In this document: in pieces, positions 1 through 64,000 of the stretch
Numbering within the stretch: position 1 is the stretch's first letter
Layout: each line of letters opens with the position of its first letter
Assembly: GCF_006542275.1 (NCBI RefSeq)
Contig: NZ_CP041217.1
Span: forward strand, 5,086,501 to 5,150,500
Length of the DNA stretch: 64,000 bases
From: Saccharibacillus brassicae
Lineage (GTDB): Bacteria > Bacillota > Bacilli > Paenibacillales > Paenibacillaceae
Direction of reading: 5' to 3'
Program-made: the position numbers and the translations under genes
The notes under the pieces: model-generated
What the model was told of the DNA's origin: nothing
The model's input: the letters and a program-made list of their open reading frames with translations, nothing else
The model's database searches: none

Positions 1-972
1 TACATCGACGGCCTGATGAACGAATCGCTGCGCTCCATTTTGGGACTCGGCATCGTAAGCACGATCGTGCCTTCGCTGCTGATCTTTTTCGTGTTCCGTT
101 CGTACCATGCGCGGATCAAGCGGCTGTCGCGGCATATGGAGCAGGTGCGCAGCGAACGGTTCGACCTGATCGATATTCCGGAAGGCCGGGACGAGATCGG
201 CGGACTTATTCGGGCTTTCAATCTGATGACCGGCCGGATCCGCTCGCTGATCAACGACGTGTACAAGCTGGAGATCCGCCAGAAAAATCTGGAGCTGGAC
301 CGCGTCCGCACGGAGCTTGCGATGCTGCAGAGCCAGGTGAACCCGCATTTTCTGTTCAATACGCTGAACGCCGTGCTCGTCGTCTGCACCCGCAACGGCT
401 ACAAGGAAGTGACCGTCATCGTCAAAAATCTGTCGCTGCTCATGCGCCAGCTGCTCAGCCGTCCCGACGATCTGGTGCCGCTGGAAGAAGAACTGCAATT
501 TATCCGCATGTATCTGGAAATCGAGAAGTTCCGGTTCGGCGACCGGTTCGATTACGCGTTCGAAGTCGAGCCGTGGACCGCCGGGCTGCGCATTCCGCGC
601 ATGAGCCTCCAGCCGCTCGTCGAGAACGCGTGCAAGCACGGCCTGCAGGGCTGGAAGTCGGGACGCCTGATCACCATCTCGGCGCGGGCGACAGGCGAAG
701 GGCTGGGCGTGTTCGTTCGCGACAACGGGGTCGGCATGAGCGAACGCAAGCTTGGAGAAGTGAACGATCTGATGCGCGCGGAAAGTTCTGCCGACGGCGC
801 GAACGTCGGGCTGCGCAACGTGCACCGGCGCCTGGAACTGTTTTACCGGCGGGATGTCAGGCTTGTGCTGCGCAGCCGGATCGAAGAAGGCACGGAAGCG
901 GGCTTCGTCATTCCGTCGTTCTGGCTGACGCGCGGCGAAGACGAGACGTATCCGTGGAACAAGGAGGCCTGA
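1..972 (+). CDS. Sensor histidine kinase, YesM family (5' end outside window)
   Basis: The reading frame is open at base 1, so the N-terminus (normally a membrane segment plus extracellular sensor) lies outside the window. What remains shows the last transmembrane helix (IVSTIVPSLLIFFVF), a HAMP linker, the phospho-acceptor box SQVNPHFLFNTLNA (His codon at 346-348) and a C-terminal ATPase domain with the N box (PLVENACKHG) and G box (DNGVGM). This is the His_kinase/HATPase arrangement of the YesM/LytS class, which phosphorylates a partner response regulator. The stop lies 3 bp before the AraC-type regulator gene, so the pair is one operon. The sugar ABC transporter and xylanase downstream suggest that it senses an extracellular oligosaccharide (inference). 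Confidence 0.93.
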   Translation, partial: YIDGLMNESLRSILGLGIVSTIVPSLLIFFVFRSYHARIKRLSRHMEQVRSERFDLIDIPEGRDEIGGLIRAFNLMTGRIRSLINDVYKLEIRQKNLELDRVRTELAMLQSQVNPHFLFNTLNAVLVVCTRNGYKEVTVIVKNLSLLMRQLLSRPDDLVPLEEELQFIRMYLEIEKFRFGDRFDYAFEVEPWTAGLRIPRMSLQPLVENACKHGLQGWKSGRLITISARATGEGLGVFVRDNGVGMSERKLGEVNDLMRAESSADGANVGLRNVHRRLELFYRRDVRLVLRSRIEEGTEAGFVIPSFWLTRGEDETYPWNKEA

Positions 973-974
973 AC

Positions 975-2540
975 ATGGACACGAAATACGAGGTATTGTT
1001 GGTCGACGACGAACCGTTGGCGATCGAAGGGCTCAAGCTGCTGGTCGATTGGGACAAATACGGATTTCGGATCGGCGGGACGTGCGAGAACGGCGAAGAA
1101 GCGATCCGCCGTATTCGCGCCGACGCGCCTGACCTCGTCGTGACCGATATCCGCATGCCGGTCATGGACGGGCTGCGCCTGATCGAAGAGACGCGCGAAG
1201 GCGGCGACCGCTCGACGCTGTTCGTCATCACGAGCGGGTACGACGATTTCGATTATGCGCTTCGCGCGATGCGGCTCGGCGTATCGAATTATTTGACCAA
1301 GCCGCTGATGGACGACGAGACGGACGAGATGCTGCGGCGCGTACGCGCGCAGCTCGAAGAACGCACGCGCCGCTCCGCGCAGGCGCTGCGGGCGGATATC
1401 GGCCTTGAGCGCCGGGCGCTGTCGCTTGCGCTGTTCGGCGGGGACGAAGAAGAACAGACCCCGGATCTTTGCGGCGCGCTGGAGCGGCTGTCGAGCCGGG
1501 CAGGCGAATGGGTCTATCTGCGGCTGACGACCAACGCGCAGTGGATGCCGGCTGTCCGGGAAGCGCTCGCGCCGCTGCAGGCCGGACCGGACGGCTGCCG
1601 CCTGATCGACGAAGGCCGATTTGCGGTCGGCATCGTGCTGGGCCTGCCGGATGAGGCGGCGGCGCTCGGAGCGGGCGAAGCCGCCCGGGCTTTCGGTCAG
1701 GCGCTGCTGGACCGGCTGCCGCCCGAGTCGGCGGGGCAGGTGCGCCTGGCCGCGGGCCGCTCCGTGGAGAGGCCGGAGGAGCTGGGCGCGTCGCTCAGAA
1801 GCGCCGAAGAAGCCGCGGCTTTCCTCTTCTTCGGCGGATCGGATCTCGTGCTCTATGCGGATATCGCCGCCAAGCGGCTGTCGTTCGACGCCTCCGTGCT
1901 CGAACAGGCCGACCGGATCGCCGCGCTGACGGAAGGCGGGAGCCGGGAAGAGATCGTCCGGCTGCTGGGCGAAGCATTCGCCGGTTTCCGGGCGCGGCTG
2001 ACCTCGCCCGAGCTGGTGCGCATGTTCGCGGCGCGGATCGTGCTGCGCTGCGCTTACGTCTGCGAAGAGCTGGGCGGCGATTCCGAAGAGACGATCCGGC
2101 GCTCGCCGTTCTGCCGGGACGTTCCGCTGCTGCCGGATCTGGCGGAGACGGGGCTGGCGCTCGAAAAGTTCTGCCTCGACTGCCGCCTGCAGGCATCCCG
2201 GCTGACCGAGCGCAGCGGAGGCGGCGTGCAGGCGCAGGTCGCCGAATTTTTGCGCGAACGCTATGCCGAGACGTTCACGATTCGCGAACTGGCGGAACGC
2301 TTCTATGTACATCCGGTCTATCTGGGCCAGTCGTTCACCCGCAAATACGGCGTCGGCATCGCGCAGTTCGTGCACGAGCTGCGGATCGAAGAAGCATGCC
2401 GGCTTCTATTCGAAGAAGACCTGCCTTCCTCCGCGATCGCCGAGCGGGTCGGGTACAAAGGCTACCCGCATTTTCTCAAACAGTTCGAGAAGAAGACCGG
2501 CTTGAAGCCGGCGGAATACAGGGCGCAGGCTTCAAGCTGA
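975..2540 (+). CDS. Response regulator with AraC-type DNA-binding domain (YesN family)
   Basis: 521 aa. The start is the ATG at 975 behind AAGGAGG. Residues 1-120 form a receiver domain: acidic pocket D11-D12, phospho-acceptor D58 (in VVTDIRMP) and K109 (YLTKPL). The middle is a variable linker of about 280 residues. The last 100 residues are a double helix-turn-helix AraC domain (FTIRELAERFYVHPVYLGQ, then IAERVGYKGYPHFLKQFEK). Known role of the family: once phosphorylated by its YesM partner, it activates the neighbouring carbohydrate ABC transporter genes. The neighbours here (solute-binding protein, two permeases, xylanase) fit this. A GGGCGC/GCGCCC hairpin with a T run overlaps the gene end (2521-2551) and may act as a weak terminator. 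Confidence 0.93.
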   Translation: MDTKYEVLLVDDEPLAIEGLKLLVDWDKYGFRIGGTCENGEEAIRRIRADAPDLVVTDIRMPVMDGLRLIEETREGGDRSTLFVITSGYDDFDYALRAMRLGVSNYLTKPLMDDETDEMLRRVRAQLEERTRRSAQALRADIGLERRALSLALFGGDEEEQTPDLCGALERLSSRAGEWVYLRLTTNAQWMPAVREALAPLQAGPDGCRLIDEGRFAVGIVLGLPDEAAALGAGEAARAFGQALLDRLPPESAGQVRLAAGRSVERPEELGASLRSAEEAAAFLFFGGSDLVLYADIAAKRLSFDASVLEQADRIAALTEGGSREEIVRLLGEAFAGFRARLTSPELVRMFAARIVLRCAYVCEELGGDSEETIRRSPFCRDVPLLPDLAETGLALEKFCLDCRLQASRLTERSGGGVQAQVAEFLRERYAETFTIRELAERFYVHPVYLGQSFTRKYGVGIAQFVHELRIEEACRLLFEEDLPSSAIAERVGYKGYPHFLKQFEKKTGLKPAEYRAQASS

Positions 2541-2610
2541 GCGCCCTTTTTCATGCCGCGGGCGCGAGAGTGCTTAAATTCAGGGGGGAAGAAGCTTAAA
2601 TCCACCTATT

Positions 2611-2625
2611 ATGTAAGCGTATACA
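2611..2625. promoter_or_regulatory. cre site (CcpA operator) upstream of the sugar ABC/xylanase operon
   Basis: ATGTAAGCGTATACA fits the catabolite-responsive element consensus WTGNAANCGNWNNCW at every fixed position. It lies about 85 bp before the solute-binding protein start. CcpA-HPr(Ser-P) binding here would repress the transporter and xylanase genes when preferred sugars are present (known for the family; inferred here). Confidence 0.75.
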
Positions 2626-2695
2626 TTCAAGCATAATAAAGGAGCAAAGAGTATTCGACTACAAAAAAGCGTTCGACTTACAAGGAGGTTCACTA

Positions 2696-4348
2696 ATGGG
2701 GAGGTCAAACATGAAAAAGCTATGGGGAGCGACATCGCTCGTGCTTGCGACCGCGCTTGCGCTCGGAGGCTGCGGCAGCGCGGAAAAAGAAACGGCGCAG
2801 GACGGTTCGGAAGTCGTGACGATTTCCGCGTTCATCAGTACGCCGAACCAGGCGCCGGCCGAGAATAACCGGATCTACAAAAAGATTCAGGACGAGCTCG
2901 GCGTCAAGCTGAACATGGAATTCCTGGTCGGCGACCTGCAGCAGAAGCTCGGCGTCATGATCGCCGGCGGCGAATACGCCGATCTGATCACGGCCGATAC
3001 GAAGCTGGTGGCGGCCGGGGCGGTCATCCCGCTCGAAGACCTGATCGAAGAACACGCGCCGAATCTCAAAAAGCATTACGCGCAGCATTGGAACCGGATG
3101 AAAGATTCCAGCGACGGCCATATCTACTGGCTGCCGAACTACGGCGCCTATTCCGGCGAATTCGTCAGCAATTCGTATTCCGGTCCGGCTTTCTGGATTC
3201 AGAAAGCGGTGCTCAAAGACGCCGGTTATCCGACGCCCAAGACGCTGGACGAATACCTGAAGCTGATCCGCGATTACGCCGCCAAAAATCCGACGATCGA
3301 CGGACAGCCGACCATCGGCTTCACGACGCTCGCTTCTGACTGGCGGACGTTCCCGCTGCTGAACCCGCCGGAGCATCTCACGGGGCACCCCAACGACGGG
3401 GGCGTCGTGGTCGACAACGACGTCGCTTCGGTGTTCGCGGACAAAGACATTTCCAAGCAGTATTACCAGGAGCTGAACGGCCTGTATAACGAAGGGCTGT
3501 TCGACAAGGAAGCGTTCGTGCAGAACTACGACCAATACCTGGCCAAGCTGTCGTCCGGCCGCGTGCTCGGCATGTTCGACCAGCACTGGAACTTCCAGCC
3601 GGCCGAAGACACGCTGATTTCGCAAAACAAAATCGATCAGACGTACGTCGGCTTCCCGCTCGTCTACGACGAGAGTATCACGGACCATTATCTCGACCGT
3701 CCGGTCATCAACTTGAACAACGGCTTCGGCATTAGCAAAAACGCCAAAGATCCGGTACGCGTCATCAAGTTCCTCGATGCGCTGATGGACGAGAAATACC
3801 AGAAGATGCTCAGCTGGGGCGAAGAAGGCGTCGACTACATGGTCGACGACAAAGGGCGCTTCTACCGCACGCCGGAGCAGCGCAAGCAGCAGGAAGATCC
3901 CGCCTGGAAGCTTGCGAACCGCGCGGACGGCTTCTACGGAGCCGCGCCGAAGACGCAGGGCACGTTCAGCGACGGCAACGGCACCGGTCCCGGAGACCAG
4001 CCGGAAGAATTCTACGCCAGCCTGCGCGACGAAGACAAAAAGCTGCTCGACACGTACGGATTCAAGACGTGGAGCGATTTCTTCTCGCCGGCGCCGGAAA
4101 ACCCGGTCTATTACCCGGCTTGGCAGATCGACCTGATCGAAGGCTCCGACGCTTCGGTCGCCAACAAGCAGATGACGGACGCTTCGCTCAAGCATCTGCC
4201 GCAGGCCGTCATGGCCGGACCGGGCCAATTCGACTCCGCCTGGGACAAGTACGTCTCGGAATTCGGCAAGATCAACGTCAAATCGTACGAAGACCGCGTG
4301 AACGAACAGATCCAGTGGCGGATCAAGAACTGGGCCACCGACAAGTAA
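2696..4348 (+). CDS. Extracellular solute-binding lipoprotein of a carbohydrate ABC transporter
   Basis: 550 aa. Two starts are possible, both with good ribosome binding sites: ATG 2696 (AAGGAGG, 7-nt spacing) and ATG 2711 (GGAGG, 6-nt spacing). The second gives the more typical signal peptide MKKLWGATSLVLATALALGG followed by the lipobox cysteine (LGGC). The mature protein has the size and style of LplA/YtcQ-type family 1 solute-binding proteins (VVTISAFISTPNQAP near the N-terminus, many aromatic residues). It would be lipid-anchored outside the membrane and deliver an oligosaccharide to the two permeases that follow. No ATPase is encoded here; such systems usually share a distant MsmX-type ATPase (known). 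The GH10 gene in the cluster suggests a xylo-oligosaccharide ligand (inference). Confidence 0.9.
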   Translation: MGRSNMKKLWGATSLVLATALALGGCGSAEKETAQDGSEVVTISAFISTPNQAPAENNRIYKKIQDELGVKLNMEFLVGDLQQKLGVMIAGGEYADLITADTKLVAAGAVIPLEDLIEEHAPNLKKHYAQHWNRMKDSSDGHIYWLPNYGAYSGEFVSNSYSGPAFWIQKAVLKDAGYPTPKTLDEYLKLIRDYAAKNPTIDGQPTIGFTTLASDWRTFPLLNPPEHLTGHPNDGGVVVDNDVASVFADKDISKQYYQELNGLYNEGLFDKEAFVQNYDQYLAKLSSGRVLGMFDQHWNFQPAEDTLISQNKIDQTYVGFPLVYDESITDHYLDRPVINLNNGFGISKNAKDPVRVIKFLDALMDEKYQKMLSWGEEGVDYMVDDKGRFYRTPEQRKQQEDPAWKLANRADGFYGAAPKTQGTFSDGNGTGPGDQPEEFYASLRDEDKKLLDTYGFKTWSDFFSPAPENPVYYPAWQIDLIEGSDASVANKQMTDASLKHLPQAVMAGPGQFDSAWDKYVSEFGKINVKSYEDRVNEQIQWRIKNWATDK

Positions 4349-4449
4349 TCGTGACAGGAAGGCGAATCGGGACAGGGGAAGCGCTCGAAGCGCATCTCCC
4401 GTCCCTGCTCGCCGATCGAGGCCGCAGAGCCGGTTAGGGGGAGAATAGG

Positions 4450-5406
4450 ATGGCCAAAGCCGTTACGCGCAAATCCGCGTCCGCGGACCTGCCCAAATCT
4501 TCGCTGTTGAAGCGAATGCGCAGCCAAAAGCAGCTCATGTTCATGTCGCTGCCGATCGTCGTTTACATTCTCGTTTTTTCGTACTATCCGATATGGGGTT
4601 GGATCATGGCTTTTCAGGACTACAGTCCCGCCCGCGCGTTTTCGGAACAAAAATGGGTCGGTTTCAAGCATTTCGCGTTTCTGTTCACGGACGACGCGTT
4701 TCTGCGGGTGCTGCGCAACACCGTAGCCATGAGTCTGATCAACATGATTCTCGGGTTCGTGACCGCCATTGTGTTCGCCCTGCTGCTCAACGAGATCAAA
4801 GGACGCTTTTTCAAAAGAACGATCCAGACCGTCTCGTATCTTCCGCACTTTCTGTCCTGGATCATCGTAACGGGCATCGTGGCAAGCTCCCTGTCGGTCG
4901 ACGGCGGCATCGTGAACGTGGTGCTGATGAGTCTCGGGTTGATTCAAGAACCGATCATGTGGCTCAGCGTGCCCGAATATTTCTGGGGCATCGTCGGCGG
5001 TTCCCATGTATGGAAAGAACTCGGCTGGAACGCGATCATCTATCTGGCCGCGATCACGTCGATCGATCCGTCCCAGTACGAAGCGGCGGAGATCGACGGA
5101 GCGAACCGCTACCACAAGATGCTGTATATCACGCTGCCGGGAATCAAGTCGATCGTCGTGATCCTGCTGATCATGAATATGGGCTGGATGCTCGAAGCGG
5201 GCTTCGAAGTGCAGTATCTGCTCGGCAACGGCATCGTGGTAGACTGGTCGCAGACCATCGATATTTTCGTGCTCAAATACGGCCTGCAGATCGGCAACTA
5301 TTCGCTCGCGACCGCGGCGGGCATTTTCAAGACGGTCGTCAGCATTACGCTGATCTTTGCCGCCAACACCATTGCCAAGCGGCTCGGCGAAGACCGGCTG
5401 ATCTAA
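4450..5406 (+). CDS. Carbohydrate ABC transporter permease (LplB/YteP type)
   Basis: 318 aa with six predicted membrane helices, starting at residue 32 (LMFMSLPIVVYILVFSYYP). The EAA-loop region for ATPase contact is visible as the segment beginning QYEAAEIDGANRYHKMLYI. The length and N-terminal start match LplB/YteP inner-membrane subunits of the CUT1 family. It follows the solute-binding gene by about 100 bp and precedes the second permease by 15 bp, so the three make one transport unit. ATG 4450 is preceded by GGGGGAGAATAGG. Confidence 0.92.
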   Translation: MAKAVTRKSASADLPKSSLLKRMRSQKQLMFMSLPIVVYILVFSYYPIWGWIMAFQDYSPARAFSEQKWVGFKHFAFLFTDDAFLRVLRNTVAMSLINMILGFVTAIVFALLLNEIKGRFFKRTIQTVSYLPHFLSWIIVTGIVASSLSVDGGIVNVVLMSLGLIQEPIMWLSVPEYFWGIVGGSHVWKELGWNAIIYLAAITSIDPSQYEAAEIDGANRYHKMLYITLPGIKSIVVILLIMNMGWMLEAGFEVQYLLGNGIVVDWSQTIDIFVLKYGLQIGNYSLATAAGIFKTVVSITLIFAANTIAKRLGEDRLI

Positions 5407-5421
5407 GGGAGGACAGAAGCG

Positions 5422-6327
5422 ATGAATGCCAAAAAAACGCAGATCGAACCGTTCGTGTTCCATACGCTCAACGGCCTGCTCATGATCGCCGTGGCCGTCA
5501 TTACGCTGTATCCATTTCTCAATACGTTTGCGGTATCGCTTAACGCGGGCAACGATACGATTCGCGGCGGCATCTATATGTGGCCGCGCGAGTGGACCGG
5601 ACAAAATTACCGCGCCGTCTTCGCGAACGGCAACATCCTGAACGCGTTCTGGGTCTCCGTGGCCCGGACCGTGATCGCGACGGTGCTCAGCTTGTTCCTG
5701 ACCTCGATGCTCGCCTACGCGCTCAGCCGCAAAGATTATCTGCTGCGCAAGCCGATCACCATTTTGGTCGTGCTGACGATGTATTTCAGCGCGGGGCTGA
5801 TTCCGACCTATTTCCTGATCAAAGACCTACATCTGCTCAACAACTTCCTCGTCTATATCGTGCCGGGACTCGTGAGCGCATTCAACATGATCGTCATCCG
5901 CACGTATATCCAGACGCTGCCGGAAGGGCTGATCGAATCGGCGAAAATCGACGGCGCGGGCGATTTCCGCACGTTCATGTCGATCATCCTGCCGCTGTGC
6001 CAGCCGGTGCTCGCCACCGTGGCGCTGTTCGTGGCCGTCGGGCAGTGGAATTCGTGGTTCGACACGTTTCTGTACGCGTCGTCCAAGCAGGAACTCAGCA
6101 CGCTGCAGTTCGAGCTGATGAAGCTGCTGTCGTCTTCGATGAACCTGAACAGCAGCGCGGCCGTATCGAGCGGGGCCGACCCGGCCGCCGCCGCGCAGAG
6201 CCAGGTGACGCCGGTGTCGATCCGCGCGGCGATCACCATCGTCGCTTCGCTGCCGATCCTGGTCGTCTATCCGTTTTTGCAAAAATATTTCGTGCACGGC
6301 CTGCAGCTCGGCAGCGTTAAGGAATAA
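5422..6327 (+). CDS. Carbohydrate ABC transporter permease (YtcP/LplC type)
   Basis: 301 aa, six helices. The start ATG 5422 is behind GGGAGGAC. The N-terminal helix (LLMIAVAVITLYPFLNTFAVSLN) and the EAA motif (PEGLIESAKIDGAGDFRTF) are typical of the second CUT1 permease. The C-terminus PFLQKYFVHGLQLGSVKE is the characteristic ending of YtcP/LplC proteins. It pairs with the upstream permease to form the membrane channel. The stop is followed by three copies of AATAACCGC-like sequence and then the xylanase gene 70 bp on, so co-transcription with the xylanase is likely. Confidence 0.93.
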   Translation: MNAKKTQIEPFVFHTLNGLLMIAVAVITLYPFLNTFAVSLNAGNDTIRGGIYMWPREWTGQNYRAVFANGNILNAFWVSVARTVIATVLSLFLTSMLAYALSRKDYLLRKPITILVVLTMYFSAGLIPTYFLIKDLHLLNNFLVYIVPGLVSAFNMIVIRTYIQTLPEGLIESAKIDGAGDFRTFMSIILPLCQPVLATVALFVAVGQWNSWFDTFLYASSKQELSTLQFELMKLLSSSMNLNSSAAVSSGADPAAAAQSQVTPVSIRAAITIVASLPILVVYPFLQKYFVHGLQLGSVKE

Positions 6328-6397
6328 CCGCAATAACCGCAATAAACGGCAAACCGGAAGCCCGAGAGAACATAATAAGAAAAAAGGAGCGAATCCG

Positions 6398-7399
6398 ATG
6401 GACACCGCAATCCCTTCCCTGCATGAAGCCTATGCCGGCCTGTTCCGGATCGGCGCCGCCGTAAGCACGGACACGCTGCGGCGCGAAGGTCCATTCATCG
6501 CCGGACAATACAACAGCCTCACCGCCGAGAATCAAATGAAGTTCGAGGAGATCCAGCCCGAAGAAGGGCGCTACGCGTTCGAAGCGGCCGATGCCATCGT
6601 CGAATTCGCGCAGCGCGGCGGGATGGCGATGCGCGGGCATACGCTCGTCTGGCACAACCAGACGCCGGACTGGGTGTTCCGCGCAGCGGACGGCGGCGAC
6701 GCTTCCCGCGAAGAGGTGCTGAGGCGCCTCGAAGACCACGCCCACGCCGTCATGGGCCGCTACCGCGGCAGAATCGGCGCGTGGGACGTCGTCAACGAAG
6801 CGGTGGAAGACGAAGGCGACGGGTACCTGCGGCCGACCAAGTGGCTGGAGCGGATCGGCGAAGACTATTTGGAGCGGGCGTTCCGTATCGCGCACGAAGC
6901 CGATCCCGACGCCCGGCTGTTCTACAACGATTACAACGAGACCGATCCCGTCAAACGGGTCAAGATCCATAGGCTCGTGCGCTCGCTGCTGGAAGCCGGG
7001 GCGCCGGTGCACGGCATCGGCATGCAGGGACACTGGAATCTGTACGGGCCCCCGATCGACGAAATCAAGGAAGCAATCGAGCTTTACGCTTCTCTTGGCG
7101 TTCGGCTGCATATCACGGAGCTGGACGTGTCGGCATTCCGGTTCGAAGACCGCAGAACCGACCTGCTCCGCCCGACGCCCGAGATGGAAGAACGCCTGAC
7201 GGAGCGGTACGAAGAGATCTTCAAGCTGTTTCGCGAATACCGCTCCGCGATCGATTCGGTGACGTTCTGGGGAGCGGCGGATACGCGAACGTGGCTGGAC
7301 GGGTTCCCGGTGCGCGGGCGGTTGAACTGGCCGCTGCCGTTCGACCGGAAACTTCGGCCGAAGCCCGCATTTTGGCGCATGCTCGAAGCGGCGCGCTGA
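6398..7399 (+). CDS. Intracellular endo-1,4-beta-xylanase, glycoside hydrolase family 10
   Basis: 333 aa, start ATG 6398 after AAAAAAGGAGCG. GH10 landmarks: NSLTAENQMKFE near residue 40, HTLVWHNQTPDWVF, the acid/base Glu134 in WDVVNEAV, and the nucleophile Glu241 in HITELDVS. There is no signal peptide and no binding module, so the enzyme should work in the cytoplasm on imported xylo-oligosaccharides (known for short GH10 enzymes of this type; inferred here). It is the last gene of the transporter cluster, followed by a terminator hairpin at 7420-7453. Together the genes import xylan fragments and cut them inside the cell. Confidence 0.95.
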   Translation: MDTAIPSLHEAYAGLFRIGAAVSTDTLRREGPFIAGQYNSLTAENQMKFEEIQPEEGRYAFEAADAIVEFAQRGGMAMRGHTLVWHNQTPDWVFRAADGGDASREEVLRRLEDHAHAVMGRYRGRIGAWDVVNEAVEDEGDGYLRPTKWLERIGEDYLERAFRIAHEADPDARLFYNDYNETDPVKRVKIHRLVRSLLEAGAPVHGIGMQGHWNLYGPPIDEIKEAIELYASLGVRLHITELDVSAFRFEDRRTDLLRPTPEMEERLTERYEEIFKLFREYRSAIDSVTFWGAADTRTWLDGFPVRGRLNWPLPFDRKLRPKPAFWRMLEAAR

Positions 7400-7419
7400 A
7401 TGCGGCGACCTCCAACCGA

Positions 7420-7453
7420 GAAGTCTGCGGAATTCCGCGGGCTTCTTTTTTTG
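7420..7453 (+). terminator. Rho-independent terminator after the xylanase gene
   Basis: GAAGTCTGCGG / CCGCGGGCTTC imperfect stem with an AATT loop, followed by seven T. It ends the YesMN-ABC-xylanase cluster. Confidence 0.8.
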
Positions 7454-7486
7454 CTTTTTTAAAATAGAAACGCAAAGCCGCAATAT

Positions 7487-7503
7487 TTTACACTGTTTTT
7501 ACA
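7487..7503 (+). promoter_or_regulatory. PhoP-box-like direct repeat upstream of pstS
   Basis: TTTACA-N5-TTTACA: two hexamers with an 11-bp period, matching the TT(A/T/C)ACA direct-repeat pattern bound by PhoP in Bacillus. It lies about 125 bp upstream of pstS, which is a classic Pho-regulon gene. Only two of the usual four hexamers are clear. Confidence 0.6.
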
Positions 7504-7625
7504 AAACAATGGTTTTGCGTTAATTTTCGCTCTCTACAATAGGAACTGTTAAGCGGCACGGACAACTCGGACAGAGAGAAGACGGCCGCAATCGTATGAA
7601 CACCACTAGGAGGGTCAAACCAGAC

Positions 7626-8570
7626 ATGAAATCGAAAAAAACGTTATTCGGCACTTTAACACTTTCCGCAATGCTCGCGCTTACCGCTTGCGGTAACGGC
7701 AGCACGACGGCTACCACGGAAACACCGGCAGCAGGTTCAGGCACGACTCCGGCAGCTGCGGAAACGCCTGCGGCAGAGACCGTATCGGGTTCCATCCTGG
7801 CAGTCGGATCGACGGCTTTGCAGCCGCTGGTCGATCAAGTGGGACAGAAATACATGACCGAAAACGCTGAAGTGACGGTTCAAGTACAAGGCGGAGGCAG
7901 CGGCACGGGTCTGACCCAAGTATCCGAAGGCGCAGCCGACATCGGCAACTCGGACGTGTTCGCGGAAGAAAAACTGGATGCCGACAAGGCAGCCGAACTG
8001 GTCGATCATCAAGTCGCGGTTGTCGCTATGGCAACTGTCGTGAACAAAGATACGGGCGTAACAAACCTGACGAAGCAGCAGCTGCTGGACGTTTTCAGCG
8101 GCAAAGTGAAGAACTGGAAAGAAGTCGGCGGTGCGGATCAAGCGATCGTCATCGTTAACCGTCCGAGCAGCTCGGGCACACGCGCTACTTTCGAGAAATA
8201 CGCTTTGGGCGAAAAAGTAGAAAACGTACCGGGCGCGATCGAGCAGGATTCGTCGGGTACCGTTAAACAAATCGTGGCCGATACCAAAGGCGCTGTAGGT
8301 TACCTGGCGTTCTCGTACCTCGACGACACCGTAACGGCACTGAGCTACGAAGGCGTAGAGCCTAAGGAAGAGAACGTGCAGAGCGGCAAGTACCCGATCT
8401 GGGCTTACGAGCACATGTACACGAAGGGCGAGCCTGAAGGCGCGGCCAAAGCTTTCCTGGACTACATGATGACTGAAGAAGTGCAAAACGCCGACGTTGT
8501 GGAACTGGGTTACATCCCGGTATCCAGCATGGAAACGAAGCGTGACGCAGAAGGCAAAACGATTCAGTAA
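7626..8570 (+). CDS. pstS: Phosphate-binding lipoprotein PstS
   Basis: 314 aa from ATG 7626, chosen because AGGAGGG precedes it and the protein then begins with a clean signal peptide (MKSKKTLFGTLTLSAMLA) and lipobox LTAC. A low-complexity Ala/Thr/Pro linker (residues about 25-55) tethers the domain to the membrane. Phosphate-contact segments typical of PstS follow: VGSTALQPL, GGSGTGL, IGNSDVF and NRPSSSGTRATFEK. It captures orthophosphate and hands it to PstC/PstA. It is the first gene of a complete pstSCAB operon. Codon use differs mildly from the neighbours (fewer GC-ending codons), as expected for a highly expressed gene. Confidence 0.97.
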   Translation: MKSKKTLFGTLTLSAMLALTACGNGSTTATTETPAAGSGTTPAAAETPAAETVSGSILAVGSTALQPLVDQVGQKYMTENAEVTVQVQGGGSGTGLTQVSEGAADIGNSDVFAEEKLDADKAAELVDHQVAVVAMATVVNKDTGVTNLTKQQLLDVFSGKVKNWKEVGGADQAIVIVNRPSSSGTRATFEKYALGEKVENVPGAIEQDSSGTVKQIVADTKGAVGYLAFSYLDDTVTALSYEGVEPKEENVQSGKYPIWAYEHMYTKGEPEGAAKAFLDYMMTEEVQNADVVELGYIPVSSMETKRDAEGKTIQ

Positions 8571-8588
8571 GCTCGGCAGCACCGGCAC

Positions 8589-8616
8589 AACAGAGGCGGT
8601 CTCTCCGCCTCTGTTT
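8589..8616 (+). terminator. Intra-operon hairpin between pstS and pstC
   Basis: CAGAGGCGG / CCGCCTCTG stem with a TCTCT loop and a short T run. Such hairpins after pstS typically let the binding protein be made in excess over the membrane components, by partial termination or by protecting the pstS mRNA end. Confidence 0.65.
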
Positions 8617-8651
8617 GCGCGTGTAACAAAGAATGGAGAGGGTAACCAATT

Positions 8652-9563
8652 ATGGAAAATACTAAACCCGCCTCGCGAGGACTCGCCAGGCATCGCCGCG
8701 AAGATCTGATCGGCAAAACCTATACGTATCTGTGCGTACTTATGCTTATCGTGGTCATCGTCTCGATCGTGTATTTCGTCGCTTCCAAAGGACTGGCGAC
8801 GTTCACCAAAGACGGCGTCAGCCTGAGCCAGTTCCTGTTCGGCCGCAGCTGGAATCCGACCGGCGACACCCCGTCGTTCGGCGCGCTGCCGTTCATCGCC
8901 GGTTCGTTCGTCGTGTCGATGCTTGCCGCGCTGATCGCCGGCCCGCTCAGCATCTGCGCCGCTTTGTTCATGACCGAGATCGTGCCGGGCAAAGGCAAAC
9001 GAATCCTGCAGCCGGCTATCGAGCTGCTGTCGGGCATTCCGTCCGTCGTCTACGGCTTTATCGGCCTGACCGTCCTGATTCCGTTCATCAGCTCGCTGAC
9101 GGGCGGCACCTCGGTCGGCTACGGCGTCGGAGCGGGTGCGCTCGTGCTGTCGATCATGATTCTGCCGACGATCACGAGCATCGCCGCCGACGCGCTGGCT
9201 TCGCTGCCGCGCGGCATGCGCGAAGCGTCCTACGCCCTCGGGGCGACGCGCTGGCAGACGATCTACCGCGTCGTGCTGCCTACGCTCGCACCTTCGCTGT
9301 GGACAGGTATTATCCTCGGTATCGCGCGCGCCTTCGGCGAAGCGCTTGCCGTACAGATGGTTATCGGCAACGCTCCGTTCCTGCCGACTTCCCTGGTCCA
9401 GTCGGCTTCGACCCTGACCAGCGTGATCACCCTGAACATGAGCAACACGGTAACCGGAACGGTACAGAACAACGTCCTCTGGAGTATGGCGCTGATGCTG
9501 CTCTTTATGACCTTCGTGTTCATCATTGCGGTACGGCTGCTCCAAAGGAGGAATAAACTGTGA
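8652..9563 (+). CDS. pstC: Phosphate ABC transporter permease PstC
   Basis: 303 aa, start ATG 8652 after GGAGAGGG. Six membrane helices are visible, starting at residue 27 (YTYLCVLMLIVVIVSIVYFV). The family segment QPAIELLSGIPSVVYGFIGL and the EAA-type loop REASYALGATRWQTIYRVVL are present. It forms the inner-membrane channel with PstA. The stop overlaps the PstA GTG start (9560), indicating translational coupling. Confidence 0.96.
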   Translation: MENTKPASRGLARHRREDLIGKTYTYLCVLMLIVVIVSIVYFVASKGLATFTKDGVSLSQFLFGRSWNPTGDTPSFGALPFIAGSFVVSMLAALIAGPLSICAALFMTEIVPGKGKRILQPAIELLSGIPSVVYGFIGLTVLIPFISSLTGGTSVGYGVGAGALVLSIMILPTITSIAADALASLPRGMREASYALGATRWQTIYRVVLPTLAPSLWTGIILGIARAFGEALAVQMVIGNAPFLPTSLVQSASTLTSVITLNMSNTVTGTVQNNVLWSMALMLLFMTFVFIIAVRLLQRRNKL

Positions 9564-10456
9564 ACGCAAAAACCGCAGACAAACTCGCGACCGGCATTAT
9601 CGTCTTTTTCGCGGTCGTCATCGTCGCGATCCTGGCCGGCCTGCTCGGCATTATTCTGTTCCGGGGCATCGCCCATATCGACTGGCACTTCCTGACGTCG
9701 CCTTCGCAGAACATGAAGGCCGGCGGTGGTATCGGGCCGCAGCTGTTCAACTCGCTGTTCCTGCTCGTGCTGACGATGATCATCACGGTGCCGATCGGCC
9801 TCGGCGGCGGCATCTATATGGCGGAATATGCGCGCGAAGGCAAAGTCACCGCCTTTATCCGCCTCGTCGTCGAAGTGCTGTCTTCGTTCCCGTCGATCGT
9901 CGTGGGCCTGTTCGGCCTCCTGCTGTTCGTCAACACATTCGATCTCGGTTACTCCCTGCTGTCCGGCGCGATCGCGCTGGCGATCTTCAACCTGCCGCTC
10001 ATGGTGCGGATTACGGAACAATCGTTCCGCGCCGTACCGAGAGAGCAGAAGGAAGCCGGGCTTGCGCTCGGGCTGTCCAAGTGGAAGATCATCACGTCGA
10101 TCCTGCTGCCCGTCGCCCTGCCAAGCTTGATCACCGGCACGATTCTCGCCGCCGGCCGCGTGTTCGGCGAAGCCGCCGCGCTGCTGTTCACGTCGGGCAT
10201 GACGACGCCGCCGCTCGACTTCACGGATTGGAACCCGCTGCATCCGCGGTCCCCGATCAACCCGCTGCGTCCGGCCGAGACGCTCGCCGTACACATCTGG
10301 AAGCTGAACAGCGAAGGCGTAGTGCCGGACGCGAAGCAGGTCGCCGCAGGCGCCTCCGCGGTGCTCGTCATTATGGTCCTGCTGTTCAACCTGGTCGCAC
10401 GCTGGTTCGGCCGCTTCGTATACCGCAAGATTACCGCTTCCAAGCGGATGGAATAG
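9560..10456 (+). CDS. pstA: Phosphate ABC transporter permease PstA
   Basis: 298 aa with a GTG start overlapping the pstC stop by 4 bp (GTGA), behind AAAGGAGG. Six helices. Hallmarks are [36 protein letters not shown] and the ATPase-contact loop [20 protein letters not shown]. It partners PstC in the membrane. PstB follows 13 bp later. Confidence 0.96.
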
Positions 10457-10469
10457 GAGGACTCCCGCC

Positions 10470-11243
10470 ATGCAGACACAGACCCGTACGCAGCCCCGTT
10501 TCGGGACGGAAGAACTGAGCGTGTTTTACGGCACGAACGAAGCCGTCAAAAAGATCAACATGGAATTTCCCGAGAAAAGCGTCACCGCGCTGATCGGACC
10601 TTCGGGCTGCGGGAAGTCGACCTTCCTGCGTTCCCTGAACCGCATGAACGACGAGATCGCGTCCGCGCGCGTCGACGGCCGGATCTGGATGGACGGCCAG
10701 GACCTGAACGACAAAAACACGGATGCGGTCACGCTGCGCCAGAAGATCGGCATGGTCTGGCAGCGCCCGAACCCGTTCTACAAGTCCATTTACGAAAATA
10801 TCGCGTTCGGTCCGAGATACCACGGCACGCGCAGCAAAAAGAAGCTGGACGAGATCGTCGAGCAGAGCCTGCGCCGCGCCGCGCTGTGGGACGAAGTCAA
10901 AGACCGGCTGAAGGAATCCGCGCTGTCGCTGTCCGGCGGCCAGCAGCAGCGTCTGTGCATCGCGCGCGCGCTGTCCGTCAGCCCGCAGATCCTGCTGCTC
11001 GACGAGCCCGCTTCGGCGCTTGACCCGGTATCGACCGGCAAAGTCGAAGAGCTGATTATCGAACTCAAAAAAGATCTTCGCATCGTGATCGTGACGCACA
11101 ACATGCAGCAGGCTGCCCGCGTATCCGATTCGACCGCCTATTTTTACCTGGGCAACCTGATCGAGCACGACGACACGACCAAGCTGTTCTCCAACCCTTC
11201 GAACCAAATGACCCAGGAATACATCATGGGCCGGTTTGGCTGA
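10470..11243 (+). CDS. pstB: Phosphate ABC transporter ATP-binding protein PstB
   Basis: 257 aa, start ATG 10470 after TAGGAGG. Walker [11 protein letters not shown]-loop ([10 protein letters not shown]), signature LSGGQQQRL, Walker [14 protein letters not shown] and the switch His in IVTHNM are all intact. PSG[15 protein letters not shown] and [17 protein letters not shown] are typical of PstB rather than other ABC ATPases. It powers phosphate import. No phoU follows; the next gene is unrelated and lies beyond a terminator. Confidence 0.97.
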
Positions 11244-11326
11244 AGCCCCGATCCGGGCCTGATTCCGCACAAGCGGGAATCCCGGCCCGGCCGCCGGTTA
11301 CGCAATTTTTCATACGATAAGGTCTG

Positions 11327-11363
11327 GACCGTTTCCTTCTTCGCGAAGGAACCGGTCTTTTTT
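11327..11363 (+). terminator. Terminator downstream of pstB
   Basis: GACCGTTTCCTTC / GAAGGAACCGGTC with a TTCGC loop (one mismatch) followed by seven T. A GC-rich hairpin without a T run precedes it at 11255-11290. Confidence 0.85.
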
Positions 11364-11453
11364 TGACGCGTTAACCATTACGGTTGAACGGGCGTTCGGA
11401 ATCAAGTACGATGAACGCAGAAGAAGCATGCCCGATACGGAAAGGATGAATCT

Positions 11454-12272
11454 GTGATGACCGAACCGTTCCACCCCGAATTCGATCCCGACCTGCTGCT
11501 GCCGCAGTTTTATATGAGCGCCGAACCGCGCACCGGAGCGGAAATGACGATGAAGCTTGCGGAGCTGTCTGCGCAGGGCGGCGCGGAACGCTTTCTGCGC
11601 CTGTTCGCCGAGGTGCTGAAGGCGCCCGATCTGCAGGCGGCCGTCACTTACTTTTGCAGTTGGTACAGCGGCGTCGCCGCGGCTTCGCTGTATTTCCCGG
11701 CCGCCGCGGGACTGCGTCCGGATTTGTCCGCGGACAATCTGAGCGTACAGCTGTTTCGCCTGGAGAACGGGCATATGCTGAATTTCGTCATCGACAGCCG
11801 CGCCGCCGAACCTGCGCCGGCGGACGAAGCCGAACGCGACGCCTGGATGCGAGAAGGGCTGCGATTGTTCTACGGCGAGACGTGCCGCGAGCTGTTCGGC
11901 CAGTTCGCCGCGCTGTCCGGGCTTCCGCCTGGCATGATCTGGGCGCAGCTGCCCGGACGGATGGACTATTTCGCGAGTCTGTGGCGCAGCCATCCGGAAT
12001 TCGGGCCGATGCTCGCACCGCACCGCGAACGGCTGGAACGGGGCTACGAGCAGCTCAAGACGCTGGAACCGGAACTGTTCGGCCGCAAGAAGAATCCGTT
12101 TGACCTGCGCTTTCGCTACGTCGAACATCTGACCGACCCGGAGCAGCGCATCCAGCTGCGTCCGAGCTGCTGCCTGTACCATATGCTGCCCGGCGCGCAG
12201 TACTGCTACAACTGCCCGAAGCTGAACGAGCGGGATCGGGCCGAACGCCGCGAACAGGTCAAAGCGCGATGA
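11454..12272 (+). CDS. FhuF-like ferric siderophore reductase
   Basis: 272 aa; the start is GTG 11454 or the adjacent ATG 11457, after GAAAGGATG. The C-terminus carries C-C-x10-C-x2-C (CCLYHMLPGAQYCYNC), the unusual cysteine spacing that binds the [2Fe-2S] cluster of FhuF. FhuF proteins reduce ferric siderophores in the cytoplasm to release iron (known). The rest of the protein is only loosely conserved, as is normal for the family. No siderophore transporter is adjacent; instead the gene overlaps a phosphoesterase gene by 4 bp (ATGA). I am fairly sure of the family, less so of the substrate. Confidence 0.8.
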   Translation: MMTEPFHPEFDPDLLLPQFYMSAEPRTGAEMTMKLAELSAQGGAERFLRLFAEVLKAPDLQAAVTYFCSWYSGVAAASLYFPAAAGLRPDLSADNLSVQLFRLENGHMLNFVIDSRAAEPAPADEAERDAWMREGLRLFYGETCRELFGQFAALSGLPPGMIWAQLPGRMDYFASLWRSHPEFGPMLAPHRERLERGYEQLKTLEPELFGRKKNPFDLRFRYVEHLTDPEQRIQLRPSCCLYHMLPGAQYCYNCPKLNERDRAERREQVKAR

Positions 12273-12892
12273 GCGATTTCGGAGCAGCCGGGAGCCGCAC
12301 AGAGCGCACAGGGGCAGATACGATCGACACCGTCCGGATCGCCGCGTCGGAAGCGGCCGACACCGTCAAGATCGTCGTCGTGTCCGACACGCATATGATG
12401 CGGATGGCCAAAGCGCTTCCGCCGCGGCTGGTCGAAGAGCTGGCGGACGCCGACCTGATCCTGCACGCCGGAGACTGGACGTCGCCGGACGTGCACGACC
12501 TGCTGGCTGCCTATGCGCCGGTGCAAGGCGTAGCCGGCAACAACGACGGGCCGGCCATCGTCGAACGTTGGGGCTACCGCCGCATCGTCGAAGTCGGCGG
12601 ACTGCGTATCGGGCTGACCCACGGCCATTTGGGCCGGGGCAGCACGGAATATAACGCGCGGGCCGCTTTCGCGGGCGAATCGGTTGCGATCATTCTATTC
12701 GGCCATTCGCATGTGCCGCGTCTGCCGGACGCCGACCACCCGGCCGAGCCGGCCCAACCGGCCCAACCGGCGATGTTTAATCCCGGTTCGCCGACAGACA
12801 AGCGCCGCCTGGCACAGTATTCGTTTGGCATCGTGACGATCTCGGCAGGCGAAGCCGACTTTCGGCTGTGCCGTTACGATTCCAAAATCTGA
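12269..12892 (+). CDS. Metallophosphoesterase, YfcE/MJ0936 family
   Basis: 207 aa. All family motifs are present: VVSDTHMMR, LHAGDWTS, GNNDGP, THGH and FGHSHVPR, giving the Asp/His/Asn ligands for two metal ions. Enzymes of this family cleave phosphodiesters in vitro and the physiological substrate is often unknown. The first 30 residues lie before the domain and are low in conservation, so a later start is possible, although ATG 12269 overlaps the fhuF-like stop (ATGA). A Pro/Ala repeat (AEPAQPAQPAMF) interrupts the domain after the GHSH motif. Confidence 0.88.
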   Translation: MSDFGAAGSRTERTGADTIDTVRIAASEAADTVKIVVVSDTHMMRMAKALPPRLVEELADADLILHAGDWTSPDVHDLLAAYAPVQGVAGNNDGPAIVERWGYRRIVEVGGLRIGLTHGHLGRGSTEYNARAAFAGESVAIILFGHSHVPRLPDADHPAEPAQPAQPAMFNPGSPTDKRRLAQYSFGIVTISAGEADFRLCRYDSKI

Positions 12893-13016
12893 GGTTCCGG
12901 CCCGGCTGCGGCCGGGATCGAGAAACCGTACAAATAAAGCGGAAATCAAGCAAACATACAGTGGAAATAAAGGTTGATTGAGAAAAAGTCGCTTCGAATA
13001 TCCAGAAGCCGTACCG

Positions 13017-13052
13017 AAAGAAGGCCTGCATGCGCGCAGGCCTTCTTTTTGA
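13017..13052 (+). terminator. Terminator upstream of the LTA-synthase-type gene
   Basis: AAGAAGGCCTGC / GCAGGCCTTCTT, 12-bp perfect stem, 6-nt loop, T run. It terminates the fhuF-phosphoesterase unit. Confidence 0.88.
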
Positions 13053-13114
13053 CGTATTCCGGTGGGGGAAAAGCGGAAAAGGCCGTTTTGGCCGCTCTAT
13101 TTTGCCTCGTTTGT

Positions 13115-13155
13115 AAACACAATGTTTTGACCATGTAAACAGAGTGTTTTATAAT
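13115..13155 (+). promoter_or_regulatory. Strong sigma-A promoter with two AAACA-N3-TGTTT palindromes
   Basis: The -35 box TTGACC (13127-13132), a 17-bp spacer and -10 TATAAT (13150-13155) form a near-consensus promoter. Two copies of the palindrome AAACA-N3-TGTTT lie at 13115-13127 and 13137-13149, with centres 22 bp apart (two helical turns). One touches the -35 box and one fills the spacer, an arrangement expected for a repressor operator. The cognate regulator is not in the window. Confidence 0.75.
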
Positions 13156-13196
13156 GAATCTTTCACCTACATTCTGAAGATAAAGAAGGGACTTGA

Positions 13197-15185
13197 ATGA
13201 ATATCACTCCGACTCCATCCCGAACGAGCCGCAGACCCGATAAAGCTTTCCTGATCGTATTCGGCCTGTTGTTCGTCAAACTGCTGCTGCTGCGCTGGTT
13301 TTTCTTCGCCGAATTCGAGCTCGGCGGACTGGTCATCGACTTGTCGACGGCACTTGCGCTGACGTGCCTGCTGGAACTGCTCGTGCCGCGCCGCTGGCGC
13401 GCGGGCACAGCGTGGACGGCCAATCTCGTCTTGTCGTTGTTCTTTTTCGCGGCGGCCGTCTATCATTCCTATTTCGGTTCGGTCCCGACGTATGTCGTGC
13501 TCGGCTCGCTGGGTCAGGTACCTGAAGTCGGCAACATGGTGGGCGGACTGATCAAGCCGGCTTACTTCCTGTTCTTCGCCGATCTGCTCTATCTGGCAGG
13601 CCGTACCGCCGCGCGGTTCGTGCGCCGCAAGCGTTCGCGGAGCGGCTTGTCGTTCGGCGGCCGCGGAACGCCTCTTACGTGGGGCGAGACCGCGACGCGT
13701 ATGAGCCGGATCGCCGTGTCCGCGCTGCTGATCGTCTGCCTGCTGCTGTCGGGCATCTGGATCAGCCGCAGCTCGGCGATCAGCAACGAGATCGTGCGCG
13801 CGGAAAACGTCGGCTTTTTCAACTATCAGGTCAGTACGGCGATCGACAAGCGCAAAGAGCGGGAGTTTCTCGCTTCGACTTCGCCGGAAGAAATTGCCGC
13901 GCAGGTCAAGTCGCTCCAGCAGTCGTTCCCGTATACGGATCAAGCGGGCAGCGCCCCGAACGGGGCGGCAAGCGCGCAGCCGGGGAAGCCGGCGTTGTTC
14001 GGAGCGGCCCAAGGCAAGAACGTCATCGTTGTCCAGATGGAATCGTTCCAGAATTTCGTGCTGGGCTACGAACTGGATGGCCGGGAAGTGACGCCGAACC
14101 TGAACAAGCTGGCGAAGCGAAGCTTTTATTTCCCGAATATTTTTCAACAGATCGGTCCGGGCAACACGTCGGATGCGGAATTTATCTCCAACACGTCGAT
14201 CTACCCGACCGCGCAGATTGCGATGTCGACCGGCTACGGAGACCGGGAGATTCCGAGTTCGCCGCGCTTGCTGGAACAAAAAGGATACAAAACGGCCACG
14301 TTCCAGATCAACAGCGCGACGTTCTGGGATCGCAACCAACTGTATCCGGCGCTCGGTTTTCAACAGTATTACGACAAGCCGAATTACAAAAACGACCGGT
14401 TCAACAACTTCGGCGCTTCGGATGAAGAGATGTACCGGGTCGGCCTGGAGAAAATCGACGAGATGCGAGCCGACGGTTCGCCGTTCTATGCCCAATTCGT
14501 CACGACGTCCAGCCACGCTCCGTTCGACGTGCCGGAAGGATTTCCGCAGTTCGGCATTCCCGAGCGGCTGCAGGGGACCCAACTGGGCAACTATCTGAAC
14601 GCGCAGCATTATACGGATTACGCGCTCGGCGAACTGATCCAAAGCCTCAAAGACAAAGGGCTGTGGGAAGACACGCTGCTGCTCGTATACGGCGATCACG
14701 GCGGATTGTCGACGGCCGAGAACGATCCCGCGTGGGTCTCGTCGATGCTCGGCATTCCGTACGACGTTAACGCGAGCCGGTTCAATATTCCGCTGCTGAT
14801 TCACGTGCCGGGCAAGGAGCAGGGAGAAGAGATCGAACTGGCCGGCGGACAGATGGACTTCGTGCCGACGTTGATGAATCTGCTGGGCATTTCTTTGGAC
14901 CAAGAAAACCATACGGTGTTCGGCCGCGACCTGCTCAATACGGACCGCAACGTGGTCGGTATCCGCTACTATCTGCCGACCGGTTCGTTCGTGGGCGACG
15001 GCGTGCTGTTCGTGCCCGGCGAAGGGTTCGAAGACGGAACGGCCATCTCGCTCGACACGCACGAACCGGTGACGGATCTTGAACCGTACCGCGAAGATTA
15101 CGAGTATATTTTGCAATTAATGAAGCTTTCCGACGATTACATGAAAATTTTACCCAAACGCGGTCTGCCGGGCATAGGCGCATAA
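13197..15185 (+). CDS. LTA-synthase-family sulfatase-fold phosphoglycerol transferase
   Basis: 662 aa, ATG 13197 after AAGAAGGG. About five N-terminal membrane helices (residues 17-190) are followed by an extracellular sulfatase-like domain: metal ligand Glu in VVQMESFQ, nucleophile Thr in GPGNTSDAEF, then TTSSHAPF and VYGDHGG with the Asp/His metal ligands. This is the LtaS/YqgS/YfnI architecture, which polymerises or primes glycerol phosphate from phosphatidylglycerol onto a lipid anchor at the outer membrane face. Which of the paralogues (synthase or primase) it is cannot be decided here. It stands alone behind its own promoter and operator. Confidence 0.92.
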   Translation: MNITPTPSRTSRRPDKAFLIVFGLLFVKLLLLRWFFFAEFELGGLVIDLSTALALTCLLELLVPRRWRAGTAWTANLVLSLFFFAAAVYHSYFGSVPTYVVLGSLGQVPEVGNMVGGLIKPAYFLFFADLLYLAGRTAARFVRRKRSRSGLSFGGRGTPLTWGETATRMSRIAVSALLIVCLLLSGIWISRSSAISNEIVRAENVGFFNYQVSTAIDKRKEREFLASTSPEEIAAQVKSLQQSFPYTDQAGSAPNGAASAQPGKPALFGAAQGKNVIVVQMESFQNFVLGYELDGREVTPNLNKLAKRSFYFPNIFQQIGPGNTSDAEFISNTSIYPTAQIAMSTGYGDREIPSSPRLLEQKGYKTATFQINSATFWDRNQLYPALGFQQYYDKPNYKNDRFNNFGASDEEMYRVGLEKIDEMRADGSPFYAQFVTTSSHAPFDVPEGFPQFGIPERLQGTQLGNYLNAQHYTDYALGELIQSLKDKGLWEDTLLLVYGDHGGLSTAENDPAWVSSMLGIPYDVNASRFNIPLLIHVPGKEQGEEIELAGGQMDFVPTLMNLLGISLDQENHTVFGRDLLNTDRNVVGIRYYLPTGSFVGDGVLFVPGEGFEDGTAISLDTHEPVTDLEPYREDYEYILQLMKLSDDYMKILPKRGLPGIGA

Positions 15186-15234
15186 CGGCCGCGGGAGCGG
15201 TATTCGCCGGATCGACAAACGGGAGGAATGAAGC

Positions 15235-15867
15235 ATGCCGCAGCAGACGGTCCGATGCCGCTGGGTGAACGAAGATCCGCTGTATATCCGGTATCACGAC
15301 GAAGAATGGGGCGTGCCCGTGCACGACGATCGCCGCTGGTTCGAACTGCTGATTCTGGAAGGCGCGCAGGCCGGGCTCAGTTGGTATACGGTGTTGAAAA
15401 AAAGGGAGCGGTACCGCGAAGTGTTCGACGGTTTCGATCCCGAGATTGTCGCGGCTTACGATACGGACAAAATCGAAGCGCTGATGGGCGACGCGGGCAT
15501 TATCCGCAATCGGCTGAAGCTTGAATCGGCGATCCGCAACGCCAACGCTTTTCTGCGCGTGCAGCAGGAGTTCGGCAGCTTCGATGCCTATATCTGGCGC
15601 TTCGTGGACGGCTGTCCGATTGTCGGACACCGGACTTCGCCCGAAGAAGTGCCGGCGCGCACCGACGTGTCGGACCGGCTGAGCCGCGATCTCAAAACGC
15701 GCGGTTTCGGCTTCGTCGGCAGCACAATCTGCTACGCGCTCATGCAGGCGTCCGGGCTGGTCGACGACCATTTGACCGGCTGCTTTCGCGGGGGCGGGGC
15801 ACCGGCGCGGCCGGAATTTGCGCAAGAGCGGAGCGAAAGCGAGTCGGATCGGCCTCCGATCGGGTAA
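15235..15867 (+). CDS. tag: DNA-3-methyladenine glycosylase I
   Basis: 210 aa, ATG 15235 after GGGAGG. Tag hallmarks: the N-terminal Cys in VRCRWV with YHDEEWGVP (zinc Cys/His), FELLILEGAQAGLSWYTVL (catalytic-site helix), WRFVDG and the C-terminal GFGFVGSTICYALMQASG with His/Cys zinc ligands (DDHLTGCF). It removes 3-methyladenine from alkylated DNA. The C-terminal tail after residue 185 is variable. It is slightly longer than the usual 185-200 aa. Confidence 0.94.
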   Translation: MPQQTVRCRWVNEDPLYIRYHDEEWGVPVHDDRRWFELLILEGAQAGLSWYTVLKKRERYREVFDGFDPEIVAAYDTDKIEALMGDAGIIRNRLKLESAIRNANAFLRVQQEFGSFDAYIWRFVDGCPIVGHRTSPEEVPARTDVSDRLSRDLKTRGFGFVGSTICYALMQASGLVDDHLTGCFRGGGAPARPEFAQERSESESDRPPIG

Positions 15868-15917
15868 AAGCAGGATAGAAGGCATGGCGAACATGCCGCT
15901 CGAAAGGGGACCTTGCG

Positions 15918-16073
15918 ATGAAGATCATGATCACCCAACAAGAAGCGATGCAGCGGAAAATTTGGGACAAGATTATCGATATGTTCGGCCTGGAAAAAGA
16001 CAAGGATTATTGGGCAAACGAGCAGTTTATTCTGACCGAAGAACAGGCCCGTCAGGTCGGACTCATCTCCTGA
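15918..16073 (+). CDS. Small hypothetical protein, 51 aa
   Basis: A 51-residue reading frame starting at ATG 15918 behind AAAGGGGA, 50 bp after tag. It begins MKIMITQQEAMQRKIWDKII and continues with a charged helix (FGLEKDKDYWANEQFILTEEQA), ending at TGA 16073. The composition (amphipathic, helix-forming, many Gln/Glu/Lys), good ribosome binding site and bacterial codon use argue that it is real. There is no Cys and no membrane segment. I do not recognise a family. It may be co-transcribed with tag, and transcription would end at the bidirectional terminator at 16190-16238. Confidence 0.65.
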   Translation: MKIMITQQEAMQRKIWDKIIDMFGLEKDKDYWANEQFILTEEQARQVGLIS

Positions 16074-16189
16074 CGCCGGCTGAACGGTTGGATTGACGTT
16101 CGTTGTTGAAGTTCGGCGTCGAAATTCGGTGTTAAAATTTTACGGCGAACGCTGCCCGCAAATTTCGCTGTCCAATCAGACGTTTACGC

Positions 16190-16238
16190 AAAAAGCCGTT
16201 TCGACTTCCGCACTTGGCGGGAGTCGAAACGGCTTTTT
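16190..16238. terminator. Bidirectional terminator
   Basis: A 22-bp stem (one G-U pair) from AAAAAGCCGTTTCGACTTCC to its complement, 5-nt loop, with A run on the left and T run on the right. It serves the rightward tag/51-aa unit and the leftward GGDEF-EAL gene. Confidence 0.9.
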
Positions 16239-16325
16239 GATTGGAATTCTCAATAGCGGACGTGTGTACCTTTGGAGCGGAGCCGGTGCGGACTTCCGCC
16301 GGGTGCAGCGCGTTGGGCCGCCGGC

Positions 16326-17978
16326 TTAGGCGAGGGAAGGTTCGGCATCCGGGAACCAGATGCTCGGCAGGTCTTCCACGCTCATCGGCCGGCAGATAAG
16401 ATAACCCTGAATGCCCGGGCAGCCCATATTCATCAGTTGAATAAGCTGGTCTCCGTCTTCCACGCCTTCGGCGACCACGTCGAGGTCCATCGCGCGGGCC
16501 ATGGCGAGCAGTGCCGAGATAACGGCCGGATTCATCTGGACGATGAACGAGCGGTCCAGCTTGAATTTGTCGATCGGAATCTGCGACAAAATGCCGAGCG
16601 ACGAATACCCAGTACCGAAATCGTCGAGCGAGATCATGTAGCCCTGTTCGCGCAGCTGCTTCAAGATGACGCAAATTTCTTCCAGATTTCGCATAACGAG
16701 CGTCTCGGTCACTTCGAGATCGAAACGCTGCGGCGACATGCCTTCTTCGGCAATGATCGCGTTCAGCCGTTCGACGAAATTTTCTTCCTCGAACTGGGCC
16801 CGGGAGATGTTCACGGCGATCCGTACATGCGGGCCGAACTTCTCGCTGATCTTCGGCAGGTCTTTGCACGCCTGGCGAATGACCCATTCGCCGATCGGCA
16901 CGATCAGCCCGGTCTCTTCGGCGACGGGAATAAAATCGGCCGGGGAGACCAATCGGCTGTGGCCGAGGTTCCAGCGCAGCAGCGCTTCGACCTCGACGAC
17001 TTTGTTGTTCGAAGGATCGAAGATCGGCTGGTAATGCAGCAGCAGTTCTTCGCGTTCGAGGCATTGATTGAGCGAGATCTCGTAATCGAATTTGATGACC
17101 TGATCGTAGCGCAGTTCCGCGTTGTATTCGTGATACCGGCTGCGGCCTTTGCTTTTGGCGTAGTACAGCGCGATATCGGCTTGACGCAGCAGCATCGACA
17201 GCTCGGTCCGTTCGCTCGAAGAAGCCATGCCGACGCTTGCGCTGACCCGGATCATCCGGTCGCCGAGCAGGAACGGCTCGTCCAGCACTTCGAGAATGCG
17301 CTTGGCTTTCTCTTCCGGGTAGGGGATCGGCGTATCGCACACGATGATAAACTCGTCGGCGCCTTGGCGGGCAATCACGTTCGGAGGGCCGAACGATTGC
17401 CGAAAGCGCTGCGCGACTTCGATCAACAGCGTATCGCCGGTCTCGTGCCCGAGCGCATCGTTGATATTTTTAAAATTGTCGAGGTCGATCAGAAACAGCA
17501 CGTACGGCTTGTTGACGAACTCGTACAGAAAACGCCGGTTGAACAGCTGCGTCAATTCGTCATGATAGGCATAATGGTGCAGCCGATGTCCGCGTTCCGC
17601 GCTGGAGATCATGTCTCGGGTCACGCATGCGACCGCTTCGATACTGCCGTCGGCGCGGAAAATCGGCGATAAAATGCTTTCTCCGCTGAGCGCTCCGGTC
17701 GGAAGCAGCGTCCCGTCCGCGAAGCGGATACTTTCCCGTTCCTGAAGCACTTTCAAATATTTATGGTGCAGATATTTGCCCATTTCGGGTTCATGTTCAT
17801 ACACTTCGAAAAAAGTCTGTCCCATATGTTCCGGACCGAGCTCGCTGAGCACGGCGGCCGCGCGGTTGACATAGCGGTAACGAAAGTTCTCGCCGTCCCA
17901 GTCCATCACGTAAATACAGTCTTCGAGCGCATGAAGGAGCGGGGCAATAATCGGGTCCTGCTGCTTCGTTTCTTCCAT
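16326..17978 (-). CDS. PAS-GGDEF-EAL cyclic-di-GMP protein
   Basis: 550 aa. The start ATG (17978) is preceded on the minus strand by GGAGGG. Order: PAS-like sensor (residues 10-115), GGDEF domain (about 125-285) and EAL domain (about 295-545). The GGDEF signature reads GADEF (in [12 protein letters not shown]), a conservative variant that can remain functional or serve as a GTP-binding regulatory site. The EAL domain looks catalytic: EALLRW, N-x-S ([12 protein letters not shown]), ETL and [10 protein letters not shown] are intact. The net activity is most likely c-di-GMP hydrolysis (inference). No membrane segment is seen, so it is cytoplasmic. Confidence 0.92.
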
Positions 17979-18122
17979 TCTCTAGATGCCCTCCTTATCC
18001 GCGCAGATCCGGGATACCAAAATCGTATAGTCCTATCATACTATGTCAACCGGGCAGCGCCAAGAGAAGAAAGGAGGATAGAATTTTTAAAATAGGTAAA
18101 TAGATTCCCATTTTTGAGGGAA

Positions 18123-18148
18123 GTTTGGTTCGAAAGGGGAAAGGGTAA
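18123..18148 (+). promoter_or_regulatory. Sigma-B-type promoter for the stress protein gene
   Basis: GTTTGG-N14-GGGTAA resembles the sigma-B consensus GTTTAA-N12-14-GGGWAW and lies 37 bp before the start codon of a YflT-type general stress protein, the kind of gene sigma-B controls in Bacillus. Confidence 0.65.
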
Positions 18149-18184
18149 AAGAGAACAAGTCAATAAACCGGGGAGGAAATAGTT

Positions 18185-18904
18185 ATGATCAAAAAAATTT
18201 CGGGTACATTCGAGCGCGAAGAACAGGCCGTGCAGGCGATCAAAGAACTCAAAGAAGCTGGTTACGACGCGGACCGGATCTCGATCGTAGCCAAAAACGC
18301 CAAAGATTCGGAAGCGCTGCGCAACGAGACTGGGACTAAAGCACCGGAAGGCCTGACAGCCGGCGCTTTGACCGGCGGCACGCTCGGCGGAGCGGCCGGG
18401 GTGCTCGCAAGCCTCGGCGCCCTCGCCATTCCGGGCATCGGCCCGCTGCTGGCCGCCGGACCGATCGCCGCAGCGCTTGCGGGCGCGGCCGTTGGCGCCG
18501 GCGTAGGCGGACTGGCCGGCGGATTGATCGGTCTCGGCATTCCGGAAAAAGAAGCCGAGTATTACGACGAACGTATCCATCACGGCGACGTGCTCGTCAT
18601 GGTCGAAGAAGACGAGTCGATGCGCAGCCGGATCTACGAAGTGTTCCGTCGCAGCGGAGCCAACAACACGTCTTATTTCGACCCGGACGGCACGCCGTCC
18701 ACGTCGAATATGGCTCCCGTCGACGAGCGCGTTCCGCCCGCCGGCGTACGCGGAGCGGAACTGCCCGCTTCCGCGGAAAACGCCGGCGATCCGGTGCGCA
18801 GCCGCGACGCCGAAGTCGATCTGCGCGACACCACCGATCCGACCCGCGAGTCGGCCAATCTCATCACCGGCAAAGACGGCGGTTCTTACCCGGACCGGCC
18901 ATAA
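18185..18904 (+). CDS. General stress protein, YflT/GSP17M-like domain
   Basis: 239 aa, ATG 18185 after GGGGAGG. Residues 1-50 form the YflT-like domain (SGTFEREEQAVQAIKELKEA). Residues 55-120 are a glycine/alanine-rich hydrophobic hairpin (two stretches such as GGAAGVLASLGALAIPGIGP) that may insert in the membrane. Then comes EYYDERIHHGDVLVMVE, typical of the family, and an acidic low-complexity C-tail. Members are induced by general stress; the biochemical role is unknown. The sigma-B-like promoter upstream supports the assignment. A strong terminator follows. Confidence 0.85.
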   Translation: MIKKISGTFEREEQAVQAIKELKEAGYDADRISIVAKNAKDSEALRNETGTKAPEGLTAGALTGGTLGGAAGVLASLGALAIPGIGPLLAAGPIAAALAGAAVGAGVGGLAGGLIGLGIPEKEAEYYDERIHHGDVLVMVEEDESMRSRIYEVFRRSGANNTSYFDPDGTPSTSNMAPVDERVPPAGVRGAELPASAENAGDPVRSRDAEVDLRDTTDPTRESANLITGKDGGSYPDRP

Positions 18905-18939
18905 CCGCCGTTTGGGCTGCGCGCAGCGCTACTATAAAG

Positions 18940-18976
18940 AAAAGACGCCGGGATTTGCCGGCGTCTTTTGTTTTTG
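18940..18976 (+). terminator. Terminator after the stress protein gene
   Basis: AAAGACGCCGG / CCGGCGTCTTT, 11-bp stem, GATTTG loop, T-rich tail. Confidence 0.88.
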
Positions 18977-19032
18977 CTCGTTGCGGAGAGCTTTTGGTTA
19001 TTCGGTCGTTTGGACGTAAGGATGAATATACG

Positions 19033-19217
19033 AATAAGTGCAGGAATCCATTTATTTTTGCCGAACAGTCGTCAGAATCGCGAATAACGTCATAGATCCA
19101 CTTATTTTGCGGAAAAAGGGGATTTGCGGCGCTTGGGCGGGAAAATAACTGCTCTCAGGACGGTATTCGGCTTGGCGCGTACGGACGAGCAAAAATAGCT
19201 GTACTTATGACGTTATT
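19033..19217. repeat. Diverged set of four 24-nt hairpins with 50-bp spacing
   Basis: Four 24-nt segments begin with AATAA/AATAG and end with TTATT/GTATT, at 19033-19056, 19083-19106, 19144-19167 and 19194-19217 (steps 50, 61, 50). Each can fold as a short hairpin. The same architecture, in a more uniform form, makes up the array at 50.67-52.40 kb. The surrounding 18977-19473 holds no gene that I can support. Confidence 0.6.
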
Positions 19218-19473
19218 CGGCCGTTATTTTATACAAATCGTCCGAACGTTGAGAAAAGGGTGCGAAAAACGTAGTTTGCCGGGAAGCTTGCGTAATTAAA
19301 CAGCGCAAGCGTTCATAACAAGCGGAAACCTTCGCGCATACCAAAAAAGACGTGACGGGCGCAGTCGCTAATCGCGATCGCGGAACCCCGTACACGTCTG
19401 TTTTGCGTCATGATGATCGGCTGGCCAGCCCGGCCTTAACGCCCGAATCGGCCGGTCGACGCTGCCTCTCCAT

Positions 19474-20742
19474 TTACGACAAAGCTTTTTGACCTTGTCC
19501 CTGCGCTTCTTGAACCTGAGCTTCTCGTCCCTGGGCGTCCCGCACCTGCACATCTCGCACCTGCGCGTCCCGCGCAGACCGGAGCCGCTGCGGCCGATGG
19601 TACAGCCCGTAATACGTGCCGAGCGCCAGCAAGACGGTGAATCCTCCGATCAGGTACATCGACGAGTAACCGGCCTTCGAAGCGACGAGGCCGAGCAGGT
19701 AAGACCCGAGTCCGTATCCCAGATCGAACAGGACGAAATACGTGCCTGTCGCGAGGCCGCTGCGGTGCGCGGGCGCGGACTGGATCGCGAGCGTCTGGAA
19801 GCTCGGAATGATCGCGCCGTACCCGAGGCCGATTACGGCGGCCGTCAGCAGGAAGAAGGCGGCCGAGCCGGCCTGGCTCAGCGCAAGCAGTCCGATCGCG
19901 AACAGCGCGATGCCCGGATAGACGAGCATATGCGCGCCGCGCCGGTCGAACAGCCGGCCGGTGAACGGCCGCGACAGCAGCACGACGGCGGCGAAGACGA
20001 CGAAGAAATAGCTGGCGACGCTTTTGAGTCCGAGCGAATCGGCGTATACCGCGATAAAGGTCGAGATCGCGCCGTAAGCGAAAGCGATCAGGAAGCCGGC
20101 GATCGCGATCGGCAGGGCGCGCACTTCGAAGAAGCGTTTGATATGCCAGGCGCCGAGATCGCTCGGCTTCGGTTCGTGCCGCGGAATCGGCGTGATAACG
20201 CCGAAGAAGCAGGCCAGAACGCCGAAGACGGCGATGAGCAGGAACAGGACCGGGTAGCCGGCGCCGGACGAGACCGACAAGCCGACGAACGGCCCGAAGA
20301 CCATGGCCAGACTCATGAACAGGGTGAAGTAGCCGATGCCTTCGCCTTTGCGTTCGCGCGGGATCACGTCCAGTACGACGGTCGACGTGGTCGTGGCCGC
20401 GATGCCAAAAGAGATGCCGTGCACGAAGCGCAAGACGAGCAGCAGCGCGTAATTCGGCACCCATACATAGAAAAAGCTGCACGCGGCGAACATGACGACC
20501 GAGAATACGAGCAGTTTTTTGCGATTGATTTCGTCCAGCCATTTGCCGGTGAGCGGGCGGAACAGCACCGCCGCGATTACGAATACCGTCGTGACGAGTC
20601 CCATGCCGTTCGAACTGCCGCCCAGATGGGTGAGCGCATATTCCGGCAGCGTCACCGCGAGAATATAGAAGTTAATGAAGATGAAAAAGCTGCTGAAGCT
20701 TATCGTCAGAAAATTGCGGGTCCATAATCGTTGTTGATCCAA
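19474..20742 (-). CDS. MFS transporter with repetitive C-terminal tail
   Basis: 422 aa; the start is TTG at 20742 behind GGGAGG. Twelve membrane helices with the MFS loop motif after helix 2 (RPLTGKWLDEINRKKLLVF). The family resembles YfcJ/YhhS-type efflux proteins, but the substrate is unknown. The last 35 residues are a cytoplasmic tail of repeated RDAQV/REAQV/QEAQG units, encoded by a short direct DNA repeat at 19505-19580. Its promoter carries a palindromic operator over the -10 box (20791-20814), so expression is probably induced by a ligand. Confidence 0.88.
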   Translation of the reverse strand: MDQQRLWTRNFLTISFSSFFIFINFYILAVTLPEYALTHLGGSSNGMGLVTTVFVIAAVLFRPLTGKWLDEINRKKLLVFSVVMFAACSFFYVWVPNYALLLVLRFVHGISFGIAATTTSTVVLDVIPRERKGEGIGYFTLFMSLAMVFGPFVGLSVSSGAGYPVLFLLIAVFGVLACFFGVITPIPRHEPKPSDLGAWHIKRFFEVRALPIAIAGFLIAFAYGAISTFIAVYADSLGLKSVASYFFVVFAAVVLLSRPFTGRLFDRRGAHMLVYPGIALFAIGLLALSQAGSAAFFLLTAAVIGLGYGAIIPSFQTLAIQSAPAHRSGLATGTYFVLFDLGYGLGSYLLGLVASKAGYSSMYLIGGFTVLLALGTYYGLYHRPQRLRSARDAQVRDVQVRDAQGREAQVQEAQGQGQKALS

Positions 20743-20790
20743 TACCGGTAAGCCTCCCGTAAGACCGGCCGCAAGCGGACCGATGCCTTA

Positions 20791-20836
20791 ATATAGTTGT
20801 CTTAACAACTATATCGGAAGAATGAAAGCCTGTCAA
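20791..20836 (-). promoter_or_regulatory. MFS gene promoter with MarR-type operator
   Basis: On the minus strand: -35 TTGACA (20836-20831), 17-bp spacer, -10 TATAGT (20813-20808). The perfect palindrome ATATAGTTGT-N4-ACAACTATAT (20791-20814) covers the -10 box, as expected for a MarR-family repressor site. No MarR gene is in the window. Confidence 0.78.
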
Positions 20837-20922
20837 CGAATTCGGGCGTTTTTGATCCCGATTGTGATATGCTGGACCTATACGGTCCGCAAGGACTGCC
20901 TGCGTAAACGGAGGAGAGGCCC

Positions 20923-21345
20923 ATGTCGGAAGAAGTCAACCGGGTGCACCGGATTCCATTCAGCCGGATCTGCGGCGTACTGGGGATTCGGCAGAAGATT
21001 ATCAACGTCTATCCGGACCATGTCAACAAATGCGTCGTGGTGGAAACGGACAAAAACGTGCGCAACCCGAGCACCATCATCGAAGTGAAAAATACGTATC
21101 TGGACGTGCGGACGATCAGCGCGGAAGAATATAACCGTATGCCGTACACGCCGAACGTGTCGGACAAGCTCAAAGGGCTGCTGAGCGACGCCGAGCGCCG
21201 GGCGCTCAAGGAAAGCCTGCATCTGGCGATCGGCGAAGCCGAACATCGCCTGCAGGGGGACTTGTCCGCGGAAGAGCGGGGAGAACGCGAAATTTTTCTG
21301 CAAAATGCGCGCCGGGCGTTCAACAAGCTGAGCGGCGATCTATGA
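20923..21345 (+). CDS. Hypothetical protein, 140 aa
   Basis: ATG 20923 after GGAGAGG. Soluble, no signal peptide, no cysteine pair beyond C18 and C41. The first 75 residues look like a beta-rich domain (INVYPDHVNKCVVVETDK), followed by a helical, charged C-terminal half (LLSDAERRALKESLHLAIGE). I do not recognise the family. The gene is divergent from the MFS transporter and could share its operator region, but no clear promoter of its own is visible. Normal GC and codon use suggest a resident gene. Confidence 0.7.
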   Translation: MSEEVNRVHRIPFSRICGVLGIRQKIINVYPDHVNKCVVVETDKNVRNPSTIIEVKNTYLDVRTISAEEYNRMPYTPNVSDKLKGLLSDAERRALKESLHLAIGEAEHRLQGDLSAEERGEREIFLQNARRAFNKLSGDL

Positions 21346-21479
21346 CCCAAGCAGGGCGGTTTGCTGTGCGGCGGGGGCAGACGGGAGATACGCACTTGTT
21401 CCGGTAACTTTTTCACGCTACAATAAACGGGTATGAAATTCAGGCTAGATTCAATCAACGGAAAGCGAGCGGGATAGAT

Positions 21480-22202
21480 ATGGGTCGTAAATGGAATAAT
21501 ATCAAGGAAAAGAAAGCTTCCAAAGATGCCAATACAAGCCGGGTATATGCCAAATTCGGCGTCGAAATTTACGTGGCAGCCAAAAAAGGCGAGGTCGATC
21601 CCGAATCGAACCGCGCGCTGAAGGTCGTGCTGGAGCGTGCCAAAACCTATAACGTGCCAAAAGCGATCATCGACCGCGCCCTCGACAAAGCCAGAGGCAG
21701 CGGCGACGAGACGTATACGGAACTGCGCTACGAAGGCTTCGGACCGAACGGCGCGATGGTCATCGTCGATACGCTGACCAACAACGTCAACCGGACCGCT
21801 TCCGACGTGCGCGCCGCATTCAGCAAAAACGGCGGCAACCTCGGCGTCAGCGGATCGGTCGCGTACATGTTCGACGAGACGGCCGTTATCGGCATCGAAG
21901 GCAAAGACGAAGAGCAGGTGCTTGAGCTGTTGATGGAAGCGGACGTCGATGCCCGCGACATCATGACCGAAGACGAAGCGGTCATCATCTACGCCGCGCC
22001 GGATCAGTTCCACGCCGTGCAGGAAGCGCTGCGCGCATCCGGAATCGAAGACTTCACGGTCGCCGAGATCACGATGCTGCCGCAGACGTTCGTCTCGCTG
22101 TCCGAGGACGCGGAGAAGCAGTTCGAGAAGATGATCGACGCGCTGGAAGATCTCGAAGACGTGCAGCAGGTGTATCATAACGTCGACTCGGAAGAAGAAT
22201 AA
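21480..22202 (+). CDS. YebC/PmpR family transcriptional or translational regulator
   Basis: 240 aa. The N-terminus [20 protein letters not shown] and the block [20 protein letters not shown], then [20 protein letters not shown], are diagnostic of YebC. Members bind DNA as regulators, and YebC proteins have also been linked to translation of proline-rich stretches. This sequence follows the YrbC-like subfamily of Firmicutes (start MGRKWNNI rather than MAGHSKWANI). The gene is monocistronic with its own terminator at 22249-22279. Confidence 0.93.
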
Positions 22203-22248
22203 GCGGCGGCTTCGGCGCCGATCCTTATTCGGAACCTGTCGATCAACG

Positions 22249-22279
22249 AAGGAACGGCTTTTGAGCCGTTCCTTTTTTT
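22249..22279 (+). terminator. Terminator after the yebC-type gene
   Basis: AAGGAACGGC / GCCGTTCCTT with a TTTTGA loop and a run of seven T. Confidence 0.9.
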
Positions 22280-22321
22280 GCGTCCAAAAAAGACGGGGAG
22301 CGGCGGCGGGAGAGGCATCCC

Positions 22322-22462
22322 ATGTAGCAGTGCAAGTTTGCCACGATCGATGTCTACTGCAATCAGGATTATCCGGTCGGCAAAGTTCTTCAATCGCTCG
22401 GGCAGAATTTGAACCAAATACGGGTGCAGGAGTTGATAAAATCCAAACAAATAGATTGATCT
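22322..22462 (+). pseudogene. Degenerate coding fragment at the left edge of the accessory island
   Basis: The frame starting ATG-TAG (22322) then reads QCKFATIDVYCNQDYPVGKV and on to TGA 22462 (about 44 codons). The translation looks protein-like (ordered hydrophobic pattern) but its only ATG is directly followed by a stop. I treat it as a decayed gene. The next 400 bp to 22910 contain further protein-like scraps (for example around 22620-22740) without an intact gene. Confidence 0.35.
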
Positions 22463-22910
22463 ACAATACATTGACTGCATCGCGCGACAAGTGAACGCTA
22501 CCTGTCATGTCACGAAAAGCGAAGTGAATGTGGAGCAGATCGCAGGCAGAGCAGAATCCAAACCTGACGAAAGACGATAAGGTAACGCATCGGACGCGAA
22601 AGGGACTCGGCGAGGGCAAAGTATAGTGCTTTTCGAAGAGCGGCCGTCGCGCGCAAATCTATTGGCCAGAGAGCAAAGTAAATGGGACCGGCAGTATGGC
22701 GGAATGTATGATATCGCGAACCTTATTAAAGTCGAATCGACTTAAGCTTTTTTAAAATAGGCCCAGCGACATCCTTTACAGATAGTTCGAACCAAACTGT
22801 TGATCACAAAGATTTTCTGTCTGAATCTTTGACTGACCTCATTTTTAAAGTCCTCCTCTATGATTAATAACTTTCCAGCCTAAACATCGCGGTGATTTAC
22901 TGCTCGCTAT

Positions 22911-23207
22911 ATGGATTATGGCTTGGCAACTGCGCAGCACAAGCTGGTTCAGCTGCTGGAGGAGTACCCGTTGGACGTTATGTTCCGTGACTGGGAGGAA
23001 AAGGTGCGCGGCATGAAGGTCTGGTGGCGAGATCAGCCGGCAGTCATTCAATACGTCAATCCAGAGAGTAAAGAACTTTGGATTACCCTGGAAGGTATCG
23101 AGCGGTTCTTGGCTCCTCGCAGTTGGGGACAATCGGACTACGAAGAATACGAAGATGGATTGTACGTAGATATGCTTTCGAAGGAGATCGGTTGGTACCG
23201 AGAATGA
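22911..23207 (+). CDS. Hypothetical phage-type protein, 98 aa
   Basis: ATG 22911 to TGA 23207. Acidic, aromatic-rich soluble protein (YPLDVMFRDWEEKVRGMKVW in the first half, WGQSDYEEYEDGLYVDML near the end). No clear ribosome binding site is seen, so expression is uncertain. GC is lower than in the flanking core genes. Downstream are clearly broken phage-like genes, so it probably belongs to the same prophage remnant. No family recognised. Confidence 0.45.
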   Translation: MDYGLATAQHKLVQLLEEYPLDVMFRDWEEKVRGMKVWWRDQPAVIQYVNPESKELWITLEGIERFLAPRSWGQSDYEEYEDGLYVDMLSKEIGWYRE

Positions 23208-23231
23208 CATGAGTCACATAGGGGAATGGAG

Positions 23232-23678
23232 ATGCCGAGAGTTTATATCGATCCGAAATACGTCGACCTGGCAAAGAAGAACGGGATCGGCGAAGGCACG
23301 TTCCGCAGCCGGATGAACGACCGTGGCTGGTCGCCGGAGAGGGCAGCGACTACGCCGGTTCAAAAGGCCGGTAACGTTTAAGGTAAATGGAATAAAGCGA
23401 ATGAGGAAAAGACGGAGGACGAGATCGACTATGCCCGCCGGAAAGAGGTTCCGATCGACGTCCAGCGGAGCAGCCAGCGCGGCGTGAAGATCGAATTCTG
23501 GAGCCAAGAAAAGATTGCGGCGCACCTGGCGGCGATTGGTCCGGACAAGAACTTTGAATCGCCCAAACGAAAAGCTCGCAGATCGATATCTTCGCATCGC
23601 AAGAAAATCGGTGTGCCAGCGGGCACTATGATAAAAAGGGCAGCAGTCTATAGAAAACATGTGAAAATAATTACATGA
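23232..23678 (+). pseudogene. Phage-type gene broken by an in-frame stop
   Basis: ATG 23232 (after GGGGAATGGAG) opens a frame that reads MPRVYIDPKYVDLAKKNGIG and continues to TAA 23379-23381. The same frame then continues as coding-like sequence (KWNKANEEKTEDEIDYARRK and KIEFWSQEKIAAHLAAIG) to 23678. Frame and protein character are kept across the stop, so a single nonsense change seems to have split one gene. The final 25 residues look off-register, suggesting further decay. The N-terminal part resembles small regulatory or packaging-region proteins of Firmicute phages (inference). Confidence 0.6.
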
Positions 23679-23702
23679 TAAATTCATAATAGGAATAAAT
23701 GA

Positions 23703-24002
23703 ATTCCTAAACCCGAAAAACGGGATTTCATAGAGACGATGTGCCTGGCACTTGAGCGCCGAACTGAACGGACGAGTCGGGAAGAGGAAGTGTGGCGTAT
23801 CTACCGGCGTATGGTTGACGACATTAACACGGCCATCAACTTAATTGCAGACGAAGAAGTTCAGCGCGTGTTGCAAAAGCGATATTTCCGCTTCCGGACT
23901 TACAAAACGACGATCTTCCGATTTGCGAGTATGAGCGCACGTACTATGGATCGACGTATTGATAAAGTGGTAGAGACCATTGCTGAGTGCCTTAAATTAT
24001 GA
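23703..24002 (+). pseudogene. ArpU/RinA-like phage late regulator that has lost its ATG
   Basis: The frame from 23703 reads IPKPEKRDFIETMCLALERR and ends in a helix-turn-helix-like C-terminus (YKTTIFRFASMSARTMDRRI, ending ECLKL). An ATG occurs only 12 codons in (23739), after protein-like sequence, and the codon where Met would be expected (23703) is ATT, with no good ribosome binding site. The sigma-70-region-4-like C-terminus fits phage late transcriptional regulators of the ArpU/DUF1492 type (moderate confidence). Translation from ATT or from the internal ATG cannot be excluded. Confidence 0.45.
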
Positions 24003-24240
24003 GGAAATGAAATATTAAAGACCTACTGAGTGGTGTTATCTGCTAAAGGTAAACATTGATTAAATTTTTTTTAAATTGAGTAACTACTTTCTGCATAGAC
24101 GCGTTATAAAACTAAATCAACTTTTTCAAATACATAGAAATTGATTTTTAAAAAAATCTAAAAAGGGTTTACTTGGGAAAATAAATAGATTTAAAATTCA
24201 GGAATATATATTTATTTTTTTGAACCATGGAGGTTTTTTT

Positions 24241-24897
24241 ATGAGAAAACGTTCTTTCATAATTGGATTTTTAATGATTTCAGTAATTATTATCTTGTCT
24301 TTCTCGTTTTATAAACAACAGCCCTTTTCATCAGCTAAAGATTTATCTTCAGAAGTCGAAGTTTTAAGTTACGAATCATTTGTAGATTTGAATCAATCCT
24401 TTTTCGCGCTGTTAAATGCGGAATATAAAAGTATTATTCAACCTAAAAATCTTGGTGCTACGGTTTATTCTGCTAATGAAGGAGGAGAATGGGCTGAAGG
24501 AGAGATGGATTTAATGGGAGGCGATGATATAGCTAGACCTTTAAAACAAAAATATGAACTCATAAATATTAAATCTGGATTTTACACGCAAATTGTGTTG
24601 ACATATTCCCCACAGCTAACTGAGAAAACTTATTTAAATACAACTCGGATTTATGGAACAGAAAACGAAGATTCTCGGCTGCCTAAAGAAACAACAGTAA
24701 TGGATCTAGCTATAAATACTTTAAGTTTTCCTGGAACCTTTATTGAAATTTTGACAACACCTATATATGGAAGCAACATGAAGCAAACAAGTGATAAACA
24801 ACTGAAAATGGTAAATGAAAATGCAGATATCACGCGAACGGTTCAAAAATTTTTCAATCAGCAGAGTAGCTACGTAAATAAGGAAAAGAAAAATTAA
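24241..24897 (+). CDS. AT-rich membrane-anchored protein of unknown function
   Basis: 218 aa from ATG 24241, which sits 8 nt after GGAGG; the in-frame ATG 24220 has no such site. One N-terminal membrane segment (RSFIIGFLMISVIIILSFSF) is followed by an extracytoplasmic domain of about 180 residues with no cysteine. GC is about one third, far below the roughly 60% of the window, and codons are AT-ending, a strong sign of recent acquisition from a low-GC Firmicute. It has its own terminator at 24920-24947. No family recognised; it lies in the prophage-remnant island. Confidence 0.7.
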   Translation: MRKRSFIIGFLMISVIIILSFSFYKQQPFSSAKDLSSEVEVLSYESFVDLNQSFFALLNAEYKSIIQPKNLGATVYSANEGGEWAEGEMDLMGGDDIARPLKQKYELINIKSGFYTQIVLTYSPQLTEKTYLNTTRIYGTENEDSRLPKETTVMDLAINTLSFPGTFIEILTTPIYGSNMKQTSDKQLKMVNENADITRTVQKFFNQQSSYVNKEKKN

Positions 24898-24919
24898 ATT
24901 AGTAATTTGGAGGATTTGA

Positions 24920-24947
24920 AGATTGTCCTGAGGACAATCTTTTTTTA
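24920..24947 (+). terminator. Terminator after the AT-rich gene
   Basis: AGATTGTCC / GGACAATCT stem with a 3-nt loop and seven T. Confidence 0.85.
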
Positions 24948-25070
24948 TAAACCAAGAACTGAGCTTAGGGGTTTTTATTCCGAGAATGTTTACATTCAGC
25001 TCCAAGATAAAAATATCCTAGCAATAGAAATCAAAAAAATGTAAATAATAAAGGAGTTAAACCATTTGCT

Positions 25071-25104
25071 AGATCAAGCAAGATCAAGCAAGATCAAGCA
25101 AGAT
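25071..25104. repeat. 10-bp tandem repeat (AGATCAAGCA)
   Basis: Three exact copies of AGATCAAGCA and a fourth partial copy. The sequence directly after (25110-25150) reads like a degraded second copy of the C-terminal end of the ArpU-like gene (VEDIETITE, then a stop). The region 24948-25435 has no intact gene; it holds this repeat, the fragment and a weak hairpin (TCCAC/GTGGA plus T run) at 25342-25364. Confidence 0.7.
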
Positions 25105-25435
25105 GAAGCGTGGCTAGTCGAAGACATTGAAACCATTACGGAATGACTGAAGCTATAGAGATACTAAATGCCTAGCTCGCCGTCAGATGATGAAGAGAAT
25201 GAAGAAAGCGAGTGGGCGAAATTGTGACGGTAAGTTGAAGTTAACATGGCGCTAAAACGGCGCAAGAACAGACTTACAGTAAGAGACATAGGGAGCAGCG
25301 CTCCCGGGTGTCCCTGCTACCCCTTATTCCGGCAGGAATCGTCCACACCGAGTGGAGCTTTTTTTTCTGGCTCCTATGCACAAGTGCGAGCGCCTAAAGA
25401 GCGCACGCATATTTAATGGATCGGAGGAATGAACG

Positions 25436-25585
25436 ATGACTCATGGAATTGGAGGAAGTACGCCTAGTATTCATGGAGCAGGTGGTAGTTCGCCCGGAAT
25501 TCACGGAGCCGGAGGCGGCGCACCTGCAGGTCACGGAGCTGGTAGTGGTGCCTTTAATCATGGTGCGAGTGCCGGCGGATTCTAA
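25436..25585 (+). CDS. 49-aa Gly/His/Ala-rich peptide made of five decapeptide repeats
   Basis: ATG 25436 with a GGAGG site 8 nt upstream, stop TAA 25585, terminator immediately after. After Met-Thr the peptide is five tandem units starting at His 3, 13, 23, 33 and 42, with consensus H-G-A-G-G-x-x-P-x-I (units 4 and 5 shorter). Third codon positions vary between repeats (GGA/GGT/GGC, AGT/TCG, CAT/CAC) while the amino acids stay constant, which argues for selection on the peptide. It has no Cys, no Lys or Arg, no signal peptide and no aromatic residue except Phe40 and Phe49. I do not recognise a family. It could be a structural or spore-associated peptide, a metal-binding (His) peptide or a multi-core precursor; no modification enzyme is adjacent. 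Confidence 0.7.
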   Translation: MTHGIGGSTPSIHGAGGSSPGIHGAGGGAPAGHGAGSGAFNHGASAGGF

Positions 25586-25587
25586 GC

Positions 25588-25622
25588 GATCCAGCAAATA
25601 CGCTGGATCTTTTCTTTTTTTA
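25588..25622 (+). terminator. Terminator directly after the decapeptide-repeat gene
   Basis: GATCCAGC / GCTGGATC, 8-bp perfect stem, 6-nt loop, T-rich tail (TTTTCTTTTTTT). It begins 3 nt after the stop codon. Confidence 0.88.
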
Positions 25623-25761
25623 AAGCTCCTCTTACGATTGCCCACTATAAATGAGAGCGATAAACGAAATTGATCTTATGGGATTTCGCAAGGCGGCGAG
25701 CTGGACTGATCTTCGGTGATCGGCGAAGGGCCACTGCCGTCCATTATGGAAAGGCTGATGA

Positions 25762-26001
25762 ATGGACCAGAAAAGTATTTTGAAAGCAGCGCAAGAAGAA
25801 TCGAAGCGTACCGGGCTCAGCGTATCCGTGATCATCGGTCTTTGGGACGAAGAAGCCATCTTCGGTACGGCGCCTGCGGCGAAACGTTCGAAGCGGTACA
25901 TGATTCAAACGACCGGCAAGGTTGCTCAGGCTACGCGCAGAGCGGGTACAGCGATCGGCACGCCATTTAAGAGTATTCTGCCGCGCATCCAACAGAAGTG
26001 A
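25762..26001 (+). pseudogene. Phage lysin-like (glucosaminidase) remnant
   Basis: ATG 25762, 79 codons. The first 35 residues (ILKAAQEESKRTGLSVSVII, then GLWDEEAIFGT) resemble the start of the glucosaminidase/FlgJ-type catalytic domain (A-x-x-S-x-x-TG-x-x-x-S-V-x-x-x-x-x-x-E-x-x-x-G). After that the frame turns basic and unrelated, consistent with a frameshift or truncation. I consider it a decayed phage or cell-wall hydrolase. No strong ribosome binding site is visible. Confidence 0.4.
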
Positions 26002-26130
26002 CCCGCTCCGCCTGGTACATTACCAGAGCTACGGCAAACCAGGCGGCGAATTCAAAAGCGATCCGCGCGCAGCGATCGTTACGGCTGTAGAAGACGGAAA
26101 ACAAGAGATCGTCAGTCTGTGGGTATTCGC
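26000..26130 (+). pseudogene. Phage-type protein fragment (VHYQSYG...GGEF)
   Basis: An in-frame stretch without its own start reads LVHYQSYGKPGGEFKSDPRA and AIVTAVEDGKQEIVSL, similar in style to a small tail or host-lysis-region protein of Paenibacillus phages (from memory, not searched). It runs without a stop into the upstream region of rhaB and loses protein character near 26130. It marks the right edge of the prophage remnant. Confidence 0.4.
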
Positions 26131-26212
26131 TTTTTATACGAATATTCATTTTTGCAATGTCCGAAAAAAAGAAATAATCCACGGAAAACCACAGATTATA
26201 GAAGAGATATTG

Positions 26213-26241
26213 TTGACTGAAAAGAAGAACGCAGGTACGAT
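26213..26241 (+). promoter_or_regulatory. Sigma-A promoter of the rhamnose operon
   Basis: -35 TTGACT (26213-26218), 17-bp spacer, -10 TACGAT (26236-26241), about 47 bp before the rhaB start. No obvious regulator gene is adjacent. Confidence 0.6.
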
Positions 26242-26287
26242 AGAAGCACAAGATATGGATTTTAGTCCAACAAGCGGAGGAATGGAC

Positions 26288-27766
26288 ATGGCGCAGGCGA
26301 TCGCCGTCGATATCGGGGCTTCCAGCGGCCGGCTGGTCGCGGGTACCCTGATCGAAGGCAAGTTGGAATTGCAGGAGCTGTATCGTTTTGAGAACGCTTT
26401 TACACGCAAAGACGGGCATGATTACTGGGAAGTCGACGCTTTGCTTAACGAGCTGCTGACCGGATTGAACCGGGCCCGGCTCGCCGGCATCGATGCCTGC
26501 ACGCTTGGGATTGATACGTGGGGCGTCGATTATGTGCTGCTGGACGAAGCGGGGGAGAGACTGCACGACGTCTACGCGTACCGGGATGTCCGGACGGCGG
26601 GAGCGCCGGATCGGTTTCACCGCGAGCACCTCGATCGGCAGGCCGTGTACGGCAGGACCGGCATTCGGGAGATGAGTTTCAATACGCTGTATCAGCTGTA
26701 CGTGCACGATCGCGAGCAGCTTCGGCACGCGCGGCAAATTATGCTCGTGCCGGACTATTTGTATTACCGCCTGACCGGCCTAGCGATCAACGAAGCGACG
26801 AACGCGTCCACGACGCAGCTGCTGAACGTACATACGCGGGAGTTCGACGCCGAGCTGCTCGGCCTGCTCGGTCTGGGGCGCGAACAGTTTGCGGCCTTGA
26901 CGCAGCCGGGGACACGGCTCGGCGGCTTGAAGGCGGAGCTCGCGGAGAGCGGACGTTACCCGGATTGCACGGTCATCGCCGTGCCGACGCACGATACCGC
27001 TTCCGCCGTCGTCGGCGTGCCGGCTGCGCCGGGCCGGAGCTGGGCGTATCTGAGCAGCGGCACCTGGTCGCTGCTCGGAGCCGAGCTGGCGCAGCCGCTG
27101 AACAGCGAAGCGGCGCGGCAGGCCGGGTATACGAACGAATGGGGCGCTTACGGCACGTTTCGTTTTCTACAGAACATTATGGGGCTGTGGATGATCCAGG
27201 AAGTCCGGCGCGAAGAAGGGAGCGGCCGCAGCTTTGCGGAACTTGCGGACCGGGCCGCGCAGGAAGAACCGTTCCGGAGCCTCGTTCCGTGCAACGACGA
27301 ACGGTTTCTGAATCCGGCCAGCATGACGGAAGCGATCCGGCATTTTTGCCGCGATAGCGGACAGCCCGTGCCGGAAGATGCGGCCCGGTTGGCCCGGTGC
27401 ATCTTCGACAGCCTCGCTTTTACGTATCTCGATGCCCTGGTGCGCTTGGAAGAGTTGACCGGCGTCTCGTACGACGTGCTGCATATCGTCGGGGGCGGGT
27501 CGAACAATCGGCTGCTGTCGCAGCTGACCGCCGATCTGCTGGGCATCGAAGTCCGCACAGGGCCGTCGGAAGCGACCGCGATCGGCAGCATCGCCGTGCA
27601 GCTGATCGCGTCCGGCGCGCTCGCGGACGTGGCGGAAGCGCGGCGCGTGATCGCCGATTCTTTTCCGTCCGAGAAGTACCGCCCGAACCCCGTTCCCGGC
27701 AGGGAAATGCTTGAGCGGCGCTGGAGAACGTTGACCCAATTGAATCCGAAGGAGAGCTTGCGATGA
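26288..27766 (+). CDS. rhaB: Rhamnulokinase
   Basis: 492 aa from ATG 26288 (GGAGG 7 nt upstream). The reading frame extends further left into phage-like sequence but that is not part of this gene. It is a FGGY-family kinase: N-terminal phosphate loop [30 protein letters not shown] with the catalytic Asp, [25 protein letters not shown] and the C-terminal [18 protein letters not shown]. The F-N-T-L-Y-Q-L motif and length match RhaB. It phosphorylates L-rhamnulose at O1. The stop overlaps the rhaA start by 4 bp (ATGA). Confidence 0.95.
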
Positions 27767-29040
27767 GGGACAAGGTCGAAACGGCTTATCTGGAAGCCAA
27801 ACAATTGTACGAACGGCACGGGGTGGACGTCGAAGCCGCGCTGCGCAAGCTTGCGGGCATCAAGATTTCGCTGCACTGCTGGCAGGGCGACGACGTGCGG
27901 GGCTTTCTGCGGCGCGGCGACGCGCTGGGCGGAGGCATCGCCGTCACCGGCAGCTATCCCGGCCGGGCGTCGACGCCGGGCGAGCTGCGCTCCGATCTCG
28001 AGCTTGCGCTGTCGCTCATTCCGGGCAAACACAAAGTCAATCTGCACGCGATCTATGCCGATACCGACGAAGACGTCGATCTGGACGAACTCCAGCCGCG
28101 CCATTTCCGGGGCTGGATCGATTGGGCGAAGCAGAACGGGCTCGGCCTCGATTTTAATCCGACGCTGTTCTCGCATCCCAAAGCCGAAGACGGGTTTACG
28201 CTCAGCCATTCCGATCCGGCGATTCGGCAGTTTTGGATCGACCACTGCAAAGCGTCCCGCCGCATCGCGGAGAGTTTCGGCCGCGAGCTGGGGCAGCCGT
28301 GCGTCACCAATCACTGGCTGCCGGACGGGTACAAAGACACGCCGGTCGACCGCTGGTCGCCGCGCGCCCGCCTGAGAGAAGCGCTGGACGACATTTTCGC
28401 CGACGAAATCGACGAAACGTATAACATCGATGCCGTCGAAAGCAAGCTGTTCGGCATCGGTTCGGAGAGCTATGTCGTCGGCTCGCATGAATTCTATATG
28501 GGCTACGCCATGAGCCGGGGCAAGACGATCTGCCTCGACGCGGGCCATTTCCATCCGACGGAAGTGATCTCGAACAAGCTGTCTTCGATTCTGATGTTCG
28601 CCGACCGGCTGCTGCTGCATGTGAGCCGCCCGGTACGCTGGGACAGCGACCACGTCATTACGATGGACGACGAACTGCTGGAGATTGCCCGCGAACTCGT
28701 CCGCGGCGACCTGCTGCCCCGTACGCATATCGGGCTCGATTTCTTCGACGGCAGCATCAACCATGTCGCCGCCTGGGTGATCGGCGTGCGCAATATGCAG
28801 AAAGCGCTGCTGCGCGCGCTGCTCGAACCGGTGGAGCAGCTCAAGCGGATCGAACTTGAGCGGGATTACACGTCGCGCCTGGCACTCGTCGAAGAGTTCA
28901 AGTCGTATCCGTTCGGCGCGATCTGGGATCAATTTTGTCGGCAGGCCGGCGTGCCGGTGCGCGAAAAATGGTTGGACGAGGTCAAACGCCACGAGAAAGA
29001 AGTGCTTCAGCCAAGAGAAGCCGGGAGGGGAACGCCATGA
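27763..29040 (+). CDS. rhaA: L-rhamnose isomerase
   Basis: 425 aa, ATG overlapping the rhaB stop. The N-terminus ([20 protein letters not shown]), [44 protein letters not shown] (20 residues) and the metal-site segments [24 protein letters not shown] and [11 protein letters not shown] identify RhaA, which converts L-rhamnose to L-rhamnulose with divalent metal. The length agrees with the family (about 420 aa). The stop overlaps the rhaD start by 4 bp. Confidence 0.96.
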
Positions 29041-29876
29041 GTACGATCAACGCCGGAAATACCGCACAGTCGCTTGAAGTGCCGTTTATACGGGAGATGT
29101 CCGAGATTACGCAGCATATGTGGCGCAACGGCTGGGACGAGCGCAACGGCGGCAACGTCAGTTATTTGTTGGAGGAAGCCGAAGTCGCCCCTTATTTCGA
29201 TCTTGAGCGGGTCATTCGCGTGATCGAACCGGCTTTTCCGGTCGGCGAACTGGCCGGCCGTTATTTTATCGTGACTGGCTCCGGCAAATATTTCAAAAAC
29301 GTGCTGCACGACCCGGCCGGCAATCTTGGATTGCTGCGCGTGTCGGCGGACGGAAGCTTGCTCGAACTGCTCTGGGGATTGGAGAACGGAGCCAGGCCGA
29401 CGAGCGAACTGGCATCGCATTTTATGAGCCATATCGAACGGCTCAAAGTCGACCCGGATCATCGCGTCGTCATCCATAACCATGCGACGCATGTGCTGGC
29501 CATGACGTTTATCCATGAGCTCGACGAAGCGAAGTTCACGAAGACGCTGTGGGAAATGTGCACCGAATGTATCGTCGTGTTCCCGGACGGAATCGGCATC
29601 ATTCCGTGGATGGTGCCGGGCTCCAACGAAATCGGCCGGGCCACGGCGGAGAAGATGCGGGAATACCATTCGGTCATATGGCCGCAGCACGGCATCTTCG
29701 GCACGGGCACGACGATCGACGAAGCGTTCGGCTTGATCGAGACGATTGAAAAAGCGGCCCAAATCTATATGCTGGTCGCGCATCATCCGATCAAGCAGCG
29801 TATTACCGAGCGGCAGCTGTCCGATCTGGCAGCGGCCTTTGGCGTTACACCGCGTCCGGGCATTCTGGATTTGTAA
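29037..29876 (+). CDS. rhaD: Rhamnulose-1-phosphate aldolase
   Basis: 279 aa from ATG 29037 (overlap ATGA with rhaA). Class II aldolase/adducin fold: [13 protein letters not shown] near the N-terminus, [10 protein letters not shown], the catalytic Glu region and zinc ligands in [15 protein letters not shown], and the second His in [11 protein letters not shown]. It splits rhamnulose-1-phosphate to dihydroxyacetone phosphate and L-lactaldehyde. With rhaB and rhaA it completes the pathway. A 13-bp-stem hairpin without T run follows at 29921-29953. Confidence 0.96.
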
Positions 29877-29920
29877 TTGTGGATTTGTAATTCTGAATTT
29901 GACGACGTACCTGTTCTTCA

Positions 29921-29953
29921 TTCGCCCGGTTCCCGTATGCGGAACCGGGCGAA
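29921..29953. other. Perfect 13-bp inverted repeat between rhaD and cheW
   Basis: TTCGCCCGGTTCC / GGAACCGGGCGAA with a 7-nt loop. It lacks a T run on either side, so it may be a weak terminator or an mRNA-stabilising hairpin for the rha operon. Confidence 0.6.
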
Positions 29954-29997
29954 TCGTGTACACTAAGGACAAACAAGCGAAGGAAGGGGCTGCGACG

Positions 29998-30450
29998 ATG
30001 TTCCAAGATAACGCCGAGCAGTTTGTCGTGTTCAAAATCGAAGGGGAAGAATACGGTCTGCCGATCGGCAGCGTACTGCAAATTTTGACCGTGCCCGCGG
30101 AAGTGCCGGTCTCGGATTATTATTCGGCCGTGCGCGGCATGATGAAGATCCGGGGCAAGATCATGCCGATCTTCGACGTCCGGTTCGCGTTCGGCTTCGA
30201 CGAAGCGCCGGCCGATCCCAAGCAGCGGCTGCTGCTCGTGCAGTTGGGCCGGCTTCACGTAGGCTTGATCGTGGACGAAGTGACGGAAGTGCTGCAGACC
30301 GGCGCACAGGCGCCGCAAATCTCCGACGGACGCAGCCGGGGCAAACGGGCGGGTACTTTCTTTACGGGGATGTACAAGACGAACGACCGGATCGTCATGC
30401 TGTTCGATTTGCAGGAGATGCTCGAAGAAGAAGGGCTGAATGTGGAATAA
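29998..30450 (+). CDS. CheW-like chemotaxis coupling protein
   Basis: 150 aa from ATG 29998, after AAGGAAGGGG. A single CheW domain: FVVFKIEGEEYGLPIGSVLQ, RGMMKIRGKIMPIFDVR, LVQLGRLHVGLIVDEVTEVL and the end IVMLFDLQEML. CheW couples chemoreceptors to the CheA kinase at the membrane. Here it is solitary, with no che or receptor gene nearby, so it may be an accessory paralogue (CheV-like without receiver). A hairpin CCCCGCA/TGCGGGG follows (30471-30502). Confidence 0.9.
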   Translation: MFQDNAEQFVVFKIEGEEYGLPIGSVLQILTVPAEVPVSDYYSAVRGMMKIRGKIMPIFDVRFAFGFDEAPADPKQRLLLVQLGRLHVGLIVDEVTEVLQTGAQAPQISDGRSRGKRAGTFFTGMYKTNDRIVMLFDLQEMLEEEGLNVE

Positions 30451-30470
30451 AAAAGTACGCACACAAATAC

Positions 30471-30502
30471 CCCCGCATCCTTGAATTAACAAGACTGCGG
30501 GG
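30471..30502 (+). terminator. Probable terminator after cheW
   Basis: CCCCGCA / TGCGGGG stem with an 18-nt loop, followed by GATTATT; moderate quality. Confidence 0.5.
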
Positions 30503-30753
30503 GATTATTCGTTATCGTTCGTATTCAATTTTCTTCGTTCCTCCTGAACATCCAATCCACATGCTTGACATGGTGAACAACTAACTTGTGTTCCAGTCTT
30601 GCCGATTGCCGGCTGCTTCACAGCTGTCGCCAATCGTTTAGCGGTTCGATATTTAAAATTTGTATAGCCCGGGTCGTGCATCCGAACTCCGTCTCATCGG
30701 AGCTTACCGCATATTCGCGGTCGTACCATGTCGTCTTGCATATGGGGGGTGAG

Positions 30754-31688
30754 TTCCCGCATACATCGATTTCACGAAAAACTTTTTCACGTAAGTTTTT
30801 CCCGGGTGAGAATCGTTGCAGTATGCTTCGCTTACGCTATTGCATTGGAATCCTGCTCCTCTCTACGCGAGGCCTAATCCTGCTCGAAACGGCTTCTTCC
30901 GATGAACAATAGTTTCCCTTTGGTTTGACAGCCTGATGGCTCGCATTAAGCGTCTTCTGGATCGTCGTGTCCAGTATGCGACGACAACGGCCTGCCTGCC
31001 TGACCTATTGCATTGGAATCATGCTCCTTTTTTGCAAGGCTTCTATGCCTGCTCGAAATCGCGCTTCCTTCTACAATTGTACAAGTTTTCTTCAAGTCGT
31101 CACCTTAACCTTTATGCTTTTTTTCGAACTCTTGCTTCTTGCTTGGGTGCTGCATGAAACGTTCGGTCTTCCATAATAGCGAATTGCGACGGGCGGCTCT
31201 GAGTTTCCCACATACCTGATTTTACAGGAAGGTGCTGTCACGTACGCCTCCTTGACGTAAAACCACTCAGTATGCTTCGCTTACCTGTGTCATCGGAATC
31301 TTCTCCTTTCGCAGATCCAAACTTCGCTTCTGCTTGCGGACATTTCCGTCATCACGTTCAAGCTTCTGAGTTCCCGCGTATCCTCGATCTCACGAAAAAC
31401 GTTTTCACGTACGTTTTTCACACGTACGTTTTTCATGCGTGAAAATCGGTCATCGATACGCTTCGCTAACCTGTTTCATCGGAATCCTGCTCCCTTCATC
31501 CAAGATGATTACCTTACATCTCGTTTGACCGGTCTTCATTCTTCCGTCCTTGACAATGGTCTACGGCGAGTACCGAAGTGTCCCGCATACCGGATTCTCC
31601 GAAAGACGTTTTCACGGGCGTCTTTCTATTAAGGAAGAGCTTCACGGATATGCTTCGCTTACCCTAGTCCATTGGACTTGTCCCTCCT
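30754..31688. repeat. Four copies of a degenerate composite repeat in a gene-free 1.5-kb stretch
   Basis: A block B (TTCCCGCATACATCGATTTC, then CACGAAAAACGTTTTCACGT) and a block A (ATGCTTCGCTTAC, about 8 nt, CATYGGAATCCTGCTCC) recur as B-A pairs: B 30754/A 30821, B 31205/A 31270, B 31371/A 31455, B 31580/A 31648. A fifth partial A lies at 30971-31028. B-to-A distance is 65-84 bp. The B blocks contain AAAACGT/ACGTTTT-type inverted repeats. Open frames here are short, lack ribosome binding sites and do not agree between copies. I see no supported gene from 30503 to 32012. Confidence 0.7.
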
Positions 31689-32012
31689 TTACGGATGTTG
31701 GAAAAAGTCTTGGATTGGCACCGGCGCGTTCTTCGTTTTGTATTGTGTAGCTGCGAAGCGTCGCTGGTGTTGATCCCATATTAACCCGGGCGGGAGAAAA
31801 GTAAAACGTCTGTAAAAAGATGAAGATGTTTGTAAACGGAGATCTGGGAGAGTCACCTCTTTCAATCTTCCTCAGACGCAAAATAGCGCTTTATTTTTCC
31901 GTTTTGCTCGTTCTTGATAGCGAGACAGCTCCAAAAGGACGCCAAGTGGGTAATAAGCGACATGGGCAACAAGAAGGGCAACAAGTGTTAGATCCGAAGG
32001 AGGGCGAACGAA

Positions 32013-32582
32013 ATGAGCATGTTGAAAACGATCAAGACGAGCATCAGCGATACGAAGCAGGCGCTCGACGGTATCAAAGCGTCCATGGACGGACTGAAAA
32101 CGGAAGTGGATACGCTCAAAGGCAATATGGAACAGGTGCAGACGCAGGTCAAAGAAAAGCCGGCGAAGTTCAAGGCGTCCCTGTCTTATTTGAAACTGGG
32201 TATCGGCGACCTCAAATCGGAGGTAACCGGAATCAAGCAGGGCGTCGCGGGGATCAAGGACGCGGGCAAAGACAAAGAGCCGGCCGGTTCGATCATCGCG
32301 GGCGCGCAGTTCGTGCGCGAAGCCGACGGCTTCAAGCTGAAGCGCGCAGGCGAGACGATCGGCGAGATCACGTACGCGGAAGGTCCGGAACCGGACACGT
32401 GGATGGCCAACCATACGTACGTCGACCCGGAATACCGCGGCGGCAGCGTCGCCAAGCTGCTGCTCGACCGTCTGGTGGAAGAAGCGCGCCTGCAAGACAA
32501 GCGTATCTTCCCGGTCTGCTCCTATGTAAGGGCACAGTTCAAACGAAATGACGAATATCGGGACGTGTGGCACGAATATTGA
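32013..32582 (+). CDS. Coiled-coil plus GNAT-like (YidJ-type) acetyltransferase domain protein
   Basis: 189 aa, ATG 32013 with AAGGAGGG upstream. Residues 1-90 are a heptad-type coiled coil repeating I-K/L-K units (SISDTKQALDGIKASMDGLK and GDLKSEVTGIKQGVAGIKDA). Residues 100-189 form a short GNAT domain of the Gcn5-like/YidJ type: AGETIGEITYAEGPE, HTYVDPEYRGGSVAKLLLDR (acetyl-CoA loop R-G-x-x-x-A) and the end FPVCSYVRAQFKRNDEYRDV. Such mini-GNATs normally stand alone at about 90 aa; the N-terminal coiled coil should make it an oligomer. Function unknown. Confidence 0.8.
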   Translation: MSMLKTIKTSISDTKQALDGIKASMDGLKTEVDTLKGNMEQVQTQVKEKPAKFKASLSYLKLGIGDLKSEVTGIKQGVAGIKDAGKDKEPAGSIIAGAQFVREADGFKLKRAGETIGEITYAEGPEPDTWMANHTYVDPEYRGGSVAKLLLDRLVEEARLQDKRIFPVCSYVRAQFKRNDEYRDVWHEY

Positions 32583-32600
32583 GCCGACCGCCTTTTTGTG

Positions 32601-32650
32601 AGCCTTTTGAAGACCGGACGATTTCGGCATTCAAAAGGCTTTTCTTTTTA
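32601..32650 (+). terminator. Terminator after the coiled-coil GNAT gene
   Basis: AGCCTTTTGAA / TTCAAAAGGCT, 11-bp perfect stem, 18-nt loop, TTTTCTTTTT tail. Confidence 0.85.
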
Positions 32651-32854
32651 TCGAAACGGTATAAAAAAGAAACCGGCGTTGTGCAAATAATTTGTGCAAA
32701 GCACTCTTTTTTTCAACGCATAAATCGGTTATTCTTAATGATACGGCAGAACTTTCAAACGCTTAATTAAATTCATGATCGTTGGGGCGAGGTATGGCGG
32801 CTCCCGGGCTGTCGTTTTGTGTTTCGTTGCGACCGTAAGGAGAGAACAGACAGA

Positions 32855-33460
32855 ATGAAACTTCATATTTTGGAACGGCTCAAAGCCGAAAGCGCGCCTT
32901 ACCACGATCAGGTGGAGTCGAATCCGTACGCCGCCGGCATCATGGCGGGTACGTTGGACTTGGACGCATATACGCATTACCTGGAATTATTCTATGGATT
33001 TATCGCTCCGCTCGAAGAGCAGGCGGAAGCTTCGGGCGCGCTGGACGCTTCCGGTTACGATCTGGCGGACCGGCGCAAGACCCCGATGCTGGAGCAGGAC
33101 CTGGGGCATCTGGGCTTGAGCCCCGAGCAGATCCGGGCCCTGCCCCGCTGCTCGGACCTGCCCGACGTATCGACGCCGGGTAAGCTGCTCGGCTGCTTCT
33201 ACGTCATCGAAGGGTCCACGATGGGTGGACAGATGATTACCCGCCAGCTGTCCAAGACGCTTGCGGTCAGCCCGGAAGCCGGACTGCGTTACTTCAACGC
33301 TTACGGCGCCCAGACGCGCGAACGGTGGAGCGCGTTCCGCGAACGTCTGGCGGAAGCGGGCGCGGACGAATCCCGCAGCGACGAGATGACCGAAGCGGCG
33401 ATCTCCACGTTCCGTCTGCTTCAGCGGTGGATCGACGCCGATCTCACCGCGCCGCGTTAG
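32855..33460 (+). CDS. Biliverdin-producing heme oxygenase (BphO type)
   Basis: 201 aa from ATG 32855 (AAGGAG 12 nt upstream; the GTG at 32819 is a less likely start). The proximal heme His is in APYHDQVESNPYAAGIMAG and the distal glycine-rich helix in YVIEGSTMGGQMI; both are typical of bacterial heme oxygenases. It opens heme to biliverdin, iron and CO. Its position 51 bp before a bacteriophytochrome gene indicates that it supplies the biliverdin chromophore. Confidence 0.93.
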   Translation: MKLHILERLKAESAPYHDQVESNPYAAGIMAGTLDLDAYTHYLELFYGFIAPLEEQAEASGALDASGYDLADRRKTPMLEQDLGHLGLSPEQIRALPRCSDLPDVSTPGKLLGCFYVIEGSTMGGQMITRQLSKTLAVSPEAGLRYFNAYGAQTRERWSAFRERLAEAGADESRSDEMTEAAISTFRLLQRWIDADLTAPR

Positions 33461-33511
33461 GTCAACGGAAATAACAGCAAGAATCAGACAACAGGAGGCT
33501 TCATTCCCTAC

Positions 33512-36064
33512 ATGGCACAAGCAAACCCGAATCCCGATAACGAACCCCTGAACCGGTCGTTGATTACCGGTGACGGATTCGTTACCGATGAACCGATCGA
33601 CCTGACCAACTGCGACAAAGAACCGATTCATATTCCCGGCATGATCCAACCCAACGGCGTCCTGCTTGCCGCCCGGCGCACGTCGGCGGGCAAGATCGTC
33701 CAATGCAGCCGCAATTCGAACGACCTGCTCGGACGGACACCGGACGAGCTGCTCGGCAGTTCGCTCGCCGATCTGATCGGGCAGGAAGCGATGAACGACC
33801 TGCTCGAACGCGATTTGAACGCCGCGGCTTCTTCGGATTTGCAGTACCTCAAATTGCAGATCGAAGTGGACGGGCTGCCGGTCCGCTTTACGACCGTGGC
33901 CCACGAGAGCGAAGGGCTGCTCATTCTGGAACTGGAACTTGAGACCGACGATGAAGAAGGAGACGACGATTTCCGCTGGATCCGGACCTTTTTCGTAAAG
34001 CTCAAGCAGAGTGCGAACCGGTACACCGCGAGCCAGGCCGCGGCCGAACAGGTCAAAGAGATTCTCGGTTACGATCGCGTCATGATCTACGAGTTCGACA
34101 AACAGTGGAACGGCAAAGTGATCGCGGAAGCCAAAGAACCGGGGCTCGAACCGTTCCTCGGCCATCACTATCCGGCTTCCGACATTCCGAAGCAGGCGCG
34201 CGAACTGTATTTGCGCAACTGGCTGCGGACGATCGTCGACGTGAACTACACGCCGGTCGAGATCGTGCCGACCGTGCAGCCGCTTACCGGACGACCGCTC
34301 AACTTGAGCTTGTCCGTGCTGCGCAGCGTCTCGCCGCTGCATGTCGAATATCTGCACAATATGGGCGTGGGCGCGACGGTAACCATCTCCCTGATTCACG
34401 ACGGCCAGCTGTGGGGCATGATTACGTGCCATCATTATTCGCCCAAGTACGTCTCGCACCGGATTCGCAATCTGTGCAATTTCCTGGGCGCGTTTTTCTC
34501 GAACGAGCTGTACCAGCGTCAGCAGCTCGACGAATACCAGGCGGAACTCCGGCTGCGCACCGAAGCGTCGAAGATTGCCAAGATCTTTATCGGCAATTCC
34601 AGCCCGTTCCAGGTCGTGGAAGAACTGTACGCGTCCGAACGCCGGCTGCTCGACCTGATGGGCGCTTCGGGCGCCGCCGTCAGCTACAACGATAAGCTGC
34701 TCCTGTTCGGGGAGACGCCTCCGCCCGGAGACATTCGCGAACTGGCCGGCTGGATGGGCGGCAAAACGTCGAATTACACGTACCGCACGGACCGGCTCAG
34801 CCTGGAATTCCCGCCGGCCGTTTCCTATAAGGAGAAAGCTTCCGGCGCGCTCTATGTCGCTCTGTCGCCCGGGCAGCAGAACTATATCATCTGGTTCCGC
34901 CCGGAAGTGCTACAGATCGTGGACTGGGCCGGCGATCCGGCCAAGGCCGTTATCCAGGACAACGACGGCATGCGCCTGTCTCCGCGCAAATCGTTCGAGA
35001 AATGGCGCCAGGTCGTGCAGTCGACCGCGTTCGATTGGAAGACCGAAGAACTGAATGCCCTGTTCGAGCTGCGGGCCGTCGTCGACAACCAGACCAAAAG
35101 CGACCTGCAGCGGGCGGAAGAGCAGGCGCTGCAAAATTCGCGCGTGCTGCGGCAGAACGAACAGCGGTATTTGCAGCTGATGGAATTTTCCCCGGTCGCG
35201 TTCTTCACGCTGACCGACCGGCATATCGTGTACTGCAACGAGCAGGCGGCCGTTCTGCTCGGCGAACCCGACAAAGACAAATTGATCGGGCGGGACTTCC
35301 TGCCGTTCGTGCTGGAAGATTCGCGCAAGCCGATGGGCGAACTGCTAAAGCAGCTGGAACACGATTCCTCGCTGCTCGTGTCGGGCAGCCAGGCGTTCGT
35401 CAACGTGCAGTGCGAACCGTTGAACCTGGACATTACGCTTGCCGCCGTCTCGCACAGCGGCCGGCCTTCGATTATGCTGATCGCGCGCAAAATCGCCGAA
35501 ACGGTCGAACAGCAGACGGAATACACGAGCATTACCGACCAGCTCAGCAGTTACATGACGACCGATCCGCTGACCGACCTGCCGAACCGGCGGGCGTTCG
35601 AGCAGCGCCTCGAAGAAGACTGGGACGCTTCCGCAAGATCCGACGAACATCCGATCGCGCTGCTGGAGATCGATATCGACGATTTCCGCAATTACAACGC
35701 CGTCTACGGGCTTCAGGGCGGCGACCTGTGCATCCAGAACGTCGCGCAGGTGCTGGACCTGTTCGGGCGCCAGCGCAAAGCGAGCGTCTCGCGCACCGGC
35801 GGCGGCACGTTCATGCTCCGCCTGGACGGCGAGCACGCTTACCGGGCCGAAGAACTGGCCGAGCAGCTGCGCCAGGCCGTCGTCGACCTGCAGATCCGCC
35901 GCGGCGAAGACGGCTCCGGCTTCGATTACGTGACGGTCAGTATCGGAGGCGCGGTCATGCGACCGACGCTTGACCACCGGTTCACGCATTTCGTCGCGCA
36001 GGCCGACCGCGCATTGATGAAAGCCAAGCGCGAAGGCAAAAACCGCGTCGTCTTTATGGAATAG
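33512..36064 (+). CDS. Bacteriophytochrome with PAS-GAF-PHY, PAS and degenerate GGDEF domains
   Basis: 850 aa. The photosensory core has Cys34 (LTNCDKEPIHIPGMIQPNG) where bacteriophytochromes attach biliverdin, a PAS domain, GAF with PASDIPKQARELYLRNWLR, and PHY to about residue 520. A coiled linker and second PAS domain (YLQLMEFSPVAFFTLTDRHI) follow, then a GGDEF domain (DPLTDLPNRRAFEQRL, LLEIDIDDFRNYNAVYG). The active-site signature reads G-G-G-T-F (residues 763-767) instead of GGDEF, so the metal- and base-contacting Asp-Glu pair is lost and the output is probably not cyclase activity. It likely senses red/far-red light and signals by another route. Coupled with the heme oxygenase upstream. 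Confidence 0.94.
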   Translation: MAQANPNPDNEPLNRSLITGDGFVTDEPIDLTNCDKEPIHIPGMIQPNGVLLAARRTSAGKIVQCSRNSNDLLGRTPDELLGSSLADLIGQEAMNDLLERDLNAAASSDLQYLKLQIEVDGLPVRFTTVAHESEGLLILELELETDDEEGDDDFRWIRTFFVKLKQSANRYTASQAAAEQVKEILGYDRVMIYEFDKQWNGKVIAEAKEPGLEPFLGHHYPASDIPKQARELYLRNWLRTIVDVNYTPVEIVPTVQPLTGRPLNLSLSVLRSVSPLHVEYLHNMGVGATVTISLIHDGQLWGMITCHHYSPKYVSHRIRNLCNFLGAFFSNELYQRQQLDEYQAELRLRTEASKIAKIFIGNSSPFQVVEELYASERRLLDLMGASGAAVSYNDKLLLFGETPPPGDIRELAGWMGGKTSNYTYRTDRLSLEFPPAVSYKEKASGALYVALSPGQQNYIIWFRPEVLQIVDWAGDPAKAVIQDNDGMRLSPRKSFEKWRQVVQSTAFDWKTEELNALFELRAVVDNQTKSDLQRAEEQALQNSRVLRQNEQRYLQLMEFSPVAFFTLTDRHIVYCNEQAAVLLGEPDKDKLIGRDFLPFVLEDSRKPMGELLKQLEHDSSLLVSGSQAFVNVQCEPLNLDITLAAVSHSGRPSIMLIARKIAETVEQQTEYTSITDQLSSYMTTDPLTDLPNRRAFEQRLEEDWDASARSDEHPIALLEIDIDDFRNYNAVYGLQGGDLCIQNVAQVLDLFGRQRKASVSRTGGGTFMLRLDGEHAYRAEELAEQLRQAVVDLQIRRGEDGSGFDYVTVSIGGAVMRPTLDHRFTHFVAQADRALMKAKREGKNRVVFME

Positions 36065-36185
36065 ACGGCCGGCGCGCGGCGAAGGCAGCCCATCCGCCGC
36101 TTGGCGAACAGGCGGACTGCTGCCGCTTCCCGCGGCTTGCCGCCTGCGCTTGTGCCGATCTTCCCGGCGAAAAAAACTATTCGTC

Positions 36186-36220
36186 AAAAAAGCCTTTCCC
36201 CGATACGGGGAAAGGCTTTT
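36186..36220. terminator. Bidirectional terminator between phytochrome and P450 genes
   Basis: AAAAGCCTTTCCCCG / CGGGGAAAGGCTTTT, about 15-bp stem with A and T runs. It serves the rightward phytochrome gene and possibly the leftward P450 gene (stop at 36345). Confidence 0.88.
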
Positions 36221-36344
36221 CGGTTTTGTATTTTCCAGCTTCGGTTTCATATTTTCCAGCTTAGGCTCGGCGTTTTCCGACTTTCGCGTTTTGCAGCGTT
36301 TTCGCTTCAGTCTCGCGTGTCGCCTGCCAAGCTGCCGGAAGCCG

Positions 36345-37532
36345 CTAGACCGACAGCGGAATTTCTTTTACGCCGCGGACGATCATGCCCGGGCGCCATT
36401 CCAGTTCGCCGGCGTCTTCGCGCAGGCGGATGTTCGGGAAGCGGCGCAGCAGCGTGTTCACGGCAATCTCGCCTTCAAGGCGGGCCAGCGGCGCGCCGAG
36501 GCACATATGGATACCGTGGCCGAACGCCAAATGGCGGCTGCGTTCGCGGGTAATGTCGAACAGGTCCGGATCGTCGAACTGCGCCCCGTCCCGGTCGGCG
36601 GAATCGAGCGCCACGACGACGAGGTCGCCTTTTTTCATGGCATGCCCGCGGAATTCCAGGTCTTCGCCGGCCCATCTCGACGTGCTGAACTCGACCGGGC
36701 CGTTGTAGCGCAGCATTTCTTCGATCGCGCCTTTGATCAATTCGGGCTGCTCCTGCAGCTTGCGCAGCTGGTCGGGATGCTGAAGCAGCGAGATGACGCC
36801 GTTGCCGATCAGGTTGACCGTCGTCTCGTGGCCGGCGATGATCAGCAGCGACACGACGCCGTAGATCTCCTGCTCGGACAGGCGTTCGCCGGATTCCTCG
36901 GCCACGATCAGCTGGCTGATCAAGTCGTCGCCCGGATCGTGCCGCACTTTCTCGAACCAGTCTCCGAGATACTGCGTGAATTCCTGCATATGGCGGTGCA
37001 CGTCATCTCCGCCCTGGGAATTCGACGCGCCGATGATCGAGTTCGACCAGGTGCGGAATTTGTCCTGATCTTCGATCGGCACGCCGAGAATCTCGCTGAT
37101 CACGATGATTGGCAGCGGGAACGCGTAGTCGTCGATCAGTTCCAGCCGGTCCCGTCCTTCGACGGCGTCAAGCAGCGTATCCGCGATCTGCTGGATATGG
37201 TCGCGCATGCCTTCGATCAGCTTGGGCGTGAACGCCTGCTGCACGAGGCCGCGCAGTCTGCGATGATCGGGCGGATCGGCAAACAGCATGTTGTTCGTGA
37301 ACACGCTCTGGCTGCCGGGACCGTAAATTTTTTTCATGTCTTTGATAAAACGATTGTCTTTGAGCACTTCGACGGCATCTTCATAGCGGGTAATCATCCA
37401 CCCGAACTGCCCGCCGGGAAACATCTGCTTGGCGATCGGTTCTTCTTCCCGCATGCGCGCATAGACCGGATAAGGGTTCTGCGTAAACTCTGGCGTGAAC
37501 AGCGCATTTTTCGACGATTCATTGGAATTCAA
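36345..37532 (-). CDS. Cytochrome P450 (CYP107-like soluble bacterial type)
   Basis: 395 aa. I choose the TTG at 37532 as start because GAGAGGAG lies 8 nt upstream on the minus strand and no ATG exists before residue 30. I-helix AGHETTVNLIG (oxygen activation Thr), ExxR in IEEMLRYNGPVEF, and the heme loop FGHGIHMCLGAPLARLEG with the thiolate Cys are all present. It is soluble, without a membrane anchor. It would hydroxylate a small molecule using ferredoxin partners, which are not encoded nearby. It stands alone, so the substrate is unknown. Confidence 0.95.
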   Translation of the reverse strand: MNSNESSKNALFTPEFTQNPYPVYARMREEEPIAKQMFPGGQFGWMITRYEDAVEVLKDNRFIKDMKKIYGPGSQSVFTNNMLFADPPDHRRLRGLVQQAFTPKLIEGMRDHIQQIADTLLDAVEGRDRLELIDDYAFPLPIIVISEILGVPIEDQDKFRTWSNSIIGASNSQGGDDVHRHMQEFTQYLGDWFEKVRHDPGDDLISQLIVAEESGERLSEQEIYGVVSLLIIAGHETTVNLIGNGVISLLQHPDQLRKLQEQPELIKGAIEEMLRYNGPVEFSTSRWAGEDLEFRGHAMKKGDLVVVALDSADRDGAQFDDPDLFDITRERSRHLAFGHGIHMCLGAPLARLEGEIAVNTLLRRFPNIRLREDAGELEWRPGMIVRGVKEIPLSV

Positions 37533-37726
37533 GCGTAAAACTCCTCTCAAAATTCAAAATCGAATAAAAACGGACACTCCCTGTATTATTACCCAGCTGG
37601 ACGAAGATGTGCCGCATTGCCTGCCCCGAAGCGGTCATTGTATACTGGAAAAGTGAGCTTTTATAAAAAACGCCGCTTTGCGCCGGCCCGTTACCGGAGG
37701 CTGCCGGGCGGCACGGAGGAATGGAC

Positions 37727-38191
37727 ATGACCGACGAATTCGTATTCAAACTGATGGACCGGGCGCAGGCCGGCATTCTGAAGTATGCCGAGAGCGCGTC
37801 CGTAGAATCCCGATCGATCATCCCGGAAGGCTTCAGCAACAACCTGCACTGGAATCTGGGCCATATTCTCGCCGTCAGCGATCGCGTCGTCAACGGCTTG
37901 TCCGGACGCGAACCGGTACTGCCCGCAGCGTACGCGTCTTATTTCGCACCGGGCACCCGCCCTTCCGAATGGCAGGGCGAACCGCCTGCCTGGGACGAAC
38001 TGATCGAACAACTGCGCACGCTGACGCAGCGCTTCCGCGATTCGTACGCGGACAAGCAGGGCGAGCCGCTCGCCAATACGGACAATTTTGCCAAAGCGGA
38101 GACGCTCGGCGATCTGCTGCTGCTGAACGTCTCGCATATGAATCAGCATCTGGGCATCATGAACGCGCTGACGCGCGTCACCCGGAACTGA
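37727..38191 (+). CDS. DinB-family protein
   Basis: 154 aa from ATG 37727, 7 nt after GGAGG; the ATG at 37721 is too close to that site. Four-helix bundle with the metal-binding His triad: the first His in NNLHWNLGHILAVSD and the last two in LNVSHMNQHLGIM. DinB proteins are often thiol (bacillithiol) transferases or of unknown role. It is followed 15 bp later by an alpha/beta hydrolase gene, probably in one operon. Confidence 0.87.
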   Translation: MTDEFVFKLMDRAQAGILKYAESASVESRSIIPEGFSNNLHWNLGHILAVSDRVVNGLSGREPVLPAAYASYFAPGTRPSEWQGEPPAWDELIEQLRTLTQRFRDSYADKQGEPLANTDNFAKAETLGDLLLLNVSHMNQHLGIMNALTRVTRN

Positions 38192-38206
38192 AAAGGAGAG
38201 ATTTCC

Positions 38207-39175
38207 GTGAAAACATCCAAAGCGTTATGGACCGCGCTCGGCGTCGCCGCCGTTCCGGCGGCGGCCGTCGTCGCGGGCAGCTTCTATTTCTACCGCATGG
38301 CCGTCGCGCGGGCGCCGAAATCGTTCCTGGCGGCCGATCCCGGCCTCCAGCCGAACCCCGACGTGCAGACGGAAACGGCTTCGAGCCGCGCCTGGTGGGC
38401 GGCGCAGCCGTTCGAGCACCGGACGCTGCTGTCCGGCGACGGGCTGAAGCTGCACGCGTATTATTTGCCGGCCAAGCGGCCGAGCAAGCGCACCGCGATT
38501 CTGGCGCACGGTTATTCCGGCGACGCTTCGATCATGAGCGGAGTCGCCCGGTTCTACCACGAAGACCTGGGCATGAATATTCTCGTGCCCGACGCCCGCG
38601 GCCACGGGCGCAGCGAAGGCGCTTATATCGGCTACGGCTGGCCCGAGCGCGTCGACTACCTCGGCTGGATTCGCCAGGTGATCGGCCACGACGGACCGCA
38701 TGCGCAGATCGTGCTGCACGGCATTTCGATGGGCGGCGCGACCGTCATGATGACGAGCGGGGAAGACCTGCCGCCGCACGTCAAAGCGATCGTGGAAGAC
38801 TGCGGCTACACGTCGGTGCGCGACGAATTGGCGCATCAGATGAAGCGCATGTACAAGCTGCCGACGTTCCCGATGCTTCCGGCGACCGAAGCGCTGACGC
38901 GGATCAAGGCCGGGTATTCGTTCACCGAAGCGTCCGCGTTGAACCAGGTGCGCCGCTGCCGCACGCCGATGCTGTTCATCCACGGGTCGGACGACGTGTT
39001 CGTGCCGACTTCGATGGTGCACGAGCTGTATGAAGCGTGTCCGTCGGAGAAGGACCTGCTGATCGTTCAAGGCGCCGGGCACGGCGATTCGTTCCTGATC
39101 GACAAAGCCGGCTACACGCGCAAAGTGACCGAGTTTTTGCAGGGCCGACTGACCGAACCCGCCGCGGCCGACTGA
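38207..39175 (+). CDS. Alpha/beta hydrolase, membrane-anchored
   Basis: 322 aa, start GTG/ATG region at 38207 after AAAAGGAGAG. The N-terminal segment (WTALGVAAVPAAAVVAGSFYF) is a signal anchor. Catalytic triad: Ser in HGISMGGATV, Asp in FIHGSDDVFVP, His in GAGHGDSF; oxyanion region AILAHGYSGD. The protein is like B. subtilis YqkD-type hydrolases of unknown substrate, probably facing outward. A terminator with strong T run follows. Confidence 0.9.
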   Translation: MKTSKALWTALGVAAVPAAAVVAGSFYFYRMAVARAPKSFLAADPGLQPNPDVQTETASSRAWWAAQPFEHRTLLSGDGLKLHAYYLPAKRPSKRTAILAHGYSGDASIMSGVARFYHEDLGMNILVPDARGHGRSEGAYIGYGWPERVDYLGWIRQVIGHDGPHAQIVLHGISMGGATVMMTSGEDLPPHVKAIVEDCGYTSVRDELAHQMKRMYKLPTFPMLPATEALTRIKAGYSFTEASALNQVRRCRTPMLFIHGSDDVFVPTSMVHELYEACPSEKDLLIVQGAGHGDSFLIDKAGYTRKVTEFLQGRLTEPAAAD

Positions 39176-39197
39176 GCGGGCACCTGCCTGGCCCACC

Positions 39198-39235
39198 AGC
39201 TTTTCTTCGTTTATTAACGGAGAAAAGCTTTTTTC
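39198..39235 (+). terminator. Terminator after the hydrolase gene
   Basis: AGCTTTTCT / AGAAAAGCT stem, loop about 15 nt including a short CG pairing, then TTTTTT. Confidence 0.8.
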
Positions 39236-39360
39236 ATGCGAATTTTGCAAAGCGGGACATATGTCCTTCCCCATAGGCGCCGCTCTGTCCGTATAATAGG
39301 GAAGGCATTCGGCGCGGCCCGATCGGGCTTCGCCGAACGAGGAAACGGAGGCAGGCAACG

Positions 39361-39789
39361 GTGATAAGAGGGATACTATTCGCTTTTCTGGGCGGAGCAT
39401 GCATTACGCTGCAGGGCGTGGCCAACGCCCGCATCAGCGAAGATATCGGAACGTGGCAGGCGGCCACGATCACGCAGCTGACAGGATTTCTGATGGCGCT
39501 GCTCATCTACGCGTTCGTCCGCGACGGCGATCTAGGCGGCTACCGCAAAGTAAAACCGCTGTACCTGGCAGGCGGCGCGTTCGGCGCGGTGATCATCTAC
39601 AGCGAAGTAACGGCGATCCAGCATATCGGCGTCACGTTCACGATCTCGGCGCTGCTGATCGCGCAGCTGCTCGTGACGTTCCTGATCGACACGTTCGGCT
39701 GGTTCGGCCGGCCGAAAAGCAAAATGGGCGCGCCGCAGTTTATCGGCCTTGCGCTGATGGTCGGCGGCGTGCTGGTCATGAAACTGTAA
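39361..39789 (+). CDS. Small DMT-superfamily transporter subunit (DUF606/YdcZ type)
   Basis: 142 aa with a GTG start after GGAGG. About five membrane helices (GILFAFLGGACITLQGVANA as the first). This is the half-size DUF606/YdcZ type, which pairs or duplicates to form a transporter. A second member lies at 40587, separated by a Crp/Fnr regulator, so the two may form a heterodimer. The substrate is unknown; export of a metabolite or drug is plausible (inference). Confidence 0.87.
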   Translation: MIRGILFAFLGGACITLQGVANARISEDIGTWQAATITQLTGFLMALLIYAFVRDGDLGGYRKVKPLYLAGGAFGAVIIYSEVTAIQHIGVTFTISALLIAQLLVTFLIDTFGWFGRPKSKMGAPQFIGLALMVGGVLVMKL

Positions 39790-39813
39790 AAACGAAGAAG
39801 GAGTTACTGCCGC

Positions 39814-40515
39814 ATGAAAGAGATCAAAGATCCGGGTAAGCTCGAAGCGTATTTGGAGCAGCACGGTCTGCAAACCGCGTTCCACGAGCCGCTGCGCCCG
39901 CATTTGAGCCTGTACGAGCTGGAGCCGGGCGAGGCGCTGTGCACGCAGGGCGAACAGGCGGACATGCTCTACGTGCTGGTCAAAGGCAAGGTCAAGATTT
40001 ACACGACGTCTCCCGAAGGGCGCACGCTGGTCATTTCGTTCAAGCATCCGCCCGAGATCATCGGGGATATCGAATATTTCCGCGGGATCGACATCATCAA
40101 TACGGTCGAAGTCGTCTCGCCGGCTGCGGTGATCGGCATCTCGGCCCAGCAGCTCCGGCGGCACGGAGACGATCATGCGCCGCTGCTGCGGTTCATGCTC
40201 GACGTCATCACGAAAAAGTTCTATGTCAAATCGGACTTTCTCAGCTTCAATCTGATGGTTCCGGTCGAAATGCGCCTCGCGAGCTATCTGCTGTCCGTCT
40301 GTTACGACGAGAGCGACGCGGCTTTTCGCGGACGGCTGGCGACATCGGAGCTGACCGATACGGCCAATCTGATCGGCACCAGCTATCGCCATCTTAACCG
40401 CGTGATCCGCAAGCTGTCCGAAGACGGATTGATCGAGCGCGGCGGCGGTTACGTGCATGTTCGTGATCGCCAGGGACTGGCGCAGTTGGCAGGAAAGAAC
40501 GTGTACGAGCGGTAG
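39814..40515 (+). CDS. Crp/Fnr-family transcription regulator (YeiL-like)
   Basis: 233 aa, ATG 39814 after GAAGGAG. Residues 20-130 form a cyclic-nucleotide-binding-like beta roll (LEPGEALCTQGEQADMLYVL, VKGKVKIYTTSPEGRTLVIS). Residues 150-225 form a winged helix-turn-helix (LTDTANLIGTSYRHLNRVIR). The typical cAMP-contact Arg/Ser pair is not evident and there is no N-terminal Fnr cysteine cluster, so its signal is unknown. It sits between two DUF606 transporter genes and probably controls them. Confidence 0.87.
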   Translation: MKEIKDPGKLEAYLEQHGLQTAFHEPLRPHLSLYELEPGEALCTQGEQADMLYVLVKGKVKIYTTSPEGRTLVISFKHPPEIIGDIEYFRGIDIINTVEVVSPAAVIGISAQQLRRHGDDHAPLLRFMLDVITKKFYVKSDFLSFNLMVPVEMRLASYLLSVCYDESDAAFRGRLATSELTDTANLIGTSYRHLNRVIRKLSEDGLIERGGGYVHVRDRQGLAQLAGKNVYER

Positions 40516-40586
40516 AGCCGCGGCGCGTTCCGCAAGATCGAAGATACACAGAAGCAAAGGGCGATAAGGGAAAAGGAGACGGATCG

Positions 40587-41072
40587 ATGGGCATGGGACT
40601 TCTACTGGCAGTCTTCGCGGGAGCGATGGTTGCCCTGCAAACGATATTTAACAACCGGACAGACGTGCATATGGGGTCCTGGGCGACCACGACGTGGGTG
40701 CTTGCGATGGGCTTCATCGCTTCGCTGGCGTGCAGCCTGATCTTCGAAGGAGGGCGCACGTTCGACCTGCACAACATGAAGCTGTGGTACGCGTTCAGCG
40801 GCATGATAGGCGTGGGCGTCGTAATCTGCCTCGTGCTGGGCGTCAAAATACTCGGGCCGACTTTCTCGGTCTCGGTCACGCTTACGTCGCAGCTCGGTTT
40901 TGCCCTGCTGTTCGATACGATGGGCTGGCTTGGACTGGAAAAAGTCGATTTCAACTGGAAGCAGCTTGCAGGCGTCGTGATCATCGTGGCCGGCATTTAC
41001 GTGTTCAAGTTCGGCGGCAAACGCAAAACGCACACGCCGGAGCGTCCCGCTTCGGCGATCAAAACGCTTTAG
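40587..41072 (+). CDS. Small DMT-superfamily transporter subunit (DUF606/YdcZ type)
   Basis: 161 aa, ATG 40587 after AAAAGGAGACGG. Five helices, with the first two segments MGLLLAVFAGAMVALQTIFN and WATTTWVLAMGFIASLACSL. Related to but clearly different from the product at 39361; together with it probably a two-subunit transporter under the Crp/Fnr regulator. A Nudix gene begins 13 bp downstream. Confidence 0.87.
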   Translation: MGMGLLLAVFAGAMVALQTIFNNRTDVHMGSWATTTWVLAMGFIASLACSLIFEGGRTFDLHNMKLWYAFSGMIGVGVVICLVLGVKILGPTFSVSVTLTSQLGFALLFDTMGWLGLEKVDFNWKQLAGVVIIVAGIYVFKFGGKRKTHTPERPASAIKTL

Positions 41073-41085
41073 GAGGCCTATAAGG

Positions 41086-41511
41086 ATGGAAAAACAAATC
41101 GGCAAATCGCAGGCTGCGGACAAGCAGCCGATCGTGATCGACAAAGTGGCCTGGATCGTTGTGCAGGATGGCAAGGTACTGAGCGCGCGATCCAAAGGCA
41201 AAGAGCTGTTCTATTTCCCCGGCGGCAAGCGCGAAGCGGGCGAAAGCGACGTCGACACGCTGGCGAGGGAAATCGAAGAAGAGCTGACGGTGCGGATCAA
41301 GCGCGAAACGGCCCGGCTGTTCGGCGTGTTCGAAGCGCCGGCCGACGGCAAAGGCGGCGACGTGCTCGTGCGTATGACCGGCTATACGGCCGAATACGAA
41401 GGGACTTTGGCGCCGGCGGCGGAGATCGAAGAGCTGGCGTGGCTCGATAACGGCGACCGCGGGCGGATCTCGGCGGCAAGCCTGCTCGTGTTCGACCGGA
41501 TCTACGGGTGA
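41086..41511 (+). CDS. Nudix hydrolase
   Basis: 141 aa, ATG 41086 after TAGGAGG. The Nudix box is complete: GGKREAGESDVDTLAREIEE followed by EL. N-terminal KVAWIVVQDGKVLSARSKGK is the usual first strand region. It hydrolyses a nucleoside diphosphate linked to another group; the substrate cannot be told. The TGA overlaps the GTG of the next gene (GTGA), so they are translationally coupled. Confidence 0.9.
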   Translation: MEKQIGKSQAADKQPIVIDKVAWIVVQDGKVLSARSKGKELFYFPGGKREAGESDVDTLAREIEEELTVRIKRETARLFGVFEAPADGKGGDVLVRMTGYTAEYEGTLAPAAEIEELAWLDNGDRGRISAASLLVFDRIYG

Positions 41512-43298
41512 AGCCGATGCAGATGCATATCAGAACGCTGCGCGCGGCAGACGACGCCGCGATTGAGACCATCATTCGGGAATGCCTGATCGAATTCGGC
41601 GGCAACCGGGAAGGTCTGGCCTGGCAGGACGACAGCCTGTCGGCCCTGTCCGCTTTCTACGCGGGCGAAGACCGCGAATACTGGGTCGCCGTGAGCGAAG
41701 ACGGCAGTCTGCTCGGCGGCTGCGGCATCGCGCCGTTCGCCGGATCGGCGGACGTGTGCGAACTGCAAAAGATGTACCTGATCGGGGAAGCACGCGGCAC
41801 CGGAGCGGCCGGCGAGCTGCTGCGCACGGCGCTTGGCTTCGCCGCTTCCCGTTACCGCGAATGTTATCTGGAGACGCTGGCCACGATGGAAGCGGCGAAC
41901 CGCTTCTACCGCAAGCACGGCTTCCGGGAACTCGGCGCCCCGCTCGCGGGTTCGGAGCATTTCGCCTGCGACGCGTGGTATATCCGTCCGCTGCAGACCG
42001 ATCCGAAGCAGACGGATTGGAGTCAGACCGATCATAAGCAGACGGATCTGAAGCAGACCGATCGGACGCAGAGCGGTCAAAATCAGGCAGGTTGGAAGTC
42101 CCGCAGGGTAGACGGGATGGGCTCTTCGGTCTTCTCCAAAGTGTTCGCCTGGAAAGAGGAAGCGGTGCGCCTGGGACGCGAAATGATCGATCTCAGTATC
42201 GGCACGCCGGATCGGCCGCCGGCTCCGGAGATTCGCCGCGCGCTGAGTGCAGCGGCGCTGCGCGAAGACGCATATGGCTATCCGGGCACGCGCGGCAGCA
42301 TCGCTTTTCGGCAGCAGGCCGCGGCCTGGATGGCGCATCGCTTCGGCGCAAGCGTCGACGCCGAGCTTGAGCTGCTGCCGCTTATGGGCTCGCAGGACGG
42401 GCTTGCGCATCTGGCCCAGGCGCTGTGCGATCCCGGCGATCTGGCGCTGGTGCCCGATCCGGGTTACCCGATCTACGCGGGCGCGCTGCGCCTTGCGGGC
42501 GTGACGCCGCATCTGCTGCCGCTGCGGCGCGAGAACGGCTTCCTGCCGGATCTGTCCGCCGTGCCGGACGAGGTCTGGTCGCGCGCGCGCTTTATCCTCG
42601 TCGGCTTCCCGGGCAATCCGATCGGCGCTCGCGCCGACGAATCGGACTTCGCGCAGCTGCTCGCGCTCGCTCGCAAATGGAACGTGCTGATCGTGCACGA
42701 TCTCGCTTATTCGGAGCTTGGCTTCGACGGCTACCGTCCAATGAGCATTCTGGCGCTGCCCGGCGCCAAAGAGCAGGCCATCGAGCTGCATTCCTGCTCG
42801 AAAAGCTTCAACATGCCCGGCTGCCGCGTCGGCTTCGCCGCCGGAAACGCCGCAGCGATCGGCGCGCTGCACGAGCTCAAAGGGCATATCGATTTCGGCG
42901 TGTTCGAGCCGGTGCAGGAAGCGGCGATCGAAGCGTTCCGGCTGGCGATGGCCGCGCCGTCCGGCGACCGGGGCGTCGCCCCGCTGTACGAACGCCGCCG
43001 CGACGTGTTCTGCGCGGCGCTTGCCGCCGAAGGCTGGCACGTGGATAAGCCGGCCGCGACGATGTTTATCTGGGCGGAGCTGCCGGAGCGCTTCCTGCGC
43101 GGCGGCCGGGCGGGCAGCGCAAGCGTGTTCGCGGGCGAACTGCTGCTTGCGACCGGCGTCGCGGTCGTGCCGGGCGAAGCGTTCGGGGTGGAAGGCGAAG
43201 GCTTCGTGCGGATCGCCCTCGTCCGCGAAGAAGACACGCTGCGCGAAGCCGCGCGGCGGATCGGCCGGTTTATCCGCGGAGAGATCGCGGAAGTTTGA
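41508..43298 (+). CDS. Fusion of a GNAT acetyltransferase and a PLP-dependent aminotransferase
   Basis: 596 aa with a GTG start overlapping the Nudix stop. Residues 6-160: GNAT domain (QKMYLIGEARGTGAAGELLR, acetyl-CoA loop, and ANRFYRKHGFRELG). Residues about 162-190: hydrophilic linker of four to five QTD-x-K/S repeats, encoded by a tandem DNA repeat at 41993-42075. Residues 200-596: fold-type I aminotransferase (IDLSIGTPDRPP, YGYPGTRGS, FPGNPIGARADES) with PLP lysine K432 in SCSKSFNMPGCRVGF. It resembles LL-diaminopimelate/alanine aminotransferase-like proteins. The fusion may acetylate and transaminate one metabolite, or reflect a merged operon. Confidence 0.9.
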   Translation: MKPMQMHIRTLRAADDAAIETIIRECLIEFGGNREGLAWQDDSLSALSAFYAGEDREYWVAVSEDGSLLGGCGIAPFAGSADVCELQKMYLIGEARGTGAAGELLRTALGFAASRYRECYLETLATMEAANRFYRKHGFRELGAPLAGSEHFACDAWYIRPLQTDPKQTDWSQTDHKQTDLKQTDRTQSGQNQAGWKSRRVDGMGSSVFSKVFAWKEEAVRLGREMIDLSIGTPDRPPAPEIRRALSAAALREDAYGYPGTRGSIAFRQQAAAWMAHRFGASVDAELELLPLMGSQDGLAHLAQALCDPGDLALVPDPGYPIYAGALRLAGVTPHLLPLRRENGFLPDLSAVPDEVWSRARFILVGFPGNPIGARADESDFAQLLALARKWNVLIVHDLAYSELGFDGYRPMSILALPGAKEQAIELHSCSKSFNMPGCRVGFAAGNAAAIGALHELKGHIDFGVFEPVQEAAIEAFRLAMAAPSGDRGVAPLYERRRDVFCAALAAEGWHVDKPAATMFIWAELPERFLRGGRAGSASVFAGELLLATGVAVVPGEAFGVEGEGFVRIALVREEDTLREAARRIGRFIRGEIAEV

Positions 43299-43426
43299 CG
43301 CGATTTCCCGCCGGGATCGTTTTTGAATCGTTCCGGAAGCCCGCAGCTTTCAAGCTTCCGGAACGACTTCCGCTGTGCATGCGGAGAATAGTGTGTCTCT
43401 GTTTCTCTGTTTCTCGGCAAACTCGG

Positions 43427-43455
43427 CCTTCGCCCTGTGTGGGCGAAGGTTTTTT
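43427..43455 (+). terminator. Terminator after the fusion gene
   Basis: CCTTCGCCC / GGGCGAAGG with a TGTGT loop and six T. A separate 13-bp inverted repeat (TCGTTCCGGAAGC / GCTTCCGGAACGA) lies at 43328-43366. Confidence 0.88.
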
Positions 43456-43486
43456 GCGGTTTTCTTTTTTCGAAAAGAGAAGGGCA

Positions 43487-43517
43487 TTGACAAACGTTTT
43501 GGAACAGGGCAATATAA
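43487..43517 (+). promoter_or_regulatory. Promoter-like element before the ROK gene
   Basis: A consensus -35 TTGACA (43487-43492) is followed after 17-20 bp by AT-rich -10 candidates (AATATAAAT, 43511-43519). The start codon is at 43567 behind GGAGGAGG. Confidence 0.5.
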
Positions 43518-43566
43518 ATACGGATACTTTATAAAGCATATTTATTAACTACCGGAGGAGGCCAGC

Positions 43567-44703
43567 ATGAAAAGGGCGGACACGATGCTGATGAAAGAAA
43601 TCAACCTGAACGCGGTACGGCAGACGCTCAAGCGAAAAGAGAGCGCCACCAAGCCGCAGCTGTCCGCGGAGACGGGGCTGAGCGTCGTCACCGTCGCCGC
43701 GCTCGTCCGCGAGCTGGCGGAACGGGGCGAACTGACGGAAGAAGAAGCGGGACCGTCCACCGGCGGCCGTCCCGCGACCGTCTACCGGTACGATTACCAG
43801 CACAGCCTGGCGCTCGTTATGCATCTGCACGAGCAGGGCGGCGTCGATACCGTCTTCGCTTCGGTCGTCGACCTGCGCGGAGAAGAGCTGGGCCGCGACG
43901 TGCAAGTGTTCGACGACTTGGATGAAGCATCCGCTCTCGACTGGATCGAAGGGCTGCTGCTCGCCTGGCCGGGCGTTCGAACGGTCGCGATCGGTATTCC
44001 GGGTCAGGCCGTGGACGGTACGATCGAAGTCAGCAGCCACGAGCGGCTGATCGGGCTCCGTCCCGCGCAGCTGATCGGCGACCGCTTCGGCCTGCCCGTG
44101 CAGCTTGAGAACGACGTCAACGCGGCGCTGCAAGGCTGGCTGGCCGACAAGTCGGAAGCCGGAGCAAGCCGGGCGGCAGAAACGGACCCGGCGGGCACAT
44201 CGAACGAAGCGGACGAAGAGGATGAAGCGAACGAAGCGGGCCAACCGGACGAAGCGGATGAAGCGGAAAACGGTTCCGGCATCGTGCTGGGACTTTATTT
44301 TCCCGAGAAATACCCGCCGGGCCTGGCAATCTCGATCGACGGCAGAACGGTGGCGGGCAAAAAAGGCATGGCGGGCGAGATCAAATATTTGCCGCTCGGC
44401 ATCGATTGGAGCCGGCCGCCGCAGGGAGCCGCGTTCGACGAAGCGGCCTGCAAGCTCGCCCATACGGCCGCCGTCCTGCTCGCGCCCGAACGGATTGTAC
44501 TGTACGGCACGCGGACGGAGCAAGCCTCGTGGAGCGGCGTCTGGAAGGCGTACGTGGACCGGCATCCGCTGCCGGCGGAACCCGACCTCCGGTGGTCGGG
44601 GCAGTTCGCGGAACATTTCGCCGCGGGCATGCGCGAACTTGCGCTGAAGGCGCTTGAACCGAAGCTGCCTTACGCGCAGATCGGGCGGGAATCGGGCGAC
44701 TGA
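43567..44703 (+). CDS. ROK-family transcriptional regulator with acidic insertion
   Basis: 378 aa. N-terminal winged helix (LKRKESATKPQLSAETGLSV, helix-turn-helix) and the ROK/XylR core: STGGRPATVYRYDYQHSLAL, IGIPGQAVDGTI, QLENDVNAALQGWL. Between residues about 197 and 235 an acidic low-complexity insertion (repeats of NEADE/PDEADEAEN) replaces the segment that usually carries GIG-x-G. The sugar-kinase ATP site and the zinc Cys cluster are not present, so it is probably a regulator only. It precedes an MFS gene by 66 bp and likely controls it. Confidence 0.85.
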   Translation: MKRADTMLMKEINLNAVRQTLKRKESATKPQLSAETGLSVVTVAALVRELAERGELTEEEAGPSTGGRPATVYRYDYQHSLALVMHLHEQGGVDTVFASVVDLRGEELGRDVQVFDDLDEASALDWIEGLLLAWPGVRTVAIGIPGQAVDGTIEVSSHERLIGLRPAQLIGDRFGLPVQLENDVNAALQGWLADKSEAGASRAAETDPAGTSNEADEEDEANEAGQPDEADEAENGSGIVLGLYFPEKYPPGLAISIDGRTVAGKKGMAGEIKYLPLGIDWSRPPQGAAFDEAACKLAHTAAVLLAPERIVLYGTRTEQASWSGVWKAYVDRHPLPAEPDLRWSGQFAEHFAAGMRELALKALEPKLPYAQIGRESGD

Positions 44704-44769
44704 ATCCCGGCCGACTCCTGACCGAATCCCGAACTCATTTTACGCGCGCTGCGCGAAAGGAAGATATTC

Positions 44770-45987
44770 ATGGCAACGATGTTTCTGATCGTCATCTATT
44801 TGGCTTTTATCAGTCTGGGGCTGCCGGATTCGCTGCTCGGCGCGGCCTGGCCGGTCATGCGCCCGGATCTCGGCGCGCCGCTCGAATCGGCCGGCCTGCT
44901 GGCGATGATCGTCGCGGCGGGCACGATCGTGTCGAGTCTGCTCAGCGGCAAGCTGATCGCGAAGCTCGGCACGGGTCCGCTGACGCTGCTCAGCTGCCTG
45001 ATGACCGCGGCCGCGCTGCTCGGCTTCTCGTTCGCTCCGTCGCTGCTCTGGTTCGCGCTGCTCGCGATTCCGCTCGGGCTCGGCGCGGGAGCGGTCGATT
45101 CGGCGCTGAACCATTACGTGGCGACGCATTACGAAGCGCATCATATGAGCTGGCTGCACTGCTTCTGGGGCGTCGGCGCGACCGGAAGCCCGCTGCTCAT
45201 GTCCTACTTCATCAAAGAGCACGATTCGTGGAGAGCGGGGTACACGGCCGTCGCGATCATCCAGTTCGCGCTCGTGATCGTGCTGCTGGTCACACTGCCC
45301 TTGTGGAAAAAAGTGTCGGCGGAACGCACCGCGCTCGCGGTGGAGCGCGAAGCCGCCAAAACCGCGTCCGCCGGTCCGGACTTCGTCCGCAAAGCGGAAG
45401 CGCCGCCGGCCGAACGCGCGCTGCGGCTGCCCGGCGTCAAAATGACGCTGCTGGCGTTCCTGTTCTACTGCGGCGTCGAGACGATGGTCGGCTTGTGGGG
45501 CGCCAGCTTCCTCGTCGGTTCGCGCGGCATCTCGCCGGTGACGGCCGCCGGCTGGATCTCGCTCTATTACGGAGGCATCACCGTCGGCCGGCTTATTACC
45601 GGCTTCATCACGATGCGAGTCGGCAACCGCACGCTGATCCTGGCAGGGCAGCTGATCTCGGCGCTGGGCGCCTGCCTGCTGCTGCTTCCGCTGCCCGACT
45701 TCGTCATGCTGACGGGCTTCGTGTTGATCGGCCTCGGCTTTGCCCCGGTCTATCCGGGCTTTATCCACGAGACGCCGGCACGGTTCGGCCGCGCGAATTC
45801 GGCCAAGCTGATCGGCTACCAGATGGCCGTCGCCTACACGGGTACGACATTCCTGCCGCCGCTGTTCGGCGTGCTGGCTTCGCGTGCGAGCATCGGGCTG
45901 TTCCCGATCGTGACGCTGATCTTCGTCGTCATGATGCTGCTCTGTTCGGAGCAGGTCATCCGGGCGCTCAAGCGCGCAGTCGTCTGA
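44770..45987 (+). CDS. MFS transporter (sugar-type, FucP/YfkF-like)
   Basis: 405 aa, ATG 44770 after AAAGGAAG. Twelve helices, the first MFLIVIYLAFISLGLPDSLL. The G-D-x-x-x-x-x-W and H-Y...HHMSWLHCFWGVGATGSP segments match the family of ROK-linked sugar or drug transporters. The central loop (residues 185-215) is charged and variable. Together with the ROK regulator it suggests ligand-controlled uptake or export of a sugar-like compound (inference). Confidence 0.87.
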   Translation: MATMFLIVIYLAFISLGLPDSLLGAAWPVMRPDLGAPLESAGLLAMIVAAGTIVSSLLSGKLIAKLGTGPLTLLSCLMTAAALLGFSFAPSLLWFALLAIPLGLGAGAVDSALNHYVATHYEAHHMSWLHCFWGVGATGSPLLMSYFIKEHDSWRAGYTAVAIIQFALVIVLLVTLPLWKKVSAERTALAVEREAAKTASAGPDFVRKAEAPPAERALRLPGVKMTLLAFLFYCGVETMVGLWGASFLVGSRGISPVTAAGWISLYYGGITVGRLITGFITMRVGNRTLILAGQLISALGACLLLLPLPDFVMLTGFVLIGLGFAPVYPGFIHETPARFGRANSAKLIGYQMAVAYTGTTFLPPLFGVLASRASIGLFPIVTLIFVVMMLLCSEQVIRALKRAVV

Positions 45988-46022
45988 CGGCAAAGACTGG
46001 ATGAACCCCGTTATTTTTCCGG

Positions 46023-46048
46023 AAAAAGGCGCTCTTGGGCGCCTTTTT
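46023..46048 (+). terminator. Terminator after the MFS gene
   Basis: AAAAAGGCGC / GCGCCTTTTT with a 6-nt loop; bidirectional in form. Confidence 0.85.
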
Positions 46049-46145
46049 GCACGTTGAAAGCCCGGTATGCGGCGCATCGGCCGATAGACTTGCTTCGCCG
46101 CAGGGAAGAGACTAAGATATAGACGGCTCTACGGTTGATTCGTGA

Positions 46146-46165
46146 GAAGATCCCGCGGGATCTTC
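46146..46165. other. Perfect 20-bp palindrome in the leader of the ArsB-type gene
   Basis: GAAGATCCCGCGGGATCTTC, directly upstream of the GGAGG site of the transporter gene. It could be a protein-binding operator or, as RNA, a hairpin that affects ribosome access. Confidence 0.6.
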
Positions 46166-46185
46166 GACTATTTGGAGGATGACGT

Positions 46186-47481
46186 GTGTACGCTGCGCTA
46201 TGGCCGACCCTGATTTTTATTCTGACTCTGTTCCTGGTGATCCGGCGTCCGCGGAGGCTGCCGATCGGCTGGTCCGCCTGTGGCGGGGCGGCGCTCGCGC
46301 TGCTGACCGGCGTCGTCGACCTTCAGGACGTGCGGGACGTGACGGACGTGGTCTGGAACGCGACGCTTGCTTTCGTGGCCATTATCCTGATCTCGCTCGT
46401 GCTCGACCGCGTCGGGCTGTTCGAATGGGCGGCGCTGCATGTCGCCCGGGCTTCGCACGGCAGCGGCACGCGGATGTTCGTGTACCTGATCCTGCTCGGG
46501 GCGGTCGTCGCGGCGCTGTTCGCCAACGACGGAGCCGCGCTGATCCTGACGCCGATCGTGCTGGCGATGGTGCGGGCGCTTGACCTGAACGAGAAGCAGG
46601 TGTTTCCGTTCATCATCGCGGGCGGCTTTATCGCCGATACGACTTCGCTGCCGCTCTTGATCAGCAACCTGGTCAATATCGTATCCGCGGATTATTTCGG
46701 CATCGGCTTTCTGCGGTATGCGCAGGTGATGCTCGTGCCGAATCTGTTCGCGCTGGGCGCGAGTCTCGGCGTGCTGTATTTCTTTTTCCGCAAAAGCATT
46801 CCCCGCCGCTTCGACGACGCGCAGCTCAAAGCGCCGGCGACGGCGATCCGCGACCTCAAGCTGTTCCGCGTCTCGTGGGTCGTGATCGTGCTGCTGCTTG
46901 GCGGTTACTTCGCGGGCGAGCTGGTCGGTATTCCGCTGTCGCTGACCGCCGGCGTTATCGCGATTTTGTTTCTGATCCTGGCGCGGCGCAGCCCGGCGAT
47001 TTCGGTGGCGGCCGTGATCAAGGAATCGCCGTGGTCGATCGTCTTCTTCTCCGTCGGCATGTACGTGGTCGTGTACGGCCTGCGCAACGCGGGTCTGACC
47101 GATCTGCTGGCGGAAGGCATCCGGGCGTTCTCCGGTCTTGGACTGTTCGCAGCCACGATGGGCATGGGCTTCCTGAGCGCCGTTCTGTCGTCGGTCATGA
47201 ACAATCTGCCGACAGTGCTGATCGGGGCGCTCGCGATCGATTCGGCGGATATGGGCGGCCGGATTCACGAAGCGCTTGTGTACGCGAACGTGATCGGAGC
47301 CGATCTCGGACCGAAGCTGACGCCGATCGGCTCGCTCGCGACGCTGCTCTGGCTGCATGTGCTCAACAACAAAGGCATCCGCATCACGTGGGGACAATAT
47401 TTCCGCATCGGGGTCATCCTGACGATTCCGACGCTGTTCATCACGCTGCTGGGCTTGTACGTCTGGTTATCCTGGTTATAA
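46186..47481 (+). CDS. ArsB-type arsenite/anion transporter
   Basis: 431 aa, GTG 46186 with GGAGG 7 nt upstream. About eleven helices, ArsB/NhaD ion-transporter superfamily: [40 protein letters not shown] (20 residues), [18 protein letters not shown] and [20 protein letters not shown]. The order and length match ArsB/YdfA arsenical pumps. No arsR, arsC or arsA is adjacent and no Cys-based regulator site is visible, so arsenite specificity is an inference from family. A terminator follows. Confidence 0.88.
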
Positions 47482-47505
47482 AAAAAGCCGTTTACGCGGC
47501 GGCGC

Positions 47506-47537
47506 AAGCTCCGAATCCTGATGATTCGGAGCTTTTT
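47506..47537 (+). terminator. Terminator after the ArsB-type gene
   Basis: AAGCTCCGAATC / GATTCGGAGCTT, 12-bp perfect stem, CTGAT loop, TTTTT. Confidence 0.9.
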
Positions 47538-47633
47538 GTCGCAGGCGGCATCCGCTCGAAGCAGGGGTCCCACACGCACGGCGTTTCAGGTCGAGCCCAC
47601 GTATTTTTATACCGAAAACGATTCATAAAGCAA

Positions 47634-47662
47634 TTGCCGAACTTTTCCGAAAACGTTATAGT
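47634..47662 (+). promoter_or_regulatory. Sigma-A promoter of the GH2 gene
   Basis: -35 TTGCCG (47634-47639), 17-bp spacer, -10 TATAGT (47657-47662). Two copies of CCGAAAACG (47612 and 47648) lie just upstream and within the spacer and resemble half of a cre or LacI-type operator. Confidence 0.6.
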
Positions 47663-47755
47663 CATAAAGGGAGACCGCGCCGGCCCCATGTTCGAAGCAG
47701 GGGAAAAGGCGTCCGGATCTTAACGAAACCGTATTCAAAATAGGAGTGATGAACC

Positions 47756-50566
47756 ATGTTGAACAGAATCGATCTGTCCGGCTCATGGGAGCTGGCTTTG
47801 GACGAACACAAACAGGGACAGCCGCAAATGCAGGCGTTCAACGACGCGATGGAGCTGCCCGGCACGACTTCGCATGCCCGCAAAGGCAAGCGCAACGAAG
47901 AGAAATTGATCGGCTCGCTCACGGACGCCTACAAGTTCGAAGGCTATGCCTGGTTCCGCAAAGAAATCGACATCCCGGCGGAGTGGGCGTCGCACACGGC
48001 CCGGCTGCATCTGGAGCGCACGCGCGTCACGACGGTCTGGCTGAACGGGGAAGAGCTCGGCAGCCGCAACAGCCTCAACGCGCCGCATGTGTACGAGTTG
48101 ACGGGCAAGCTGCGCGCCGGCACGGCGACGCTGACGATCCGCGTGGACAATACGGATTATCCGACCAAGGGCGGCCATATGACGTCCCCGGATACGCAGA
48201 CGAACTGGAACGGGATCACGGGCGCGATCGAGCTGCAATTTTACGGCCCGGCCCGGTTGGAAAGTCTGCGCACTTACCCGAATGTCGGCGAGCGCAGCGT
48301 GCGGGTCACGGCGCGGGTCGAAGGTGCGGAAGCTTCGGCGCTGCGCTTGTCGGCGGTCAGCTTCAACGGCGAGACGGTGCACAGCGCGCAGACGCTTGAG
48401 CTCAAGCTTGAAGGCCGCGACATCGACGCGGAATATCCGCTTGGCGCGGATGCCCGGCTGTGGAGCGAATGGACGCCGGAGCTGTACCGCCTCAAGCTGG
48501 AACTGCTGGGCGAAGACGGCGGCGTGATCGACGTGACGGAGAGCGTCTTCGGCCTGCGCGAGTTCCGCCCGGCCGGCGACAAGTTCGAGATCAACGGACA
48601 TCGCACATTTCTGCGCGGCAAGCATGACGGCCTGATTTTCCCGCTGACCGGTTATGCGCCGACCGACGTGGACGAGTGGATGCGGATCTTGAACATTTCC
48701 AAATCGTACGGCATGAACCATTATCGCTTCCACACGGCCTGCCCGCCGGAAGCGGCGTTCGTCGCGGCGGACCTGCTGGGCATCTACATGGAGCCGGAAC
48801 TGCCGTTTTGGGGCACGGTCACGGAGCCGGGCGACGAGAACCACGACCAGGCGGAGCAGGATTACCTGATCGAAGAAGGGTATGCCATTCTCAAAGCGTT
48901 CGGCAACCATCCGTCGTTCGTCATGTTCTCGCTCGGCAACGAGCTGTGGGGCAGCCGCCCGAAGATCGATTCGATCCTCAAAGGCTACAAACAATTCGAC
49001 AGCCGTCCGCTGTATACGCAGGGATCGAACAACCACCAGTGGGTGCCGGAACTGCTCGAACATGACGATTTCTTCTGCGGCGTGCGCTTCTCGCGCGAAC
49101 GCAGGTTCCGCGGTTCGTACGCGATGTGCGACGCGCCGCAGGGCCATGTGCAGCTCGCGCCTCCGGGCACGATGACGGATTACGACGAGCCGATCTCGCC
49201 TTCGCGCCTGCAAAGCGCAGACGGGGAAGACGGCGGCGCGAAAACGATCCAGATCCAATACGGCACGGAGATGAAAACGGTCGAAGCCGAAGGCGACGGC
49301 GGAGACTGGATCTCGCCGCTTCCGGTCGTCTCGCACGAGATCGGGCAGTACGGCACGTTCCCGAACTTCGACGAGATCGACAAATACACGGGACCGCTGC
49401 AGGCGGAGAATTTCAAGATCTTCCGCGAGCGGCTGGAGGAAAAAGGTCTCGGCCATCTGGCCCGCGCCTATTTCGAAAATTCCGGCAAGTTGGCGATGGA
49501 CTGCTACAAGGAAGAACTGGAAGCGGCGCTGCGTTCGCGCAAACTGGCCGGCTTCCAACTGCTTGACCTGCAGGACTTCAGCGGGCAGGGTACGGCTCTT
49601 GTCGGCGCTTTGGACGCCTTTATGGATTCCAAAGGGCTGATCACGCCGGAAGACTGGCGTTCGTTCTGCGCCGACGCGGTGCTGCTGGCCCGCTTCCCGT
49701 CGTACAATCTGGTCGGCGGCGAAGAATTCCGCGCGGCTGTCGAACTGAGCTGGTACCGTCAGGAAGCGCCGGGCAAGCTTGGCGTGGAGTGGACGCTGGA
49801 CGCAGGCGGCGAGACGCTGGGCGCCGGCACGCTGTCCGCGGAATTGACGCAAAGCGGCGACGTGTTCGAAGTGGGCAGCGTGGAGCTTGTGCTTGCACCG
49901 GTGCAGACGATGCAAAGAGCCGAGCTGTCGCTGCGCATCAAAGGTACAAACGTGTACAAACAGTACGAACTGTGGATTTATCCGTCCGGCGTTCAGGCGG
50001 ACTTCGGCGGCGTGCAGGTCTTCGAGACGCTGACGGACGAAGCCGAAGCGGTGCTGGCGGCCGGTGGCAAAGTGCTGCTGATGCCGAATCCGGCTGCGCT
50101 GGAAAACGCGATCGAAGGCACGTACGCGTCGGACTTCTGGTGCTACCCGATGTTCCGCTCGATCTCGGAAAGCATGGAGCGCAAAGTGCCGGTCGGCACG
50201 CACGGCCTGCTGATCCGCAGCGAACATCCGGCTCTGCGCGACTTCCCGTCGGCGACCCATTCGACGTATGCGTGGTGGAACGTCGTTATGAATTCGCGTT
50301 CGATCATTCTCGACGGCACTTCGTCCGAATGGGAACCGATCGTGCAGACGATCGACAACTTCGAGCGCAACCACAAGCTCGGCCTGCTGTTCGAATGCAA
50401 GACCGGCGGCGGCAGCCTGATCGTCTGCGCCGTCGACGCGGCCGCGGCCGGTCAGTCGCCGGACGGCCGGCAGTTCCTGCACAGCCTGGCGAACTACGTG
50501 CGTTCGGACGCGTTCGCTCCGACGTTCGAGCTCGGCCTCGACGAGCTGGCGGCGATGGTTCGCTAG
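47756..50566 (+). CDS. Glycoside hydrolase family 2 enzyme (beta-galactosidase/glucuronidase-like)
   Basis: 936 aa, ATG 47756 after AGGAGTG. N-terminal sugar-binding jelly roll (LSGSWELALDEHKQGQP, FRKEIDIPAEWASHTARLHL), immunoglobulin-like domain, then the TIM barrel with acid/base Glu396 in SLGNELWG and nucleophile Glu528 in VSHEIGQYG. It lacks a signal peptide, so it is intracellular. The C-terminal 350 residues form further beta domains. The substrate may be a plant-derived oligosaccharide. It stands alone, with its own promoter, and directly precedes the large repeat array. Confidence 0.92.
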   Translation: MLNRIDLSGSWELALDEHKQGQPQMQAFNDAMELPGTTSHARKGKRNEEKLIGSLTDAYKFEGYAWFRKEIDIPAEWASHTARLHLERTRVTTVWLNGEELGSRNSLNAPHVYELTGKLRAGTATLTIRVDNTDYPTKGGHMTSPDTQTNWNGITGAIELQFYGPARLESLRTYPNVGERSVRVTARVEGAEASALRLSAVSFNGETVHSAQTLELKLEGRDIDAEYPLGADARLWSEWTPELYRLKLELLGEDGGVIDVTESVFGLREFRPAGDKFEINGHRTFLRGKHDGLIFPLTGYAPTDVDEWMRILNISKSYGMNHYRFHTACPPEAAFVAADLLGIYMEPELPFWGTVTEPGDENHDQAEQDYLIEEGYAILKAFGNHPSFVMFSLGNELWGSRPKIDSILKGYKQFDSRPLYTQGSNNHQWVPELLEHDDFFCGVRFSRERRFRGSYAMCDAPQGHVQLAPPGTMTDYDEPISPSRLQSADGEDGGAKTIQIQYGTEMKTVEAEGDGGDWISPLPVVSHEIGQYGTFPNFDEIDKYTGPLQAENFKIFRERLEEKGLGHLARAYFENSGKLAMDCYKEELEAALRSRKLAGFQLLDLQDFSGQGTALVGALDAFMDSKGLITPEDWRSFCADAVLLARFPSYNLVGGEEFRAAVELSWYRQEAPGKLGVEWTLDAGGETLGAGTLSAELTQSGDVFEVGSVELVLAPVQTMQRAELSLRIKGTNVYKQYELWIYPSGVQADFGGVQVFETLTDEAEAVLAAGGKVLLMPNPAALENAIEGTYASDFWCYPMFRSISESMERKVPVGTHGLLIRSEHPALRDFPSATHSTYAWWNVVMNSRSIILDGTSSEWEPIVQTIDNFERNHKLGLLFECKTGGGSLIVCAVDAAAAGQSPDGRQFLHSLANYVRSDAFAPTFELGLDELAAMVR

Positions 50567-50671
50567 GGCGTAGGCGAGCGGAGCGGGTTTTGGCCGAAGC
50601 GGGAGCTGGCGCTGGCGCGAATAGAACCGCGCAGCGACAGCTAATTAGTCTTCGGGCGAAGTGTCGCGGAA

Positions 50672-52404
50672 AATAGCTGCGCCACGGCAGTTATTCTCGC
50701 CGGAAACGGAGTGAATGAGCGAATAACTGCGCCACGACAGTTAGTTGCACCGAAACTGGAGTGAATGAGCGAATAGGTGCGTCACGACAGTTATTTGCAC
50801 CGAAACTGGAGTGAATGAGCGAATAGCTGCGCCACTACAGTTATTTTCGTCGAAACTGGAGCAAATGGACGAATAACTGCGTCACGACAGTTATTTTCGC
50901 CTAAGCACCCTTTAAGCCGCCGAAAGAGCTAATTAAGTGTACTGTCGCACTTATTTGCTGAATAGAGAAGCTGTTCGCCGAAATAACTGTAGATCCGCAC
51001 TTAATCTGCGGCCCAAGCGACTGACTGCATAGCGCACATAAAGAGAGGAGCGTTTGCCCCGGCGGCAGACGCTCCTTTTCGATTTGCTGTTTGATTTGCT
51101 GTTTGATCGACTACACGATGAATCCACTTTGTCCTCTTCTATGAGGCAGGGGAGTTGACCAAAATAACCGCGCGGAGGCAACAAAGCGACAACTATTGCC
51201 GGCTGGGGTAGACCTGGTCCACGAATAACTGCGTTACGACAGCTATTTGCATCGGAAACGGAGTTAATGCGCGAATAGTTGCGTCACTACGATTATTTTC
51301 ACCGGAAACGGAGTGAATGCGCGAATAGCTGCGTCACGACAGTTATTTGCACCGAAACTGGAGTGAATGAGCGAATAATTGCGCCACGACAGTTATTTTC
51401 GCCCAAAGCACCTTTTGAGCCGCCGAAAGAGCTAATTAAGTGTCCTGTCGCAGTTACTTGCCGATTCGAGAAACCGTTCGCCGAAATAACTGCAGATTCG
51501 CACTTAATCTGCGACCCAAGCGACTGACTGCATAGCGCACATAAAGAGAGGAGCGTTTGCCCCGGCGGCAGACGCTCCTGTTTGATTTGCTGTTTGATCG
51601 GCTAGACAATGAACTCACTTTGCCCTCTTCTATGAGGCAGGGGAGTTGACCAAAATAATCGCGCGTAGGCAACACAGCGGCAACTATTGCCGGCTGGGGT
51701 AGACCTGGTTCACGAATAACTGCGTTACGACAGTTATTTGCACCGGAAACGGAGTTAATGCGCGAATAGTTGCGTCACTACGATTATTTTCACCGGAAAC
51801 GGAATGAATGGACGAATAGCTGCGTCACGACAGTTATTTGCACCGAAACTGGAGCAAATGAGCGAATAGCTGCGCCACTACAGTTATTTTCGCCCAAAGC
51901 GTCCTTTGAGCCGCCGAAAGAGCTAATTAAGTGTCCTGTCGCACTTATTTGCCGAGTCGAGAAGCTGTTCGCCGAAATAACTGCAGATCCGCACTTAATT
52001 CCCGTTCCAAGCGACTGACTGCATAGCGCACATAAAGAGAGGAGCGTTTGCCCCGATGGCAGACGCTCCTGTTTGATTTGCTGTTTGATTTGCTGTTTGA
52101 TTTGCTGTTTGATCGACTATACGATGAATCCACTTTGCCCCTCTTCTATGTGGCAGGGGAGTTGACCAAAATAATCGCGCGGAGGCAACAAAGCGACAAC
52201 TATTGCCGGCTGGGGTAGACCTGGTCTACGAATAACTGCGTCACGACAGTTATTTGTACCGGAAACGGAGTGAATGCGCGAATAGTTGCGTCACTACGAT
52301 TATTTTCACCGGAAACGGAATGAATGGACGAATAGCTGCGTCACGACAGTTATTTGCACCGAAACTGGAGCAAATGAGCGAATAGCTGCGCCACTACAGT
52401 TATT
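50672..52404. repeat. Array of seventeen 24-nt hairpins with exact 50-bp period, in four higher-order repeats
   Basis: Hairpin units of form AATARCTG-N8-CAGTTATT start at 50672, 50722, 50772, 50822, 50872; 51224, 51274, 51324, 51374; 51715, 51765, 51815, 51865; 52231, 52281, 52331, 52381. Within each cluster the step is exactly 50 bp. Each cluster is followed by the same about 170-bp spacer (CTAATTAAGTGTCCTGTCGC and on) and a conserved hairpin (GGAGCGTTTGCC / GGCAGACGCTCC at 51047, 51550, 52041 and 52557). Last-unit to last-unit distances are 502, 491 and 516 bp. Apparent 82-codon frames here are repeat artefacts. The whole stretch 50567-52730 has no gene. Confidence 0.9.
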
Positions 52405-52580
52405 TTCGCCCAAAGCGTCCTTTGAGCCGCCGAAAGAGCTAATTAAGTGTCCTGTCGCACTTATTTGCCGAGTCGAGAAGCTGTTCGCCGAAATAACTGC
52501 AGATCCGCACTTAATTCCCGTTCCAAGCGACTGACTGTGTATTGCACCTAAAGAAAGGAGCGTTTGCCCCGATGGCAGAC

Positions 52581-52665
52581 GCTCCTTTTTGATTTGCCGT
52601 TTAATTTGCCGTTTAATTTGCTGTTTGATTTGCCGTTTGATTTACTTTCTGATTTGCCGTTTGAT
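52581..52665. repeat. Variable 12-bp tandem repeat TGTTTGATTTGC in the array
   Basis: The motif TGTTTGATTTGC (with C/T variants) follows each conserved hairpin in a different copy number: about 2 at 51080, 2 at 51579, 4 at 52070 and 6-7 at 52586-52662. Such copy variation suggests replication slippage. Confidence 0.75.
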
Positions 52666-52730
52666 CCAAAGCAGCATGAACCGATTTTGTCCTTTAAACA
52701 ATGAATTCACTTTGCCTCTAAGTCCCCGCC

Positions 52731-55190
52731 TCAATCCCCGCCCTGCTCCTTCATCTCCGTCCGCTTGAAGTCGGTCCGCTGCGGGGAGTAGGGCTGGATC
52801 GGCACGTTCATCATGGAGATGGGAACTTCCACATGCTGGCCGGTCTGGATGCCGTAAGGCGTGTCCATGCGGTTGACCCTGAGCAGGTCGTCGACGCTCA
52901 GGTTGTACTGCTCGGCGATGTAGCCGAGCGTCTCGCCGCTTGCGACGAGATGCGGCTTGCGCAGCTTCTCGATCCGGCAGGCGGACTGCTTGAACGTCGG
53001 CTGCTTGGACAGCGGATCGACGAAGTCCGCCGTCAGGTCGTTCGCGGCCTGATTGCTTTCCCAGCTGCCGAAATGGAACGGCACGAACAGCAGGCCGCGC
53101 TGCACGGCGTCGCCGATCTTCGCCGGCACTTCGATCCAGCCGCGCGGCGAGACGACGCGCACGACTTCGCCTTCGATCAGATCAAGCTCGCGGGCGTCGT
53201 CGGTATGGATCTCCACGTAGCCGTGCGGAGCGGCGGCTTGCAGATACGGCGAGCGGCCCGTTTTGGTACGGGTATGCCAATGCCAGACGAGGCGGCCCGT
53301 CGTCAGCCACATCGGGAAATCGCCGCCGGGCTGTTCGGACGGCGGGTTGTAGCGGGTCGCATGCAGAATCGCGCGCCCGTTCGGCTGCTTCGCTTCATAT
53401 TCGACCCGGGTCAACGCGCGCCCGGTGAACTGATCTTTCGTATAGCTCTGCGCGTATTCCGGCCGCGTCGGAAACTTCAAGTCTTCGTACAGCCGCGCCG
53501 TGCCTTCCGGCTTCTGCGCCGTCGTCGGCCAGCGCAGGCCGTTGTGACGCTCCAGCTTCGCGTACGTCATGCCCGTCATGTCGCACGGGCGTCCCGCCGA
53601 GACGGTCTTCCATTCTTCGAACGCTTCTTCCGGCGTACAGTAGCCGATGAGCGGCTGTCCGTCTTGGTCGCGGAAATCCATACGCCGCGCGAAATCGAGC
53701 AGGATGTCGAGATCGGTCCGCACGCCTTCCGGCGGGTCGACCGCTTTGCGCAGCAGATTGATGCGCCGGTCGGCGTTCTCCATCGTGCCTTCTTTTTCGC
53801 CCCACATGGCGGCGGGCAGCACGACGTCCGCGACTTTGGACGTCTCCGTCAGGAAATGGTCCTGCATAATAACGAACACTTTTTCGAGTGCCGCCCGGGC
53901 CCGCTTGCGGTTGGGCAGAGAAACGAGCGGATTGGTGCCGATATTCCAGAACACGTCGATCTGATCCTGTTCGATCATCTCCAGCTGTTCTTCGATCCCT
54001 TTCTCGGGACCGGCCGGCAGATTCATCGGATCGACGTTCCACAGCCGGCCCATATCGTCTAGATGCTGCGGATTCATCGGATTGCGGTTGGCCGGATACG
54101 TGCCGACGCCGCCCGCGGTGCGGTTCGCCGACGAACTCGGCTGTCCGGCCATATGCAGCGGTCCGGAGCCGGGACGGCCGATCAGGCCGCGGGTCAGATG
54201 CAGATTGTTGATCGCCACGCAGGCGGTCGTCGCGTCCGCGCTCTGGAAAGCACCCTGCAGCGTCGTCGTGACGAGCGAAGGCGTCTCCGACAGGATGCGG
54301 CCCGCTTCGAGCAGCGTATCGACCGGAATGCCCGTCACTTCGGACGTTCGCTCCGGCGTCCATTCGCTAAGCGCGCCGGACATGTCCTCGAAGCCGATCG
54401 TATGCGCGGCGATAAACGCTTCGTCGGCCGCGCCGTTATCGAGCATGATCCGCAGCAGCCCGTTCAGCAGCGGCACGTTGGTGCCCGGACGAAGCTGCAG
54501 ATGCAGGTCCGCGCCGCGCACGGTCAGCGTGCGGCGCGGATCGACGGCGATGATGAACGGCTTGCCGGTACGCGCTTTGCGGTCCATGATGCGCTCGTGC
54601 AGCACGGTGCCGGTCTCGGCGACGTTATGCCCGAACAGCATCAGCGTGTCGGTCTCGTCCACGTCGTCGTAGGAAGCGGGCGTGCCGTCCGCGCCGAACG
54701 ATTGCAGCAGGCAGAATTCCGTCGTGGCCGTGCACAGCCGCGTATTGGCGTCGAGCAGATGCGTGCCGATGCCGGCCCGGCCGATTTTGGCAATCGTATA
54801 GTAGTCTTCGAGGAACGCCTGCCCCGTCGAATAGATCGCGACGCTGTTCGGCCCTTTTTCCGCGATCGCGCTTTGCATTTTCCGCACAATCAGGTTCATC
54901 GCTTCGTCCCACGACGCCGGCACCAGTTCCCCGAACTCGTTGCGGATCAGCGGGGAGAGCAGACGGTCGGGGCTTGCGTTGGCCTGCCATTGATGCTCGC
55001 CTTTGGGGCCGAGGCGTCCGCGGTTGATCGAATGGCTGCCGTTGCCGCGGATGCCGACGATCTGCTCGTCTTTGACCGCGATCTCGCAGCCGCAGCCGAC
55101 GGAGCAGAGATTGCACGTGCTGTACACCCAGCGATCCACTTCGCCCTGACTGTACACGTTCATGTCGATGCGTTCTTTTTGCCAGCTCAT
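52731..55190 (-). CDS. Nitrate-reductase-type molybdopterin oxidoreductase with C-terminal LysM domain
   Basis: 819 aa. The N-terminus has C26-x2-C29-x3-C33 (plus C35), as for a [4Fe-4S] site, but the usual fourth Cys is Gly61 (RGRLGPKG). DANTRLCTATTE provides the Cys expected to ligate molybdenum, as in NasC/NapA-type enzymes, and GADGTPASYDDVDETDTLML matches that group. The molybdopterin-dinucleotide-binding domain runs to about residue 740. The last 75 residues contain a LysM domain (SGETLGYIAEQYNLSVDDLL), which is most unusual for this enzyme class. No signal peptide or Tat motif is seen. The small partner gene upstream overlaps it. Confidence 0.88.
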   Translation of the reverse strand: MSWQKERIDMNVYSQGEVDRWVYSTCNLCSVGCGCEIAVKDEQIVGIRGNGSHSINRGRLGPKGEHQWQANASPDRLLSPLIRNEFGELVPASWDEAMNLIVRKMQSAIAEKGPNSVAIYSTGQAFLEDYYTIAKIGRAGIGTHLLDANTRLCTATTEFCLLQSFGADGTPASYDDVDETDTLMLFGHNVAETGTVLHERIMDRKARTGKPFIIAVDPRRTLTVRGADLHLQLRPGTNVPLLNGLLRIMLDNGAADEAFIAAHTIGFEDMSGALSEWTPERTSEVTGIPVDTLLEAGRILSETPSLVTTTLQGAFQSADATTACVAINNLHLTRGLIGRPGSGPLHMAGQPSSSANRTAGGVGTYPANRNPMNPQHLDDMGRLWNVDPMNLPAGPEKGIEEQLEMIEQDQIDVFWNIGTNPLVSLPNRKRARAALEKVFVIMQDHFLTETSKVADVVLPAAMWGEKEGTMENADRRINLLRKAVDPPEGVRTDLDILLDFARRMDFRDQDGQPLIGYCTPEEAFEEWKTVSAGRPCDMTGMTYAKLERHNGLRWPTTAQKPEGTARLYEDLKFPTRPEYAQSYTKDQFTGRALTRVEYEAKQPNGRAILHATRYNPPSEQPGGDFPMWLTTGRLVWHWHTRTKTGRSPYLQAAAPHGYVEIHTDDARELDLIEGEVVRVVSPRGWIEVPAKIGDAVQRGLLFVPFHFGSWESNQAANDLTADFVDPLSKQPTFKQSACRIEKLRKPHLVASGETLGYIAEQYNLSVDDLLRVNRMDTPYGIQTGQHVEVPISMMNVPIQPYSPQRTDFKRTEMKEQGGD

Positions 55191-55627
55191 CGGGAACCTC
55201 CGGTCTGCGGCTGCGGTTGATAAAGCGCCGGGATAACGAACTTGATGTTCGCCGCGCCGTAGATCCGCTCCATTTCCGCCGCCGCTTTTTTTAGAGTGCT
55301 TTTCATGCCGGGAAAACGGTTCTCAAGCTTCGCCGCTTCCTCCGAGTCTTCGTGATCCATCCAATCCACCGCGCGGAGCCAGGCCCGGAACGTCGATTCG
55401 ACGATCTCGTCGTTCAGGTAGATGACGGAGCAGTCCGTTTTGAACGTATCGAGTTCCGCGTCGCCGCCTTTGAGTAGGGGCAGCATACGCTCGAACGCCC
55501 CGCGTTCTTCTTCCAGCGACGTACGGAACAAATCGACGAGAGGATGCGACATTCCTTCCGTCTCGCCCAGCACCGAGATGACTTCGGCCTGGACGTTTGC
55601 AAAAAGATCATGCAGCTTATCGCTCAT
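55187..55627 (-). CDS. Hypothetical partner of the molybdoenzyme, 146 aa
   Basis: Start ATG 55627 with AAGGAGG upstream on the minus strand; the stop overlaps the molybdoenzyme start by 4 bp. All-helical, acidic protein (MSDKLHDLFANVQAEVISVL at the start, WLRAVDWMDHEDSEEAAKLE in the middle). No Cys cluster (one Cys). It may be a chaperone or assembly factor, comparable in position to the DUF1641 partners (YjgD/YrhD) of B. subtilis formate-dehydrogenase-like proteins, although I cannot confirm that it belongs to that family. Confidence 0.75.
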   Translation of the reverse strand: MSDKLHDLFANVQAEVISVLGETEGMSHPLVDLFRTSLEEERGAFERMLPLLKGGDAELDTFKTDCSVIYLNDEIVESTFRAWLRAVDWMDHEDSEEAAKLENRFPGMKSTLKKAAAEMERIYGAANIKFVIPALYQPQPQTGGSR

Positions 55628-55802
55628 AAGATCCTCCTTGGCGCGTGATGTTTGGGTACAGGTTTACATACCCTTTTTGGAGAAGGATAACACGGACAGC
55701 GACGGACCTTGACAGTGGAAAAACAAACGCACAAACTGGAAAAAGATCTGTGCAGCCCGATCCAATCCGATGAAGCGGCTGCACGGCGAGGGAGGCGTAC
55801 CG

Positions 55803-56441
55803 ATGCATATATCCAAGCCTGTATCCGGACAGGGCAGCGAACAGCGAAGCGAACAGACGGAAAAAGAAAAAGCGGCCGCCGGACTGCTCTACGACAACAA
55901 CAACGACCCGCAGCTCGTGCGCGAGCGCAATTTGTGCAAATCGCTTTGTTTCGAGCACAACCAGCTTAATCCGCTGCGGCTGGCCGAGCGGGAAGCGAAG
56001 ATCCGCCAGATCGTGGCCCGCGCCGACGGGGCGTTCGTGATCGAACAGCCTTTTTACTGCGACCTCGGCTACAATATCGAGTTCGGACAGAACTTTTTTG
56101 CCAATCATAATCTGATCATCCTCGACGCGGCCAAAGTCATCTTCGGCGACAACGTCTTTATCGCGCCGAACTGCGGCTTCTACGCGGCGGGCCATCCGCT
56201 CGACGTCGAGCAGCGCAACCTTGGGTTGGAGTATGCGTACCCGATCACGGTGGAAGACAACGTCTGGATCGGCGGCAGCGTCGTCGTTCTGCCCGGCGTG
56301 ACAATCGGGGCCGGCAGCGTGATCGGCGCGGGCAGCGTCGTCAACCGGGACGTCCCGCCGGGCGTCGTCGCCGCAGGCAACCCGTGCCGGGTCATCCGCG
56401 AGATTACGGAAGCGGACCGAGGCCGATACAAGCGAGCCTGA
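55803..56441 (+). CDS. Sugar O-acetyltransferase (maltose acetyltransferase type)
   Basis: 212 aa from ATG 55803 (GGAGG 7 nt upstream; the ATG at 55770 lacks a site). The Maa domain LLYDNNNDPQLVRERNLCKS precedes a left-handed hexapeptide beta helix with GYNIEFGQNFFANHNLIILD, the catalytic His in AAGHPLDVEQRN, and GGSVVVLPGVTIGAGSVIGA. It transfers acetyl groups from acetyl-CoA to sugars such as maltose or glucose. The N-terminal 25 residues (Ser/Gln/Glu-rich) are extra compared with typical members. Confidence 0.93.
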   Translation: MHISKPVSGQGSEQRSEQTEKEKAAAGLLYDNNNDPQLVRERNLCKSLCFEHNQLNPLRLAEREAKIRQIVARADGAFVIEQPFYCDLGYNIEFGQNFFANHNLIILDAAKVIFGDNVFIAPNCGFYAAGHPLDVEQRNLGLEYAYPITVEDNVWIGGSVVVLPGVTIGAGSVIGAGSVVNRDVPPGVVAAGNPCRVIREITEADRGRYKRA

Positions 56442-56530
56442 CGAAACGGCATTTTCTCGTTCAAAGGGCTGCTGTGCGGGTTAATGGACAGTAAGGAACG
56501 GATCAGACTGGCCAAAAAGGAGGAAATCCG

Positions 56531-56698
56531 ATGCGAAAAAGATGGAGTATGCTGTTTGCGGTCGGTGTGCTGTCGGTCGTTATGGGCTGCGGGGCCGACA
56601 ACGGAGACGACGACATGGACAGCAATATGGAGAACCACGATATGAACGACATGGATGACAACAACGATACGGATGACAATAACGACGGTAACGACTGA
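56531..56698 (+). CDS. Tiny acidic lipoprotein, 55 aa
   Basis: ATG 56531 after AAAAAGGAGG; stop TGA 56698. The signal peptide MRKRWSMLFAVGVLSVVMG leads to lipobox Cys20 (VMGC). The remaining 35 residues are almost only Asp, Asn, Met and Glu (repeats of NDMDDNND-type). After processing it would be an acidic, Asp/Asn-rich peptide on the outer membrane face, perhaps binding cations such as calcium. No family is recognised. It is followed 12 bp later by the yjbR-type gene. Confidence 0.75.
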   Translation: MRKRWSMLFAVGVLSVVMGCGADNGDDDMDSNMENHDMNDMDDNNDTDDNNDGND

Positions 56699-56710
56699 CG
56701 GAGGACTATC

Positions 56711-57067
56711 ATGCACAAGCAGGAACTGATCGACCGCTGCCTGGAACTTCCGGGCGCGTACGAAGACTACCCGTTCGACGAGAGCTGGACGGTGATGCGC
56801 CACGGCGGCAACAAAAAATCGTTCGCCCTCATCTACGAGCGGGAAGGCCATCTGTGCGCAAATCTCAAATGCGATCCGATGCGGGCCGCCATGCTGCGCG
56901 ACCTGCACGAGGAGATCCGGCCCGGCTACCATATGAACAAAGAACATTGGAACACCGTCATTGCGGACGGCGCGCTTGGCGAAGAAGACATTCTGGATCT
57001 TGTCCGCCACAGCTTCGAGCTGACCCGTCCCAAAATTCGGGGCAAGCGGCAGCCGGCGGATTTTTGA
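56711..57067 (+). CDS. MmcQ/YjbR-family DNA-binding protein
   Basis: 118 aa, ATG 56711 after ACGGAGGAC. Family signature: LPGAYEDYPFDESWTVMRHG, FALIYEREGHLCANLKCDP, GYHMNKEHWNTV and the C-terminal LVRHSFELTRPKIR. YjbR/CyaY-like fold, function poorly known. Single domain, complete at normal length. Confidence 0.9.
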   Translation: MHKQELIDRCLELPGAYEDYPFDESWTVMRHGGNKKSFALIYEREGHLCANLKCDPMRAAMLRDLHEEIRPGYHMNKEHWNTVIADGALGEEDILDLVRHSFELTRPKIRGKRQPADF

Positions 57068-57192
57068 ATTTTATTTGAATCTTGTTTGAACCCCGCTTAA
57101 AACTTGTCTGCCCCCGTGCCCCAAACGCAAACTGGCTCTTTTACGGCGCTCGCTTTATTTATATACTGATATTCAAAAAGGAGCGACGCCTT

Positions 57193-57783
57193 ATGGAGAT
57201 TACGCCGGTTGCGCTGGTCGGGAAGCGGGCCCGAATTCAGCCGATGGAGGAGCGGCACGCGGAAGCGTTGTTCGAAGCGGGCCGCGACCCGTCGATCTGG
57301 ACGTATATGCCGATGTCTATCCGTTCTCCGGAACAGATGCGGGAGCTGGTGCGCCAAGCGCTTGCGGCCAAAAAAGACGGCAGCGAGTTCCCTTATGTCA
57401 TCGTTGATCGGGAGTCGGGAAAGGTCGTGGGTAGCACGCGGTTTCTGGCTATTTCGCGGCCCAACCGCAGTCTGGAAATCGGCTGGACATGGCTGTCTCC
57501 GGCTGTCTGGCGGACAAGCGTGAATACGGAATGCAAATTTCTGCTGCTGCGGCACGCGTTCGAGACGCTGGGCGCGATCCGCGTGCAGATCAAGACGGAT
57601 CGCCGCAATCTGCGGTCCCAACAGGCAATCGAACGTCTCGGCGCGACAAAAGAAGGCGTGCTGCGCAAACATGTCATCCTGCATGACGGGTATGTGCGGG
57701 ATTCGGTGTTTTACGCTATTTTGGACGAAGAATGGGCAGCGGTGAAAAGCGGGTTGGAGCTTAAACTGGCGTCCGTCGATTAG
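57193..57783 (+). CDS. GNAT acetyltransferase, RimJ/RimL-like
   Basis: 196 aa from ATG 57193 after AAAAAGGAGCG. RimJ/RimL-type landmarks: ARIQPMEERHAEALFEAGRD, GSTRFLAISRPNRSLEIGWT (20 residues), the acetyl-CoA region and DRRNLRSQQAIERLGATKEG followed by VLRKHVILHDGYVRDSVFYA (20 residues). It may acetylate a ribosomal protein N-terminus, a peptide or an antibiotic. Followed by a strong bidirectional terminator. Confidence 0.9.
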   Translation: MEITPVALVGKRARIQPMEERHAEALFEAGRDPSIWTYMPMSIRSPEQMRELVRQALAAKKDGSEFPYVIVDRESGKVVGSTRFLAISRPNRSLEIGWTWLSPAVWRTSVNTECKFLLLRHAFETLGAIRVQIKTDRRNLRSQQAIERLGATKEGVLRKHVILHDGYVRDSVFYAILDEEWAAVKSGLELKLASVD

Positions 57784-57882
57784 CGACCGTCCCGTTTAAG
57801 CGCAGGCGCAATCTGCGATTCGGGTCGGTCTGGGCTTTCGGACTTTGATCTTTAAAATTTTGGTTTTTAAAATAGAGCACGC

Positions 57883-57918
57883 AAAAAACGGCCCTCCTGT
57901 TGGAGGGCCGTTTTTTTA
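57883..57918. terminator. Bidirectional terminator
   Basis: ACGGCCCTCC / GGAGGGCCGT, 10-bp perfect stem, TGTT loop, A run left and T run right. It separates the GNAT gene and the leftward DHA2 pump. Confidence 0.92.
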
Positions 57919-57955
57919 TAGTGCCGAGAACTCGAAAGTCCGAAAGGCAGGACGC

Positions 57956-59440
57956 TTAGACTTCCGCCGTCTTTCTCTTGTCTCCATGCACGACGACCGT
58001 CTCTTCCGTGCCGCGCTTCACGTTCTTGATGAAGAACGAGAGGAGCAGGCCGACGACGCCGATGCCGACGATGACGACGTAAGCGTCGTTGATGCCGGAG
58101 ATCTGCGCCTGAACGGCGATCTGCGACGGATCGGTGCCGCTCTGCATCAGGTCGGCCGCATGGCTTTTCGCGCGGTCGGACATGACCGTCACGAGCAGCG
58201 AGGTGCCGATCGCGCCGGCAACCTGGCGGGTCGTGTTGCTGATCGCCGTGCCGTGCGCGTTCAGGCGTGGCGGCAGCTGGTTGAGGCCGGCCGTCTGAAG
58301 CGGCATCATCATGAACGCCATGCCGATCCGGCGGGCGGTGGACATGAGGACCAGATAGTTATAGCTGGTCGTGTCGGTCAGGTTGATAAAGCCGAGCGTC
58401 GTGGCGATGACGATCGCCATGCCGATAATCGTCAGCCATTTGGCGCCGAACTTGTCGAACAGCCGTCCGGTGATCGGCATGAGCAGGCCCATAAGCAGCG
58501 CACCCGGCAGCAGAAGCAGACCGGATTCAATCGCCGTATAGCCGCGGGCGCTTTGCAGATACAGCGGCAGCAGCATCATGTCCGCGTACATGATCATCGT
58601 GACCGCGATGCTGATCACGATCGTCAGCGAGAACATGTTGAATTTGAACGCGCGCAGGTCGAGCAGCGGCGTCTTCATCTTGAGCTGGCGCACAGAGAAG
58701 GCGACCAGTCCGATTAAGCCGACAGCGATCATGATCAGCACTTCGGCGCTGGACCAGCCGAGGCTGCCTGCGCGGCTGAAGCCGTACAGCAGCGCGCCGA
58801 AGCCGATCGTGGACAGAACCACGCTCAAGGCGTCGAACTTGACGTTGACGCGTTCGCCGACGTTGCGCAGATAGATGAAGCCAAGCACGATGACGATGAC
58901 GGCCAGCGGAATCATGGCGTAGAACATCGTTTCCCACGAGTAGTGTTCCAGCGTGTAACCGGCAAGCGTCGGTCCGATCGCCGGAGCGACGATAATGGCC
59001 AGACCGACGAGGCCCATGGCCGATCCGCGTTTCTCGGGCGGGAACAGGGCCAGGATGACGTTCATCAGCAGCGGCATGATGATGCCGGCGCCGGCGGCCT
59101 GGATCAACCGTCCGGTCAGCAGCATCGGGAAGTCGCCGGCGAGCGCCGACACGACCGTGCCGACGAGGAAGATCATCATGGAAGCCTGGAACAGCTGACG
59201 CGTCGAGAACTTCTGCATCAGGTAGGCGGTGATCGGAATCAGCACGCCGTTAACGAGCAGATAGCCGGTCGTCAGCCACTGCGCCGTCGCGGCCGTAATG
59301 TCGAAGTCTTTCATCAGCTCCGGTGTGGCGACGCTCATCAGCGTCTGGTTCAGGGTCGCCAGGAAGGCACCCAGAATCATGATGAACATGATCGGTCCTC
59401 GTTTGGCCGATCCGGTGTTGATGGTAGGGGTACTGCTCAA
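57956..59440 (-). CDS. DHA2-family MFS drug efflux pump (LmrB/EmrB type)
   Basis: 494 aa, TTG start at 59440 with GGAG 5 nt upstream on the minus strand. Fourteen helices; antiporter motif C and family segments: IMILGAFLATLNQTLMSVAT, GRLIQAAGAGIIMPLLMNVI, PPEKRGSAMGL and APAIGPTLAGY. It exports drugs by proton antiport. A TetR gene is transcribed divergently, with a palindromic operator between them. Confidence 0.92.
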   Translation of the reverse strand: MSSTPTINTGSAKRGPIMFIMILGAFLATLNQTLMSVATPELMKDFDITAATAQWLTTGYLLVNGVLIPITAYLMQKFSTRQLFQASMMIFLVGTVVSALAGDFPMLLTGRLIQAAGAGIIMPLLMNVILALFPPEKRGSAMGLVGLAIIVAPAIGPTLAGYTLEHYSWETMFYAMIPLAVIVIVLGFIYLRNVGERVNVKFDALSVVLSTIGFGALLYGFSRAGSLGWSSAEVLIMIAVGLIGLVAFSVRQLKMKTPLLDLRAFKFNMFSLTIVISIAVTMIMYADMMLLPLYLQSARGYTAIESGLLLLPGALLMGLLMPITGRLFDKFGAKWLTIIGMAIVIATTLGFINLTDTTSYNYLVLMSTARRIGMAFMMMPLQTAGLNQLPPRLNAHGTAISNTTRQVAGAIGTSLLVTVMSDRAKSHAADLMQSGTDPSQIAVQAQISGINDAYVVIVGIGVVGLLLSFFIKNVKRGTEETVVVHGDKRKTAEV

Positions 59441-59484
59441 TTTTTCTCCGTCCTCTCATTCTGGGCTAGACTTTTTTTACAACG

Positions 59485-59571
59485 TGTCGGATAATCGACA
59501 TTGCATAAACCAGATTATAGTCAAGGACGGACCCTTCTTACAAGCTACACTTTTTTCGTAAATGTCGATTA
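59485..59571. promoter_or_regulatory. DHA2 pump promoter with TetR operator sites
   Basis: On the minus strand -35 TTGTAA (59543-59538), 18-bp spacer and -10 TATAAT (59519-59514). The palindrome TGTCG-N6-CGACA (59485-59500) lies just downstream of the -10 box. The 11-mers TAATCGACATT (59492-59502) and AATGTCGATTA (59561-59571) are exact inverted copies flanking the promoter. Confidence 0.7.
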
Positions 59572-59666
59572 GTTTGCACAAGTCCGCCAGAATGTTGTTT
59601 AAAATTTGAATAATATACACAAGTTCGTGATGTGTAAATAAAAACATATGAAAAGGAAGCGCAACC

Positions 59667-60251
59667 ATGACCGAACCGAAGAGCGAATCGAAACAGAAAC
59701 GGATCGACCCCCGAGTGCTGCGCACCCGCCAACTGCTGAAGGATGCCCTGATCGAACTCATGCAGGAAATGGACGTGGACAAGATTACCGTCAACCGGAT
59801 CGCGGAGCGGGCGACGATCAACCGGGTCACCTTTTACCTCCATTACAAGGATATTCACGACATGCTGGAGACGATGGCTGACGAAATGGCGCGGGACGTG
59901 GAGCGCGTCATGACGCGCACGATCGAACAGCACCGCAGCGGCACGAACGAGATGATGCTGCTCGGCCTGCTCGAACATATCGCGGCCAACGCCGACTTTT
60001 ACAAAGTGATTCTCGGAGCGCGCAAAGCCCCGATTTTTCACGAGCGGCTGCTCAACGTCTTCGTCAGCAAGATCACGGCGGGAATCCGGGACATGCCGGT
60101 CAAGAACAGTCAGGTCCAGCCGGACGTTGCGGTCTGGTTCGGTTCCGCCGCCCTGATCGGCACGATCGGAGGCTGGCTGCGCAGCGATATGCCGTATACG
60201 CCGTCGTTTATGGCCAAGCAGTTCGCGCTGCTGTTTCGAATCAATTCGTAA
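59667..60251 (+). CDS. TetR/AcrR-family repressor
   Basis: 194 aa, ATG 59667 after AAAGGAAG. N-terminal helix-turn-helix (KITVNRIAERATINRVTFYL with HYKDIHDM). The C-terminal domain (TetR_C_7/DhaS-like) is hydrophobic and ligand-binding. Divergent from the DHA2 pump gene, with which it shares an operator region, so it is the likely repressor of that pump and responds to a drug-like ligand. Confidence 0.92.
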   Translation: MTEPKSESKQKRIDPRVLRTRQLLKDALIELMQEMDVDKITVNRIAERATINRVTFYLHYKDIHDMLETMADEMARDVERVMTRTIEQHRSGTNEMMLLGLLEHIAANADFYKVILGARKAPIFHERLLNVFVSKITAGIRDMPVKNSQVQPDVAVWFGSAALIGTIGGWLRSDMPYTPSFMAKQFALLFRINS

Positions 60252-60269
60252 CGAAGAGGAGACAGGAAC

Positions 60270-61064
60270 ATGAACAAGAACATGGATTTGCACAAAATCA
60301 ATTCGTTGACCAAATACCCGAGTATTTTGACGTATCATCAGCTGGGCGAGAAAGGGCGGTTGAACGAGGCGCTGACCGAACCGGCCGGATTCGGCGCGGC
60401 GGAGCACTTGTACGTCTACGAGAAGGTCGATGGGGAAAACTCCAGAATTATTCTGCTGAGCCAACCGTCGGGCGAAATCGATTACCTGATCGGATCAAGA
60501 GAAGAATTGTTGTACGCCAAAGGAGACCGGGTCGGCAATCCCTACGGCAATATCGCGGAATTTCTGCGGCCGGTCGCCGAACGGATCATCGCCGGGCTGG
60601 CGCAGTCCGATCCCCGTGAATGGGCGCTGACCGTGCTGTATCAGGAATCGTACGGCGGCAAGACCAAAGCGTCCAGACACTATTCGGATAACAAAACGCA
60701 AAACTACCGGGTATTCGACGTCTTTTCGCTGGACCGGGAACAACTGGACGCCATGCTGGCGCTGCCCCAGGAGCAAATCGCAAGCTGGCGTGACCGCGGG
60801 AATCAACCTTTTTACGACGAAACTGCCAAAAAAAATCTGACCGACCTTCTTAATCTACAGACGGCGCCGCTGCTGGATCAGATCGACCGCAGTGAATTCC
60901 CGGTGTCTTTTGCCGATACGTTTGCTTATATGCAAAGATTCGAACAGACGCAGGTCGGTATGGAAGTCGCCGGGAGAGCGGAAGGGCTTATCGTGCGGAC
61001 CGTCGATCGCAGTTGGATTCGCAAGATCCGGTTCGAAGATTACGAGCGGACGTTTAGAAAATAA
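60270..61064 (+). CDS. RNA-ligase-family nucleotidyltransferase
   Basis: 264 aa, ATG 60270 after AAGAGGAGAC. Motif I K-x-D-G-x-x-x-R (YEKVDGENSRI, Lys as AMP acceptor), motif III-like YRVFDVF, motif IV EGLIVRT and motif V KIRFEDYE follow in order at the usual spacing. This is the ligase/adenylyltransferase fold of T4 Rnl2/DRB0094-type RNA ligases, but without an extra domain. It follows tetR by 18 bp, so co-transcription is possible. Role unknown; RNA repair or tRNA healing is plausible. Confidence 0.85.
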   Translation: MNKNMDLHKINSLTKYPSILTYHQLGEKGRLNEALTEPAGFGAAEHLYVYEKVDGENSRIILLSQPSGEIDYLIGSREELLYAKGDRVGNPYGNIAEFLRPVAERIIAGLAQSDPREWALTVLYQESYGGKTKASRHYSDNKTQNYRVFDVFSLDREQLDAMLALPQEQIASWRDRGNQPFYDETAKKNLTDLLNLQTAPLLDQIDRSEFPVSFADTFAYMQRFEQTQVGMEVAGRAEGLIVRTVDRSWIRKIRFEDYERTFRK

Positions 61065-61065
61065 T

Positions 61066-61096
61066 ACTTGTGAAAAAAGTGCTTGGAATCACAAGT
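61066..61096. promoter_or_regulatory. Inverted repeat ACTTGTGA-N15-TCACAAGT upstream of the RIC gene
   Basis: An exact 8-bp inverted repeat with a 15-nt gap, 83 bp upstream of the iron-sulfur repair gene and 2 nt after the ligase stop. It could be a repressor or stress-regulator site, or an RNA hairpin. Confidence 0.45.
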
Positions 61097-61178
61097 CCGC
61101 TTCCCGCACCCGCCTATACTGAAGAAGAAATCGACGCCGGATCTCGGCATTCATCTTCATATACGGGAGGAAACGATC

Positions 61179-61889
61179 ATGACTACCAAGCAACACGCAT
61201 TCAACGCAGACACCTGGGTATCGGACATTGTCAGCCGGCAGCCGCGTACGGGCGACCTGTTCCGCGAGCTGCGCATCGACTTTTGCTGCGGCGGCAAAAT
61301 GCCGATCCGGCAGGCGGCCGAACAGCGGGGACTCGACACCGCGGAAGTGCTGCGCCGGATCGAACAGATCGACGAGCAGGCGGCCCAACACCGGGAGATG
61401 CAGCCGGCTTCGCTTGAACCGCAGGAACTGATCGCGCATATCCAGCGCAAGTATCACGAGGCGCTGCGTCAGGAACTGCCGGCGCTGACGCCTTACGTGA
61501 CGAAGCTTGCACGCGTGCACGGCGGCAGCCGGCCTTATCTGCTGCGGGTGCAGGAGATCTTCTCTTTGCTCAAAAAAGAGCTGTTGGAACATACCGAAGA
61601 CGAAGACCGGAACGTGTTCCCGCTGCTGGAAACGTATTTCCGCAGCCCTGCCGCAGACACCGCGCAGGCGCTTGAACCGTATCTAAACGAACTGGAAAGC
61701 GAACATGCGCAGGCCGGCGAGCTGCTTAAGGAACTGCGCGAGATCACCGGCGATTTCGTGCCTCCGATCGATGCCTGCGGCACGCACCGCCTCGTGCTGA
61801 ACCGCCTGGAAGCGCTGGAAAAAGACACGTTCGAGCATATCCATATGGAGAACAACATCCTGTTCGAAGAAGCGCGTAAAGCCATCTAA
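61179..61889 (+). CDS. RIC-family iron-sulfur cluster repair di-iron protein (ScdA/YtfE)
   Basis: 236 aa from ATG 61179, after GGGAGG. The N-terminal ScdA_N domain has RIDFCCGGKMP; the C-terminal hemerythrin-like domain carries the His and Glu ligands in HIQRKYHEALRQELP, ARVHGG, LLEHTEDEDRNVFPLLE, ESEHAQAGELL, CGTHRLVLNRL and FEHIHMENNILFEEA. It repairs iron-sulfur clusters damaged by nitric oxide or oxygen. It ends with a strong terminator. Confidence 0.95.
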   Translation: MTTKQHAFNADTWVSDIVSRQPRTGDLFRELRIDFCCGGKMPIRQAAEQRGLDTAEVLRRIEQIDEQAAQHREMQPASLEPQELIAHIQRKYHEALRQELPALTPYVTKLARVHGGSRPYLLRVQEIFSLLKKELLEHTEDEDRNVFPLLETYFRSPAADTAQALEPYLNELESEHAQAGELLKELREITGDFVPPIDACGTHRLVLNRLEALEKDTFEHIHMENNILFEEARKAI

Positions 61890-61945
61890 GGCAAACGCGA
61901 ATACGTGCCGATTGAAGCTTGTCTGCCAAAAGAAACCGAAAAAGG

Positions 61946-61975
61946 CTCCGCGAGTTTGTACTCGCGGAGTTTTTT
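61946..61975. terminator. Terminator after the RIC gene
   Basis: CTCCGCGAG / CTCGCGGAG, 9-bp stem, 6-nt loop, TTTTTT; also A-rich on the left, so it may serve the leftward anti-sigma gene. Confidence 0.88.
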
Positions 61976-62031
61976 GGTCTTGCACGGAAGGTGAGGGCGG
62001 ACGGCTGTCGAAGTTGCCGGCACCCGCCGCT

Positions 62032-63219
62032 TTACTTGGCGGCCGCGGATTGCAGATCGATCCGGATCTCCAGCCCTGTCAGATACGTCTTCGCCGTATC
62101 TCCCGCGCGGCCTGCTCCGGTCCCCCGGATATACGGCTTCACGACGATGAACTTCGCCCGGCTCAGATCGGCGCCGTAGTTGGACGTGTAGGTCATCTTG
62201 CCGTCTACGAGCGAGCCTTCGCCGCCTACGACGTCGAGCGTCTGCCCGCGGTCGTCGACGATATCGTAAGCGCTGCGAAGCAGCGCCGCTTCCCGCTTGG
62301 CCGCCGAAGCGGACCGGTCGCGAAGCGAGAGCGACGTGCGGAGCTGCACCGTCGACGCCGTCACGTCGAGCGTATCGATGCTCAGCGCATAGCGGTCGTC
62401 GTTTGCGGACGGCCCCGGATTCAGGTGCAGTTCGCGGCCTCCGTCGATTCGCTCGAACGGAACGGTCACGCTCAGCGGCTGCGGCTGGCCGGCAATCGAG
62501 ATCGAGATTTTGCCGTCGAAGCGCGTGCCGAGCTGCCGAATCTGATCCGTATTCAGCGGCAGGTTCATCAGCACGCCGTACGTGTCGCCGCCTTGATGTT
62601 CCGGCGTATCGTAGAAGACGCCGTCCAATTCGCCGATGCCGTCCAGCTTCACGTGTACCGTCTGCATGTTTTCTTCCAGTTTGCTTGCGCTTTGAATGCC
62701 CGGCACCGTCAACTCGACAGCAAAAGCGATTCGCGTCCCGTCGAAGATCGTCTCGCGCACGTTCAGGCGTGCGCTGCCGGACGTGGCGGCCGCGTCGACG
62801 AGCGATCCCTGATGGCGTTCGCCCGCGGTGCGCAGTCCCGCATCGTTTTCCATTTGGCTGAACAGGCTGCCGATGACCGGAAGGTCGCGGATCGTGTCCG
62901 CCATCGCCGGCGAGACGAACCCGGAAGCGAACAGCCCGGCCGAGAGAACGACGACCGAAGCGGCGACGGCGGCCGCTTTGCGCAGGGCCGTACCCGGACG
63001 GCGTCCGGCCTTCGGAGCTTCGATTTCTCTGTCTGCCGTGGCGGAACGCCCGTGCATCGTCGCGGCGGCCGCCGAACTGTTATTCGTCGCTGCCGCAGCC
63101 GGGAGAGACGCGTAAGTCGCCTCCAAGCGGGAACGGACAAGCGGGGAGACCGGCACGGAGGTCCGGCCAACCTGTTTCAATTCGTATTCCAACTGCTGCT
63201 CGGCGTTAGATCGATTCAT
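62032..63219 (-). CDS. DUF4179 protein, probable membrane anti-sigma factor
   Basis: 395 aa. N-terminal 100 residues are cytoplasmic (MNRSNAEQQLEYELKQVGRT, then an Ala/Asn-rich linker), followed by one membrane helix (KAAAVAASVVVLSAGLFASG) and an extracytoplasmic DUF4179-type region (FVSPAMADTIRDLPVIGSLF). The start overlaps the end of the sigma factor gene (14 bp), the usual arrangement of an ECF sigma with its anti-sigma. It likely holds the sigma factor until a cell-envelope signal arrives. No RsgI or zinc-binding motif is seen. Confidence 0.85.
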   Translation of the reverse strand: MNRSNAEQQLEYELKQVGRTSVPVSPLVRSRLEATYASLPAAAATNNSSAAAATMHGRSATADREIEAPKAGRRPGTALRKAAAVAASVVVLSAGLFASGFVSPAMADTIRDLPVIGSLFSQMENDAGLRTAGERHQGSLVDAAATSGSARLNVRETIFDGTRIAFAVELTVPGIQSASKLEENMQTVHVKLDGIGELDGVFYDTPEHQGGDTYGVLMNLPLNTDQIRQLGTRFDGKISISIAGQPQPLSVTVPFERIDGGRELHLNPGPSANDDRYALSIDTLDVTASTVQLRTSLSLRDRSASAAKREAALLRSAYDIVDDRGQTLDVVGGEGSLVDGKMTYTSNYGADLSRAKFIVVKPYIRGTGAGRAGDTAKTYLTGLEIRIDLQSAAAK

Positions 63220-63739
63220 AATGCATACTCCCTTTCGGATTCGATTTGAATTTTTGCATGAGAGCGGCCCGGGCCCGCATCAACCTCGTTTTGACCGCGC
63301 TTTCGGTCAATTCCAGCATCTGCGCCGTCTGCGCCACGCTCAGGTCTTCGAAATAGTGCAGAATGACGACCGTTCGCTGCTTCTCGTCCAGCCGGTCGAC
63401 CGCGTCGCGCAGATCGATCCGGTCATACTCGTTGGCAGGGGAGGCGGTGATCGGGAAGTCGGAGACGGATACCGTACGTTTTCGGCCTCGCAGCAGCGTA
63501 TTGCATTCGTTGATCAGGATGCGGAACAACCACGTCCTGAAATAATTCGGCTCCCGCAGGGAAGGCAGCGACCGATATGCTTTCAGCACCGTTTCCTGCA
63601 TGGCGTCCGCCACGTCTTCGTCTTTTCTCAGCATGGACCAGGCCATCCGGTGCAGCGCTTCTTCCTGCTGGCGCATCAAAGCGACGAAAGCGTCCCGGTC
63701 CCCGTCTCTCGCTCGCCGAATCCATTCTTCGTTTTCCAT
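63206..63739 (-). CDS. ECF RNA polymerase sigma factor
   Basis: 177 aa from ATG 63739 (AAAGGA about 10 nt upstream; the ATG at 63796 adds 19 residues lacking conservation). Sigma region 2 (MLRKDEDVADAMQETVLKAY, NYFRTWLFRILINECNTLLR) and region 4 (LDEKQRTVVILHYFEDLSVA, LELTESAVKTRLMRARA) are complete. SigV/SigW-like in size. Directly upstream of and overlapping its DUF4179 anti-sigma partner. Confidence 0.93.
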   Translation of the reverse strand: MENEEWIRRARDGDRDAFVALMRQQEEALHRMAWSMLRKDEDVADAMQETVLKAYRSLPSLREPNYFRTWLFRILINECNTLLRGRKRTVSVSDFPITASPANEYDRIDLRDAVDRLDEKQRTVVILHYFEDLSVAQTAQMLELTESAVKTRLMRARAALMQKFKSNPKGSMHYESI

Positions 63740-63918
63740 GCGGCATCGTTCCTTTCTGGGCGTGTCTTGTTCTTTTTGGGAAGTGAAGATAGACATTAGA
63801 TGGGCGAAGCGGCCGTTCGGTTACATCGGATCTTTCGTATGGGATAAAAAAATAGACGCCGCAGCAGGAGGCAGGCCCGGCAATCAGAGCGACCTATGCG
63901 CGAAAAAACGCAAAAAAA

Positions 63919-63951
63919 CGCGGTCTCTTCGCTGCTTGGCGAAAGACCGCG
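63919..63951 (-). terminator. Terminator of a leftward gene beyond the right edge
   Basis: CGCGGTCTCTTCGC / GCGAAAGACCGCG, 13-bp stem with one bulge, with a run of seven A on the left (T run on the minus strand). It would end a leftward transcript entering from beyond base 64000. Nothing else is recognised from 63740 to 64000. Confidence 0.75.
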
Positions 63952-64000
63952 TTCGGTGCAAGGGGAGAAGATGAGAGGGAAGAGAAGCGGGGAGGCAAGG

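Follow-up and report, generated by a model that had tools for sequence, protein, structure and literature searches.

The stretch of the Saccharibacillus brassicae genome analysed here (64,000 nucleotides, hereafter the window) carries a gene for a 49-amino-acid micropeptide built of Gly/His/Pro decapeptide repeats (25436-25585, + strand). The ORF runs over 49 codons from ATG to TAA and encodes MTHGIGGSTPSIHGAGGSSPGIHGAGGGAPAGHGAGSGAFNHGASAGGF. A Shine–Dalgarno sequence, GGAGG (25423-25427, +), lies 8 nt 5′ of the ATG, and an intrinsic terminator stem-loop (25588-25609, +; T-run to ~25620) begins 2 nt past the TAA. The 45 nt from 25586 to 25630 fold at −14.3 kcal/mol (z = −4.5), which none of 200 shuffles equalled. 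The ORF, the 8-nt spacing and the hairpin fold together bear out the initial annotation, which had described a GGAGG site, 49 codons and a directly following terminator. No sigma-70-type promoter passed a consensus scan 5′ of either this gene or the related copy described below. An Rfam scan over 22000-29000 returned nothing at the peptide and one sub-threshold match elsewhere (22203-22280).

Repeat units begin at His3, 13, 23, 33 and 42. These had been annotated as five tandem decapeptides; the five starts stand, but full ten-residue units that include both GG and P are limited to units 1-3. The fourth (HGAGSGAFN) has nine residues and contains neither GG nor P, unit 5 is HGASAGGF, and the regularity of the repeat weakens beyond unit 3. 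At a lag of ten residues, 20 of 39 positions are identical. None of 20,000 residue shuffles reached 20 at lag 10, and the maximum over lags 3-24 was 19; the ten-residue period is therefore not due to composition. Glycine accounts for 18 of the 49 residues, followed by alanine (8), serine (6) and histidine (5). Tyrosine, tryptophan and cysteine are absent, histidine is the only charged residue, and no hydrophobic signal-like stretch is visible by eye. Single-sequence AlphaFold2 gave a mean pLDDT of 49 and a pTM of 0.12 with no confident part, although a low pLDDT from a single sequence is no proof of disorder. The peptide has no family match in Pfam, PHROGs, PADLOC, NCBIfam or PDB sequences, in agreement with the earlier statement that no family with this repeat was known to its author.

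The gene lies in a prophage remnant (22303-26127), a setting that had also been proposed from the sequence and that is supported by pieces matching one prophage of the host genome in the same order, at 73-91% identity; the one exception to this order is the second-best match of a regulator piece. On the 5′ side are a phage gene remnant that lies in different frames (23220-23729, +; 90% DNA identity to the complete prophage) and a shortened phage regulator ORF of 87 amino acids (23739-24002, +; phrog_21810, with a sub-threshold RinA-like match), which shares 76% amino acid identity with a 130-aa ORF of the complete prophage. Within the remnant's run of accessory genes, these are followed by a 225-aa low-G+C ORF (24220-24897, +) with an N terminus that is hydrophobic by eye and no family match in Pfam, PHROGs, PADLOC or NCBIfam. 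It is likely to be another phage accessory gene. This ORF sits in an island of 28-36% G+C, near the edge of which (25071-25109) are about four copies of AGATCAAGCA with 96% matches.

A phage-derived piece (25271-25409, +), which contains a terminator-like site at 25342, abuts the 5′ edge of the peptide cassette. It is 89% identical to the complete prophage, where it lies ~4 kb from the peptide copy. Downstream of the cassette are a conserved block of ~105 bp that is apparently non-coding (25640-25746, +) and a truncated remnant of a phrog_2293-like gene (26008-26127, +; 91% DNA identity to the complete prophage). Directly 3′ of the conserved block is a 79-aa ORF (25762-26001) with no match in Pfam, PHROGs or NCBIfam, nor in the complete prophage. 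The peptide frame is intact among several shortened or broken genes of the remnant. The cassette stretch (25409-25746) is only 76-78% identical to its prophage counterpart, and the pieces on either side are 89-91% identical. Elsewhere in the window, a large nested tandem array (50672-52665; 491-bp period, 3.8 copies at 90%) is built of 50-bp units with a GCGCCACGACAGTTATT core, plus 12-bp TTTGATTTGCCG-type repeats.

A related copy in an apparently complete prophage

The matching prophage is apparently complete (C1, ~5437-5496.5 kb, ends estimated) and, by PHROGs, includes genes for an integrase, a DNA methyltransferase, the small and large terminase subunits, a portal protein and a major head protein. 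It contains a gene related to the window peptide (host genome G000, a single contig of 5.6 Mb, C1:5472231-5472341; 73% identity over 37 aa, E = 2.4e-11). This copy (L005, 2110-2345, − strand) is split: a first frame of 38 aa, MTHEIGGNTPGIQGVGGSAPGIHGAGGGAPSTHGSGGW, overlaps a second frame of 40 aa, MVRNIHGIGGGSPTGHGVGGGAERDNDTDPRNNGSGSGAF, by ATGGTAA, and the repeat is retained in both halves. The second frame also surfaced as a separate weak match (L004, E = 0.93). The split may reflect a recent frameshift, two coupled frames or an assembly error, and the copy is possibly decaying. One IMG/VR contig (2883746974_000002) is 100% identical to this prophage over 4501 bp, but it is probably from the same strain as the host and thus provides no independent confirmation of the split frame. 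A whole-genome search found no third copy in the host genome.

By eye, the related copy has about seven units across both frames, compared with about five in the window copy, so that the variation in repeat number expected among homologues is seen for the two copies in this genome. Across the seven ten-residue units of both copies, GG and Pro are conserved in 7/7 and the leading His in 6/7 (also by eye). Common to both copies are the ending GSGSGAF and GASAGGF before the stop and a 27-nt stretch 5′ of the ATG (25409-25435 in the window) with few differences. The related copy also has a terminator 2 nt past its stop, the hairpin there being equivalent but not the same.

In the complete prophage, an Xpf-like sigma factor gene lies immediately 5′ of the related copy, and the stop of the sigma gene overlaps a TATAAT upstream of the peptide gene. 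The related copy precedes the packaging genes; 3′ of it come the conserved block, a 100-aa ORF, a phrog_2293-like gene and the terminase. Xpf drives the late operon. The Xpf-like gene matches phrog_1190 (E = 1.5e-41) and 19 phage records, mostly annotated as sigma factors, and scores 129.7 bits against the NCBIfam model for a positive control sigma-like factor (NF005385), which is below the cut-off of 136. The likeness to Xpf of PBSX-like phages, which is termed a sigma-like PBSX factor in an excerpt of PMC4243946, belongs to this upstream gene and not to the peptide, for which no counterpart was found in phage records. The sigma-factor region is absent from the window between the piece at 25271-25409 and the cassette. 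We infer that the sigma gene was probably lost from the remnant by deletion.

The conserved block also occurs where the cassette is absent. Compared with the window, it is 85% identical in the complete prophage and 89% identical in a related IMG/VR locus, L110 (87% when taken over 117 bp). It had no match in the phage collection, and a 33-bp match in one further genome (G099) is probably due to chance. For folding, the complete-prophage version scores z = −3.1, the L110 version −1.9 and the window version −0.4. The block is possibly a late promoter or a packaging site.

An IMG/VR search with the sigma factor returned seven loci, one of which is the own-type prophage; L110 is the closest of the others (79%). 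There, the end of the sigma gene is followed within ~6 bp by the conserved block, and both the peptide gene and the terminator are absent. This one empty site, in which the flanks are present without the peptide or terminator, suggests that the two form a removable phage accessory cassette (a ‘moron’). These three elements differ in their neighbouring accessory ORFs: the window has the 225-aa ORF, the complete prophage has a putAbiC protein together with ORFs of 217 aa and 237 aa, and L110 has a putAbiC protein. The putAbiC-domain (abortive infection-like) proteins are encoded upstream of the Xpf-like gene (L005 3206-4117, −; L110 3542-4756, +). Among seven more distant terminase loci, five have other Shine–Dalgarno-preceded small ORFs in the 1.5 kb before the terminase and two have none.

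Codon changes between the two copies

Over their first 36 codons, the window gene and the related copy differ at 33 nucleotides, distributed 5/5/23 over codon positions 1/2/3 (binomial p = 2e-5). The Nei–Gojobori (NG86) estimates for this comparison are dN 0.16 and dS 4.2, the latter saturated. Extending the comparison to 48 aligned codons (30+10+8) gives 7/5/26, with dN 0.15 and dS 1.36 (binomial p = 1e-5), although the last eight codons alone (3/1/2) have no third-position excess. The dN/dS comparison proposed for homologues, run here on the two host copies, thus gives dN 0.15-0.16 against a dS of 1.36 to saturated; the ratio is rough, given the saturation of dS and the possibility that repeat units are not position-by-position orthologues. 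Nine amino acid differences were observed between the copies, whereas 33 randomly placed changes produce 19.7 on average and at least 13 in every one of 5000 placements.

The 5/5/23 pattern indicates that selection acted on the protein sequence of the peptide. We conclude that this sequence appears to have been under past purifying selection; the direction is clear even if the ratio is rough. The initial annotation had drawn the same conclusion from the array units alone. Synonymous differences between units do occur: in pairwise comparisons of units 1-3, synonymously and non-synonymously different codons number 3/3, 2/5 and 5/4 of 10. A synonymous excess that is clear between the gene copies is, however, not clear within the window array.

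The same codon pattern bears on whether the gene is a decaying or neutral phage ORFan that has no present function, with the intact window frame a chance leftover. The position of the window copy among deleted and broken phage genes, the split frame of the related copy and the result of the promoter scan are all consistent with decay. The third-position bias between the copies, however, points to past selection on the protein, so this explanation can hold only for the present state of the gene, and we consider it unlikely.

Distribution of the decapeptide

Conserved decapeptide homologues across Paenibacillaceae had been named in the initial annotation as possible support, but none were found. 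Protein searches gave no match at E 0.01 in 58 relatives (own genome excluded), only three weak matches in two of the 15 other genomes of the genus (E 0.012-0.49) and only two weak matches, with E-values of 0.004 and 0.008, across 393 further genomes from the family; the matched frames of these two lack the decapeptide. An order-level sample (391 other genomes, in part the same as those of the family set) gave none at E 0.001. Re-reading the weak matches in frame, with the exception of L009 (G007, E = 0.49), led us to reject those in other genomes (L007, L008, L107 and L108), as their matched frames contain no decapeptide and longer frames span the sites. A third match in the own genome (C1:1293422; L003, E = 0.0145) was rejected likewise, with no decapeptide in the matched frame and a longer frame at the site.

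No relative of the peptide was found in the phage and plasmid collections, by protein or by DNA. The tblastn searches of these collections were run with the low-complexity filter on and the Gly-rich query may therefore have been masked, a doubt that extends to the protein scan of GTDB contigs, which was also a tblastn. By contrast, the whole-genome protein searches recover the related copy, and the negative result on distribution rests on them.

Neighbouring genes offered a further route to possible relatives. Relatives of phrog_2293 occur at 67 viral loci, including the own-type contig, and at 24 places in 19 genomes, two of these in the own genome; terminase relatives comprise 14 loci including the prophage itself. 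A crude Gly/His screen of 100 loci picked up other Gly-rich frames too (L021 to L075), most of them long. Two successive repeat units, sought in six frames of 141 loci, were confined to the own genome and the identical IMG/VR contig, apart from a single pair in each of L101 and L102 and a match with an internal stop in L126. In the terminase-relative loci L128-L140, we found no Shine–Dalgarno-preceded ORF of 20-130 aa with at least 22% Gly. Repeat DNA patterns matched three stretches of IMG/VR in one form and four in another, with the own-type prophage in both sets; the others (L101, L102, L124, L125 and L126) were judged to be chance matches.

With these search caveats, convincing relatives were recovered only from the own genome and the identical viral contig. 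The absence is fairly firm for the family, sampled at one genome per species, and weaker elsewhere. Both copies are known from a single genome, and conservation across the family was not observed. In the published literature, the titles and abstract openings of the full-text matches listed contain nothing on this peptide, and the words glycine, repeat and moron do not appear in the main text of a review of phage small proteins (PMC11323111).

Interpretation of the cassette

Our preferred interpretation builds on what can be read directly from the DNA: the ORF and its signals, the second copy, the codon pattern, one empty site and the shared order of pieces. From these, it seems reasonably probable that the locus is a real protein-coding moron cassette of a temperate phage that specifies a soluble, multivalent accessory peptide. 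Good support exists for the narrower claim that the peptide gene is an accessory gene of a phage and was once under selection. The cassette, consisting of a ribosome-binding site, a short ORF and its own terminator, would be flanked by an Xpf-like sigma factor gene on one side and the conserved block on the other, and the window copy would have survived in one such prophage that deletions have reduced to a remnant. We propose that the product is a soluble, disordered and flexible chain in which the repeated H-G-x-G-G-x-x-P units may serve as multivalent weak binders of one cytoplasmic target, the identity of which is a guess. The peptide would not be a core phage part, and may instead provide an accessory benefit to the phage or lysogen, for example by interfering with a host process or a rival phage. 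The window copy has a different upstream region from the one in the complete prophage, which makes its expression uncertain; it may now be silent.

Morons are defined as accessory genes inserted between phage genes (excerpted text of PMC2629481). The cassette resembles them in having its own terminator and in being present or absent at one place in related phage elements. Its product, by contrast, is a 49-aa repeat peptide, and the consensus scan for sigma-70-type sites recognised no promoter. A bolder version of our interpretation, which we put forward tentatively, is that the two genes are the first members of an undescribed phage-encoded tandem-decapeptide family, in which repeat number would set the valency of a disordered multivalent inhibitor or scaffold acting in lysogeny or late infection.

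The best structural rival is a leader-peptide attenuator, in which the ORF and terminator would form a translation-sensitive switch between the sigma factor and the late genes and the peptide itself would have no job. The 2-nt spacing from stop to stem in both copies and the location directly before the packaging genes fit this idea, and the RNA of the whole cassette, terminator included, folds somewhat better than shuffled sequences (z = −2.1, 6 of 200 as good), leaving some room for an RNA role. However, short distances between stop codon and terminator are common in Firmicutes, L110 has the flanking parts without the ORF or the terminator, no antiterminator was identified, and selection at the protein level extends across the repeat. 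We therefore regard attenuation as quite unlikely, and return to the accessory peptide as the preferred reading. We also considered the vrRNA of VIPR systems, which in an excerpt of PMC13142463 consists of 9-16 GGY units at 5-nt steps; the longest GGY run on either strand of 25401-25620 is one unit, and this candidate was rejected.

A pH- or metal-responsive condensate, or a His-based metal binder as suggested in the initial annotation, would be in keeping with Gly/His/Ala/Pro low-complexity repeats and with the lack of a confidently predicted structure. The histidine-rich beak proteins of squid, with GHGxY and GAGFA modules, are likewise short, modular Gly/His low-complexity repeats (in the portion of PMC6884462 consulted). 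The window peptide has no evident sequence relation to them and differs in having ten-residue units with Pro and no Tyr. Phase separation of the beak proteins depends on the GHGxY tyrosine, and peptides GH-25 and GA-25 remained in solution (same portion of PMC6884462); a condensate of the beak-protein kind is therefore unlikely for a peptide with neither Tyr nor Trp. Against metal binding, one repeat His is replaced by Gln in the related copy, and GG and Pro are better kept than His. Taken together, we see condensation or metal binding as very unlikely. A spore or surface peptide, another of the earlier suggestions, fits poorly with the phage accessory position and with the absence by eye of a signal-like stretch. 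Very improbable, too, is a multi-core precursor of a modified (RiPP-like) peptide, which the tandem near-identical units had suggested: the repeats begin at residue 3 with no leader-like region before them, the peptide has no Cys, and no maturation enzyme was recognised among the window and prophage neighbours scanned with Pfam.

Many small proteins that act on bacteria come from the accessory genes of phages. Tandem-repeat micropeptides, however, are easily dismissed as low-complexity noise, and they can be masked in searches. The present case stands at one orphan gene type in one genome, in which a second copy with saturated synonymous change is evidence that such a repeat peptide was selected as a protein. 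If our interpretation is true, a phage peptide of 40-80 residues would have a valency tunable through its repeat number, which would be simple to test.
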